From the NCBI GenBank assembly GCA_003221635.1, contig QHSR01000068.1, forward strand, positions 1 through 41,205: a stretch of DNA of 41,205 nucleotides, written 5' to 3'. This DNA is from Candidatus Rokuibacteriota bacterium (GTDB lineage: Bacteria; Methylomirabilota; Methylomirabilia; Rokubacteriales; CSP1-6). Made by a program: the position numbers and the translations under genes. Below the pieces are notes generated by a model. The model made no database searches and was not told the DNA's origin. It was given only the letters and a program-made list of their open reading frames with translations. Each line of letters opens with the position of its first letter. The stretch's first letter is position 1. Positions 1 to 41,205 of the stretch are shown here, one piece after another.

Positions 1-378
1 GCGGCCTTCCTCGCGTGCGACCCGGGCCACGCTCACGACATCGCCCTCTTCGAAGTGGGCGAAGACGCCCTGGGACCGCAGAAGAAGCAGGTGGGCCTGA
101 ACCCCGTCGCGTGGAGAATGGGGAGCCTCGAGGATCTCGCGGAAATGTATCAGCGGCTCAAGGCCAAGGACGTTCCCATCAGCGTCTCGGACCACACCGT
201 CTCGATCGGCGTCTATTTCTCGGATCCCGACGGGAACGGCCTCGAGGTCTACTACGAGCTGCCCCGCAGCGAGTGGCACCGCGAGAAGCCGTTTTCGGAA
301 CAGGGCGCCAAGGGCCGGTTCCCTGGTCCGTGGGACGAGGTCATCCAGCAGTCGCCGCCGGCGTTCGCGCGGGCGTAA
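1..378 (+). CDS. Glyoxalase/VOC-fold protein, C-terminal part (cut by window edge)
   Basis: The reading frame is open from base 1 to the TAA at 376-378, so the gene begins outside the window. The visible 125 residues start with a strand containing HDIALFEVG and later carry SIGVYFSDPDGNGLEVYYE, the last beta-strand and metal-ligand Glu region of vicinal-oxygen-chelate proteins such as extradiol dioxygenases and glyoxalases. The substrate cannot be told. A Pro-rich tail of about 35 residues follows the domain. A GTG at 55 is only an internal Val. A second VOC gene follows at 630, so this was probably part of a small catabolic cluster. The family is clear; the reaction is unknown. Confidence 0.85.
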   Translation, partial: AAFLACDPGHAHDIALFEVGEDALGPQKKQVGLNPVAWRMGSLEDLAEMYQRLKAKDVPISVSDHTVSIGVYFSDPDGNGLEVYYELPRSEWHREKPFSEQGAKGRFPGPWDEVIQQSPPAFARA

Positions 379-389
379 TCCGCCGCCGG

Positions 390-619
390 CAAGTCCTCAC
401 GGCGACGTACGCGGGCGAGCCGGATATCGTCCGTCTGCTCCTCGATCGCGGCGCGCACCCGGGCGACACGAGGGCGCCTTCAACGGAGACCTGGCTCTCG
501 TTCGCCTTCTCCTGGACAGCGGGGCCGATCGATCGCTGCGGACTGGCGCCGAGCAGACGGCGCTGCGGATCGCCGGCGAGCGTGGACAGCACGAGGTCGC
601 ACGCCTGCTGAGCGGGTAA
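390..619 (+). pseudogene. Ankyrin-repeat gene remnant, frameshifted
   Basis: Two stretches in different frames both read as ankyrin repeats. Bases about 393-468 give LTATYAGEPDIVRLLLDRGA. Bases 476-619 give a second part with FNGDLALVRLLLDSGAD, then EQTALRIAGERGQHEVARLL and the stop TAA at 617-619. The consensus second helices (IVxLLLxxGA) are plain in both. About 6-10 residues and the frame are lost at the junction near 468-476. No start codon or ribosome site precedes the first part, which directly follows the stop of the VOC gene at 378. This looks like the decayed end of an ankyrin protein. A sequencing indel could explain the frame change but not the missing residues or the absent 5' end. 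Confidence 0.65.
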
Positions 620-629
620 GGAGAGCATC

Positions 630-1037
630 GTGTTCAAGAAGATAGATCACGTGGAGATCGTGACCGACCAGCTGGAGCGGACCGTGCATTTCTACACCGA
701 CGTGCTGGGGTTCAAGCTCAAGGCCAGGGATCGGATCGATCGGTCGTCGCTCGGCGTGCCGCTGCAGCTCGTGTATCTGGAGCTGGGAGGCACCTCGGTC
801 GAGTTGATGGCGTACGAGGGAGGCGCCGTGGCGCCGGCGCCCGCGGACGAGCACCTCGGATACCGCATGATGGCCCTCGAAGTCACGGACATGCAGAGCA
901 CCATCGACTACCTGAAGACGAAAGGTGTCGCCATCACGTGGGGTCCGAGGGTGCGCGAGGGTCAGTACGCAAGGGCGGAGATCCGCGACCCCAACGGCTA
1001 CAACATCGAGCTGAGGCACTGGTTCGATCGCCGATGA
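630..1037 (+). CDS. Glyoxalase/VOC-family protein
   Basis: A complete 135-residue single-domain VOC protein. It opens with FKKIDHVEIVTDQLERTVHF (first beta strand with the His metal ligand), has YLELGGTSVELM in the middle and ends with AEIRDPNGYNIELRHW, where the C-terminal Glu ligand is found in lactoylglutathione lyases and related enzymes. The start is GTG at 630, supported by AAGGAGA at 618-624. The stop overlaps the start of the next gene (ATGA at 1034-1037), so it is probably co-translated with the ornithine cyclodeaminase-like gene. The exact substrate (methylglyoxal adduct, dioxygenase or epimerase type) cannot be told from the sequence. Confidence 0.88.
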   Translation: MFKKIDHVEIVTDQLERTVHFYTDVLGFKLKARDRIDRSSLGVPLQLVYLELGGTSVELMAYEGGAVAPAPADEHLGYRMMALEVTDMQSTIDYLKTKGVAITWGPRVREGQYARAEIRDPNGYNIELRHWFDRR

Positions 1038-1930
1038 TCCTCGACGAAGGCGCTGTCCGCGAGCTCCTGCATCTGGAGGACTTGATCCCGGCCATGGCGC
1101 GCGCGCTGGCGGATCTCTCGAGCGGCAAAGTCGCCCAGCCCATGCGCACGATGATCCCGATCGCCGACCATGGCGGCTTCCTGGGTCTGATGCCCGCTTA
1201 CGGCGGTGCGCTCGGCGCCAAGCTGGTCACGTTCTATCCGGGCAATCAAGGCGTCCCCACCCACCACGCCATGATTGTCCTCTTCCGGCCCGAAACGGGC
1301 GAGCCGCTCGTCACCATGGACGGCCGGCTCATCACCGAAATGCGCACCGCGGCGGTGTCCGCGGTCGCCAGCCAGCTCCTGGCTCGGCCCGAGGCATCGG
1401 TGCTCGGTATTCTCGGGTCCGGCGTCCAGGCGCGAAGCCACCTGGAGGCGCTCCGTCTCGTCCACGCGTTCCGTGACATCCGTGTCTGGAGTCCGCGAAA
1501 CGCCCGAGCCTTCGCCAAGCAGTTCGGGATCCACGCCGCGCCATCGGCAGAGGAGGCGGTGCGCGGCGCCGACGTGGTCGTGGTGGCGACGACGTCGCAG
1601 ACGCCCGTGCTGTCAGGCGCGTGGCTGTCGCCGGGTACCCACATCAATGCGGTGGGAGCCCCACGACCGACCTGGCGGGAGCTTGACGACGATGTGCTTC
1701 GGAAAGCTCGGATCTATGTCGAGTCGCGAGAAGCCGCGACACGCGAGTCCGGAGACGTCATTGCCGCGGGCCAGGTCGTCGCCGAGATCGGCGAAGTGGT
1801 GACGGGCGCGAAGCGTGGCCGAGAGTCGGCCGGTGAGATCACCCTGTTCAAGTCGGTCGGCGTCGCGATCGAAGACGTCGTTTCCGCAGACCTCGTCTAC
1901 CGCAAGGCCGTGCAGGCGGCGGCGAGGTGA
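1034..1930 (+). CDS. Ornithine cyclodeaminase / mu-crystallin family protein
   Basis: The 298-residue product matches the ornithine cyclodeaminase family: GAKLVTFYPGN (Lys63 region), MDGRLITEMRTAAVSAVAS around residues 96-113 including the substrate-binding Arg104, and an NAD(P)-binding GILGSGVQA at about 125-133, followed by a Rossmann segment with ADVVVVATTS. Members deaminate ornithine to proline or reduce imines (ketimine reductase, alanine dehydrogenase, tauropine-type). The substrate is not resolved. The ATG at 1034 overlaps the stop of the upstream VOC gene by four bases. The frame stays open upstream to 938, but that stretch lies inside the VOC gene and is not family-like, so I reject it. 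The protein acts in the cytoplasm. Confidence 0.9.
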   Translation: MILDEGAVRELLHLEDLIPAMARALADLSSGKVAQPMRTMIPIADHGGFLGLMPAYGGALGAKLVTFYPGNQGVPTHHAMIVLFRPETGEPLVTMDGRLITEMRTAAVSAVASQLLARPEASVLGILGSGVQARSHLEALRLVHAFRDIRVWSPRNARAFAKQFGIHAAPSAEEAVRGADVVVVATTSQTPVLSGAWLSPGTHINAVGAPRPTWRELDDDVLRKARIYVESREAATRESGDVIAAGQVVAEIGEVVTGAKRGRESAGEITLFKSVGVAIEDVVSADLVYRKAVQAAAR

Positions 1931-1966
1931 TCGAGTCCACAAGCCGGCGGAGTGCCGGAAGGTCGC

Positions 1967-2884
1967 CTAGCGCAGAGTTTGCTGCTGGAGGTCGAGGACT
2001 TTTTCGGCGAGCGTCGTCAGCATCCGCCAGACGGGCTCGTGGTGGCGCGTCGCCGCCGGATCGTCGCCCGAGCTATCCAGCAGCACGTACTCGGCGCCGA
2101 GCGATTCCAGAGCCTCGAGGTCCTTTCTCACCTGGTCGAGTGTTCCCTGGCCGGCCAGGCGCTGGTCGTCGGGCGGCGGCGACTCCGTCAGCTGCAGCCG
2201 GATACGCGGGCAGAGAGCCGGAGCCCGTTTGCCCTCCGCCGCGGCGATCGCTCTGAGTCTCGGCAGGCCGGTGTCGCGCAACCAGTCCAGGCGGACCCGG
2301 TTCGGGTGCCAGCCGTCGCCGTGGAGCACCGCCCGGCGCAGCGCCGCATCGCTCGAGCCGCCGACCCAGATGGGCGGGTGCGGTGAGCGCAGCGGCCGCG
2401 GCCCCGTGTGCACGTTCTTGAACGAGACGAACGGGCCGGCGTACGACGCCACGTCGTTGGCCCAGAGGGTCTTGATCGCGGCCAGATAATCGTTCGAGAT
2501 GGCGCCGCGGCGTTCGAACGGCACACCGAGCGCCTCGAACTCCTGCTTCGCCCATCCCACGCCCACCCCGAAGATGAAGCGGCCTCCACTCAGTCGATCC
2601 ACGGTCGCGGCCACACGCGCGGTCTGGAGGGGGTGGCGGTAGGGGAGAATGATGACGGTGGTTCCGAGCTCGACCCGGCGCGTGGCGGATGCCAGCCACC
2701 CGAGCGTCGTGAACGGATCATAGATCGGCGCGGGATATTTAGCCGCGACGTCGGGTGTGGGCGCGACGTGGTCCGAGATCATCACCAGGTGATAGCCGAG
2801 CGCTTCGACGAGGGTCGCCCAGCGCGCGAGCGAGTCGGGACTCACCCCCGGTCCCCAGTTCAAGAGATTGACGCCGACCTTCAT
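1967..2884 (-). CDS. LLM-class F420/flavin-dependent oxidoreductase
   Basis: The 305-residue protein begins MKVGVNLLNWGPGVSPDSL and shows the luciferase-like monooxygenase (TIM-barrel) pattern: MISDHVAPT, then TTVIILPYRHPLQTARVAAT, FIFGVGVGWAKQEFEALGV and PIWVGGSSDAALRRA. These resemble the F420-dependent LLM enzymes (Rv2161c/MSMEG type) more than true luciferases, but cofactor choice (F420 or FMN) cannot be settled here. The start ATG (2882-2884) overlaps the amidase stop by four bases, so the two genes are translationally coupled. The frame is open far upstream of the start, but that part is the shadow of the amidase gene. Confidence 0.9.
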   Translation of the reverse strand: MKVGVNLLNWGPGVSPDSLARWATLVEALGYHLVMISDHVAPTPDVAAKYPAPIYDPFTTLGWLASATRRVELGTTVIILPYRHPLQTARVAATVDRLSGGRFIFGVGVGWAKQEFEALGVPFERRGAISNDYLAAIKTLWANDVASYAGPFVSFKNVHTGPRPLRSPHPPIWVGGSSDAALRRAVLHGDGWHPNRVRLDWLRDTGLPRLRAIAAAEGKRAPALCPRIRLQLTESPPPDDQRLAGQGTLDQVRKDLEALESLGAEYVLLDSSGDDPAATRHHEPVWRMLTTLAEKVLDLQQQTLR

Positions 2885-4296
2885 CGCGGGCCGACGGAGG
2901 GGCGATGCTGCGCCCACGGGCGCGCGGCCTCGAACGCCGCCGAGGCGCGCAGCACCGTGACATCGTCGAATCGGCGGCCGATGATCTGCAGCCCGATCGG
3001 TAGCCCCGCTTTCGTGAAGCCGCACGGAACCGTCGCCGCCGGCTGGCCCGTCATGTTGAAGATGTACGTGAACACGCTCGCCGCCTCCCGGCCGACCGGC
3101 ACTCCGCCGATCTCGGCCGGGAAGAACTCGCCGATGCGGAGCGGCGGGCAGGCGACGGTCGGCGTGAGCAAGAGGTCGTACCGTTCGAAGAACGCGCGCG
3201 CGTGCTGCCACCAGGCGAGCCGGTCGAACCACGCCTGGACATACTTCGTCGGCGGCAGCTTCGTCGCCTCCTCGACGATCGGGAGCAGGCCCGGGTCGAT
3301 CTGATCGCGGCGGTCGAGGTAGGGCGCGAGCCGGGCCCCGATGCCCCCGAGGAAGATCGTTCGCCAGCAGTCGTAGGGTGCCGGCCACGTCGGGTTCACG
3401 CTCTCGACGCGGCAGCCCAGCTCCCGGAACGCGCGCGCAGCCTTCGCGGTCGTCTCCCGCACCTCCGGATCCACCGCGGGCGCGATGCCGAGGGTGTCGC
3501 TCCACGCGACGCGCAGGCCCTTGAGGCTTCCCTTGAGCGCCTTGACGTAATCCACGCCCGCCGGCGGCAGCGAGTACTGATCGCGCTCGTCGGGCCCGGC
3601 GCAGACGTTCATCATCAGCGCCGCGTCCTTCACGGTGCGCGTCATCGGCCCGGCGTGGGAGAGACTCCACGCCGCGCTGGACGGATAGACGGGAATCCGT
3701 CCCCAGGAGGCCTTGAGGCCGAAGATGCCGCACCAGGCGGCGGGCTTGCGGATCGAGCCGCCGCCGTCGGTCCCGATGGCGAGGGGGGCCAGGCCCGCGG
3801 CGACGGCGGCGCCCGCGCCGCCGGAGGAGCCGCCGGGCGTGTGCCCGAGGCTCCACGGATTTCGCGTGACCCCGAAGAGGAGATTGTCGGTCACGCCGAC
3901 CCACCCGAGCGTCGGCGTGTTGGTCTTGCCGATCATGATGGCGCCGGCCGCCTTGAGGCGCTCGACCGACGGCGCGTCCTCGGTCGGCACGTTGTCGCGG
4001 TACAGCGGCGAGCCGAAGGTGGTTCTGACCCCTTTGGTGATGACCAGGTCCTTCACCGAGAACGGGACACCGTGCAGCGGGCCGAGCCGGGCCCCGCGCC
4101 GCGTGACGGCCCGCTCCGCCGCCTTCGCGGCCTGGCGCGCCCGCACGGCGTCGAGGGTGACGTAGGCGTTCAGCTCCTTCAGCGTGTCGATCCGTGAGAG
4201 CACCGCGTCCACGACCTCGACGGGGGAGACCTTCTTCTTCGCGATCGCGGGAGCGAGGTCGGCCGCGGACATCCAGCAGAGGGCGCTGTCATTCAT
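2881..4296 (-). CDS. Amidase signature (AS) family hydrolase
   Basis: The 471-residue protein has all amidase-signature landmarks: catalytic Lys82 in GVPFSVKD, the Gly/Ser loop TPGGSSGGAGAAVAAG with cis-Ser near residue 157, and nucleophile Ser181 in IGTDGGGSIRKPA. Length is normal for the family. Members hydrolyse amide bonds, from small aliphatic amides to 6-aminohexanoate dimers or aryl amides; the substrate is open. The GatA role is unlikely because no gatB or gatC is nearby. I chose ATG at 4294-4296 because a TACAAT box lies 10 bases upstream; another ATG at 4326 would add ten residues without family similarity and would overlap the divergent gene. It is first in a two-gene unit with the LLM oxidoreductase. 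Confidence 0.92.
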   Translation of the reverse strand: MNDSALCWMSAADLAPAIAKKKVSPVEVVDAVLSRIDTLKELNAYVTLDAVRARQAAKAAERAVTRRGARLGPLHGVPFSVKDLVITKGVRTTFGSPLYRDNVPTEDAPSVERLKAAGAIMIGKTNTPTLGWVGVTDNLLFGVTRNPWSLGHTPGGSSGGAGAAVAAGLAPLAIGTDGGGSIRKPAAWCGIFGLKASWGRIPVYPSSAAWSLSHAGPMTRTVKDAALMMNVCAGPDERDQYSLPPAGVDYVKALKGSLKGLRVAWSDTLGIAPAVDPEVRETTAKAARAFRELGCRVESVNPTWPAPYDCWRTIFLGGIGARLAPYLDRRDQIDPGLLPIVEEATKLPPTKYVQAWFDRLAWWQHARAFFERYDLLLTPTVACPPLRIGEFFPAEIGGVPVGREAASVFTYIFNMTGQPAATVPCGFTKAGLPIGLQIIGRRFDDVTVLRASAAFEAARPWAQHRPSVGPR

Positions 4297-4306
4297 GGTG
4301 GCGGCT

Positions 4307-4312
4307 ATTGTA
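4307..4312 (-). promoter_or_regulatory. -10 box (TACAAT) of the amidase operon
   Basis: On the minus strand TACAAT lies 10 bases before the amidase ATG at 4296, and there is no Shine-Dalgarno sequence between them. Transcription would start only a few bases before the ATG. No convincing -35 box was seen. The site shares its intergenic space with the divergent remnant starting at 4325, for which TATGCT (4311-4316, plus strand) could be the matching -10 box. Confidence 0.45.
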
Positions 4313-4324
4313 TGCTGCCTTCCC

Positions 4325-4504
4325 ATGACGGCGACGGCTTTTGGAATCTTCGACCACGTGGATCGATCGGACGAGCCGCTCGGCGTGTTGTACGAGCACC
4401 GGCTGCAGCTCGTCGAGGCAGCGGAGGCGAGCGTTAAGATGACGCAGGGCGAGCCGCAGCACGGCCGGGGGCTGGGGCCCCCGCGTGCGAGGCGAGCGTT
4501 ATGA
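4325..4504 (+). pseudogene. Truncated LLM-class (luciferase-like) oxidoreductase remnant
   Basis: From ATG 4325 the frame reads TAFGIFDHVDRSDEPLGVLY then EHRLQLVEAAEAS. This is the N-terminal strand and first helix of FMN-dependent LLM monooxygenases, which usually continue with GF-x-GYHLAEHH. Here similarity stops after about 36 residues, at base 4431, and a low-complexity tail runs to the stop at 4502-4504. The break coincides with the first of two 13-base direct repeats at 4424-4436 and 4489-4501. The next gene starts inside the tail. This is a gene start left behind by a deletion or insertion. It could still be transcribed from a TATGCT box at 4311-4316. Confidence 0.6.
4424..4501. repeat. 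13-base direct repeats flanking a GC hairpin
   Basis: GAGGCGAGCGTTA occurs at 4424-4436 and again at 4489-4501. Between the copies, CGGGGGC (4466-4472) and GCCCCCG (4477-4483) form a perfect 7-base-pair stem with a TGGG loop. The unit sits exactly where the LLM remnant loses its similarity and where the thioesterase gene begins. It may be a small palindromic insertion or the scar of a deletion between short repeats. Confidence 0.5.
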
Positions 4505-5003
4505 CTCAGTGATCGACGCGCCGCTCGCCCGCTACCGTGACGTGGTCCGACCCGAGTGGATCGACCACAATCGGCACATGAACGTCGGCTATTACCTCGT
4601 CGTCTTCGACTACGCGACCGACGAGTTCTTCCGCTGGATCGGCCTCGACGAGACGCACCGCCGGGCGCGGCAGGTGACCACCTTTTGCCTCGAGGCTCAC
4701 GTCACCTATCACCGCGAAGTCCGGTCGGGAGACCCGCTGCGCTTCACCACGCTGCTCCTGGCGCACGACGTGAAGCGCATCCACTATTTCCATCAGATGT
4801 ATCATGCTGGGGAGGGCTATCTGGCCGCGACGAACGAGTTGATGTCGCTGCACGTGAGCGAATCGACCCGCCGGAGCGCGCCGATGGCATCGGAGATTCT
4901 CGAGCGGCTCGGTCGAATCCAGGCGGCGCACGACGCGCTGCCGCGGCCGCCGCAAGTAGGCCGCGCGATCGGACTCGTACAGTCGACTCGCCAGGGAGGG
5001 TGA
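4485..5003 (+). CDS. Hotdog-fold acyl-CoA thioesterase (carnitine/betaine-type)
   Basis: The product carries RPEWIDHNRHMNVGYYLVVF near its N-terminus, the hallmark of the 4-hydroxybenzoyl-CoA thioesterase-like branch with W-x-DHN-x-HMN that includes thioesterases of carnitine and betainyl-CoA breakdown. The active-site Asp lies in the DHN motif and a conserved strand THVTYHREVRSGDPLRF-like segment follows. The start may be GTG 4485 (172 residues) or GTG 4509 (164 residues); the eight extra residues look unconserved and overlap the repeat at 4489-4501, so 4509 is plausible. The stop is three bases before the dehydrogenase ATG at 5007, which argues for one operon. Assignment to carnitine catabolism is inference. 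Confidence 0.8.
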   Translation: MRGERYDSVIDAPLARYRDVVRPEWIDHNRHMNVGYYLVVFDYATDEFFRWIGLDETHRRARQVTTFCLEAHVTYHREVRSGDPLRFTTLLLAHDVKRIHYFHQMYHAGEGYLAATNELMSLHVSESTRRSAPMASEILERLGRIQAAHDALPRPPQVGRAIGLVQSTRQGG

Positions 5004-5006
5004 GGC

Positions 5007-5849
5007 ATGACCACGATCGGGCTTCTGAATCCAGGTGAGATGGGCAGCATGGTCGGCGCCGCGGTGCGTTCCGGCGGGTCCCGCGTTCTGTGGGCCGGCG
5101 AGGGACGGAGCGCCGCGACCCGCAAGCGCGCGAGCGAGGCCGGGCTCGAGGACGCGGGCTCGGTGTCGGCGCTGGTCGCCGGCAGCGATGTGATCCTCTC
5201 GGTCTGCCCGCCGGCCGCTGCCGTCGACGTCGCGTCGCAGGTGGCCAAGCTGCGCTTCGCCGGGACCTACGTGGACGGCAACGCGATCGCGCCGGCCACG
5301 GCGCGCGAGATCGGCGGCGTCGTCGAGAAGGGCGGCGCCGGGTTCGTGGACGGCGGCATCATCGGGCCCCCACCGGTGAAGCCGGGCACCACGCGATTCT
5401 ACGTCTCCGGCACGGGCGCCGAGCGCATCGCCGCGATCCTGACCGCGGGGCCGCTCCAGGCCATCGTCGTGCCCGGTGGGCCGGGCGCCGCGTCGACGGT
5501 GAAGATGGCGTACGCGTCCTGGACCAAGGGCAGCGCCGCCCTGCTCCTGGCGGTGTGCGCGCTGGCCAGCGCCGAAGGGGTCGAAGACTCGCTGGTGCGC
5601 GAGTGGAAGATCTCGCAGCCGGAGCTCTCGGCCCGGGCCGAGGGCGCCGCGCGGTCGAACGCGAAGAAGGCGTGGCGCTTCGTCGGCGAGATGGAGGAGA
5701 TCGCGGCGACGTTCGCGGCGGCCGGGCTGCCCGACGCCTTCCACCGGGGCGCCGCAGAGATCTACCGGCGCATGGAGATTTACAAGGAGGGGCCGGCGCC
5801 CTCGTTCGCCGACGTGCTGCGCGCGCTCACGTCGCGTCGTCCGGCCTGA
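5007..5849 (+). CDS. NAD(P)-dependent dehydrogenase, 6PGDH-like with DUF1932 C-terminal domain
   Basis: The 280-residue protein starts MTTIGLLNPGEMGSMVGAAV, a Rossmann dinucleotide loop of the 6-phosphogluconate / beta-hydroxyacid dehydrogenase type with Asn-Pro in the usual Gly-x-Gly place. SVCPPAAAVDVA and FVDGGIIGPPP follow as in that superfamily. The second half (VKMAYASWTKGSAALLLA onward) matches the helical DUF1932 domain. The substrate is unknown. GGGAGGGTGAGG just before the ATG is a good ribosome site, partly inside the end of the thioesterase gene, so the two are probably co-expressed. The last 70 bases overlap the end of the convergent glycosylase gene. Confidence 0.85.
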   Translation: MTTIGLLNPGEMGSMVGAAVRSGGSRVLWAGEGRSAATRKRASEAGLEDAGSVSALVAGSDVILSVCPPAAAVDVASQVAKLRFAGTYVDGNAIAPATAREIGGVVEKGGAGFVDGGIIGPPPVKPGTTRFYVSGTGAERIAAILTAGPLQAIVVPGGPGAASTVKMAYASWTKGSAALLLAVCALASAEGVEDSLVREWKISQPELSARAEGAARSNAKKAWRFVGEMEEIAATFAAAGLPDAFHRGAAEIYRRMEIYKEGPAPSFADVLRALTSRRPA

Positions 5850-6739
5850 CGGCGCTCTTCCAGCTCTTCGAGCGTCCTCGGCCAGTCCTGCTTGAGGAGA
5901 CGTGACAGCGCGCGGTCGGCCAGAAGCCGACCGCCGGTCTGGCAGACGGCGCAGTAGTTGGTCTCGTTCTCGGCGAAGACGATCCGCTGCACGGGTGACC
6001 CGCACACGGGACACGGTTGTCCGTAGCGCCCGTGCACGGCCATGCCTTTGCGGAACGCCGTGACGCCCTCCGGGAACCCGCTACTCGCTTCCTTCCGGAG
6101 GCGCTCGCACCAGTCCATCAGCGTCGCCCGCGCCGCCTCGAAGAGGCGCGCGGTCTCCTCGGCGGTGAGCTGGCGGGTCTGCTTCACGGGCGAGAGCCTC
6201 GCTCGATGGAGAATCTCGTCGGAGTACGCGTTGCCGATGCCGCTGAAGATCCCCGGATCGGTCAACGCGCGCTTGAGCGTGTGGTTCTCCCGGCCGAGCG
6301 CGGCCCGAAACGCGGCCTGATCCCCGTCCAGCACCTCGAGGCCGCCGGGGTCGTGGTCGCGGAGCCCGGCCTCGCCGTGCACGAGATACAGCGCGGCCCG
6401 CCGCTTCGTGCCTGCTTCGGTCATGACGAGCGTTCCCGACGAGAAGTCGAAGGCGGCCAGGCCGATCCTTCCCGGCAGCTTGGCGCCGGCGGTCTTCCAG
6501 TGGAGCCGGCCGGCGATCATGAGGTGCAGGACGAGGAAGAGGTCGCCTTCCAGGCCGATCACGATGCGCTTGCCGAGCCGCCGGAGCGCGGTGACTCGCC
6601 GGCCCGAAGCCGCCGCGAGAGGCGGATCCACCGAGCGAAGCAGGAAGGGGTTGGCGAGGCGAGCGCGCTCGAATCGGGCGCCGGCCAGGCGCGCTTCCAG
6701 CGCCTCGATGTAGACGACGACGTCGGGCAGCTCGGGCAT
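5780..6739 (-). CDS. Fpg/Nei-family DNA glycosylase/AP lyase
   Basis: The 319-residue protein begins MPELPDVVVYIEALEARL, giving the catalytic Pro and Glu after Met removal. RRLGKRIV holds the conserved Lys near residue 58, LHLMIAGRLHW is the family strand, GRENHTLKRALTDPGIFSGIGNAYSDEIL is the helix-two-turn-helix region, and CPVCG ... YCAVCQ is the zinc finger. Such enzymes remove oxidised bases and nick the abasic site. The MPELPD variant start and the LHLMIAG strand mark a side branch rather than classical MutM, so I give no symbol. About 35 residues after the zinc finger form an unusual tail that runs 70 bases into the convergent dehydrogenase gene. Confidence 0.9.
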   Translation of the reverse strand: MPELPDVVVYIEALEARLAGARFERARLANPFLLRSVDPPLAAASGRRVTALRRLGKRIVIGLEGDLFLVLHLMIAGRLHWKTAGAKLPGRIGLAAFDFSSGTLVMTEAGTKRRAALYLVHGEAGLRDHDPGGLEVLDGDQAAFRAALGRENHTLKRALTDPGIFSGIGNAYSDEILHRARLSPVKQTRQLTAEETARLFEAARATLMDWCERLRKEASSGFPEGVTAFRKGMAVHGRYGQPCPVCGSPVQRIVFAENETNYCAVCQTGGRLLADRALSRLLKQDWPRTLEELEERRQAGRRDVSARSTSANEGAGPSL

Positions 6740-6766
6740 CCCGGGCGAACGGAAGCGGCGTGGGCC

Positions 6767-7426
6767 CTAGACGGGCGGCCAGGGATAGCGGTGGCCGCCC
6801 GTGTCGACGGGAAAACAGTCGGTCGCCGCGAGAGCGGTCGCGCGGGCGCGCAACGCCTTCTGCTCGTCGGGTTGCAGCAGCGCGGCGAGCGTCTTCGGCA
6901 AGGCCACACGGGCGAAGCGCCGGACGTCCGCGAGCATCTCGGTCGGGATCGGCTCTCCCCCGAACTCCCAGATGACCGTGCGCAGCTTCGGCTCGACGTG
7001 GAAGCAAAGACCGTTGTCGACGGCGTAGATCCCGCCGTCCGGGCCGAGCAGGCAGTGGCCGCTCTTCCGGTCGGCGTTGTTGGAAATGAGGTCGAAGAGG
7101 CAGATCCGCTGCAGCGGGCCGCGATGCGCGGGATCCTCGTGCAGCGTGAAGTAGTGCTGCTCGAAGTCGGCCGGAATGAAAAGCTGGAACGACCCTTCGC
7201 CGTACGGTCCGTCGCGCTGCACCGTGAGCGGCACGAGTCCCCACCCGAGCGCTTCGGAGAGGTGCCAGGCCGCCAGCTCGCGCTTGAAAAGGCCGCGCGG
7301 AAAGTCCCACAGCGGCCGCTCGCCACGCTCCGGCTTGTAGACGGCCAGCGTGGTCGTGGCCTCCAGCGTGACTTCGACGAGAAACGTGGCGTTGGAGCTC
7401 CACGGCATCCGGCCCTTCAGCGTCAC
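6767..7426 (-). CDS. SCO1664-family protein (PI3/4-kinase-like fold)
   Basis: About 219 residues with RMPWSSNATFLVEV, YKPERGERPLWDFP, FDLISNNADRKSGHCL and IYAVDNGLCFH. These match the SCO1664 family (TIGR03843), which resembles phosphatidylinositol-kinase-like proteins: Lys in YKP, a catalytic-loop-like NNADR and a metal-site-like VDNG. The biochemical role is unknown. GTG at 7426 is the only normal start codon in frame here, yet family-like residues (ETAELLSRGE) lie just upstream, so a rare start codon may be used and the true protein may be 10-15 residues longer. It is the last gene of a three-gene unit with DUF3090 and a histidine phosphatase, a set known to travel together in Actinobacteria. 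Confidence 0.85.
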   Translation of the reverse strand: MTLKGRMPWSSNATFLVEVTLEATTTLAVYKPERGERPLWDFPRGLFKRELAAWHLSEALGWGLVPLTVQRDGPYGEGSFQLFIPADFEQHYFTLHEDPAHRGPLQRICLFDLISNNADRKSGHCLLGPDGGIYAVDNGLCFHVEPKLRTVIWEFGGEPIPTEMLADVRRFARVALPKTLAALLQPDEQKALRARATALAATDCFPVDTGGHRYPWPPV

Positions 7427-7454
7427 CTCGCCGCGGCTGAGAAGCTCGGCCGTC

Positions 7455-7955
7455 TCAGTGGACGACGTGGCCGTTGCTCCGCGGACAGGCGTGGCTACCC
7501 GGGTCCTTGGGTTGGTTGCACCAGGGACAGATCGGCCGGCTGGCCTTCATCAACACGTCCGCCTGCTTGACGAACGCCGCCGCCTGCGCGCGGCTGATGA
7601 GAAAGCGCGCCGAGGCGGCGTCGCCGCCCTCCTCGTCCTCCAGGAGCTCGTTGGCAACGACCAGGATGCGGTCGCGCGCCTCGTCGTAGCCGACGGCGAT
7701 CGAGGCGACGATCCAGACCGCGTCGAGGGGCTCGAGCAGGGAGAGGTTCTTGGGCGTCACTGCGCCGACCGCGGGCAGCTTGTCGAGGAGCCCGGCAAGG
7801 TACTGGGCGAGGGCCCGGACTTGCTCCTTCTCGCTCTTGAGCGTGACCAGCGTGCCTTTCTCGCGCGACTGGAGATAAAAGACGCGCTGGCCGGGCGGGC
7901 CGATCGCGCCGGCGGTGAAATGATCGGGGGCCACGAAATCGAACGATGCGCTCAT
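7455..7955 (-). CDS. DUF3090-family protein
   Basis: The 166-residue protein starts MSASFDFVAPDHFTAGAIGP, has RVFYLQSREKGTLVTLKSEK and ends with a CPWCNQPKDPGSHACPRSNGH zinc-ribbon-like tail, all typical of DUF3090 (TIGR03847). Its function is unknown. The start ATG (7953-7955) overlaps the stop of the histidine phosphatase by four bases, so the two are translationally coupled. It lies just upstream of the SCO1664-like gene in transcription order. The four Cys/His residues at the end suggest zinc binding. Confidence 0.9.
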   Translation of the reverse strand: MSASFDFVAPDHFTAGAIGPPGQRVFYLQSREKGTLVTLKSEKEQVRALAQYLAGLLDKLPAVGAVTPKNLSLLEPLDAVWIVASIAVGYDEARDRILVVANELLEDEEGGDAASARFLISRAQAAAFVKQADVLMKASRPICPWCNQPKDPGSHACPRSNGHVVH

Positions 7956-8578
7956 GATCCTCCCAGCCAGCCGAGGTCTCCGTCGACGGAATTCACGGTG
8001 AGCACGACCGGTCCCTGGCGATGGTACCCGATCGCGGTCACGGAGCACGGCGCGATCATGACGCGCTGGAAGAGATCGAGGTGGATGCCGAGCGCGTGGG
8101 CCACCGCCGCCTTGATCGGATCGGCATGAGAGACGGCGACCACGACGGCGCCCGGATGACGCTCGACGATCCGCGCGAGCGCCGAGGTGACGCGCGTCTG
8201 CATCTCGGTGAAGGACTCGCCGCCGGGAAAACGAAACCCGCTGGGGTGCCGCTGCACGACCTGCCATTCGGGCTTGCGGGCGAGCCGCCGAAGCTTCTGG
8301 CCGGTCCACTCGCCGACGTCGCCGTCGGCCAGGTCGCGATCGACGCGAACGGCCAGGCCGCGCAAGCGGGCGATCGGCATCGCCGTCTCGCGCGCCCGCT
8401 CGAGCTGCGAGGCGTAGACGGCCGCGACCTTGGGCAGCCGATCGATCCGCGCGGCCACGACGTCGGCCTGGCGTCGGCCGTCCTCGGCCAGGTGCAGGCC
8501 CGGCGCCTGCCCCGGGAGAATCTTGCCGGTCGTCGGCGTCAGGCCGTGGCGGACCAGGAGGACCAGGGTCGGGCGCAT
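7952..8578 (-). CDS. Histidine phosphatase (MSMEG_4193-like phosphomutase family)
   Basis: The 208-residue protein opens with LVLLVRHGLTPTTG, giving the phosphorylated His11 in RHG. Arg61 lies in SQLERARETA, Glu90 in GDVGEWTG is the likely general acid, and His151 is in VAVSHADPIK. This full set marks an active branch-2 phosphoglycerate-mutase-fold phosphatase. The neighbours DUF3090 and SCO1664 place it in the TIGR03848 group, whose substrate is unknown. A perfect TATAAT ends seven bases before the ATG with no ribosome site, so the mRNA is probably leaderless. It is the first gene of the three-gene unit. Confidence 0.9.
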   Translation of the reverse strand: MRPTLVLLVRHGLTPTTGKILPGQAPGLHLAEDGRRQADVVAARIDRLPKVAAVYASQLERARETAMPIARLRGLAVRVDRDLADGDVGEWTGQKLRRLARKPEWQVVQRHPSGFRFPGGESFTEMQTRVTSALARIVERHPGAVVVAVSHADPIKAAVAHALGIHLDLFQRVMIAPCSVTAIGYHRQGPVVLTVNSVDGDLGWLGGS

Positions 8579-8584
8579 TCGCAG

Positions 8585-8590
8585 ATTATA
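8585..8590 (-). promoter_or_regulatory. -10 box (TATAAT), leaderless start of the phosphatase-DUF3090-SCO1664 unit
   Basis: A consensus TATAAT on the minus strand is separated by six bases from the ATG at 8578. This is the spacing at which transcription would start on the A of the ATG. There is no Shine-Dalgarno sequence. The box lies just before the end of the ABC permease gene at 8598, so this unit has its own promoter. Confidence 0.6.
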
Positions 8591-8597
8591 GCCGCCG

Positions 8598-9494
8598 TCA
8601 ATAATCTCTGGGATCGAGCAGGTCGCGCAAGCCGTCGCCGGCGAGATTGAACGAGAGCGTGAGCGAGAAGATCGCGAGCCCCGGCCACCACGCCAGCCAC
8701 GGCGCCGTCTCGAGAAACTGCTGGGCGGCGTTCAGCATGGTTCCCCAGCTCGGGGCGGGCGGCTGCACGCCGAGCCCGAGGAACGAGAGGACCGCCTCGG
8801 CGATGATCGCGATCGGGACCGAGATCGTGGCCTGGACGAGGAGCGAGCTGGCGATGTTCGGCAGGACGTGCCGGCTCATCAGGCGCAGATCGCCGGCGCC
8901 GAGCGCGCGGGCGCTCTGGACGTAGTCCTCGGCGGCGGTCGAGAGCACGAGGCCACGGGTCAGCCGGATGTAGGTCGGCGTCGCGCCGAGGCCGATCGCG
9001 ACGGTCGCGTTCATGAGCGACGGCCCCATGATCGTCACGAGCCCGATGGCGAGGATCAGGAAGGGGAACGCGAGCCAGGCGTCAGTCAGCCGCATGATCA
9101 CCTGATCGAGGGCGCCGCGATAGAAGCCGGCCACGAGGCCGATCGGCACGCCGACGGCGATCGCGAGGAGAATCGAGAAGACGCCTGCCTGCATCGAGAT
9201 GCGGCTCCCCCAGACGACGCGCGAGAACGTGTCGCGCCCGAGGTCGTCGGTCCCGAACGGGTGCGCCAGCGTCGGCGCCTTGCGGACCTGCTTCCAGTCC
9301 GTCTGCAGCGGGTCGACGCGGGCGATCCACGGCGCCCCGATCGCCATCGCGACGAAGAGCACCACGATCGCCGCCCCCACCGCCGACGCGGGCCGGTGCC
9401 GGGCTTGCCGCCACGCGCGCGACAGGCCGCCGGCGGGCTCCGTCGCGGGCGCCCGCGCGACCACGGCGGTCGTCGCGGTCGTGCTAGGCCTCAC
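8598..9494 (-). CDS. ABC transporter permease, DppC/OppC type
   Basis: A 298-residue inner-membrane protein with a cytoplasmic N-terminal segment, one membrane helix (AIVVLFVAMAIGAPWIARV), the DPLQTDW and HPFGTDDLGRDTFSRVVWGSR signature of DppC/OppC permeases, and five further helices. The coupling motif for the ATPase is around EDYVQSARALGAGDLRLMSRHVLPN. It forms the pore with the DppB-like gene upstream. The start is GTG at 9494, overlapping the DppB-like stop by 11 bases. No ATP-binding gene follows; the next gene downstream is unrelated and has its own promoter. Confidence 0.93.
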   Translation of the reverse strand: MRPSTTATTAVVARAPATEPAGGLSRAWRQARHRPASAVGAAIVVLFVAMAIGAPWIARVDPLQTDWKQVRKAPTLAHPFGTDDLGRDTFSRVVWGSRISMQAGVFSILLAIAVGVPIGLVAGFYRGALDQVIMRLTDAWLAFPFLILAIGLVTIMGPSLMNATVAIGLGATPTYIRLTRGLVLSTAAEDYVQSARALGAGDLRLMSRHVLPNIASSLLVQATISVPIAIIAEAVLSFLGLGVQPPAPSWGTMLNAAQQFLETAPWLAWWPGLAIFSLTLSFNLAGDGLRDLLDPRDY

Positions 9495-10446
9495 CGGCCG
9501 AACCCTTGATGCGGATGCGGGGGTTGAGGAGCGAGTAGGACACGTCCACCAGCAGATTGATCAGGACGTAGGAGCTGGCGGTGATGAGCACGACCCCCTG
9601 GACGAGGGGATAGTCCCTCGTGAAGACCGACTCGACGACCAGCCGGCCGAAGCCCGGAACGACGAAGATCTGCTCGGTGACGACCGCGCCGCTCATGAGC
9701 GCGCCCATCTGCAGCCCGAGGATCGTGACCACCGGGATGAGGCTGTTGCGGATCGCGTGGCGGAAGACCACCGCGCGGCCGGCGAGGCCCTTGCTGTAGG
9801 CGGTGCGGATGTAGTCGGCGCTCATGACCTCGATCATGCTGTTGCGGGTCTGGCGCATCAGGACGGCGGCCAGGGCGGTGCCGAGCACGAACGCGGGCAT
9901 GAGCATGCGTTGCAGGTTGGCGAGCGGGCTCTCCCAGAGCGGCACGAACCCCGACGCCGGCAGCCAGCCGAGCCGCACCGAGAAGAACAGGATCAGCATG
10001 ATCCCGAGCCAGAAATTGGGAACGGACACGCCGCAGAGCGACGCGCTGCTGGCCAGGACGTCCCAGAACGTGTTGCGCCGCACCGCCGCCAGGACCCCGG
10101 CGGGAATCGCGATGCCGACGGCGATGAACAACGACAGGAACGCGAGCTCGATCGTGATCGGTAGCTTCGCCGCCACCGTCTTGACGACCGCCTCGTGTGT
10201 TCGAATGGAGTGGCCGAGGTCGCCCCGGAGGGCGAGCCCCACCCAGCGCACGTACTGGAAAGGGATCGGATCGTTCAGGCCGTACTTCTCGCGCACCTCC
10301 TCGATCCCGGCCGCGTCCGCGTCGGTGCCGGCCATGACCCGCGCCGGATCGCCGGGGATCATGCGCACGCCCGTGAAGACGATCATGCTGATGACGAGCA
10401 GGGTCACGACCGAGATCGCGGCCCGCTGGACCAGAAAATCGACCAC
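9484..10446 (-). CDS. ABC transporter permease, DppB/OppB type
   Basis: The 320-residue protein has the DppB arrangement: an N-terminal helix (RAAISVVTLLVISMIVF), the periplasmic RMIPGDPARVMAG segment, YGLNDPIPFQYVRWVGLALRGDLG, then five helices, with the ATPase-contact loop near SADYIRTAYSKGLAGRAVVFRHAIRNSLIP. The start is GTG at 10444-10446. It lies 17 bases after the binding-protein gene and overlaps the DppC-like gene by 11 bases, so all three form one operon. It is an inner-membrane subunit of a peptide, opine or glutathione-type importer. Confidence 0.93.
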   Translation of the reverse strand: MVDFLVQRAAISVVTLLVISMIVFTGVRMIPGDPARVMAGTDADAAGIEEVREKYGLNDPIPFQYVRWVGLALRGDLGHSIRTHEAVVKTVAAKLPITIELAFLSLFIAVGIAIPAGVLAAVRRNTFWDVLASSASLCGVSVPNFWLGIMLILFFSVRLGWLPASGFVPLWESPLANLQRMLMPAFVLGTALAAVLMRQTRNSMIEVMSADYIRTAYSKGLAGRAVVFRHAIRNSLIPVVTILGLQMGALMSGAVVTEQIFVVPGFGRLVVESVFTRDYPLVQGVVLITASSYVLINLLVDVSYSLLNPRIRIKGSAGEA

Positions 10447-10463
10447 GGGCGTCGACTAGCGGG

Positions 10464-12026
10464 TCAGTTCCAGGCCGTGCCCTTGATCCTGATCAGGCCG
10501 TCCGGCACGGCCTTGTAGCCTTTGAGGTTCTTGGGGAAGGCCACGATGTAGTTCAGGTGGTAGATGTAGATGAGGTTGCGCCGCGCGGTGAAGAGGTCGA
10601 TGGCCTCGCGATACAGTGCCCGGCGCTGGTTGAGGTCGGTCGCCTCGCGGGCCTTGTTCAGGAGTGCGTCGATGCGCTCGTCGCACGCGTGGGTGGTGTT
10701 CAAGCTCCCGGAGTCGCCCCGCCGACACGTCTGGAACTGGTGGATGTTGCCGTCGGGATCCACGCGGCCGCTCCAGCCGATCAGGAATGACTGGAACTTG
10801 CCGTCGTCGTTGTCCGTCAGCGCCGAGGCGAACTCCTGGGCGCGCAGCGTGATGGTGAAGCCGGCCTCGCGGGCCATCTGCTGGATCACCTCACCGACCC
10901 GCCGCTGTTGCGGTTCGTTGGGGATCGTCATCTCGAAGCTGTAGCCGCCGGCGAGGCCCGCGTCGGCCAGGAGCTTCTTGGCCCTCGCCACATCGCGAAC
11001 AGGACACTTCCGGCTCTTGTCGTAGAAGGGGCTCACGGGAGAAATTGGCGTGCACCCCGGCGTGTACTGGCCTTCCCACGCCACCTGGTTCAGCGCTTCG
11101 CGGTCGATGCTGTAGTCGAACGCCTCCCGGACTCGCGAGTCGTTGGCCAGCGGGGTGCCGAGATCCCCGGGTGGGTTCTGCTTTCCGGTCTTGTTGCGGA
11201 GGTTGACGGTGATGCCCTGGTAGCCGAGCCCGGTCACGTTCGTCATCTCGAAGCGTCCCTCGCGCTTGATGGCGGTCGCGTCGGTCGGCGACACCTGGTG
11301 CATGACGTCGATGTCGCCCGAGCGCAGGTTGGCCAGGCGCACGTTGTCGTCGGGAATGATCCGGAAGACGATCTTGTCGAACTTCGCCTGCGCGGGATCG
11401 AAGTAGTGCGCCGACTTCTCGACGACGATCCGGTCCTGAGCCACGCGCTCGGCGAATTGCCACGGCCCGACGCAGACGGGCGCGGTGCCGAACTTGTCGC
11501 CGAGCTTGTTGACCGCCGTCGGCGAGAGGGGCATGCCGGCTCGGTCGGTCAGCTGGGCGACGAGCGGCGAGTAGGGCGCCTTCAGGCGCAGGCGCACGGT
11601 GAGCGGGTCGACCACCTCGACGGCCTCGACCGGCGCCAGCTCGCTGGCGCGGTTCGAGCCCTTGAGCGTGCGGTGCCGATCCAGCGAGAACCTGACCGAC
11701 TCGGCGTCCATGCGCGTACCGTCGTTGAACTTCACGCCCGAGCGGAGCTTGATGGTGACGGTCCGACCGCCGTCGCTGACCGCCGGCATGTCCGCGGCCA
11801 GTTGCGGATAGATCCGGAGATTCTCGTCGATCTCGTAGAGCTTCTCGCACATCTGGGAAAAGATGATCCGGCCCACGTAGGTGCGGGCCAGCGTGGGGTC
11901 GAGGAGGTCGGGATCCTGATTGAGGGCGACGACGAGCGTCTTCTTCTGCGCGAGCGCCGGGTCCGTCGGCATGAGCGCGCCGAGCGCGCCGACGATGAGC
12001 CACAGCGCCTTCGTGAGGCTCCGCAT
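10464..12026 (-). CDS. ABC transporter substrate-binding protein, family 5 (peptide/nickel/glutathione type)
   Basis: The 520-residue periplasmic binding protein has a signal peptide (MRSLTKALWLIVGALGAL ... ALA, cleavage before QKK). The mature part begins KTLVVALNQDPDLLDPTLAR, followed by QLAADMP and KLRSGVKFNDGTRMDAESV, typical of SBP family 5. Sequences such as REAFDYSIDREALNQVAW and the C-terminal ligand-binding lobe are complete. The ATG at 12026 is supported by GGAGGAA eight bases upstream, unlike the leaderless genes nearby. The ligand is unknown; the gene set could import oligopeptides, glutathione or opines. It is the first gene of the operon with both permeases. Confidence 0.93.
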   Translation of the reverse strand: MRSLTKALWLIVGALGALMPTDPALAQKKTLVVALNQDPDLLDPTLARTYVGRIIFSQMCEKLYEIDENLRIYPQLAADMPAVSDGGRTVTIKLRSGVKFNDGTRMDAESVRFSLDRHRTLKGSNRASELAPVEAVEVVDPLTVRLRLKAPYSPLVAQLTDRAGMPLSPTAVNKLGDKFGTAPVCVGPWQFAERVAQDRIVVEKSAHYFDPAQAKFDKIVFRIIPDDNVRLANLRSGDIDVMHQVSPTDATAIKREGRFEMTNVTGLGYQGITVNLRNKTGKQNPPGDLGTPLANDSRVREAFDYSIDREALNQVAWEGQYTPGCTPISPVSPFYDKSRKCPVRDVARAKKLLADAGLAGGYSFEMTIPNEPQQRRVGEVIQQMAREAGFTITLRAQEFASALTDNDDGKFQSFLIGWSGRVDPDGNIHQFQTCRRGDSGSLNTTHACDERIDALLNKAREATDLNQRRALYREAIDLFTARRNLIYIYHLNYIVAFPKNLKGYKAVPDGLIRIKGTAWN

Positions 12027-12080
12027 GGTCAATTCCTCCGGATGTGAAAGATCTCGCTCTGCGTGGCCGGGACGGGGCGC

Positions 12081-12086
12081 ATCATA
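12081..12086 (-). promoter_or_regulatory. Possible -10 box (TATGAT) of the ABC importer operon
   Basis: TATGAT on the minus strand would give a leader of about 48 bases ending in the strong GGAGGAA ribosome site before the binding-protein ATG. There is no clear -35 match. It lies in the 152-base divergent space between the importer operon and the DinB-like gene. Confidence 0.35.
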
Positions 12087-12178
12087 CCCTACGCGGGCGC
12101 GATCCGTCGGCGGGCCTCCCCCGCAGAGCTTCATCTCGGGCCGCGCCAGTGGGAAGATTACCCGAAAGGAGAGTTTCC

Positions 12179-12715
12179 ATGATGACCGCCATCGAGTTCA
12201 TTCGCGCCGAGGTGGAGCGCCTGCACCGGATGCTGGACAAAGCGCTCGTCGACCTGACACCGACGCAGCTGCACACGGTGCCCGCCGGTCACCCGAAGGC
12301 GAACACGCTGGCGTGGGTCTTCTGGCATTACGCGCGGACCGAGGACAACGTGGTGCGCTTCGTGCTGCAGAAGCGCCGGCCGACCGTCTGGGCGGAAGGC
12401 GGATACGCCGAGAAGCTCGGGCTTCCGCCGGTGGCTCAGGGCACCGGCATGTCGACCGAGGAAGCCCAGGCGCTCCGCCTCAAGGACATTCCCCTCTTCA
12501 AGGAGTACGTGCAGAAGGTCTGGGCCAGCACCGACGACTTTTTCGCTACGACCAGTCCAGCCGACCTGGAGGCGACCGTCACCGTGAAGCCGCTGGGGGA
12601 GATGCCAGGCATCCGCGCACTCGGCCAGACGTGCCTCTCGCACGGCATGACCCATGCCGGCGAGATCGAGCTGGTACGAACGCTGATCGGCGTAGGCCCG
12701 GCCATCGCCGGCTGA
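12179..12715 (+). CDS. DinB-fold family protein
   Basis: The 178-residue four-helix-bundle protein starts MMTAIEFIRAEVERLHRML. His50 in AWVFWHYARTEDN and His155 and His159 in CLSHGMTHAGEIE form the metal triad typical of DinB/YfiT proteins. Family members include thiol-dependent S-transferases using bacillithiol or mycothiol, but many are uncharacterised and the activity here is unknown. The start ATG at 12179 has GGAGAG upstream; a second ATG at 12182 is also possible. The stop at 12713-12715 is followed almost at once by the MoxR-type ATPase, so they may be co-transcribed. Confidence 0.85.
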   Translation: MMTAIEFIRAEVERLHRMLDKALVDLTPTQLHTVPAGHPKANTLAWVFWHYARTEDNVVRFVLQKRRPTVWAEGGYAEKLGLPPVAQGTGMSTEEAQALRLKDIPLFKEYVQKVWASTDDFFATTSPADLEATVTVKPLGEMPGIRALGQTCLSHGMTHAGEIELVRTLIGVGPAIAG

Positions 12716-12751
12716 TTGACAGTGACTTCTCCAGGCGACATAGTGCCGGTT

Positions 12752-14143
12752 ATGAACCAAGCGCGAACGGTAGGCGAGCTGCGGCAGGGCGGATACCAGC
12801 CGAAGTCGGTGAAGCAGGAGCTGCGGGACAACCTGATCGCGCGGCTGCGAAAGGGCGAAGCGATCTTCCCAGGGATCGTCGGGTACGAGGAGAGCGTCCT
12901 CCCCCAGATCGAGAACGCGATTCTCTCCGGCCAGGACATCGTGTTCCTGGGCGAGCGTGGCCAGGCCAAGACCCGCATGGCGCGCCTCTTGATCGAGCTG
13001 CTCGACGCCGAGGTACCCGGGCTCGCCGGCTGCGAGATCAACGACAATCCATTCGCGCCGATCTGTCAGGCCTGCCGCGAACGCGTGGCCGAGCGCGGCG
13101 ACAAGGCCGAGATCACCTGGATCCCGCGCGACCGCCGCTATGGCGAGAAGCTCGCTACCCCCGATATCACCATCGCCGACCTCATCGGCGAGGTGGACCC
13201 GATCAAGGTCGCCGAGGGCCGCTACCTCGGCGACGAGCTGACCATTCACTACGGGCTCGTGCCGCGGACCAACCGGGGCATCTTCGCGATCAACGAGCTT
13301 CCCGACCTCGCCGAGCGCATCCAGGTCGGGCTGCTCAACATCATGGAAGAGCGGGACGTCCAGATCCGCGGCTACAAGGTCCGCCTGCCGATTGACGTGT
13401 ACGTGGTCGCGAGCGCCAACCCCGAGGACTATACCAATCGGGGCCGGATCATCACGCCGCTCAAGGACCGCTTCGGCTCCCAGATCCGCACGCACTACCC
13501 GCGTCGGCTCGAAGACGAGATCGCGATCATGGAAGCCGAGCTCACACCGTTCCCGGCGGCCGGGTTCCAGTTCGTCGAGGCGGCCTACATGCAGGAGATC
13601 GTCGCCGAGCTCACGCACCTGGCGCGCAAGGCGCCGGAGATCAGCCAGCGCTCGGGCGTGTCGGTGCGGGTCAGCATCTGCAACTGGGAAAACCTCCTGT
13701 CCAACGCGCTCAAGCGCGCCATTCGTCTCGACGAGCGCGAGGTCGCGCCGCGCGTGAGCGACCTCGGGGCGATCGTCGCCTCGACCAGCGGCAAGATCGA
13801 GATGGAAACGCTCGGCGACGGCGGCGAGGACAAGGTCCTCGGCAAGCTGGTGCAGAAGGCGGTGCTCAACGTCTTCAACCGGAGCTTTACCGGAGGCGAG
13901 CTGGACCAGGTGGTGGCCGCCTTCCAGGGCGGCTTCGGCGTCGAGGTCGCGGACATGATGCCGTCCAAGGAGTACGTCCGTCAGATCGCCGAGATCCGCC
14001 CCCTGCACGCCGCCGTGAAGAAGCTCGGCGCGAGCGATCCGGCCAGCACGGCGGCGGCGCTCGAGTTCGTGCTCGAAGGCCTCCATCTGAGCCGCAAGCT
14101 CAACAAGGACACCAAGGCCGGCCGCTACCGTTATCGAAGCTGA
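12752..14143 (+). CDS. MoxR/Mg-chelatase-type AAA+ ATPase
   Basis: The 463-residue protein has Walker A GERGQAKT (67-74), a Walker B-like IFAINELPDL (177-186, Asn replacing the usual Asp), sensor-1 SANPEDYTN (221-229) and arginine-finger region LKDRFGSQIRTHYP. Between Walker A and B there are three cysteines (Cys94, Cys105, Cys108) that could bind a metal. This matches the ATPases annotated as magnesium chelatase-like or sigma-54-interacting that pair with VWA proteins and act as metal-insertion or protein-remodelling chaperones. The probable partner is the VWA gene at 16520. I chose ATG 12752; TTG 12716, right after the DinB stop, and GTG 12722 are in frame but lack a better ribosome site. 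Confidence 0.88.
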   Translation: MNQARTVGELRQGGYQPKSVKQELRDNLIARLRKGEAIFPGIVGYEESVLPQIENAILSGQDIVFLGERGQAKTRMARLLIELLDAEVPGLAGCEINDNPFAPICQACRERVAERGDKAEITWIPRDRRYGEKLATPDITIADLIGEVDPIKVAEGRYLGDELTIHYGLVPRTNRGIFAINELPDLAERIQVGLLNIMEERDVQIRGYKVRLPIDVYVVASANPEDYTNRGRIITPLKDRFGSQIRTHYPRRLEDEIAIMEAELTPFPAAGFQFVEAAYMQEIVAELTHLARKAPEISQRSGVSVRVSICNWENLLSNALKRAIRLDEREVAPRVSDLGAIVASTSGKIEMETLGDGGEDKVLGKLVQKAVLNVFNRSFTGGELDQVVAAFQGGFGVEVADMMPSKEYVRQIAEIRPLHAAVKKLGASDPASTAAALEFVLEGLHLSRKLNKDTKAGRYRYRS

Positions 14144-14295
14144 CCGGCCACTGTCTACGCTGTAGTCAGGCCCTGGTCCGGAATGTCCCGGTCGGCCCCC
14201 CTGCGTCGAAGCCCACATCGAGCAGACATCAAGCTTGACGCTAGTTTAGGCGATCCAGGGCATGGTTTATCTCTTGCACGTACCTCTCTCAACGC

Positions 14296-15243
14296 ATGGC
14301 CAACGACACGGAGTTCGCAAGGCTCAAATACGAGGGTGTGCTCACCTGCACGACTGCACCGGGATTCTGCCAGGCCGTTCAGGCAGCGCTCCGAGGCGAC
14401 GTGACTGGCTTGCAACTCAACCTCGAGGAGGTCAAGCACGCGGACGCCGTCGGACTCGCGGCGCTCTTGCAGGCCACACGACACGCTCGTCGGCGGGGCA
14501 TCGCGTGCACGATCCTTCCGAGTGCCGTCGTCTACCGCGCTCTGCTCCGCGCCGAGCTGCTCGATGAGCTGCCCCTCGAGGGACCGGGTGGCGGTTCGGA
14601 TCTGACCGAGATCACCGATGCCGTTCTCGACGACTCGGCGCTGACGCCCGTCGCCGCGAGCGGCCGGATCGTTCTCCGCCCGCCGGCCTGGGACGAGCTG
14701 GGACTCTTCGCCCAGTGGGCGAACGAGCCTCTGCTCGATCAAATGGTCGGCAGCCCGCTCCTCTACCACTGCCGCCACACTGGCCCGTACCACCCCGAAT
14801 TCGTCGCGCGCGCCCTGTACGACCCGACGGCGCTCACGCTGCTCATCCAGTCGACCGAGAGCGGCTCGCCGCCCATCGGCTTCGTGCGTCTCCACGGCAT
14901 CCACCTGGTGGAGCGCTTCGCGTTCGTCGAGACCGCGCTCGGTGACGCGGGCTCGCTCCGCAAGGGGTGGGGGGTCGAGGCGTCGCGCCTGGCGCTGGCG
15001 TACGCGATGGACACCCTGGAAGTGCATCGCGTGGAGGCGAAGGTCTACGCCTACAACGTGCCGAGCATCAACGCGCTCCGCCGAAACGGATTCGATCTCG
15101 AAGGCGTGCTCCGCGAGGCCCGCCGCTATGACGGTCGGCGCTGGGACGTGCTCGTCTTCTCGATCCTCGAGCCCGAGATGCGCGTGCAGCGGGCGCGGGA
15201 CGGCTTCCCGCCGATGGGTCTGTGGTCCTCCGATTCTCGGTGA
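14296..15243 (+). CDS. STAS domain - GNAT acetyltransferase fusion
   Basis: The 315-residue protein has two domains. Residues about 1-95 form a STAS (anti-sigma-factor antagonist) domain: LKYEGVLTC, LQLNLEEVKHADAVGLAALL and RRRGIACTILPS. The usual phospho-acceptor in D-S-x-G is replaced: Asp50-Ala51-Val52-Gly53. Residues about 124-295 form a RimJ/RimL-like GNAT domain: RIVLRPPAWDELGLFAQW, the acetyl-CoA loop LRKGWGVEASRLALAY (221-236) and AYNVPSINALRRNGFDLEGV (252-271). I see no clear ribosome site before ATG 14296. The 152 bases upstream hold nothing definite; TTGACG at 14235 has no well-spaced -10 box. It sits between the MoxR-type ATPase and its likely VWA partner. The target is unknown. 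Confidence 0.85.
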   Translation: MANDTEFARLKYEGVLTCTTAPGFCQAVQAALRGDVTGLQLNLEEVKHADAVGLAALLQATRHARRRGIACTILPSAVVYRALLRAELLDELPLEGPGGGSDLTEITDAVLDDSALTPVAASGRIVLRPPAWDELGLFAQWANEPLLDQMVGSPLLYHCRHTGPYHPEFVARALYDPTALTLLIQSTESGSPPIGFVRLHGIHLVERFAFVETALGDAGSLRKGWGVEASRLALAYAMDTLEVHRVEAKVYAYNVPSINALRRNGFDLEGVLREARRYDGRRWDVLVFSILEPEMRVQRARDGFPPMGLWSSDSR

Positions 15244-15256
15244 GCCTGCCTTCGCG

Positions 15257-16486
15257 CTAGGCCCGCCGGGCGTCGAGGATCGCCTTCGCGAGGATCCGGC
15301 TCCCTTCGTAGCACTTGTCTGGCGGCTCGTAACTGAAGGCCAGGCGGATGTGGCGCTCACCCCCGCGGCCGGCGAAGAAGGCGCGCCCGGGCGTGTACTG
15401 GACCCGTGCCTGGAGCGCCAGGTCTTCGAGCCGCGCGACGTCGGTGGCGGCCGGAAGCTTGATCCAGATGAAGAACCCGCCCTGCGGCCGGCTGATCTCG
15501 ACGTCGGTGTCCTCGAGCACTTCCCACAACCCGCGCAGCATCGCGTCGCGCTTGGCGCGATAGACGTCGATTAGCACCTTGACATGCGCTTCCATGTGCT
15601 CGCGCAGGAAGTAGGTCGCGACGCGCGACATGAACGGATTCACGCCGCCGCCGAAGTTGAAACCCTGAAACGCCGGGAGCATCGCGGGCGGCGCGCAGAG
15701 CCAGCCGAGGCGGACGCCCGCGCCGAGGATCTTCGAGAGCGTGCCGGCGCGGATGACGCGGCCTGTGCGATCGAGCGCGTAGACCGGCGGCTTGGAGTCG
15801 CCCTCGAATCGCAGCTCGTTGTAGGCGTCGTCCTCCAGGACGAGCGTGTCGTACTCCTCGGCGAGCTCGATCAGCTCCTGGCGACGCCCGATCGAGAGAT
15901 CGGGTCCCGCGGGGTTCTGGAAGTTGACGATCGTGTAGATCAGCTTGCACCGGCGGCCCTGACGCCGGATCTGCTCGAGGCTCTCGCGGACGGCGCTCGT
16001 GACCATGCCGTCGCCGTCCACCGGCACGCCGAAGATGTCCGGGCCGTGCCGGCGAATGTTGTTGAGGGAGCCCGCGAACGTGGGCGCTTCGATGATGATC
16101 GGATCGCCCGGGTCCACGAAGGCGCTGAACGCGAGCGAGAGGGCGGCGCCCGAGCCGTTCGCGACGAAGATGTTTTCGGGGGTCACCGAGAGATTCTCGA
16201 ACAGCTTGTATTTGTAGCAGACGAGCTCGCGCAGGCCGCGATAGCCCTGCGGGTCGCCGTAGGTGAGGGCGTCGGCGCCCTCGGCCTTCATCATCTTGGC
16301 CGTGGCTTCGACCAGGCCGTCGTACGGGAACGACGCCGGGTCCGGGTAGCCGCCGCCGAACTCGTAGATCGGGCTCGAGACGGCACGTGACGTCGTGACC
16401 GAGCCGCCCCATCCGATGCGGGCACGGCTCGACAGGAGCTCTTCGAAGCGGGCGGTCGGGTTGGGGGTCGTCACGACGGTTAGCAT
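15257..16486 (-). CDS. PLP-dependent aminotransferase, class I/II (2-aminoadipate/LysN-like)
   Basis: The protein (409 residues from ATG 16486) has IYEFGGGYPDPASFPYDGL, YGDPQGYRGLRELV, NIFVANGSGAALSLAFSA, the Asn/Asp-binding IVNFQNPAGPDLS, LVLEDDAYNELRF and the Schiff-base Lys in AGTLSKILGAGVRLGW. This pattern is that of fold-type I aminotransferases related to 2-aminoadipate aminotransferase and MocR C-terminal domains, but no DNA-binding domain precedes it. The amino donor and acceptor are not determined. An in-frame GTG at 16474 is an alternative start; no ribosome site distinguishes them. It runs opposite to its neighbours and shares a 33-base divergent space with the VWA gene. Confidence 0.92.
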   Translation of the reverse strand: MLTVVTTPNPTARFEELLSSRARIGWGGSVTTSRAVSSPIYEFGGGYPDPASFPYDGLVEATAKMMKAEGADALTYGDPQGYRGLRELVCYKYKLFENLSVTPENIFVANGSGAALSLAFSAFVDPGDPIIIEAPTFAGSLNNIRRHGPDIFGVPVDGDGMVTSAVRESLEQIRRQGRRCKLIYTIVNFQNPAGPDLSIGRRQELIELAEEYDTLVLEDDAYNELRFEGDSKPPVYALDRTGRVIRAGTLSKILGAGVRLGWLCAPPAMLPAFQGFNFGGGVNPFMSRVATYFLREHMEAHVKVLIDVYRAKRDAMLRGLWEVLEDTDVEISRPQGGFFIWIKLPAATDVARLEDLALQARVQYTPGRAFFAGRGGERHIRLAFSYEPPDKCYEGSRILAKAILDARRA

Positions 16487-16509
16487 ACGACAACCGCCAA
16501 GCCTATAAT
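16480..16509 (+). promoter_or_regulatory. Promoter of the VWA gene (TTAGCA / 18 / TATAAT)
   Basis: A perfect TATAAT at 16504-16509 lies ten bases before the ATG at 16520. TTAGCA at 16480-16485, matching the -35 consensus at four of six positions, is 18 bases upstream. There is no ribosome site, so the mRNA would have a leader of only about 3-4 bases. The -35 region overlaps the start of the divergent aminotransferase gene. Confidence 0.55.
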
Positions 16510-16519
16510 CAGCCCACCG

Positions 16520-18469
16520 ATGCTTTTCCGGTACTCGCGCTGGGACGGTACCCAGCAGCTCGCCGACCTCGACGCCGACGACCTGCTGGCGGCAATGTCC
16601 GACGATCTCATGTCGGACGGAGACCTCTGGAACGCGCTCCGGCGCATGTTCCAGCGGGGCGTCCAGAACCAGCAAGGGCCGCAGGTGCCGGGCATCCAGG
16701 ACATGCTCGACCGGCTCCGGAAGCGGCGGCAACAGCAGCTCGACCGCTTCGATCTGGGCTCCGCGCTGGACGACATCAAGAAGAAGCTGGACGAAGTCAT
16801 CCGGACCGAGCGCGCCGGCGTCGATCGCCAGGTCAAGGACCCGGGGGAGCGCGCGAAGAAGCTCGAGACCCTCGACCAGCTCCCCCCGGATCCGGCGGGG
16901 CGAATCAAGCAGCTTCAGGACTACAACTTCACCGACCCCGAAGCGGAGCGGCTCTTCCAGGAGCTCATGAAATCGCTCCAGCAGCAGATGCTCCAGCCGT
17001 TCATGCAGGGCATGAAGCAGTCCCTCGAGGGCATGAGCCCGGACGACCTCAAGCGCATGCGCGAGATGATGCGGGACCTCAACCGCATGCTCCGCCAGCG
17101 CGCCGAGGGCGACGAGCCCGACTTCGACGCGTTCAAGGCGAAGTGGGGTCAGAGCTTCCCCGGTGTCGAGAGCCTCGACGAGCTGCTCGAGCAGCTCGGG
17201 CGGCAGGCCGCGCAGATGCAGTCGCTCCTCGACAGCATGTCGCCCGAGCAGCGCCGCCAGCTCCAGGAGATGATGTCGAGCCTGTTCATGAAGGACGAGC
17301 GGCTGGAAGCCGAGATGGCCCAGCTCGCCATGAACCTCGACCAGCTCGGGCTCACCGAGGACATGCGCCGGCGCTACGACTTCCGGGGCGACGACGAGCT
17401 GACGATGCGCGAAGCGATGAAGCTGATGGACGAGCTCCAGCAGATGGAGGAGCTCGAGCGCCAGCTGCGCCGCGTCCAGTCACCGGACGATCTGGAGAAA
17501 ATCGACCCCGTCGACGTCGAGAAGCTCCTCGGCGAGGAGTCGGCGCGCGACCTCGAGCGGCTGAAGGAGCTCGCGAAGAAGCTGGAGGAGGCGGGGTACC
17601 TCGAGCGCAAAGGCGACCGGCTCGAGCTGACCGCGCGCGCGATCCGCAAGCTCGGCGACAAGGCGCTCCGCGACATTTTCGCGCACCTCAAGCGCGACCG
17701 CTTCGGGCGGCACGTCGTGGAACGCCGGGGCGCCGGCGGCGATCCAACCGACGAGGCCAAGCGGTACGAGTTCGGCGATCCGTTCCTGCTCGACCTCAAG
17801 GAAACGCTCATGAACGCGGTCGAGCGCAACGGCGCGGGCATCCCCCTGCGGCTGTCGGCCCAGGACTTCGAGGTGTTCCGCACCGAGCTGTCGACCCAGG
17901 CGTCGACGGTCGTGATGCTCGACATGAGCCGCTCGATGATCAACAACGGTTACTTTCTGCCGGCGAAGAAGGTCGCGCTGGCGCTCACCGCGCTCATCCG
18001 CGGCCAGTTCCCGCGCGACAGTCTCTGGATCCTCGGGTTCTCGCTCTATGCTCGCCAGTTCACCGCCGAGGAGCTCCCGCGCCTGGCGTGGACCGAGTGG
18101 AACATCGGGACCAACATGCACCATGGCTTCCAGCTCTCGCGGCAGCTCCTGGGGCGGCAGAAGGGCGGCAACAAGCAGATCATCATGATCACCGACGGCG
18201 AGCCGACCGCCCACATGGAAGGCCTCGAGGCGGACTTCTCCTATCCGCCGACGCGACGCACGTTCGAGGAGACGTTGAAGGAAGTCCAGCGCTGCACGCG
18301 CGAGGGCATCACCATCAACACGTTCATGCTGGAGCAGAGCCGGATGTTGACGGCCTTCATCGAGCAGCTGACCCGGATCAACAAGGGGCGCGCGTTCTTC
18401 GCTCGCCCGGAACGCCTCGGCGAGTACATCCTGGTCGACTACGTCCGCAACAAGCGCCGCGCGATCTGA
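16520..18469 (+). CDS. VWA-domain protein with long helical N-terminal region
   Basis: The 649-residue protein has a very long, Met-, Gln-, Glu- and Leu-rich helical part (residues about 1-420; for example EQLGRQAAQMQSLLDSM, EMAQLAMNLDQLGL) likely to form coiled coils. A C-terminal von Willebrand A domain follows: MIDAS Asp468-x-Ser470-x-Ser472 in MLDMSRSM, NIGTNMHHGFQLS, and Thr558-Asp559 in MITDGEPTA. Such VWA proteins partner MoxR/chelatase AAA ATPases, as ViaA does RavA. The candidate ATPase is at 12752, on the same strand but separated by two genes. The domain retains the metal-site residues, so it should bind Mg2+ and a ligand protein. It acts in the cytoplasm, as no signal peptide is present. 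Confidence 0.9.
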   Translation: MLFRYSRWDGTQQLADLDADDLLAAMSDDLMSDGDLWNALRRMFQRGVQNQQGPQVPGIQDMLDRLRKRRQQQLDRFDLGSALDDIKKKLDEVIRTERAGVDRQVKDPGERAKKLETLDQLPPDPAGRIKQLQDYNFTDPEAERLFQELMKSLQQQMLQPFMQGMKQSLEGMSPDDLKRMREMMRDLNRMLRQRAEGDEPDFDAFKAKWGQSFPGVESLDELLEQLGRQAAQMQSLLDSMSPEQRRQLQEMMSSLFMKDERLEAEMAQLAMNLDQLGLTEDMRRRYDFRGDDELTMREAMKLMDELQQMEELERQLRRVQSPDDLEKIDPVDVEKLLGEESARDLERLKELAKKLEEAGYLERKGDRLELTARAIRKLGDKALRDIFAHLKRDRFGRHVVERRGAGGDPTDEAKRYEFGDPFLLDLKETLMNAVERNGAGIPLRLSAQDFEVFRTELSTQASTVVMLDMSRSMINNGYFLPAKKVALALTALIRGQFPRDSLWILGFSLYARQFTAEELPRLAWTEWNIGTNMHHGFQLSRQLLGRQKGGNKQIIMITDGEPTAHMEGLEADFSYPPTRRTFEETLKEVQRCTREGITINTFMLEQSRMLTAFIEQLTRINKGRAFFARPERLGEYILVDYVRNKRRAI

Positions 18470-18504
18470 CCTGGGGGGCCTCGACGGGCCCGACTGATCA
18501 ACAT

Positions 18505-18536
18505 GGGGGACACCCTCGACGGGCCTCGGGGTCCCC
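18505..18536 (+). terminator. Possible hairpin after the VWA gene
   Basis: GGGGGAC (18505-18511) and GTCCCC (18531-18536) can pair, with an inner CCC/GGG pairing in the loop. The stem is followed by a weakly T-rich TTCCT rather than a true T tract. It lies 36 bases after the VWA stop and could end that transcript. The motif CCTCGACGGGC occurs twice within 18479-18525. Confidence 0.3.
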
Positions 18537-18677
18537 TTCCTGCCCTGACCTGAGGGTGAAGTCTAGCGGTTCGTTCGTAGAGTAGCGCGTAGACCGCCGT
18601 GTTGGCCGTAACAGAACGCCCCGGCGGGTAGTGCTCAGTTTGAGAGCCCGGGGTTGGGGTCGCCGGATCGCTTGGGT

Positions 18678-18821
18678 TTACGCGCCTCGCTCCGGCCTCT
18701 GCTCGGGGCCTCCGTTCTGTCCGTCCTCCCGACGCCAGAGTGGCCACTTCCAGTCCGCGATTACATCGGCGGCCGTCTTTTTGAGCAGGGCGAGAAGTTT
18801 GGCTTGCGTCTCCGGGTCCAT
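18678..18821 (-). CDS. Small hypothetical protein inside the inverted-repeat element
   Basis: A 47-residue frame starts at ATG 18819-18821 with GGAGG nine bases upstream and a TATAAT further upstream at 18844-18849. The product begins MDPETQAKLLALLKKTAADV and has an amphipathic helix followed by a Trp-rich stretch (ADWKWPLWRRED) and a polar tail. I do not recognise a family. The complete expression signals argue that it is or was made. It may be a leftover N-terminus of a larger element protein. Confidence 0.5.
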   Translation of the reverse strand: MDPETQAKLLALLKKTAADVIADWKWPLWRREDGQNGGPEQRPERGA

Positions 18822-18843
18822 CGGACACCTCCGGCCGACCGTC

Positions 18844-18849
18844 ATTATA
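18844..18849 (-). promoter_or_regulatory. -10 box (TATAAT) inside the element
   Basis: A consensus TATAAT on the minus strand, followed 22 bases later by the ATG at 18821, with GGAGG between. No convincing -35 box is present at the normal distance. Confidence 0.5.
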
Positions 18850-18886
18850 ACGGGGGAGGAAGCGCGCTCGCCTCTAGAGCCTAAAA

Positions 18887-19356
18887 TCAAACTGAGACAC
18901 TACTCCGGCGCTCGGCCAGGCCGGGGCGTTCGTGCGTCAGCGACCCGGGGCTCGGCTTGCGGAAGTCCGCCGCCCAGTCGTTCCACGTCTGGCAGAGCGC
19001 CAGCGCGAACGCGGGATCGAAGGCGTCCACGCACACCACGGGAAGCGTGCGGAAGAGCGCGGCGATGTCGAGCCCCTCCGCGTCCATCGCGCGCAGCTGG
19101 GACGCGGAGTCGAAGCGCGCGGCGGCGTACTCCTTCAGCACGGTGGCGGCGCGCTTCTCCGCGTCGACCCGGCCCCGGCCGAGCGGACGCGGGAATGTGT
19201 ACTCGCCGACTGTCCACTGGCTCGTGAACCGCCGCGGGTGGCGGTGGGGCGGGGCGTGCGGTCGCGAAAGGCCGGGTCGAGGTCATGATCGTAGAGGTCC
19301 GAGGGCTCGATCACGTGGAGATCGCTGTCGAGGACGCGAAAGCCGGCTTTGCTCAT
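18887..19356 (-). pseudogene. Amidohydrolase gene, frameshifted and truncated by the element
   Basis: The gene starts well: GGAAGGAG ribosome site, ATG at 19356 overlapping the M20 peptidase stop by four bases, and the metal-site opening FRVLDSDLHVIEPSDLYDHD typical of the ACMSD-like amidohydrolase_2 family. Near 19220-19230 the frame changes, and similarity continues in another frame with FTSQWTVGEYTFPRPLGRGR, FDSASQLRAMDAEGLDIAAL and LCQTWNDWAADF. The frame then runs into the inverted repeat of the neighbouring element and stops at 18887. About 150 of the usual 350-400 residues remain, so metal ligands in the later strands are lost. It is the third gene of an operon with the zinc-ribbon protein and the peptidase. 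Confidence 0.8.
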
Positions 19357-20777
19357 GTCTGACTCCTTCCGGAGTGATCGGCGATGACCCCCGCGACGCA
19401 CGCGGTCACCTTGACGCCGGTGGGCAGGTGCAGGAACTCATTGGGCCCGTGGGCGTTCGAGCCGGGCCCCATCGCGCCGGTGATGAGGAACTGCGCCCGC
19501 GGGAAACGCTCGCCCAGCATGCTCATGAACGGGATCGAGCCGCCGAGGCCGTGGAACATCGCCGGCTTGCCGAAGTAAGTCGCCGACGCGCGATTGACCG
19601 ACTCGAGCAGCCTGGGGTCGGTGGCCGGCGCGTTCCACCCGTTGCCCGCCTCGCCGTAGGTCTCGAGCGTGACGCGGGCGCCGTACGGCGGATCGGCCTC
19701 GAGGATCTCCTTGAGCCGCCGCACCGCGCGTCCCGCGTCGCACGTGGGCGGCAGGCGCAGCGAGAGCTTGAGCGACGTCTTCGGGCGCAGCACGTTGCCG
19801 CCGTCCGCCGGCAGCGGAAGCCCCGCGGCGCCGATGACCGCGAGCGCCGGCCGCCACGTGTTGTTGAGGATCAGCTCTTGCGCGTCGAGGTTCACGGGTT
19901 GGCCGCCCGGCGGGAACGGGAAGCGATCGTAGATCTCGGCGCCGAGCACGCTCGCGACCTCGCGCGCCTCGGCCACCCGCTCGCGCGGGATGTCGACGTG
20001 GAAGTCGCGCGGCAGGATTTCACCCGTCCGCGAATCCTCGATCCGATCGAGCAGCTGGCGCACGATGCGAAAGCTCGACGGCACGATGCCGCTCGCGGCG
20101 CCGGAGTGCACGCCCTCCGTCAGCACCTCGACCGTGAAGACGCCCCCGACGACGCCACGGAGCGAGGTGGTGCCCCAGAGCTGCTCGTAGTTGCCACAGC
20201 CCGAGTCGAGACAGACGACGAGGCTCGGCGTGCCGAGCTTCGCCTTGAGCGCGTCCACGTAGTAGGGGAGATCGCGGCTCCCGCTCTCCTCGCACGCCTC
20301 GATGAGCACGACGCACCGCGCGTGGCGCGCGCGCTGCTCCTGGAGCGCCTGGATCGCGGTGAGCGCCGCGAACGTGGCGTAGCCGTCGTCGCCGACGCCG
20401 CGGCCGTAGAGCTTGTCGCCCCGACGCACCGGCGTCCACGGCCCGGTGCCCTCGGCCCAGCCGACCATCTCGGGCTGCTTGTCCAGGTGGCCGTAGAGCA
20501 GCACGGTGTCGACGCCCGTGCCGGGCGCTTCCATGAAGATGAGGGGCGTGCGCCCCTCGAGCCGCACGACCTCGATGCGCAGGCCCTCGATGGGTCTGGA
20601 ACCCGCCCAGCCCCGCAAGAGCTCGACGGCGCGCTCGATGTGGCCGTGCTCGCGCCACTGGGCGTCGAACATGGGCGACTTCGCCGGGATCTTGATGTAC
20701 TCGGTGAGGGTGGGGATGATGCTCTCGTCCCAGGTCTTCTGGACGAAGTCGCGAACCTTGCCGGAGTCGAGCGCCAT
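19353..20777 (-). CDS. M20-family metallopeptidase (dipeptidase type)
   Basis: The 474-residue protein has a complete M20 site: His97 and Asp99 in LLYGHLDKQPE, bridging Asp130 in GRGVGDDGYA, catalytic Glu163 and metal-binding Glu164 in IEACEESGSRD, Asp in VCLDSGCGNYEQ, and a dimerisation domain with GVHSGAASGIVPSSF. Near the end, HGPNEFLHL supplies the final His. This is the CNDP/DapE-like dipeptidase group, which cleaves dipeptides or N-acyl amino acids in the cytoplasm. The ATG at 20777 has GAGGAG upstream. It lies between the zinc-ribbon gene and the broken amidohydrolase, in one operon. Confidence 0.92.
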   Translation of the reverse strand: MALDSGKVRDFVQKTWDESIIPTLTEYIKIPAKSPMFDAQWREHGHIERAVELLRGWAGSRPIEGLRIEVVRLEGRTPLIFMEAPGTGVDTVLLYGHLDKQPEMVGWAEGTGPWTPVRRGDKLYGRGVGDDGYATFAALTAIQALQEQRARHARCVVLIEACEESGSRDLPYYVDALKAKLGTPSLVVCLDSGCGNYEQLWGTTSLRGVVGGVFTVEVLTEGVHSGAASGIVPSSFRIVRQLLDRIEDSRTGEILPRDFHVDIPRERVAEAREVASVLGAEIYDRFPFPPGGQPVNLDAQELILNNTWRPALAVIGAAGLPLPADGGNVLRPKTSLKLSLRLPPTCDAGRAVRRLKEILEADPPYGARVTLETYGEAGNGWNAPATDPRLLESVNRASATYFGKPAMFHGLGGSIPFMSMLGERFPRAQFLITGAMGPGSNAHGPNEFLHLPTGVKVTACVAGVIADHSGRSQT

Positions 20778-20787
20778 CGCGGGCTCC

Positions 20788-21060
20788 TCAGGAGGCGATG
20801 CGGAGGCCGGAGCGGATCTCCCAGAGCTCCTGAAGCTCGAGCGGCGCGTCGACGATCCGGGCGAGCTTGCCGCAGAGGCGACAGTGGATGAAGGCCGGCT
20901 CGCGGCCGACGTACGTGCTGTCGCACTTGGGACACCGGGTCGGCGATCCGGAGAGGAATCGCTTCGCGGCCCGCTGCAGGGTGTGCTCGGGAGTGAGACG
21001 GATGACGGCGGCCGGGGCCGGCACTTTCGGTTTCACCCGCTTCGCCTTCGCCACTTTCAT
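20788..21060 (-). CDS. Small zinc-ribbon protein, uncharacterised
   Basis: The 90-residue product has a basic, Pro-rich N-terminal tail (KVAKAKRVKPKVPAPAA) and a four-Cys ribbon, CPKCDSTYVGREPAFIHCRLCG, then a short acidic helix (DAPLELQELWEI). I do not recognise a named family; a nucleic-acid or protein adaptor role is possible but not shown. TACAAT lies 11 bases before the ATG, with no ribosome site, so it probably heads a nearly leaderless operon with the M20 peptidase. Confidence 0.75.
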   Translation of the reverse strand: MKVAKAKRVKPKVPAPAAVIRLTPEHTLQRAAKRFLSGSPTRCPKCDSTYVGREPAFIHCRLCGKLARIVDAPLELQELWEIRSGLRIAS

Positions 21061-21071
21061 GAGCGCAGGCC

Positions 21072-21077
21072 ATTGTA
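21072..21077 (-). promoter_or_regulatory. -10 box (TACAAT) of the zinc-ribbon/peptidase operon
   Basis: TACAAT on the minus strand lies 11 bases before the ATG at 21060, without a Shine-Dalgarno sequence. It is the same arrangement as before the amidase at 4296. Confidence 0.45.
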
Positions 21078-21137
21078 CAGCAGGGCGACTCCGGCGCCGG
21101 CCGAGAAAGGCTTCGCGAAGAGGCCGCGTTTGGGGCG

Positions 21138-21143
21138 TATCGT
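21138..21143 (+). promoter_or_regulatory. -10-like box (TATCGT) before the LLM gene
   Basis: TATCGT is six bases before the ATG at 21150, the leaderless spacing. It deviates from the consensus at one inner position, and no -35 box was recognised. Confidence 0.35.
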
Positions 21144-21149
21144 GAGCCG

Positions 21150-22163
21150 ATGAGGGTCGGGCTGGTTCTGGACGGGCGCCGGTCGGCGTCGGAGATCGCC
21201 GAGCTCGCGGCGCTGGCCGAGGCGCACCGGTTTTCCCACGTGTGGCTGTCGGGCGGCGCCCGGACGAAGGACCATTTCGTGCGACTTGCCCTGGCGGCCG
21301 CCGCGACGCGCCGGATCCGGCTGGGCCCGGTCGCGTTGAGCCCGTTCGAGATGCATCCCGTCCGCATCGGCCTCGCGCTCCTGACGCTCGACGAGGTCGC
21401 GGCGGGGCGGGCCAGCCTGGTGCTCGGCGCGGGCGGCGATCTCGCCGCGACGCTGGGCCTTCCGGCGAAGGGCCGGGTGGAGGCGGTCGAGGAGTGCATC
21501 GATATCATTCGCGCCCTGGCCTCGGGTGGCGAGGTCAACTATTCCGGGGCTCACTATCGGGTGAAAGGGCTCTTTTCCCCGTGGAGTCGCGTGCCCATGG
21601 ATGGGCTCTATCTCGGCGCTAACCGGCCGCGGATGCTCCGGCTCGCCGCGCAGAAGGCCGACGGGGTCATGGTGACCGACATGCCGACGGGCTACCTGGG
21701 CTCGTTGATCGCCCGGGTCCGCGCCGAGCTTGCCGAGGCCGGGCGCGATCCGCGGGCGTTCGCGCTCAGCAACTGGTTCGTCTGGAACGTCCAGGAGACT
21801 CGGGAGGAGGCCCTGCGCCTGGCGCGCCGTCAGCTCGGCTTTCGGCTCTACTACATTCGCGACGTGGCCTCCTCGATCGGCCTCGGCGAGACGGAAGCCG
21901 CAGAGCTGGCGCGCCGACAGCCCGAGATGCTTCGTGCCCTGTTCCAGGGGACGGAGCCCTGGGCGCCGCCCCCTCATGTCACCGATCTCCTGATCGAGCA
22001 TCTCACGCTGACGAGCGACCGCCGAGGCTTGGAACGCTGCGTGGAGCGGCTCGTGGAGTTCGCACGGCTGGGGCTCAGCGAGATCGCGCTGGCTCCGCAC
22101 GGAGATCCCGCCTCCGCCATCAAGCTGATCGGGACCGCCGTGATCCCCACGGTCGACCGCTAG
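21150..22163 (+). CDS. LLM-class flavin/F420-dependent oxidoreductase
   Basis: The 337-residue TIM-barrel protein starts MRVGLVLDGRRSASEIAELA. It contains RIRLGPVALSPFEMHPVRIG, ASLVLGAGGDLAATLGLP, VEECIDIIRALASGGEVNYSG-like sequence and LYLGANRPRMLRLAAQKADG, all typical of F420-dependent methylenetetrahydromethanopterin-reductase-like LLM enzymes. The substrate and cofactor are not determined. The gene has no ribosome site but a TATCGT box six bases upstream. A short gap separates it from the VOC gene at 22233, which has its own ribosome site. It is one of three LLM-type genes in this window (the others at 1967 and, as a fragment, 4325). Confidence 0.88.
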   Translation: MRVGLVLDGRRSASEIAELAALAEAHRFSHVWLSGGARTKDHFVRLALAAAATRRIRLGPVALSPFEMHPVRIGLALLTLDEVAAGRASLVLGAGGDLAATLGLPAKGRVEAVEECIDIIRALASGGEVNYSGAHYRVKGLFSPWSRVPMDGLYLGANRPRMLRLAAQKADGVMVTDMPTGYLGSLIARVRAELAEAGRDPRAFALSNWFVWNVQETREEALRLARRQLGFRLYYIRDVASSIGLGETEAAELARRQPEMLRALFQGTEPWAPPPHVTDLLIEHLTLTSDRRGLERCVERLVEFARLGLSEIALAPHGDPASAIKLIGTAVIPTVDR

Positions 22164-22232
22164 GGCGCCCCCCGCGGTGCGTGACTGCCGGCCGGGGCAT
22201 GTCGTATGCTGTCCTCGCCACGGGGAGGGCGC

Positions 22233-22604
22233 ATGATCAAGCTCGACCACCTCACGATCGCGGTGAGCGACTGCGAGAAGTCGCGCGACTGGTACATGGA
22301 GACGCTCGGACTGAAGCTCGAGTTCGAGATCCCGGAGCGTCGCACCTCAGCGGTGCAAGACGAGTTCGGCTTCACGCTGTTCCTCGCCGAGACGCCCGGA
22401 GGGCCGGGGCGGCCGAGCTGTGTTCTGACGTTCCAGGTCAGTAACGTCGAGATCAAGCACAGGGAGCTCGTCGCGGCCGGGGTGAAGTTTGGCCATCCGC
22501 CCCAGAAGACCTTCTGGGGGTACGGCGCCGAGTTGAAAGACCCGGACGGCTATCACATCTGGTTGTGGGACGAGAAGACGATGCGGGAGAAGGGCCAGGT
22601 ATGA
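22233..22604 (+). CDS. Glyoxalase/VOC-family protein
   Basis: The 123-residue single-domain protein begins MIKLDHLTIAVSDCEKSRDW, with the first metal-ligand His6, and ends GYGAELKDPDGYHIWLWDEK, where DPDGYxIxL(W) is the final strand of the VOC fold. The middle has SAVQDEFGFTLFLAETPGG. The ATG at 22233 follows a GGGGAGGG ribosome site; an upstream ATG at 22206 would add nine unconserved residues. Its stop overlaps the start of the methyltransferase by four bases (ATGA at 22601-22604), so both are translationally coupled. The substrate is unknown. Confidence 0.88.
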   Translation: MIKLDHLTIAVSDCEKSRDWYMETLGLKLEFEIPERRTSAVQDEFGFTLFLAETPGGPGRPSCVLTFQVSNVEIKHRELVAAGVKFGHPPQKTFWGYGAELKDPDGYHIWLWDEKTMREKGQV

Positions 22605-23281
22605 GCGCCGAGCTCGTCTCGACACGCTGGGACGCCGAGTATCGCGAGGGGCGTTACGCGACCGAGCCGCCGCTGGCGTTCGCGGACGAGATCGTCGCCA
22701 CGCTGCGGGCCCACCCGGACGCGCGCGCGGGCACCGGCCTCTACGTCGGCTGCGGCAACGGCCGCAACTACCTACCCCTCGCCGACGCCGGGCTGAATCT
22801 CCAGGGGCTCGACGTGTCGCGGGAAGCGATCGACCAGCTCGCCGTTCGCCGACCCGCGCTGGCGCCACGACTCGCGTGCGGGGACTTTCTCGACCTCGCG
22901 GTCGATGCGGCGTTCGACTACCTCGTCGCCATTCAGGTTTTTCAGCATGGCGGCGCGGCCGACGCGGCGGCGTACTTCGCCAAGGCGGCGGCGGCTCTGA
23001 AATCCGGTGGCCTGCTCTTCGTGAGAGTCAACTCGGCGTCGACCGAGATCTACTTCCGTCACACCGTGATCGAGCAGAACCGATTCGGGGGACGCACGAT
23101 CCGGTACGACGAAGGGCCGAAGGAAGGGCTCCGCGTTCACTTCTACGCCCGCGAGGAGCTGCTCGATCTCACCCAGCCACAGTTCCGTCTCCTGGCCGGG
23201 CCGCGCGCGGACGTCACGCACCGCGCCCCGCCGAAGACCGGCAGCTGGGCCCAGTGGGAAGCGGTCTGGCAGAAGAAGTAG
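22601..23281 (+). CDS. Class I SAM-dependent methyltransferase
   Basis: The 226-residue protein has motif I GLYVGCGNGRNYLPL, motif II-like LQGLDVSREAIDQLA, a motif near ACGDFLDL and FDYLVAIQVFQHG. These belong to Rossmann-fold methyltransferases of the methyltransf_11/25 or TehB type. The C-terminal half includes HFYAREELLDLTQPQF, as in small-molecule methyltransferases. The acceptor is not known. It is coupled to the VOC gene by a four-base overlap. The 107 bases after its stop contain only the promoter of msrA. Confidence 0.88.
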   Translation: MSAELVSTRWDAEYREGRYATEPPLAFADEIVATLRAHPDARAGTGLYVGCGNGRNYLPLADAGLNLQGLDVSREAIDQLAVRRPALAPRLACGDFLDLAVDAAFDYLVAIQVFQHGGAADAAAYFAKAAAALKSGGLLFVRVNSASTEIYFRHTVIEQNRFGGRTIRYDEGPKEGLRVHFYAREELLDLTQPQFRLLAGPRADVTHRAPPKTGSWAQWEAVWQKK

Positions 23282-23361
23282 GCCGCCCGGTCGGCCGTAC
23301 TTCGTCGCGTTTCCATCGTCAGAGTCCTCCAGGATCACCCGCGCGCTGACGGCAGCTCGGG

Positions 23362-23367
23362 TAAGAT
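23362..23367 (+). promoter_or_regulatory. -10 box (TAAGAT) of msrA
   Basis: TAAGAT lies 21 bases before the ATG at 23389. Unlike the leaderless genes, the short leader contains AAGGGGGAG, so this mRNA has a normal ribosome site. No clear -35 box was found. Confidence 0.4.
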
Positions 23368-23388
23368 GGACCAAGGGGGAGCGAGCCT

Positions 23389-24054
23389 ATGTGGGGATCG
23401 AGGGCGAAGCTGGCGATGCCGTCGCGAGAGAAGGCGCTTGCAGGCCGAGCCGAGCGCATGCCGGTACCGGACGCGCACTACGTGAATCGTCATCCGCTCA
23501 CGCCGCCGTTTCCGGCCGGGCTCGAGATGGCGATGTTCGGCCTCGGCTGCTTCTGGGGCGCCGAGCGCAAGTTCTGGGAGGCGCCCGGTGTGTTCACCAC
23601 GGCGGTCGGCTACGCCGCCGGCTTCACGCCGAACCCCACCTACGAGGAAGTGTGCACCGGTCTCACCGGTCACAATGAAGTCGTGGCCGTCGTCTTCGAC
23701 CCCAAGCGCGTCGGCTACGACGGGCTGCTGAAGGTCTTCTGGGAGAGCCACGACCCGACTCAAGGAATGCGTCAGGGCAACGACGTCGGCACACAGTATC
23801 GGTCCGGGATCTACGTCTACTCGCCGGAGCAGCGCCGGCAGGCCGAAGCGTCCGGCGAGGCCTATCAGCGCGTCCTCTCGAAGGCGGGCTTCGGCGCCAT
23901 CACGACCGAGATTCTCGACGCGCCCGAGTTCTATTACGCCGAGGATTACCACCAGCAGTACCTCGCCAAGAACCCCGGCGGCTACTGCGGACTCGGCGGC
24001 ACCGGCGTCGCGTGCCCGACGGGCCTCCTCGAGTCCACGAGCAGCAGCCGCTGA
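23389..24054 (+). CDS. msrA: Peptide methionine sulfoxide reductase A
   Basis: The 221-residue protein contains the active-site motif [14 protein letters not shown] with nucleophile Cys54, then [42 protein letters not shown] and [15 protein letters not shown]. Two cysteines near the end ([14 protein letters not shown]) can resolve the disulfide, as in MsrA enzymes with two recycling cysteines. It reduces methionine-S-sulfoxide in damaged proteins, using thioredoxin. About 45 residues precede the core, longer than in minimal bacterial MsrA; an ATG at 23458 would remove 23 of them. Start ATG 23389 is supported by AAGGGGGAG. No msrB is adjacent. Confidence 0.95.
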
Positions 24055-24070
24055 GCCCAGGCGCTTCCGA

Positions 24071-24109
24071 GCGCCCCCGGGCGCGTCCGCGCGCCCCCCG
24101 GGCGCGTCC
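24071..24109. repeat. Tandem GC-rich palindromic repeat between convergent genes
   Basis: GCGCCCCCGGGCGCGTCC (24071-24088) is followed by GCGCCCCCCGGGCGCGTCC (24091-24109), nearly identical. Each copy contains GCGCCC and GGGCGC in inverted order and can form a hairpin. They fill the 54 bases between the msrA and CoxL stops and could serve as a bidirectional terminator, although no T tract follows. Confidence 0.5.
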
Positions 24110-26424
24110 TAGCGCCCCTTCAGCACCTGCCAGACGCGCTCGGGACGGAGCGGCATGTCGAGGTGGCGCACGCCGAACGGACGGAGCGCATCCACCACCG
24201 CGTTGACAATCGCCGGCGTGGCGCCGATCGTGGCCGCTTCGCCGATGCCCTTGGCCCCCATCGGGTTTCGTGGCGAGGGCGTCACGGTCTGATCGGTCAC
24301 GAACGACGGCAGATCGTCGGCGTGCGGCACCGCGTAGTCCATGAGCGTGCCCGTCAAGAGCTGGCCGTCCGCTCCGTAGACCAGCTCCTCGAGGAGCGCC
24401 TGCGCGATGCCCTGAGCGAGGCCGCCATGCACCTGCCCGGCTACGAGCGTCGGGCTGATACGCACGCCGCAGTCGTCGACCGAGATGAAGCTGCGCACGG
24501 TGACCCGTCCCGTCTCGCGATCGGCCTCCACGACCGCGATGTGGGCGCCGAAGGGATAGACGAGCGCCGGCGGGCGAAAGAACTCGGTCGCCTCCAGCCC
24601 GGACTCGATGCCGTCGGGAAGCCCCTCGCCGTAGGCGCGCGCCGCGATCGCCTCGAGCATGAGGGCCTTGTCGGGCACGCCCTTCACCTGATACCGGCCG
24701 TCGGTGAAGACGACGTCGTCGGCCGCCGCCTCGAGCATGTGGGCGGCGAGCCGCCGTGCCTTGGCCTGCACCTTGAGCGCTGCGCCCAGGATCGCCGATC
24801 CGCCGACGACGAGGCTGCGGCTGCCGCCGGTGCCGTTTCCCATCGGCGTGTTCAGCGTGTCGCCGTGCCGTACCACGATCTTGTCGAACGGCACGCCGAG
24901 GTGATCGGCGAGGACCTGCGAGAACGCCGTCTCGTGCCCCTGGCCGTGGGCGGAGGTGCCCGTGTACGCCGTCACGGTGCCGCCGGGCTCCACGCGCACG
25001 ACCGCGCTCTCGAAGGGACCGAACCCGCACATCTCGACGTAGCAGGACATGCCGATGCCGAGCAGCTTCCGGTCGTTGCGCCGCAGCCGCTCCTGCTGCT
25101 CCGCGCGGAGCTTCGGGTACCCGGCCAGCTCGAGCGCCTTCGTGAGCGCGCGGTCGTACTCACCGCTGTCGTAGTTCTGCCCGGTCGGCGCCGCGTACGG
25201 GAACGCGCTGGGCGGGATGAAGTTCTTCCGCCGCACCTCCTCCGGCGTCCGGGAGAGCTCCGCCGCGATCACGTCGATGAGGCGCTCGAGGTAATAGGCG
25301 GCCTCCGGCCGTCCGGCGCCCCGATACGCGGCGACGCTCGTCGAGTTGGTGAAGACGCACGTGGACTGGAGATCGATATTCGCGACCTTGTAGACGCCGA
25401 CGCCCATCGACAGCGTGAGGTCGGGAATGAACGTGAAGACGGGGTAGGCGCCGATGTCCGCCGTCACCCGCATCCGGAGGGCCGTGATGGTGCCGTCGTC
25501 CTCGACGGCGGCCTCGAGGTCGGTGACCTGGGCGCGTCCGTGCGTGGTCGCCATCATGTGCTCGATCCGGGTCTCGGTCCAGCGCAGCGGCATCCGGTAG
25601 AGCCGCGCGAGCGCGGCGACGACCGCATCCTCGGGATAGCAGCCGAACTTCACGCCGAACCCTCCGCCCACCTCCGGGGCGATCACGCGGATCAAGTTCT
25701 GCGGCATGCTCAAGGCCGTCGCCAGATCGTTGCGGAGGCCGTGCGGCGCCTGATTCGTCGCCCACACGATGAGTCCGCCGCTGGTCGGGTCGGGCGCGGC
25801 CAGCGTCGCCCGTCCCTCGAGCGGCACGCCGCAGAGCCGCTGGCTCACCATGCGCTGCTTCACGACACGCTTGGCCTTGGCGAAGACGCCGTCGGGGTCA
25901 CCGGCCCTGATCGTGTTCTGGTGCTCGATGTTGTTGGGCGCGTCGTCGTGGAGCTGCGGCGCGCCCTTGTCCATCGCCGCGAACGGATCGGTCACGGCCG
26001 GCAGCGGCTCCCAGTCGACGACGACGTCGTCGGCGGCGTCGACCGCGATCCCCTCCGATCGCGCGATGACGGCGGCGACGGCCTCGCCCACGTGACGCAC
26101 GCGGTCGACGGACAAGGGATAGTGCTTGCGCCCGAGGTTGGCCGACGCGTCCCCGCCGCCGCCTTCGCCTCCGCTGACCAGCGGCACTGGCGCACAGAGC
26201 TTGCGGATGTCGCTGCCGGTGACCACCTTGAAGACGCCGGGCCGTCCGAGGGCCGCGGAGGCGTCGATCCGCTTGACGCGCGCGTGAGCGTGTGGGCTGC
26301 GCACGAACGCGACGTAGTGCATGCCGGGCAACGCGAGGTCGCCCACGTAGCTCGAGGTCCCCGTGATCAGCCGGGGATCTTCCTTGCGCTTGACTGCCGC
26401 TCCCATCAGTCGTGGAGTCGCCAT
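24109..26424 (-). CDS. Xanthine dehydrogenase/CO dehydrogenase-type molybdopterin subunit (CoxL form II-like)
   Basis: The 771-residue protein is a large molybdo-hydroxylase subunit: GAAVKRKEDPRLITGTSSYVGD at the start, GVPLEGRATLA, VGGGFGVKFGCYPED, TSAHGQGHETAFSQ and GAKGIGEAATIGATPAI with the catalytic Glu near the end. The active-site loop is AYRGAGR at 366-372, the form II type, not the AYRCSFR of true aerobic CO dehydrogenase. It should bind Mo-molybdopterin cytosine dinucleotide and hydroxylate an aldehyde, purine or aromatic ring. The small iron-sulfur and medium FAD subunits are not on either side. TATTCT eight bases upstream serves as -10 box; there is no ribosome site. Confidence 0.93.
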   Translation of the reverse strand: MATPRLMGAAVKRKEDPRLITGTSSYVGDLALPGMHYVAFVRSPHAHARVKRIDASAALGRPGVFKVVTGSDIRKLCAPVPLVSGGEGGGGDASANLGRKHYPLSVDRVRHVGEAVAAVIARSEGIAVDAADDVVVDWEPLPAVTDPFAAMDKGAPQLHDDAPNNIEHQNTIRAGDPDGVFAKAKRVVKQRMVSQRLCGVPLEGRATLAAPDPTSGGLIVWATNQAPHGLRNDLATALSMPQNLIRVIAPEVGGGFGVKFGCYPEDAVVAALARLYRMPLRWTETRIEHMMATTHGRAQVTDLEAAVEDDGTITALRMRVTADIGAYPVFTFIPDLTLSMGVGVYKVANIDLQSTCVFTNSTSVAAYRGAGRPEAAYYLERLIDVIAAELSRTPEEVRRKNFIPPSAFPYAAPTGQNYDSGEYDRALTKALELAGYPKLRAEQQERLRRNDRKLLGIGMSCYVEMCGFGPFESAVVRVEPGGTVTAYTGTSAHGQGHETAFSQVLADHLGVPFDKIVVRHGDTLNTPMGNGTGGSRSLVVGGSAILGAALKVQAKARRLAAHMLEAAADDVVFTDGRYQVKGVPDKALMLEAIAARAYGEGLPDGIESGLEATEFFRPPALVYPFGAHIAVVEADRETGRVTVRSFISVDDCGVRISPTLVAGQVHGGLAQGIAQALLEELVYGADGQLLTGTLMDYAVPHADDLPSFVTDQTVTPSPRNPMGAKGIGEAATIGATPAIVNAVVDALRPFGVRHLDMPLRPERVWQVLKGR

Positions 26425-26431
26425 GGTCAGT

Positions 26432-26438
26432 TAGAATA
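26432..26438. promoter_or_regulatory. Overlapping divergent -10 boxes
   Basis: On the plus strand TAGAAT (26432-26437) is five bases before the ATG at 26443. On the minus strand TATTCT (26433-26438) is eight bases before the CoxL ATG at 26424. The two boxes share five bases, so only one polymerase could occupy the site at a time and both mRNAs would be leaderless or nearly so. Confidence 0.45.
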
Positions 26439-26442
26439 CTCC

Positions 26443-27741
26443 ATGCGCTACCGCCGTCCAGGGCTCCTCGCCGTGCCGCTCGTCGGCCTCGTCTTCGCGG
26501 CCTGTGTCGCCGGGCTCTCCGGCGGAGCCGAGCCGCCGAACGGCAGTCGCGCGCCGATCGATCACATCGTCGTGCTCTTCCTCGAGAACCGCTCGTTCGA
26601 CCACTTGTTCGCGTGGCCGGCAGGCCGACCAGCGTGGAGTGAGCTACGCGACCTTGCCCCAACCGCTCGGGCGCGAGCGCACGGCCGATCCGCGCTTCCC
26701 CGCCGACGTGCCCAATGCGCCGTTTCTGCTGCAGAAGTACGTCGGGCCGTTCGACGAGACCAACAATCCTGTCCACCGCTTCTATCACATGCAGCGTCAG
26801 TACGGCGCCGGTGCCGACGGTGTTGCGATGGGCAAGTGGGTGGCCGAGGGGACGAGCGGCGGGATCACCATGGGGTACTACGACCGCGCGGCGAGCGCCG
26901 TGCAATGGCGCCTGGCCGACGAGTTCGTGCTCCTCGATCGCTGGTTCCAGGGGATCCACGGCGGCTCCTTCGCGAACCACTTCTATCTGATCTCGGCGGG
27001 CGTCGCCCGGTATCCGGACGCGCCCGCCGCCGAGCGCGCGGCCGGCGTGGGTCCCGACGGTCGGGCCGACAAGGACGGCGAGGTGGATCCCGAAGGTTGG
27101 GTCGTCAACAATCTCGATCCGCCCTATCCGCCGCGGCGCACCGAGCACATCCTGCGCGCGCCGCAGACCACGCCGACGATCGCCGACCGGCTGGACGCGG
27201 CGGGCATCACGTGGGCCTGGTACGCCACCGGCTGGGGCGGGGGCGCCGACGCCGTCAAGCAGGGCCTGATGCCCCACCACAACCCGTTCCAGTACGTGAT
27301 GCGCGTCATGGAGACGCCGGAGGGCCGTACGCACATCCGGGACGCGTCCGAGTTCAGCCGGGCGCTCCGGGACGGCGGCCTGCCGTCCGTCGCGTTCGTG
27401 AAGCCGCACTGGAAGGACAACGCCCACGCGGTGTCTTCGACCGTGGGCGCGGGCGACCGCTGGGTCGGCGCGATGGTGCGAGAGGTGATGGCGAGCCGCT
27501 ACTGGCCGCGCGTCGCCGTGGTTATCACCTACGACGAGGGCGGCGGGTGGTTCGATCACGTGCGCCCACCCGCGGTGGATCGCTTCGGGCTCGGCACGCG
27601 CGTGCCGGCGCTCGCGTCCTGAAGCTCATCGAGTGGCGCTTTGGGCTGGAGCCCCTAACTGATCGCGATCGACGGGCGGCGGCGCCGCTCGAAGCGTTCG
27701 ACTTCACCCAGGCGCCGCGCGCGCCCGTCGCGCTGCCGTGA
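26443..27741 (+). pseudogene. Phosphoesterase family (phospholipase C/acid phosphatase) gene with two lesions
   Basis: It begins with a lipoprotein-type signal (VGLVFAACVAG) and the metal-site motif HIVVLFLENRSFDHLF of the alkaline-phosphatase superfamily phosphoesterases. Near 26610-26630 the frame changes; the body continues with KYVGPFDETNNPVHRFYHMQ, DEFVLLDRWFQGIHGGSFAN, AFVKPHWKDNAH and ITYDEGGGWFDHV. At about 27615 that frame stops after RFGLGTRVPAL, and the end of the protein (VLKLIEWRFGLEPLTDRD) resumes in the first frame. The 20-25 residues expected between them, including the ISPYxxxGxVDHxxYDHTS block with metal ligands, are deleted. Both a single-base shift and the deletion are needed to explain it, so decay is likelier than sequencing error. 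Confidence 0.8.
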
Positions 27742-27766
27742 AGAATCGTCCACGGAGACCCTGACC

Positions 27767-28453
27767 GTGCCCGACCTCCTGGACGCGATCGAGATCGAGA
27801 CCGGAGCCGCGCCGACCGTCAGCATCATCTGGATGCACGGCCTTGGCGCCGACGGCCACGACTTCGTGGACATCGTGCCCGCGCTGCGCCTGCCCGCGCG
27901 CCCGGGCGTGCGGTTCGTGTTTCCCCATGCGCCGATGCGGCCGGTGACGATCAACGGCGGTTACGTGATGCGCGCCTGGTACGACATCCGAGAAGTCCGC
28001 GGCGAGCGGCGCGAGGACGCCGACGGCGTCCGCGCCTCCCAGAAGGCGATCGAGGCGTTGATCCAGCGCGAGACGGAACGCGGTGTCCCCGCCGCGGCGA
28101 TCGTGCTGGCCGGGTTCTCGCAAGGCGGCGCCATGGCGCTCCACACCAGCCTGCGCCACGCCGAGCGCCTGGCCGGCGTCATGGCGCTCTCGTGCTCGCT
28201 GCCGCTCGCCGACACGCTGGCGGCCGAAGCGGCTCCCGCGAATCGCGACGTGCCCATCTTCATGGCTCACGGCACGCAGGACCCGATGATCCCGCTCGCG
28301 CGAGCTCTCCGGGCGCGCGAGGTGCTGACGGGGCTCGGCTATCGCGTCGAGTGGCACGAGTACCCGATGCCGCACTCCGTGTGCCCGCAGGAGATCGCCG
28401 ACATCGCCGCCTGGCTCGGCCGGGTGCTCGGCGTCGCGTCCGTGACGCGCTGA
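27767..28453 (+). CDS. Alpha/beta hydrolase, phospholipase/carboxylesterase family
   Basis: The 228-residue protein shows the Abhydrolase_2 pattern: IIWMHGLGADGHDF (oxyanion hole), nucleophile Ser118 in LAGFSQGGAMAL, Asp172 in AHGTQDPMIP and His203 in YPMPHSV, a complete Ser-Asp-His triad. FPHAPMRPVTINGGYVMRAWYD is typical of bacterial carboxylesterase/YpfH-like enzymes, which cleave short acyl esters. The start is GTG at 27767 with GGAGA upstream. It follows the decayed phosphoesterase and converges with udgX. It has no signal peptide and acts in the cytoplasm. Confidence 0.92.
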   Translation: MPDLLDAIEIETGAAPTVSIIWMHGLGADGHDFVDIVPALRLPARPGVRFVFPHAPMRPVTINGGYVMRAWYDIREVRGERREDADGVRASQKAIEALIQRETERGVPAAAIVLAGFSQGGAMALHTSLRHAERLAGVMALSCSLPLADTLAAEAAPANRDVPIFMAHGTQDPMIPLARALRAREVLTGLGYRVEWHEYPMPHSVCPQEIADIAAWLGRVLGVASVTR

Positions 28454-28460
28454 CCACCCG

Positions 28461-29423
28461 CTAGGCGGTCGCGACCTTCCTGAGATCTTCGACCAGCATT
28501 TCGTAGAGCCGCGCCTGCTGCGCCTCGTCCTCACCGCGCAGCACGGCCGAGGGATGGTAGGTCGCGATCGTCCTGGGGGCCCAGCGCGTCGCCACGAAGC
28601 GGCCGCGGTCTTTTGTGATGCGAAAGGCGTCGCCGAGGATCGCGCGCGCGGCGGTGGCGCCGAGGCAGACCAGGACCGCGGGCTTGATCGCCGCGAGCTC
28701 GGCGTCGAGCCATGGGCGGCAGGCCGCAAGCTCGTTCGCTCGAGGCGTCTGGTGGATCCGGCGCTTGCCGCGCTCCTCGAACTTGAAGTGCTTGACCGCG
28801 TTGGTGACGTAGAGCCGCTCGCGATCGAGTCCCACGTCGGCCAGCGCGCGGTCGAGCACCTCGCCGGCCGGACCCACGAACGGCGCACCCTGCCGGTCCT
28901 CCTGATCCCCCGGCTGTTCGCCCACGAGCACGATGCGCGCGTCGGCCGGGCCGCGGCTGAACACCGTCTGGGTGGCGTGGCGGTGGAGATCGCAGCCGGT
29001 GCAGCGCGCGGCGGCCGCGCGAAGCTCGTCGAGCCCGGCGCCCGCGGGGACGAACGGAGCCGCGCCGGCGCCTTGCGGCTCGCCCGTCGGCTTCAGGAGC
29101 GCGCCGAGCCGGCGCACGCCCGGGTCGCGCGCGTCCTTCAAGAGATCGTGGTTCTCGTGGACGAGCCGCCAGAGGGTCTCGTAGAGCACCTGCCAGCGCG
29201 TGGGATCACTGGCCAACGCCGCCTGGCGCGCGAGATCGAGGAACTGGCGGGGCACCCGCACGGCGCCCGGCATCGGCTCCAAACCCTCGGCGACGAGCGA
29301 TGGCTGCGCGCCGCTCGCGGTCTCGCGCCAGCGCACGTCGGCCGGGGCCACGCCCTCGCGCAGGAGCGTGCGCGCCGCCGCCTGCCAGCCCTCGAACGTC
29401 GGCTCGATCTCGACCGTGCGCAT
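28461..29423 (-). CDS. udgX: UdgX-type uracil-DNA-binding glycosylase with partial DUF4130-like N-terminus
   Basis: The 320-residue protein has the UdgX marks: GEQPGDQED (168-176), the inserted loop K220-R-R-I-H224, and HPSAVLR (290-296). His224 corresponds to the His of Mycobacterium UdgX that forms a covalent bond to DNA after uracil removal. Cys141, Cys144, Cys235 and Cys253 fit the 4Fe-4S cluster of family 4/UdgX enzymes. Residues 1-111 resemble the first half of the DUF4130 domain (FEGWQAAARTLLREGVAP; VPRQFLDLARQAA; WQVLYETLWRLVHE) that is often fused to UdgX, but the second half is missing. It ends an operon with a Cys-rich protein and an MFS transporter. Confidence 0.9.
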   Translation of the reverse strand: MRTVEIEPTFEGWQAAARTLLREGVAPADVRWRETASGAQPSLVAEGLEPMPGAVRVPRQFLDLARQAALASDPTRWQVLYETLWRLVHENHDLLKDARDPGVRRLGALLKPTGEPQGAGAAPFVPAGAGLDELRAAAARCTGCDLHRHATQTVFSRGPADARIVLVGEQPGDQEDRQGAPFVGPAGEVLDRALADVGLDRERLYVTNAVKHFKFEERGKRRIHQTPRANELAACRPWLDAELAAIKPAVLVCLGATAARAILGDAFRITKDRGRFVATRWAPRTIATYHPSAVLRGEDEAQQARLYEMLVEDLRKVATA

Positions 29424-29449
29424 GGAGGGTCCTCGGTGCCCCGATCACC

Positions 29450-29782
29450 TCAGCGCCGGCGGTCGCGGCCGAAGAAGCCGTCTTTGGGTCGCGCGTGGGC
29501 ATGGTAGTGATCGGGGATGTTGCGCATGTGACCGTCGACCCAGAACTCGCCGAGCTGCGCCGTGGCGACGTCGCGCAGGCGATCGCGCATGTGGGCCAGG
29601 TGCTCGGGGGGCGGCGTGGTGCCGTGAAACCGCCAGACCACCATGGGCGTCTCGCAGATCTCGCACTCGGCGATCCAGCAGATCTCGTCCTCGAAGAACC
29701 AGGGCGTGAGCTTCAGGGCCCGGCAGAGATCGCAGTCTTTCACGCGGATGAGCTCGGGACCGGTCGGCGGGAGAACGCTCAC
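29450..29782 (-). CDS. Small Cys- and His-rich protein, uncharacterised
   Basis: The 110-residue protein has two CxxC pairs (CDLCRALK and CEICETP), a Trp-rich middle (WFFEDEICWIAE), and a His-rich end GHMRNIPDHYHAHARP. The arrangement of paired cysteines, an acidic-aromatic strand and a final H-x-H-x-R hints at a distant HIT-like or metal-binding fold, but I cannot assign a family. The GTG start at 29780-29782 has TAGGAG upstream. It lies four bases after the MFS stop and 26 bases before udgX, so all three are likely co-transcribed. A metal-binding role is inference. Confidence 0.65.
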   Translation of the reverse strand: MSVLPPTGPELIRVKDCDLCRALKLTPWFFEDEICWIAECEICETPMVVWRFHGTTPPPEHLAHMRDRLRDVATAQLGEFWVDGHMRNIPDHYHAHARPKDGFFGRDRRR

Positions 29783-29786
29783 GCTC

Positions 29787-30968
29787 CTACCCTACCTCAT
29801 CCCGGCGGATCCTGGTCGGCGCCGCCAGGAGTCCGAGCCCCGCCAGCACGAGCGCGCCGGCCAGGAGCCAGAACACGGGCTCGTAGCCGCCCAGCGCCAC
29901 CTGGAGCAGCGAAGCGGTGAAGGGGGCGACGGCGCGCGCGCCGTTCGCGCCGAGCGCCATCGCGCCGCTGATCGACCCGTAGTGACGGGGGCCGAAGATC
30001 TCGGCGATCGTCGTCGCGCGCGCCAGCGTGGCCATGCCGTTGGCGGCGCCGAGCATGACCACCATCGGCGCCAGCGTCGGCAGGCGGCGGACCAACGCGA
30101 GCTGAGCCAACGACACCGCCTGGAAGCAAAAGATCGCGACGGTCATGGCACGGTGGCCGAGGCGTGCGACGAGCGGCGCGAAGACGAGGCGCGCCGGGAG
30201 CTGCATGGCGCCCATCCAGCCGATCATCGCGGCCGCGAGCGTGGGTGAATAGCCGCGATCGCTCAGGTACGGGATGAGATGGACAGTGACGGTGTTGGTG
30301 GTGAAGTTGCTGGCGAGAAACGCCAGGGCCAGCACCCAGAACACACCGGTTCCGGTCGCGGCGCCGAGCGTCAGCCCGGGCACCGCGGCCCCGGCGCGCG
30401 CGGCCGCCGCGTCGCGTCCGCCGCGCGGCGGACGCCGGAGCACGAGCGCGTGGATCGGAATCGTCGGCGCCGCGAGGATCAGGGCGAGCGCGGCGAGCGT
30501 GCCGCGCCAGCCGAGCCGGCCGACAAGCCAGGCCTCGAATGGCATGAAGATGGTGCTCGCCAGCGCCGCCACGAGCGTCACCACGAGCAGCGCTTGGTCC
30601 CGGCCCTGCATGGGGAACCATCCGACGACCGCCGCGAACGCCGGCTCGTAGAGCGTCGCCGCCATGGCGAGGCCCATGAGGGCCCAGACCGCGTAGAGCG
30701 CGCCGAGGCTCTCGATCCGCGACCACACGAAGAGGAGCGTTGTCGCCAGGCACGAGCCGAGCGTCATGATGCCACGGGCGCCGTGCCGGTCGATCCAGCG
30801 TCCGACGGGCAGCGCCGCGAGCGCCGAGGTCAGGAGCCCGATCGAAAGGGCACCGGTGAGCTCGATCCGCGAGAAGCCGAGGTCGGCTTCCATCGGTCGG
30901 AGCATGACCGGGAAGCCGTAATAGAGGATGCCCCACGACACCGTCTCGGTGATCGCGAGGCCGGCCAC
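29787..30968 (-). CDS. Major facilitator superfamily transporter
   Basis: About 393 residues with 11-12 hydrophobic helices. The loop GRWIDRHGARGIM between helices 2 and 3 is the MFS signature, and LVARLGHRAMTV is its counterpart in the second half. The pattern GILYYGFPVMLRPMEADLGFS resembles the monocarboxylate/oxalate-formate (OFA) group, so a small organic anion is a plausible substrate. The start is uncertain: GTG 30968 is the first normal start codon, but family-like residues RVYYGWF lie just upstream, after a stop at the end of the thioesterase remnant, so a rare start codon may be used. Confidence 0.9.
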   Translation of the reverse strand: MAGLAITETVSWGILYYGFPVMLRPMEADLGFSRIELTGALSIGLLTSALAALPVGRWIDRHGARGIMTLGSCLATTLLFVWSRIESLGALYAVWALMGLAMAATLYEPAFAAVVGWFPMQGRDQALLVVTLVAALASTIFMPFEAWLVGRLGWRGTLAALALILAAPTIPIHALVLRRPPRGGRDAAAARAGAAVPGLTLGAATGTGVFWVLALAFLASNFTTNTVTVHLIPYLSDRGYSPTLAAAMIGWMGAMQLPARLVFAPLVARLGHRAMTVAIFCFQAVSLAQLALVRRLPTLAPMVVMLGAANGMATLARATTIAEIFGPRHYGSISGAMALGANGARAVAPFTASLLQVALGGYEPVFWLLAGALVLAGLGLLAAPTRIRRDEVG

Positions 30969-31031
30969 GACGAACCAGCCGTAGTAGACGCGCGGGGAGC
31001 CGGTCAGATCGGTCTCGTCGGCGTGCCCGGC

Positions 31032-31354
31032 TCAGCGCCCGTCCGCCGGCGCGGGTCTCAGGATCACGCAGGTGCTGACGGCGTGCGCGACGAGCGTGTC
31101 CCCGGCGTCGAGGACGTCGCACTCGATGAGCCCGAGCGTGCGCCCGGCATTCTTGACTCGGGTGCGCGCCGCGATGCGGCCCGTGCGTACCGCCCGAAGG
31201 AAGTTGATCTTCATCTCGACGGTCGTGTAGCTTTCGCCGACGAGCGCCTCGCCCGCGGCGAACGAGGCGAGCCGCATTCCCAGCAGCGTGGCCGCCGCCG
31301 GCGGTGGACCTCGCCGCGGAGCAACGCCTCCATACCGTCCAGCATCTTCGCCAT
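31032..31354 (-). pseudogene. PaaI-type hotdog thioesterase gene, frameshifted with catalytic deletion
   Basis: The gene starts with a GAAGGAG ribosome site and ATG 31354 (MAKMLDGMEALLRGEV). At about 31308 the frame shifts by one base, and the next frame reads PPPAAATLLGMRLASFAAGE, the expected continuation. It then jumps straight to ESYTTVEMKINFLRAV and ends normally with the thioesterase tail (RTLGLIECDVLDAG, STCVIL). About 40 residues containing the usual H-x-NPxGTLHGG active-site helix are missing near 31230. The remnant cannot be active. It sits first in the minus-strand operon with the MFS, Cys-rich and udgX genes. Confidence 0.75.
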
Positions 31355-31561
31355 CGTCTACTCCTTCGGAGAGCTCGCGCATCGCCGGCTACGGGCGGGT
31401 CACTCTATGCGCCCGCGCGCGCTCCCGTCAACCGGTCTGCGACGATCGTGCCCGGATCGCCCGCTTCGGGCGCCCCGCCGCACGCCCGCTCGCAGAGCGC
31501 TGAGGCGCGCGCGGTCTCTCACCGCGAGCCGTAACTGGCCCGGACCTGGCGGCTGCGGTGA

Positions 31562-31567
31562 TACGAT
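31562..31567 (+). promoter_or_regulatory. -10 box (TACGAT) before the pilin-like gene
   Basis: TACGAT ends eight bases before the ATG at 31575, leaving seven bases between. There is no Shine-Dalgarno sequence, so a leaderless mRNA is predicted. The 220 bases between the thioesterase remnant and this gene hold nothing else I can name. Confidence 0.45.
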
Positions 31568-31574
31568 CTGTCCG

Positions 31575-31928
31575 ATGAATCAGCGCGGCTTTGGCTACAT
31601 CGAGATCGTCATCGTGCTGGCGGTGGTGGCGGCCGCCGGTTATCTGCTCATGCAGTACTTCACCACGACGGCGAAGACGGTCGAGAGGATGCGGCAGGAC
31701 CGACCGCTCGAGCGCACGCGGCTCGCCGCCGATCAGGCCACGCTGACCGCGGTGCAAGGGCTCGTGCGGACCTATCAGGCGGAGAAAGGTCAGTACCCCC
31801 CGGACAAGGCCGCCGTGGTCGGGCTCCTCGTCTCCCCGCCCAAGTTCCAGTGCCCGGGGAACGACTTCGAGTACGATCCAGCCACGGGCGCACTCAGCCT
31901 CACGATCACCGACGATTCGCGCTGCTGA
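31575..31928 (+). CDS. Type IV pilin/pseudopilin-like protein
   Basis: The 117-residue protein begins [20 protein letters not shown]. Gly5 followed by Phe6 is a prepilin-peptidase site, and Glu10 is the conserved Glu5 of mature pilins; the following 17-20 residues form the hydrophobic helix. A helical stretch ([20 protein letters not shown]) and a short C-terminal part with GQYPP and two cysteines (Cys93, Cys117), likely a disulfide loop, resemble GspG-like minor pilins. Processing by PilD and export to an assembly system are inferred. No other pilus genes are in the window, so it may be an orphan subunit. Confidence 0.82.
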
Positions 31929-32025
31929 GGCCGTGGTCCGGGCGGCGGCCGCTCGCGCCGGCGCTCGAGCTCACCCGGCGCCGGAGTCGACATGATGGCG
32001 GGAGGAATCAGCGCGGCGCTTGCGT

Positions 32026-32031
32026 TACACT
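32026..32031 (+). promoter_or_regulatory. -10 box (TACACT) of glnS
   Basis: TACACT ends eight bases before the ATG at 32039, with no ribosome site between. This is again the leaderless arrangement, here for an essential housekeeping gene. Confidence 0.45.
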
Positions 32032-32038
32032 CATCGGG

Positions 32039-33718
32039 ATGACCGACGGACCGCGCGAGAAACCCGGTAACTTCATCCGGGACATCATCGTCGAGCACAA
32101 CGCCAGCGGGCGCTTCGGCGGCAACGTGATCACGCGCTTTCCGCCCGAGCCGAACGGTTATCTGCACATCGGCCACGCCCAGGCGATCTCGATCGACTTC
32201 GGCATGGCCCAGGAGTTCGGCGGCCGCTGCCACCTGCGCTTCGACGATACCAACCCCATCAAGGAGAGCCAGGAGTACGTCGACTCGATCATCGACACCG
32301 TGCGCTGGCTGGGCTACGACTGGGGCAAGTACCTTCACTACGCGAGCGACTACTTCGAGCAGCTCTACGAGTGGGCCGTGCAGTTGATCGAGGCGGGCAA
32401 GGCCTACGTGGACGATCTCACCCCGGAGCAGATGTCCGAGTACCGTGGCACCTTGACGGAGCCCGGCCGCGAGAGCCCGTACCGCAATCGCTCCGTCGCG
32501 GAGAACCTGGACCTGTTCCGCCGCATGCGCGCGGGCGAGTTCGAGGAAGGCACGAAGACCTTGCGCGCGAAGATCGACATGGCGTCGGGCAACATCAACC
32601 TGCGCGATCCGGTCATGTACCGGATCCGGAAGGCCACGCACCATCGTACGGGCGACGCCTGGTGCATCTATCCCCTGTACGACTGGGCTCACGGCCAGTC
32701 CGATTCGATCGAGGGCGTCACACACTCGATCTGCACGCTTGAGTACGAGGATCACCGGCCGCTGTACGACTGGTACCTCGACCAGCTCGGCGTGCATCAC
32801 CCGCAGCAGATCGAGTTCGCGCGCCTGAACCTCTCGCACACCATCATGTCCAAGCGAAAGCTCCTGGAGCTCGTCCAGCAGCAGCTCGTCACCGGCTGGG
32901 ACGACCCGCGCATGCCCACGCTCGCGGGCCTGCGCCGTCGCGGCTACACGCCGGAAGCCATCCGCGACTTCGCCGAGCGCGTCGGCACCGCGAAGGCCGC
33001 GAAGGTCGTGGACATCGCGTTCCTCGAGCACTGCCTGCGCGAGGATCTCAATCGACGCGCCGAGCGACGGATGGCGGTGCTCCGGCCGCTCAAGCTCGTG
33101 CTCGAGAACTACCCGGAGGGACAGGTCGAGGAGATGGAGGCTGTCAACAACCCGGAGGACCCGGCGGCCGGCAGCCGCAAGGTGCCCTTCTCTCGCGTCC
33201 TTTATATAGAGCAGGACGACTTCCGCGACCCGGCCCCCCCGAAGTACTTCCGGCTCTCGCCCGGCGCCGAGGTGCGCCTGCGCTACGCCTACATCGTCAA
33301 ATGCACGGGCGTCGAGCGCGACGCCTCGGGGCAGGTGGTGATGGTGCGCTGCACCTACGACCCCACCTCGCGCGGCGGTGACGCCCGCGGGCGCAAGGTG
33401 AAGGGGACCATCCACTGGGTGTCGGCGTCGCATTCGGTCCCGGCCGAGGTGCGGCTCTACGATCATCTTTTCGCCGTGCCCAAGCCGGAGGACGCGGACG
33501 ACTGGCGGAGCGTGCTCAACCCGCATTCGCTCGAAATCGTGCGCGACGCCCGCCTCGAGCCGGCGCTGGCGGGCGCCGACCGGGGCTCGCGTTTCCAGTT
33601 CGAGCGCCAGGGCTACTTCTGCGTGGACGTGCGGGATTCGGCACCGGCGCGGCTGGTGTTCAATCGCACGGTCGGGCTGCGCGACACGTGGGCGAAGATC
33701 GAGAAGGGAGCTGGATAG
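32039..33718 (+). CDS. glnS: Glutaminyl-tRNA synthetase
   Basis: The 559-residue protein is a class I synthetase: [20 protein letters not shown] with the HIGH motif (43-46), [38 protein letters not shown] and the KMSKS-equivalent HTIMSKRKL. The C-terminal half holds the two beta-barrel anticodon-binding domains ([31 protein letters not shown]), found in GlnRS. The residue pattern fits GlnRS rather than a nondiscriminating GluRS. The cell therefore charges glutamine directly on tRNA. The ATG at 32039 is favoured because TACACT lies just upstream. It is followed by the fabF-acp-lpxD group after 59 bases. Confidence 0.95.
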
Positions 33719-33777
33719 CAGATGGTTGATGCCTCCTCACGCTTCGAGGTAAAACAAGGGCGCCACTGGACGGGTTC

Positions 33778-35031
33778 ATGAAAAAGCGAGTCGTCATCAC
33801 CGGCCTCGGCGTGGTCTCGCCGATCGGGGTCGGCGTCGGTGAGTTCTGGAAGGCCGCGCTGGCGGGAAGCTCCGGGATCAGCGCGGTCGCCCCATTCGAC
33901 ACATTGCCGATGGACGCCTTCCGTTCCCGAGTGGTGGGCCGGGTTCGAGACTTCAATCCCGCGGCACACTTAGACTCAGGACAGGCCGATCGGCTGGACC
34001 GCTACGCTCAGTTCGGGCTGGTGGCGGCCAAGGAGGCGATTACCGACGCGGGGCTGCGGATGGACCAGGAAGCTCCCTACCGCGTCGGGGTGATCGTCGG
34101 GGCGGGCATGGGCGCGATGACCATGGGTGAGCGCGAGCTCACCAGGCTCTATCTGGACCTGAAGCCGAACCGGGTGCCCCCCAGTTTCATTCCCGCCATC
34201 ACGATGAACTCCGTCTCGGGGCTGATCGCCCTCGCGCACGGCGCGAAGGGTCCGAACTATACGATCTCCACCGCCTGCTCATCGAGCGCCCACGCGATCG
34301 GCCAGGCCCTGGTCTCCATCCGGACCGCGCAAGCCGACGTGGTGATCGTCGTGGGGGCCGACGCGAGCATCACCCCGCTGGTCCTCGCGGGCTTCGGCTC
34401 ACTCCGCGCGCTATCGACACGCTATAACGACGACCCGGGACGGGCGTCCCGGCCGTTCGATCGGGGACGCGATGGATTCGTGCTGGGCGAGGGCGCCGGC
34501 GCCTTGATCCTGGAGTCGCTCGCCCACGCCCGGAAGCGTCGCGCGCGGATCTATGTCGAGGTCGCCGGATACGCCGCCACGAGCGAAGCCTACAACATGG
34601 TGATTCCGCGCGAGGACGGGGCGGAGATGGCCGCCACGATGTCCATGGCGCTTCGGGACGCGCGGACCACGCCCGCCCAGGTGGACTACGTGAACGCCCA
34701 TGCGACCTCCACGATCCGCGGGGACGAGGTCGAAATCCGAGGGATCCGACGCCTCTTGAAGGCGCGGGCGAGCAAGGTGCTGATCAGCGCCACGAAGTCC
34801 ATCATTGGCCACACCCTGGGTGCCGCGGGTAGCATCGGGGCGGTCGCGACGGCGATGGCCATTCAGAGCGGCCTGGTCCACCCCACGATCAACTACGAGG
34901 ATCCCGATCCCGAGTGCCAGCTTCCGGGCATCGCCGGCAAGCCCCAGGAGCGCCGCATCAAGGTTGCCCTAGTCAACGCGTTCGGGTTCGGCAGCAACAA
35001 CTCCTCGCTCGTGCTGAAGCGGTACGACTAA
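33778..35031 (+). CDS. fabF: 3-oxoacyl-[ACP] synthase II
   Basis: The 417-residue thiolase-fold condensing enzyme starts MKKRVVITGLGVVSPIGVGV. The triad is complete: Cys167 in ISTACSSSAHAIG, His308 in VNAHATSTIRGDEVE and His345 in SIIGHTLGAAGS, with Lys340 in SATKS. The family loop is usually NAHGTST; Ala replaces Gly here. It elongates acyl-ACP by two carbons. An acyl carrier protein gene and lpxD follow directly, suggesting a dedicated supply of acyl chains for lipid A. No strong ribosome site precedes the ATG. Confidence 0.94.
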   Translation: MKKRVVITGLGVVSPIGVGVGEFWKAALAGSSGISAVAPFDTLPMDAFRSRVVGRVRDFNPAAHLDSGQADRLDRYAQFGLVAAKEAITDAGLRMDQEAPYRVGVIVGAGMGAMTMGERELTRLYLDLKPNRVPPSFIPAITMNSVSGLIALAHGAKGPNYTISTACSSSAHAIGQALVSIRTAQADVVIVVGADASITPLVLAGFGSLRALSTRYNDDPGRASRPFDRGRDGFVLGEGAGALILESLAHARKRRARIYVEVAGYAATSEAYNMVIPREDGAEMAATMSMALRDARTTPAQVDYVNAHATSTIRGDEVEIRGIRRLLKARASKVLISATKSIIGHTLGAAGSIGAVATAMAIQSGLVHPTINYEDPDPECQLPGIAGKPQERRIKVALVNAFGFGSNNSSLVLKRYD

Positions 35032-35052
35032 CCGAGAAAGGGCAGCCACCGT

Positions 35053-35436
35053 ATGACGGCCAACAACGCGATTGCGGAGCGACTTCGCGCCACGCTGGCG
35101 AAGGAGCTGAAGCAGGACGTCAAGTCGATCACCCCCGAGCACACGCTGCGAGGCGACCTGGGGTTGAACTCTCTGGATGCGATCGAGCTGATGTTCAGGA
35201 TCGAGGAGGAATTCGATCTATCCATTCCCGACGACGACATACAAGGGCTGGTCAAGGTCGGGGACGTGATCGACTACCTGGAACGGCGATTGACCCCTGC
35301 GGCCGCGACGGCGCACGCGATCCCGGCGGCCACGGCGCCGCGCCCGAGCCCGGCGGCCACAACGACGCGCCCGCCGTCGGCGGCGAAGGCTCCCGCCAAG
35401 AAGGCCAAAGCAAAAGCATCGCGCCGTCATGCCTGA
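35053..35436 (+). CDS. Acyl carrier protein with basic Ala/Pro/Lys-rich tail
   Basis: Residues 1-80 form an ACP: helix [15 protein letters not shown], the loop [17 protein letters not shown] with Ser40 as the phosphopantetheine site (Asn instead of the usual Asp before it), and helices with [16 protein letters not shown] and [12 protein letters not shown]. Residues 81-127 are an added tail of Ala, Thr, Pro and Lys ending in [12 protein letters not shown]. Typical ACPs end near residue 80. It lies 21 bases after fabF and overlaps lpxD by eight bases, so the three genes form one unit. A role in lipid A acyl transfer is inferred from this setting. Confidence 0.9.
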
Positions 35437-36511
35437 GGGTTCTCGCCTTGTGCGACTGGGCGAGATACAACAGGTCATCGGAGGCGACCTCGTCGGATCG
35501 GGCGAGGAGATCGTTTCGGGGGTGTCGAGCCTGGAGGAGGCCGGTCCGCGGGAGCTGGCGTTTGTCACGGCCGACCGCTACATTCCCGCGGCCCTCAAGT
35601 CCAAGGCCGGGGCCTTCGTCACCCACCGTCCTCTCCGGGAGCTGAAGCGGCCCCACGTCGTCGTGCCGCACCCCGCCCACGCCATCGTGACCGTGATCCA
35701 TCGGTTTTTCACGGCCCCGTTCAAGCCCCGCGGGATCGCCGAGCAGGTCGTTCGCGGTGCCGACGTCCGGATCGGTCCGGACCCATCTATCTGGCCCTTC
35801 GTCACCCTCGGCGACCGGGTCACCCTGGGTGCGAGGGTGACGCTCTACCCCGGTGTGTTCATCGGCGATGATGTCACGGTCGGCGATGACACCGTGCTCT
35901 CCCCCAACGTGACGGTCCTCGACCGCTGCCAGGTCGGGAGCCGCGTACGCGTTCACAGCGGGAGCGTGATCGGGAGCGACGGGTTCGGCTATGTCCAGCA
36001 CGACGGGCGCCATCACCGGGTGCCGCAGCTGGGCATCGTGGTCATCGAGGACGACGTGGAGCTGGGCGCCAACGTGACCGTCGATCGCGCCACGTTCGGC
36101 CGGACCGTCGTCAAGCGCGGCGCGAAGGTCGACAACCTCGTGCAGATCGCCCATAACGTCACGGTTGGAGAGGACAGCATCCTCGTGGCGCAGTCCGGGA
36201 TCGCCGGTAGCTCGTCCCTGGGGCACCACGTGGTGATGGGAGGACAGGCGGGCATCGGCGATCACCTGACGATCGGCGATATGACCATGATCGCGGCGCG
36301 GTCCGGGGTGAGCCGCCACACCGAGGCCGGCCAGATCGTCTCCGGCAATCCGGCGATTCCGCATACGGTTGCGCTGAGGGCTTACAGCGTCATCCCCCAC
36401 CTCCCCGAGCTTCGCCAGCAGGTTCGCGACCTCGAGCGGCGCGTCCGCGCCCTCGAGTCGGCGCCGCAGGCGCCGCGGCACAAGGGCAAAGGCAGGAATC
36501 GCGCGGGCTGA
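35429..36511 (+). CDS. lpxD: UDP-3-O-(3-hydroxyacyl)glucosamine N-acyltransferase
   Basis: The 360-residue protein has the LpxD N-terminal domain ([33 protein letters not shown]) and a left-handed beta-helix of hexapeptide repeats from about residue 105 ([18 protein letters not shown] and onward). [20 protein letters not shown] binds the sugar nucleotide, and His242 in [11 protein letters not shown] is the catalytic base. A C-terminal helix ([19 protein letters not shown]) and a basic tail follow. It transfers the second acyl chain onto the lipid A precursor. The ATG at 35429 overlaps the ACP stop. It is the best evidence in the window for an outer membrane. Confidence 0.95.
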
Positions 36512-36524
36512 CGTGCCGGGACCG

Positions 36525-37439
36525 CTACGCCACCTCCAGCGGGCGCGCCACCATGATGCCGGTATGCGTGGACACGCCCGCGAGGTACGTCGCCAGATCC
36601 TCGTCGAGCGTGACCGCTTTCCGGGTCGTCGACGCGTGTAGCAGCCTCAGAGCTCCGTTCGCGTCCCGGTAGCACAGCCCCGCGTGCGCGCAATCCAGGC
36701 CGTCGATCGTCGTGGTGATGCCGACGATATCCCCCGTCATCAGGAGCGGTCGAGCCGCCCCGACCTTCTCCTTCGGCAGATAGTGCATCTCGCGCGCATT
36801 GATGTCGGCCTCCGCGCGCCTGATCTTCTGAACCAGGTCCGGATTGGCCTTGAGCTGGCGATACGCGTTGGGATGCGCGCTCATGAAGCTGACGCGCCTG
36901 GTGACGCGCGCCGCGCCCGGAAGGTCGCGGGTGATCAGGCGGACCACGCGCTTGTCTTCGTTGTCGACGAACCAGTCGCTCATGTAGTGGAGCCGCGACG
37001 CGTAGTCGGTCAGCTGGCCGCGCCGGTATCGGGTCACGGTGACTTCGGCCAGCAGCGCCTCCGGCGTGCGCCCGCCCCGTCTGAGCATTCGCGCGAAGGC
37101 GAGCGCGCTCTCGAAAAACGTGACGCAGTCGAGCCCGCGGAAGTTGACCGAGCACACCTCGCGATCCTCGTAGAGCTCGAGCGTGCCGTCGACGTAGGGC
37201 GTGTCGCGGAGTGCCATGCCGACGGCGCCGATCCGCTCGCCGATCGGCCGGTCGGCCCACGCGTGCTCGCGCGCTTGCGTCACGAGCCGCGCGAACGTCT
37301 CCTGGCCCGTGACGACGCTCGAGTCGCCCTCACGCCCGGATCCGCCCTCCGGACGCGCGATCGCGAGCACCCCGGCGCCGAGGAGCGCCCTCGACGCGAG
37401 CGTGAGGAGCGCTCGCCGGCCCGGCGTCGCGTCATTCAT
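36525..37439 (-). CDS. DUF1460 family cysteine peptidase/amidase-like protein (cell-wall related)
   Basis: The 304-residue protein has a twin-arginine-like N-terminus (GRRALLTLASRALLGAGVLA), suggesting export. Cys105 in FRGLDCVTFFESALAFAR is the likely nucleophile; a later TIDGLDCAHAGLCYRD and LRLLHAST supply the partner His of the NlpC/P60-like fold. HYMSDWFVDNEDKRVVR is characteristic of DUF1460, whose studied members cut muropeptide bonds between alanine and muramic acid or D-Glu-diaminopimelate. It follows nagZ by 21 bases on the same strand, so the two probably work together on peptidoglycan fragments. Confidence 0.88.
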   Translation of the reverse strand: MNDATPGRRALLTLASRALLGAGVLAIARPEGGSGREGDSSVVTGQETFARLVTQAREHAWADRPIGERIGAVGMALRDTPYVDGTLELYEDREVCSVNFRGLDCVTFFESALAFARMLRRGGRTPEALLAEVTVTRYRRGQLTDYASRLHYMSDWFVDNEDKRVVRLITRDLPGAARVTRRVSFMSAHPNAYRQLKANPDLVQKIRRAEADINAREMHYLPKEKVGAARPLLMTGDIVGITTTIDGLDCAHAGLCYRDANGALRLLHASTTRKAVTLDEDLATYLAGVSTHTGIMVARPLEVA

Positions 37440-37460
37440 GGCATCTGTAGCATCGCACGG

Positions 37461-38516
37461 TCAGGCCCGCGCGGCCGCGCGCCGAGCCACTTCCTCGGCA
37501 AGGGCTCGATGTTCGGCGCAGCCGATCACCGCCACGTCGGGACGGGGTCCGGCGGTGTCGATGAGTCGGCGGACCGCCTGGCGGCGCCGAACCGCCGGAG
37601 CGAGGTCGAGGGCGCCCCGGTCGATGTCCTGACCGATCGCCGCCAGCGTGTCGCTTCGAGCGTCGGCCCGCCGGCAGACGAGCGCGAGATCGCCGCCGGC
37701 GCTCAGGAACCGTCGCGCCGCGCCGGCGACACCCCAGGTGCCGGCGACGGCGGCCATCTCGAGGTCGTCGCTCAGGACGAGGCCGGAGAAGCCGAGGCGC
37801 CGCCGGAGCAGGCGGCCGATGACCTCGGGCGAGAGCGACGCGGGGAGCTCGGGGTCGAGCGCAGGGTATCGCACATGGGCGACCAGCACGGCCGGGCAGC
37901 CGGCTCCGAGCGCCGCCCGGAACGGGACGAGGTCCCCGCGCGTCAGGTCGTCCATGGTGGCGCCGATCTCCGGCAGCTCCTGATGCGAGTCGACCGACGC
38001 GCGTCCGTGGCCGGGGAAGTGCTTGGCGACGGGCAGGAGCCCCTCGCCGAGCATCGCCTCGACGGACGCGACGCCGCACCCGGAGACGACGTCCGGAGCC
38101 GTCGCGAATGCGCGGTCGCCGATCACCGTGCTCGCCGGATTGACCAGGCAGTCGAGCACCGGCGCGAGCCCGGAGTCGAACCCGGCGGCACGCAGCTCGC
38201 GGGCCATGGCTCGTGCTACCGCCGCCGCCAGGCGCAGGTCGCCGGCGCGTCCAACCGTTGCCGGAGGCGGAAAGCGGGTGAACGGAGGGGGCAGGCGGTG
38301 AACCCGTCCACCCTCGTGATCGACCATGACGAGCACGTCGGGGCCGAGTCGTCGCGCCGCCGCCGTGAGCGCCAGCACGGTCTCGAGGCTCGGGCAGTTG
38401 CGCGCGAACAGGATGACGCCCCCGAGCCCGGACTGCTCGGCCAGCGCGACGAGGTCGTCGGGAATCGCCGTCCCCTCGAAGCCGGCGGCCAGCGCGTGGC
38501 CGGGCCCGATCTTCAT
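37461..38516 (-). CDS. nagZ: Beta-N-acetylhexosaminidase, GH3 family
   Basis: The 351-residue protein carries the GH3 NagZ pattern: VMVDHEGGRVHRL at 63-75, KHFPGHGRASVDSHQELP at 165-182 with the Asp176-x-His178 acid/base pair, and nucleophile Asp250 in LVLSDDLEM. It removes GlcNAc from muropeptides during peptidoglycan recycling in the cytoplasm. The length is typical. A TAGGAT box lies six bases before the ATG, without a ribosome site. It leads a two-gene unit with the DUF1460 protein. Confidence 0.94.
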   Translation of the reverse strand: MKIGPGHALAAGFEGTAIPDDLVALAEQSGLGGVILFARNCPSLETVLALTAAARRLGPDVLVMVDHEGGRVHRLPPPFTRFPPPATVGRAGDLRLAAAVARAMARELRAAGFDSGLAPVLDCLVNPASTVIGDRAFATAPDVVSGCGVASVEAMLGEGLLPVAKHFPGHGRASVDSHQELPEIGATMDDLTRGDLVPFRAALGAGCPAVLVAHVRYPALDPELPASLSPEVIGRLLRRRLGFSGLVLSDDLEMAAVAGTWGVAGAARRFLSAGGDLALVCRRADARSDTLAAIGQDIDRGALDLAPAVRRRQAVRRLIDTAGPRPDVAVIGCAEHRALAEEVARRAAARA

Positions 38517-38522
38517 ACTGCG

Positions 38523-38528
38523 ATCCTA
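38523..38528 (-). promoter_or_regulatory. -10 box (TAGGAT), leaderless start of nagZ
   Basis: TAGGAT on the minus strand lies six bases before the nagZ ATG at 38516, with no Shine-Dalgarno sequence. The intergenic space of 89 bases is shared with the divergent RidA gene. Confidence 0.5.
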
Positions 38529-38568
38529 CGGCACGGGTCTTCCTATAGAAAACTCGCGGCGAAGGGGC

Positions 38569-38574
38569 TATTCT
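38569..38574 (+). promoter_or_regulatory. Possible -10 box (TATTCT) of the triple RidA gene
   Basis: TATTCT would start transcription near 38581. GAGGGGAGAG at 38591-38600 then serves as ribosome site for GTG 38606. No clear -35 box was seen. Confidence 0.35.
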
Positions 38575-38605
38575 CACGGCTCGTCAGCTCGAGGGGAGAG
38601 CGTAC

Positions 38606-39853
38606 GTGCCCAGGGTGAACATCTCCGTCCCCGACATCCCGAGGCCGCTGGCCAACTACACTGCGGCGGCCCGCGCCGGCAGTCTCGTCTTTGCGGCCGG
38701 ACAGCTCGCGAGCGACTTCAAAGGAGGCGTCGCCGCCGAGGCGCGTCTCGATCCCGCGTTTCCGTATTACGGCTCGGCGATCAAGAAGCAGACGCGCTAT
38801 GTCCTGGAAAACCTCGCGCAGACATTCAAGGCGGCGGGCACGTCGCTGAGCCACGTGGTGAAGGCGCAGGTGTTCCAGACGGATCTCGCGAACTTCAGCG
38901 GCTTCGACGAGGTCTGGAAGGAATTCTTCCCGGCACCGCCACCGCGGACGACGATCGGCACGACCGGGCTCCTCGTCCCCGGTACCCTGGTCGAGATCGA
39001 CCTGATCGCCACCATGCCCACGGCCGCCGGCCGCGCGGTCCAGTCGGACACCCCGCGGCCTCTGGCGAATTACTCGGAGGCGGTCGTGGTGGGCGATCTC
39101 GTCTTCGCCGCCGGTCAGCTCGCCAGCGACTTCAAGACGGGCGTGCCACGCGAGGCGCGCGTGGATCTGGCGTTCCCCTACTACGGCTCGGACATCAAGC
39201 GTCAGACGCGGTACGTGCTCGAGAACCTCGCGCGGACGTTCAAGGCCGCCGGCACGTCGCTGGACCGCGTGGTGAAGGCGCAGGTCTTCCACACCGATCT
39301 GAGCAACTTCTTCGCCTTCGACGAGGTCTGGCGAGAGTTCTTCCCCACGCCGCCCCCGCGCACGACGGTCGGCACGACCGGCCTGCTCGTGAAGGACACG
39401 CTGGTGGAGATCGACCTGATCGCGGCGCTGCCCTCGGCCCGAGTAGAGCAGATCGCGGTGCCCGACATTCCGAAGCCGCTGGCGCACTACACGCCCGCGA
39501 CGCGGGTAGGGGAGCTCGTGTTCGCCGCCGGGCAGATCGCCAGCGACTACGCGACCGGCGTGCCCCGAGGGGTCCGCGTCGACCCGGCGTTCCCCTACTA
39601 CGGCTCGGACATCAAGCGCCAGACGCGCTACGTGCTCGAGAATCTGGCGAAGACTCTCACCGCGGCCGGCACCTCGCTGGACCACGTGGTCAAGGCGCAG
39701 GTATTCCACACGGATCTCGCGAACTTCGCCGGCTTCGACGAGGTGTGGAAGGAGTTTTTCGCCGCGCCGCCGCCGCGGACCACCGTGGGCACGACCGGTC
39801 TCCTGGTGCCGGGCACCCTGGTCGAGATCGACCTGATCGCGGCCATGCCCTGA
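38606..39853 (+). CDS. Triple-domain RidA (YjgF/YER057c/UK114) protein
   Basis: The 415-residue chain consists of three RidA domains: residues about 8-138, 149-276 and 285-415. Each repeats the same blocks: LVFAAGQLASDF, FPYYGSxIKxQTRYVLENLA, AAGTSLxxVVKAQVFxTDL, FxxFDEVWxEFF and PPPRTTxGTTGLL ending in VEIDLIA. The Arg before TTxGTTG (Arg114, Arg252, Arg391) corresponds to the conserved catalytic Arg of RidA, and the Glu in VEIDL is kept too. Normal RidA is a single domain of about 130 residues that forms a trimer with sites between subunits and removes reactive enamines/imines made by PLP enzymes. This chain would fold as a covalent trimer. Start GTG 38606 follows GAGGGGAGAG. Confidence 0.93.
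   Translation: MPRVNISVPDIPRPLANYTAAARAGSLVFAAGQLASDFKGGVAAEARLDPAFPYYGSAIKKQTRYVLENLAQTFKAAGTSLSHVVKAQVFQTDLANFSGFDEVWKEFFPAPPPRTTIGTTGLLVPGTLVEIDLIATMPTAAGRAVQSDTPRPLANYSEAVVVGDLVFAAGQLASDFKTGVPREARVDLAFPYYGSDIKRQTRYVLENLARTFKAAGTSLDRVVKAQVFHTDLSNFFAFDEVWREFFPTPPPRTTVGTTGLLVKDTLVEIDLIAALPSARVEQIAVPDIPKPLAHYTPATRVGELVFAAGQIASDYATGVPRGVRVDPAFPYYGSDIKRQTRYVLENLAKTLTAAGTSLDHVVKAQVFHTDLANFAGFDEVWKEFFAAPPPRTTVGTTGLLVPGTLVEIDLIAAMP
38627..39850 (+). repeat. Three tandem RidA-coding repeats
   Basis: The coding repeats lie at about 38627-39019, 39050-39433 and 39458-39850, each 380-395 bases, joined by linkers of about 25-30 bases. Protein identity among the copies is high across nearly the whole length, while third codon positions differ often. 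This points to an old internal triplication kept by selection rather than a recent assembly duplicate. Confidence 0.85.
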
Positions 39854-39886
39854 GCGGGCGGGCGGCACGCTCGCGGCCCGAGCCCG

Positions 39887-40684
39887 TCAGCGCCCTTTGA
39901 ACGCCGCCGGACGCTTCTCGACGAACGCGCGGATGCCCTCGCGCGCGTCCTCCGTCTCGGAGGCGATGTTCTGGGCGAACGTCTCGAACTCGAGCGCGGC
40001 GCGGAGATCGACGTCCTGGCTGTGATAAAGCGCGCGCTTCGCGAGCCTGATGGCGATCGGTGGGCCGGCGGAGATCTTCCGCGCCAGCTCGTAGGTGGCC
40101 GGCAGCAGCTCCTCGGGCGGATAGACGGCGCTCACCAGCCCGAGCCGGAGCGCCTCGCCGGCGTCGATGATGTCGCCGGTGAAGATGAGCTCGCATGCCT
40201 TGGCCATGCCGACGAGCCGCGGCAGGAAATACGTCCCGCCCCAGTCCGGATGGAGACCCCGCTTGACGAACGCCTGGGTGAACTTCGCGGCCGTCGAGGC
40301 CAGCCGGATATCGCAGCCGAGCGCCAGGTTCATGCCGGCGCCGGCCGCGGCTCCGTTCACCGCGGCGATGACCGGCTGGGGCGCGTCGCGCATCGCGAGC
40401 AGGACGCGGTCACGCAGGGGCGCTACCTTGTCGATCAGCGGACGCTCGGCCCGGCCCTCCTTGAGCTCGTTCATGGCCTTCACGTCGCCGCCGGAACAGA
40501 ACCCCTTGCCGGCCCCGGTCACCACGATCGCGCGGACGGCGGCGTCCTGGCTGGCCCGGAGCACGGCGGCGTAGAAATCGTCGCGCAGCGTGTCGCCGAG
40601 CGCGTTGAGACGCTCGGGGCGGTTCAACGTCAGCGTCGCGATGGCGTCCTTCACCTCGTAGAGCAGGCACTTGTAGTCGGTCAT
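39887..40684 (-). CDS. Enoyl-CoA hydratase/isomerase family protein (crotonase; PaaG-like)
   Basis: The 265-residue protein has the crotonase oxyanion motifs GKGFCSGGDVKAM (60-71) and NGAAAGAGMNLALGCD (110-125). In GLHPDWGGTYFLPRLVG, Asp147 sits where PaaG-type isomerases have their catalytic Asp. A DxxEALRLGLVSAVYPPEEL segment and a C-terminal helix with EGIRAFVEKRPAAFKGR complete the family. It could act in aromatic (phenylacetate-like) or fatty-acid breakdown; the substrate is not fixed. It converges with the RidA gene 33 bases away and is divergent from the nitroreductase. Confidence 0.9.
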   Translation of the reverse strand: MTDYKCLLYEVKDAIATLTLNRPERLNALGDTLRDDFYAAVLRASQDAAVRAIVVTGAGKGFCSGGDVKAMNELKEGRAERPLIDKVAPLRDRVLLAMRDAPQPVIAAVNGAAAGAGMNLALGCDIRLASTAAKFTQAFVKRGLHPDWGGTYFLPRLVGMAKACELIFTGDIIDAGEALRLGLVSAVYPPEELLPATYELARKISAGPPIAIRLAKRALYHSQDVDLRAALEFETFAQNIASETEDAREGIRAFVEKRPAAFKGR

Positions 40685-40727
40685 GGATCTCTCCTATATA
40701 GGGCCTTGAATATACCCTGGAGGGCCC

Positions 40728-41205
40728 ATGGACTTCTTCGACGTTGTGACCACGCAGCGGGCGATTCGGCGCCTCAAGCCCGATCCGATCCCTGGCGCCT
40801 TGCTCCGGCAGATCCTGGACGCCGCCATCTGCGCGCCGAGCGGCGGCAATCGGCAGGGCTGGAGCTTCCTGGTCATCCGCGACGCGGCCAGACGGAAGCG
40901 GCTCGGCGAGCTGTACCGCGAGGCATGGGGCGAGCTGATGAAGGTCCCGTACTACGCGGGCGCGGCGAAGGAGCCGCCGGACAGCCCGGCGGCGAAGATG
41001 CTGGCATCGGCGCGGCATCTCGCCGAGCACCTCGGCGAGGCGCCCGTGCTCGTCATGGCGTGCATCGCGCTCGAGCCCGGCGTCACCCCGACGTTGACGA
41101 CCGGCGCATCCATCTATCCGGCCGTCCAGAACATCATGCTGGCCGCCCGCGCGCTCGGCATCGGGAGCTGCCTCACGACCATTCACCGGTTCCGCGACGC
41201 GCAGG
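40728..41205 (+). CDS. Nitroreductase-family FMN oxidoreductase (cut by window edge)
   Basis: From ATG 40728 the frame is open to the right edge (159 codons). It begins MDFFDVVTTQRAIRRLKPDP, the FMN-phosphate-binding Arg region, followed by CAPSGGNRQGWSFLVI (quinone/FMN contact) and GASIYPAVQNIMLAARALGI with GSCLTT, all classic for the nitroreductase family. The C-terminal part is outside. It uses NAD(P)H and FMN to reduce nitroaromatics, quinones or enones; the physiological substrate is unknown. TGGAGGG just upstream can act as ribosome site, and TATACC at about 40711 may be the -10 box in the 43-base divergent space. Confidence 0.9.
   Translation, partial: MDFFDVVTTQRAIRRLKPDPIPGALLRQILDAAICAPSGGNRQGWSFLVIRDAARRKRLGELYREAWGELMKVPYYAGAAKEPPDSPAAKMLASARHLAEHLGEAPVLVMACIALEPGVTPTLTTGASIYPAVQNIMLAARALGIGSCLTTIHRFRDAQ

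Follow-up and report, generated by a model that had tools for sequence, protein, structure and literature searches.

Can three RidA domains in one polypeptide take the place of the three chains of a RidA homotrimer? This question is raised by a gene within the 41,205-nucleotide stretch of DNA analysed here as a whole (the window), which had been interpreted in a sequence-only reading as coding for an intramolecular RidA trimer. Very probably the answer is yes: as a 3x-RidA, the fused domains would pack like three RidA chains and form three active sites at the contacts between domains, all within a single polypeptide of 415 residues. The concept of a fused trimer is not new, since Niehaus et al. 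(2015) already named 3x-RidA, described in the relevant passages as three RidA domains in tandem, presumably covalently linked trimer units, with EF_0115 of Enterococcus faecalis as example (PMC4433059).

Architecture of the three-domain gene

The 415-amino-acid frame begins with a GTG at 38606, ends with the stop codon at 39851-39853 and has no internal stop. The following features were assigned to the gene and to the region in front of it:

38606..39853, + strand: three-domain RidA gene (415 amino acids plus stop; open frame; three PF01042 domains; full-length orthologues in eight other Rokubacteria records)
38630..39025, + strand: RidA domain 1 (residues ~9-140; Pfam and alignment)
39044..39439, + strand: RidA domain 2 (residues ~147-278; Pfam and alignment)
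39458..39850, + strand: RidA domain 3 (residues ~285-415; Pfam and alignment)
38517..38605, no strand: gap to the divergent GH3 gene (89 bases; from gene positions)

A Pfam scan of the protein detected PF01042, the Rid family, three times (266.4 bits, E 3.4e-80 for the whole protein) and no family besides it, and the curated cut-off of 27.3 bits is exceeded by the protein as well as by each single domain, which scored 82.9-95.1 bits in the genome search. The protein identity is 76.7% (102/133) between domains 1 and 2, 80.0% (104/130) between domains 1 and 3 and 78.5% (102/130) between domains 2 and 3, and the linkers consist of few residues each, which confirms the three near-complete copies with short linkers that had been noticed at first. 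The quoted difference between GSAIKKQTRY in domain 1 and GSDIKRQTRY in domains 2 and 3 is present as well. At the DNA level there are three copies over 300 nt with 414 and 417 nucleotides between their starts, and copies 2 and 3 are 74% and 76% identical to copy 1. Upstream of the GTG 19 further codons are open (open frame of 434 amino acids); a start codon is found at the position aligned with this GTG in 8/8 full-length Rokubacteria relatives, being ATG in one of them (L054). If the gene is transcribed alone, its promoter must lie within or overlap the 89-base gap.

Conserved residues of the active sites and interfaces

Conserved RidA residues are given in E. coli numbering, mapped onto the window protein by alignment, and residue counts refer to an alignment of the window protein with 36 full-length relatives (n=37). 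The active-site arginine is encoded in each domain:

38945..38947, + strand: codon of Arg114, domain 1 (TdcF Arg105 equivalent; Arg in 37/37)
39359..39361, + strand: codon of Arg252, domain 2 (Arg in 37/37)
39776..39778, + strand: codon of Arg391, domain 3 (Arg in 37/37)

The RidA Glu position is occupied by Glu at 130, 268 and 407 in domains 1, 2 and 3, respectively, so the claim that all three domains retain the active-site Arg and Glu holds when they are aligned to the RidA positions. This Glu is invariant (37/37) in domains 1 and 2; domain 3 of ten Polynucleobacter-type proteins (L074, L075, L078-L085) has Gln in its place and Phe or Leu for Tyr295, with the Arg kept. Burman et al. (2007) list seven residues as totally conserved in the RidA subfamily, namely Tyr17, Gly31, Asn56, Asn88, Arg105, Pro114, and Glu120, of which Asn88 helps to hold Arg105 in TdcF (PMC1884159). 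According to the alignment, each domain of the window protein has the equivalents of Tyr17, Gly31, Asn56, Arg105, and Glu120. The Asn88 position is Asp in all three of them, as it is in 37/37, 34/37 and 36/37 of the proteins for domains 1, 2 and 3, and the loop that leads from Arg to Glu has one additional residue, which makes any placement of the Pro114 equivalent tentative. Because of the Asp at the Asn88 position the window protein is, judged from its residues, a 3x-Rid protein of RidA type and not a member of the strict RidA signature. For Arabidopsis RidA, the relevant passages of PMC4960622 describe K136 and E182 as the trimer-interface pair and the active-site Glu as supplied by the neighbouring subunit; the pair positions, mapped by alignment spacing, are K and D in 37/37 proteins in every domain. 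The part of PMC5979572 that was used concerns residue equivalents only.

It had furthermore been proposed that the fusion lets the three sites differ. The window protein gives no indication of this, its catalytic residues being identical across the domains: in nine Rokubacteria proteins five columns are fixed per domain yet different between domains (domain-1 positions 19, 34, 38, 43, and 126, besides the N-terminal residues 1-3), and Tyr, Arg, and Glu are not among them. The proposal does apply to more distant three-domain relatives, six out of 26 of which (L094, L096, L097, L113, L123, L132) have the Arg in domain 2 only and keep the whole Tyr/Arg/Glu set solely in this middle domain.

By analogy to the RidA family, the Arg of one domain would bind the carboxylate of a 2-imino or enamino acid in each site, the Glu of the neighbouring domain would be located close to the reacting carbon, and the sites would speed the hydrolysis to the 2-oxo acid and ammonia. 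The part of this reading based on sequence comprises the three domains, Tyr/Arg/Glu in each, purifying selection on each and the conservation elsewhere, and the closed pseudo-threefold arrangement is predicted by AlphaFold2.

Genomic context and putative function

In the window, the three-domain gene is flanked by a divergent GH3 gene upstream (beta-N-acetylhexosaminidase model over cut-off) and a convergent enoyl-CoA hydratase gene downstream; neither these nor the nitroreductase gene is an adjoining catabolic partner, and deducing a function from these three neighbours was given up as they contain no clue. Further away, the window harbors genes for a molybdopterin hydroxylase large subunit (24109-26424, - strand), a luciferase-like monooxygenase (21150-22163, + strand), an amidase (2881-4326, - strand) and an SBP_bac_5 solute-binding protein (10464-12134, - strand), which are partly of types seen near 3x-RidA genes elsewhere and here lie at least 12 kb off. 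A beta-ketoacyl synthase, an acyl carrier protein and an LpxD-like hexapeptide acyltransferase are encoded in a row at 33778-36511 (+ strand), a lipid-synthesis cluster.

A survey of 45 loci, with flanks of at most 4 kb and a family scan on cluster representatives only, revealed clusters of Peripla_BP_6 binding-protein, BPD_transp_2 permease, and ABC_tran ATPase genes near 16/45, 15/45, and 15/45 loci, respectively, including two of Rokubacteria (L051, L052). Other neighbours depend on the lineage and comprise an NtaA/DmoA-type FMN monooxygenase, molybdopterin hydroxylase subunits, Amidohydro_2, a cyclase and a deacetylase weakly like PuuE. Since transporter and catabolic-enzyme genes occur near the relatives' loci, we infer that the transporter-linked 3x-RidA proteins act in the catabolism of imported nitrogen compounds via an imine or enamine intermediate; for relatives adjoining a Liv-type (branched-chain amino acid/amide) ABC transporter, such a role is suggested more weakly than the chemistry itself.

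Instead of serving general imine cleanup, the protein might even be a deaminase dedicated to one catabolic pathway that degrades an imported nitrogen compound, in the way that RutC acts on 3-aminoacrylate and AmnE on 2-aminomuconate; we regard this as conceivable but rather doubtful. The transporter clusters point in this direction, as do the NtaA/DmoA-type monooxygenase, molybdopterin hydroxylase, and Amidohydro_2 or cyclase genes in some lineages. The score of the RutC model TIGR03610, 153.8 bits over three stretches, also counts in its favour, though it is under the cut-off of 169.1. TIGR00004 (Rid family detoxifying hydrolase) gave 219.4 bits against a cut-off of 106.25, a score that is the sum of three stretches. 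AmnE (6izh) is the top single-domain structure by Z (20.3 over 132 residues), with many others within 1, and its sequence matches the domain profile at near-equal length (131 profile positions to 130 residues).

Predicted structure and assembly

Whether the three domains close into a trimer had been suggested as a matter for a structure prediction of the whole chain. The AlphaFold2 single-chain model of the 415-amino-acid protein is compact (pTM 0.88), with a low-confidence extra loop per domain (pLDDT blocks of 58-75 near residues 41-60, 171-200, and 311-340). Relative to the canonical RidA chains in the comparison, each domain is longer by 11 residues, the addition lying after the strand at 27-30 and before the helix at 59-76. 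The best solved match to the model across all three domains is a chorismatase, a single chain with a pseudo-threefold fold. The prediction thus yielded a pseudo-trimer-like model, closure being a predicted property, and the intramolecular RidA trimer is the best reading of the model, of the chorismatase match and of the interface residues, which are invariant in each domain; trimers of this kind had already been proposed in print.

It is improbable that domains of different chains pair instead, so that the active unit would be an intermolecular, domain-swapped or larger assembly. Such an assembly would be in line with the shortness of the linkers and with the RidA relative AmnE. In the relevant passages of PMC6742747, AmnE is described as two trimers joined into a hexamer; its corresponding loop is extended (residues 49-59, between strand 3 and helix 1, lacking in TdcF, YEO7, and hp14.5), and this extension helps to hold the trimers together. 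However, the pTM of the single-chain model argues against it, as does the asymmetric paralogue L113 (6905-8176, - strand), for which AlphaFold2 likewise gives a compact pseudo-trimer (pTM 0.92). A further point against it is that each of the two models can be matched to a single solved chain over all three domains. Since AmnE is a hexamer of two trimers, a higher assembly on top of the fused trimer is plausible, and as the AmnE loop helps to join two trimers and the match length is near-equal, a dimer of fused trimers would be a fair guess at most.

Conservation and distribution

A pattern-based scan covering a collection of 84,980 species genomes found 44 loci, 36 of which contain a full-length frame with three domains, so that the proposed search for further proteins with three RidA domains was productive. 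Eight of these full-length frames are in other Rokubacteria records (83-92% identity), and 28 are more remote (46-67% identity), mostly from Proteobacteria and Actinobacteria. According to the record titles the hosts are Rokubacteria, Defluviicoccus, Aquabacter, Bradyrhizobium, Pseudolabrys, Acetobacteraceae, Betaproteobacteria/Burkholderiales, Polynucleobacter, Acidimicrobiia, and Nocardioidaceae, in addition to L072 and L084. L084 is labelled Thermoflexus hugenholtzii JAD2 with nearest kin here of Polynucleobacter type, and L072 is labelled as a Bordetella parapertussis MAG with nearest kin here in environmental Betaproteobacteria; both are probably mislabelled bins. The remaining eight loci comprise four genes truncated at contig ends (L087, L088, L090, L092), a divergent Mycobacterium form with a very weak third domain (L089), a single-domain relative (L091) and two interrupted forms, L057 of genome G008 with an internal loss in domain 3 and L066 with a stop between domain pieces, which sequence error or decay may explain.

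Within the phylum, 12 of 95 genomes match at E <= 1e-40. Nine of them have a full-length gene at 83-100% (own genome counted), the copy in G008 has the gap in domain 3, that in G013 is a fragment at a contig end, and the match in G092 is only a distant paralogue. G004 and G005, of the same genus and rated 95% complete, gave no match at this threshold, and the gene is thus not essential to the genus. In two classes, matches at E <= 1e-25 were obtained in at least 3/369 and at least 6/385 genomes, counts that are lower bounds (at most four candidates scored per genome) and include the centre genomes, already known ones and some distant paralogues. Of the 72,556 records in a plasmid search, 522 gave a match, always with <60% identity, and in 77 records at least 80% of the query is covered by one place; among the 12 matches listed, the matched place has ~370-410 bases and represents a single domain matched by several parts of the query.

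Comparison with the eight Rokubacteria orthologues resulted in dN/dS values of 0.13-0.17 for the whole protein and 0.05-0.19 per single domain, which argues for purifying selection on all three domains. That the frame is an assembly artefact or a recent functionless tandem duplication is extremely improbable and was rejected: the window genome is fragmented (335 contigs, 88.81% complete, 5.17% contamination) and the relative in G008 is without part of domain 3, but the full-length orthologues in eight Rokubacteria records, the 28 further relatives and the per-domain dN/dS all contradict it, and about a quarter of the DNA positions differ between the copies, more than mis-joining a single sequence would produce.

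Evolution of the fused domains

In a quick tree of 62 domain sequences, in which 29 of 59 inner branches are weak, the domains do not group by position across lineages, and those from one protein or clade tend to cluster; the position labels need 12-13 changes compared to 14.3-14.4 for shuffled labels. Grouping by position is seen within Rokubacteria and between two Polynucleobacter-type proteins. With clades assigned by hand, the own domains of 25 out of 37 proteins are more alike than same-position domains of any other-clade protein, which is not the case for the other 12. Since domains are more alike within genes than across lineages, it can be assumed from the sequences that homogenisation acts on the copies of a gene or, alternatively, that the triplication occurred repeatedly. 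The stand-alone L091 (2512-2926, + strand; 138 amino acids, ~65% identical, from an alphaproteobacterial MAG) is divergent from adjoining genes of binding-protein and permease clusters of a Liv-type transporter, so that this transporter setting is known with a single-domain version too.

The window genome encodes a second three-domain Rid protein (L009, G000:C72:8509-9660, - strand), which is ~31% identical and has Ala, Ser, and Ser for the three Arg, with Tyr and Glu kept. In sister genomes (L138, L139, L140, L141, L142) and in the own genome (L143), a two-domain and a one-domain Rid gene lie immediately one after the other, in this order and on one strand, the two-domain gene of L143 being split between two frames; such a pair is possibly a split 2+1 trimer. 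Deriving from co-loss in degenerate relatives which Arg faces which Glu was abandoned, because independent cases are too few. Under an Arg(i)-Glu(i-1) pairing L095 would have two intact sites and one doubly lost, and L113, L123, and L132 would keep one pair, L089 is compatible with Arg(i)-Glu(i+1) only, and L094, L096, and L097 keep Arg and Glu in the same domain only.

Tentatively, and with a chance below even, three-domain Rid proteins could be extant intermediates that link homotrimeric RidA with pseudo-trimer enzymes made of one chain, for example chorismatases. The sites would remain equal while the copies are homogenised, as in the window clade, and once homogenisation stops they would decay, leaving asymmetric fused trimers with one working middle-domain site and free for a new reaction. 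Symmetric three-site, middle-site-only, Arg-less, single-domain, and 2+1 split forms make up a graded series in which the possible conversion of a homotrimer into a single-chain enzyme can be studied. Moreover, a fused trimer is a natural test bench: by mutating one gene, one, two or three of the RidA trimer's sites can be eliminated and their independence examined, which a homotrimer does not permit directly. The clade is conserved, and its transporter linkage in several lineages points to a testable catabolic role.

Comparison with known systems

Among the open PMC texts searched for three-domain or covalent RidA trimers, subscription papers being outside this scope, the concept was found in PMC4433059 alone; PMC6835198, PMC10416821, PMC10984418, and PMC2448422 were judged unrelated, and the relevant part of PMC3541065 describes two RidA domains fused to DUF71. 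The clade itself, the transporter linkage, the within-gene likeness of the domains, the middle-site-only relatives and the 2+1 pair go beyond the passages of PMC4433059 considered here, and the subscription literature may cover them.

The chorismatases FkbO and Hyg5 (4bps, 5a3k, 5ag3) share 14-18% identity with the window protein in structural alignments and by name perform a different reaction; with ~15% identity in the structural match and the RidA Tyr/Arg/Glu intact, it is unlikely that the window protein is a chorismatase. No description of the chorismatase fold was found in the parts of PMC7170507 and PMC4632080 considered. AmnE, by description, has its extra stretch in the same loop as the window clade, but contains one domain per chain and forms a homohexamer. 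The RidA/TdcF/YjgF homotrimers resemble the window protein in the fold, in the Tyr, Gly, Arg, and Glu positions and in the interface pair of Lys and an acid, whereas they have one domain per chain instead of three. In the window protein, moreover, Asp takes the place both of Asn88 and of the interface Glu, and the loop is longer. With 3x-RidA it has in common that one frame encodes three tandemly fused RidA domains, as set beside EF_0115 by description, and differences noted are the 11-residue loop insertion per domain of the window clade compared to canonical RidA structures and the Asp at the Asn88 position. The window protein is therefore a further, well-conserved example of 3x-RidA and not a new kind of protein.
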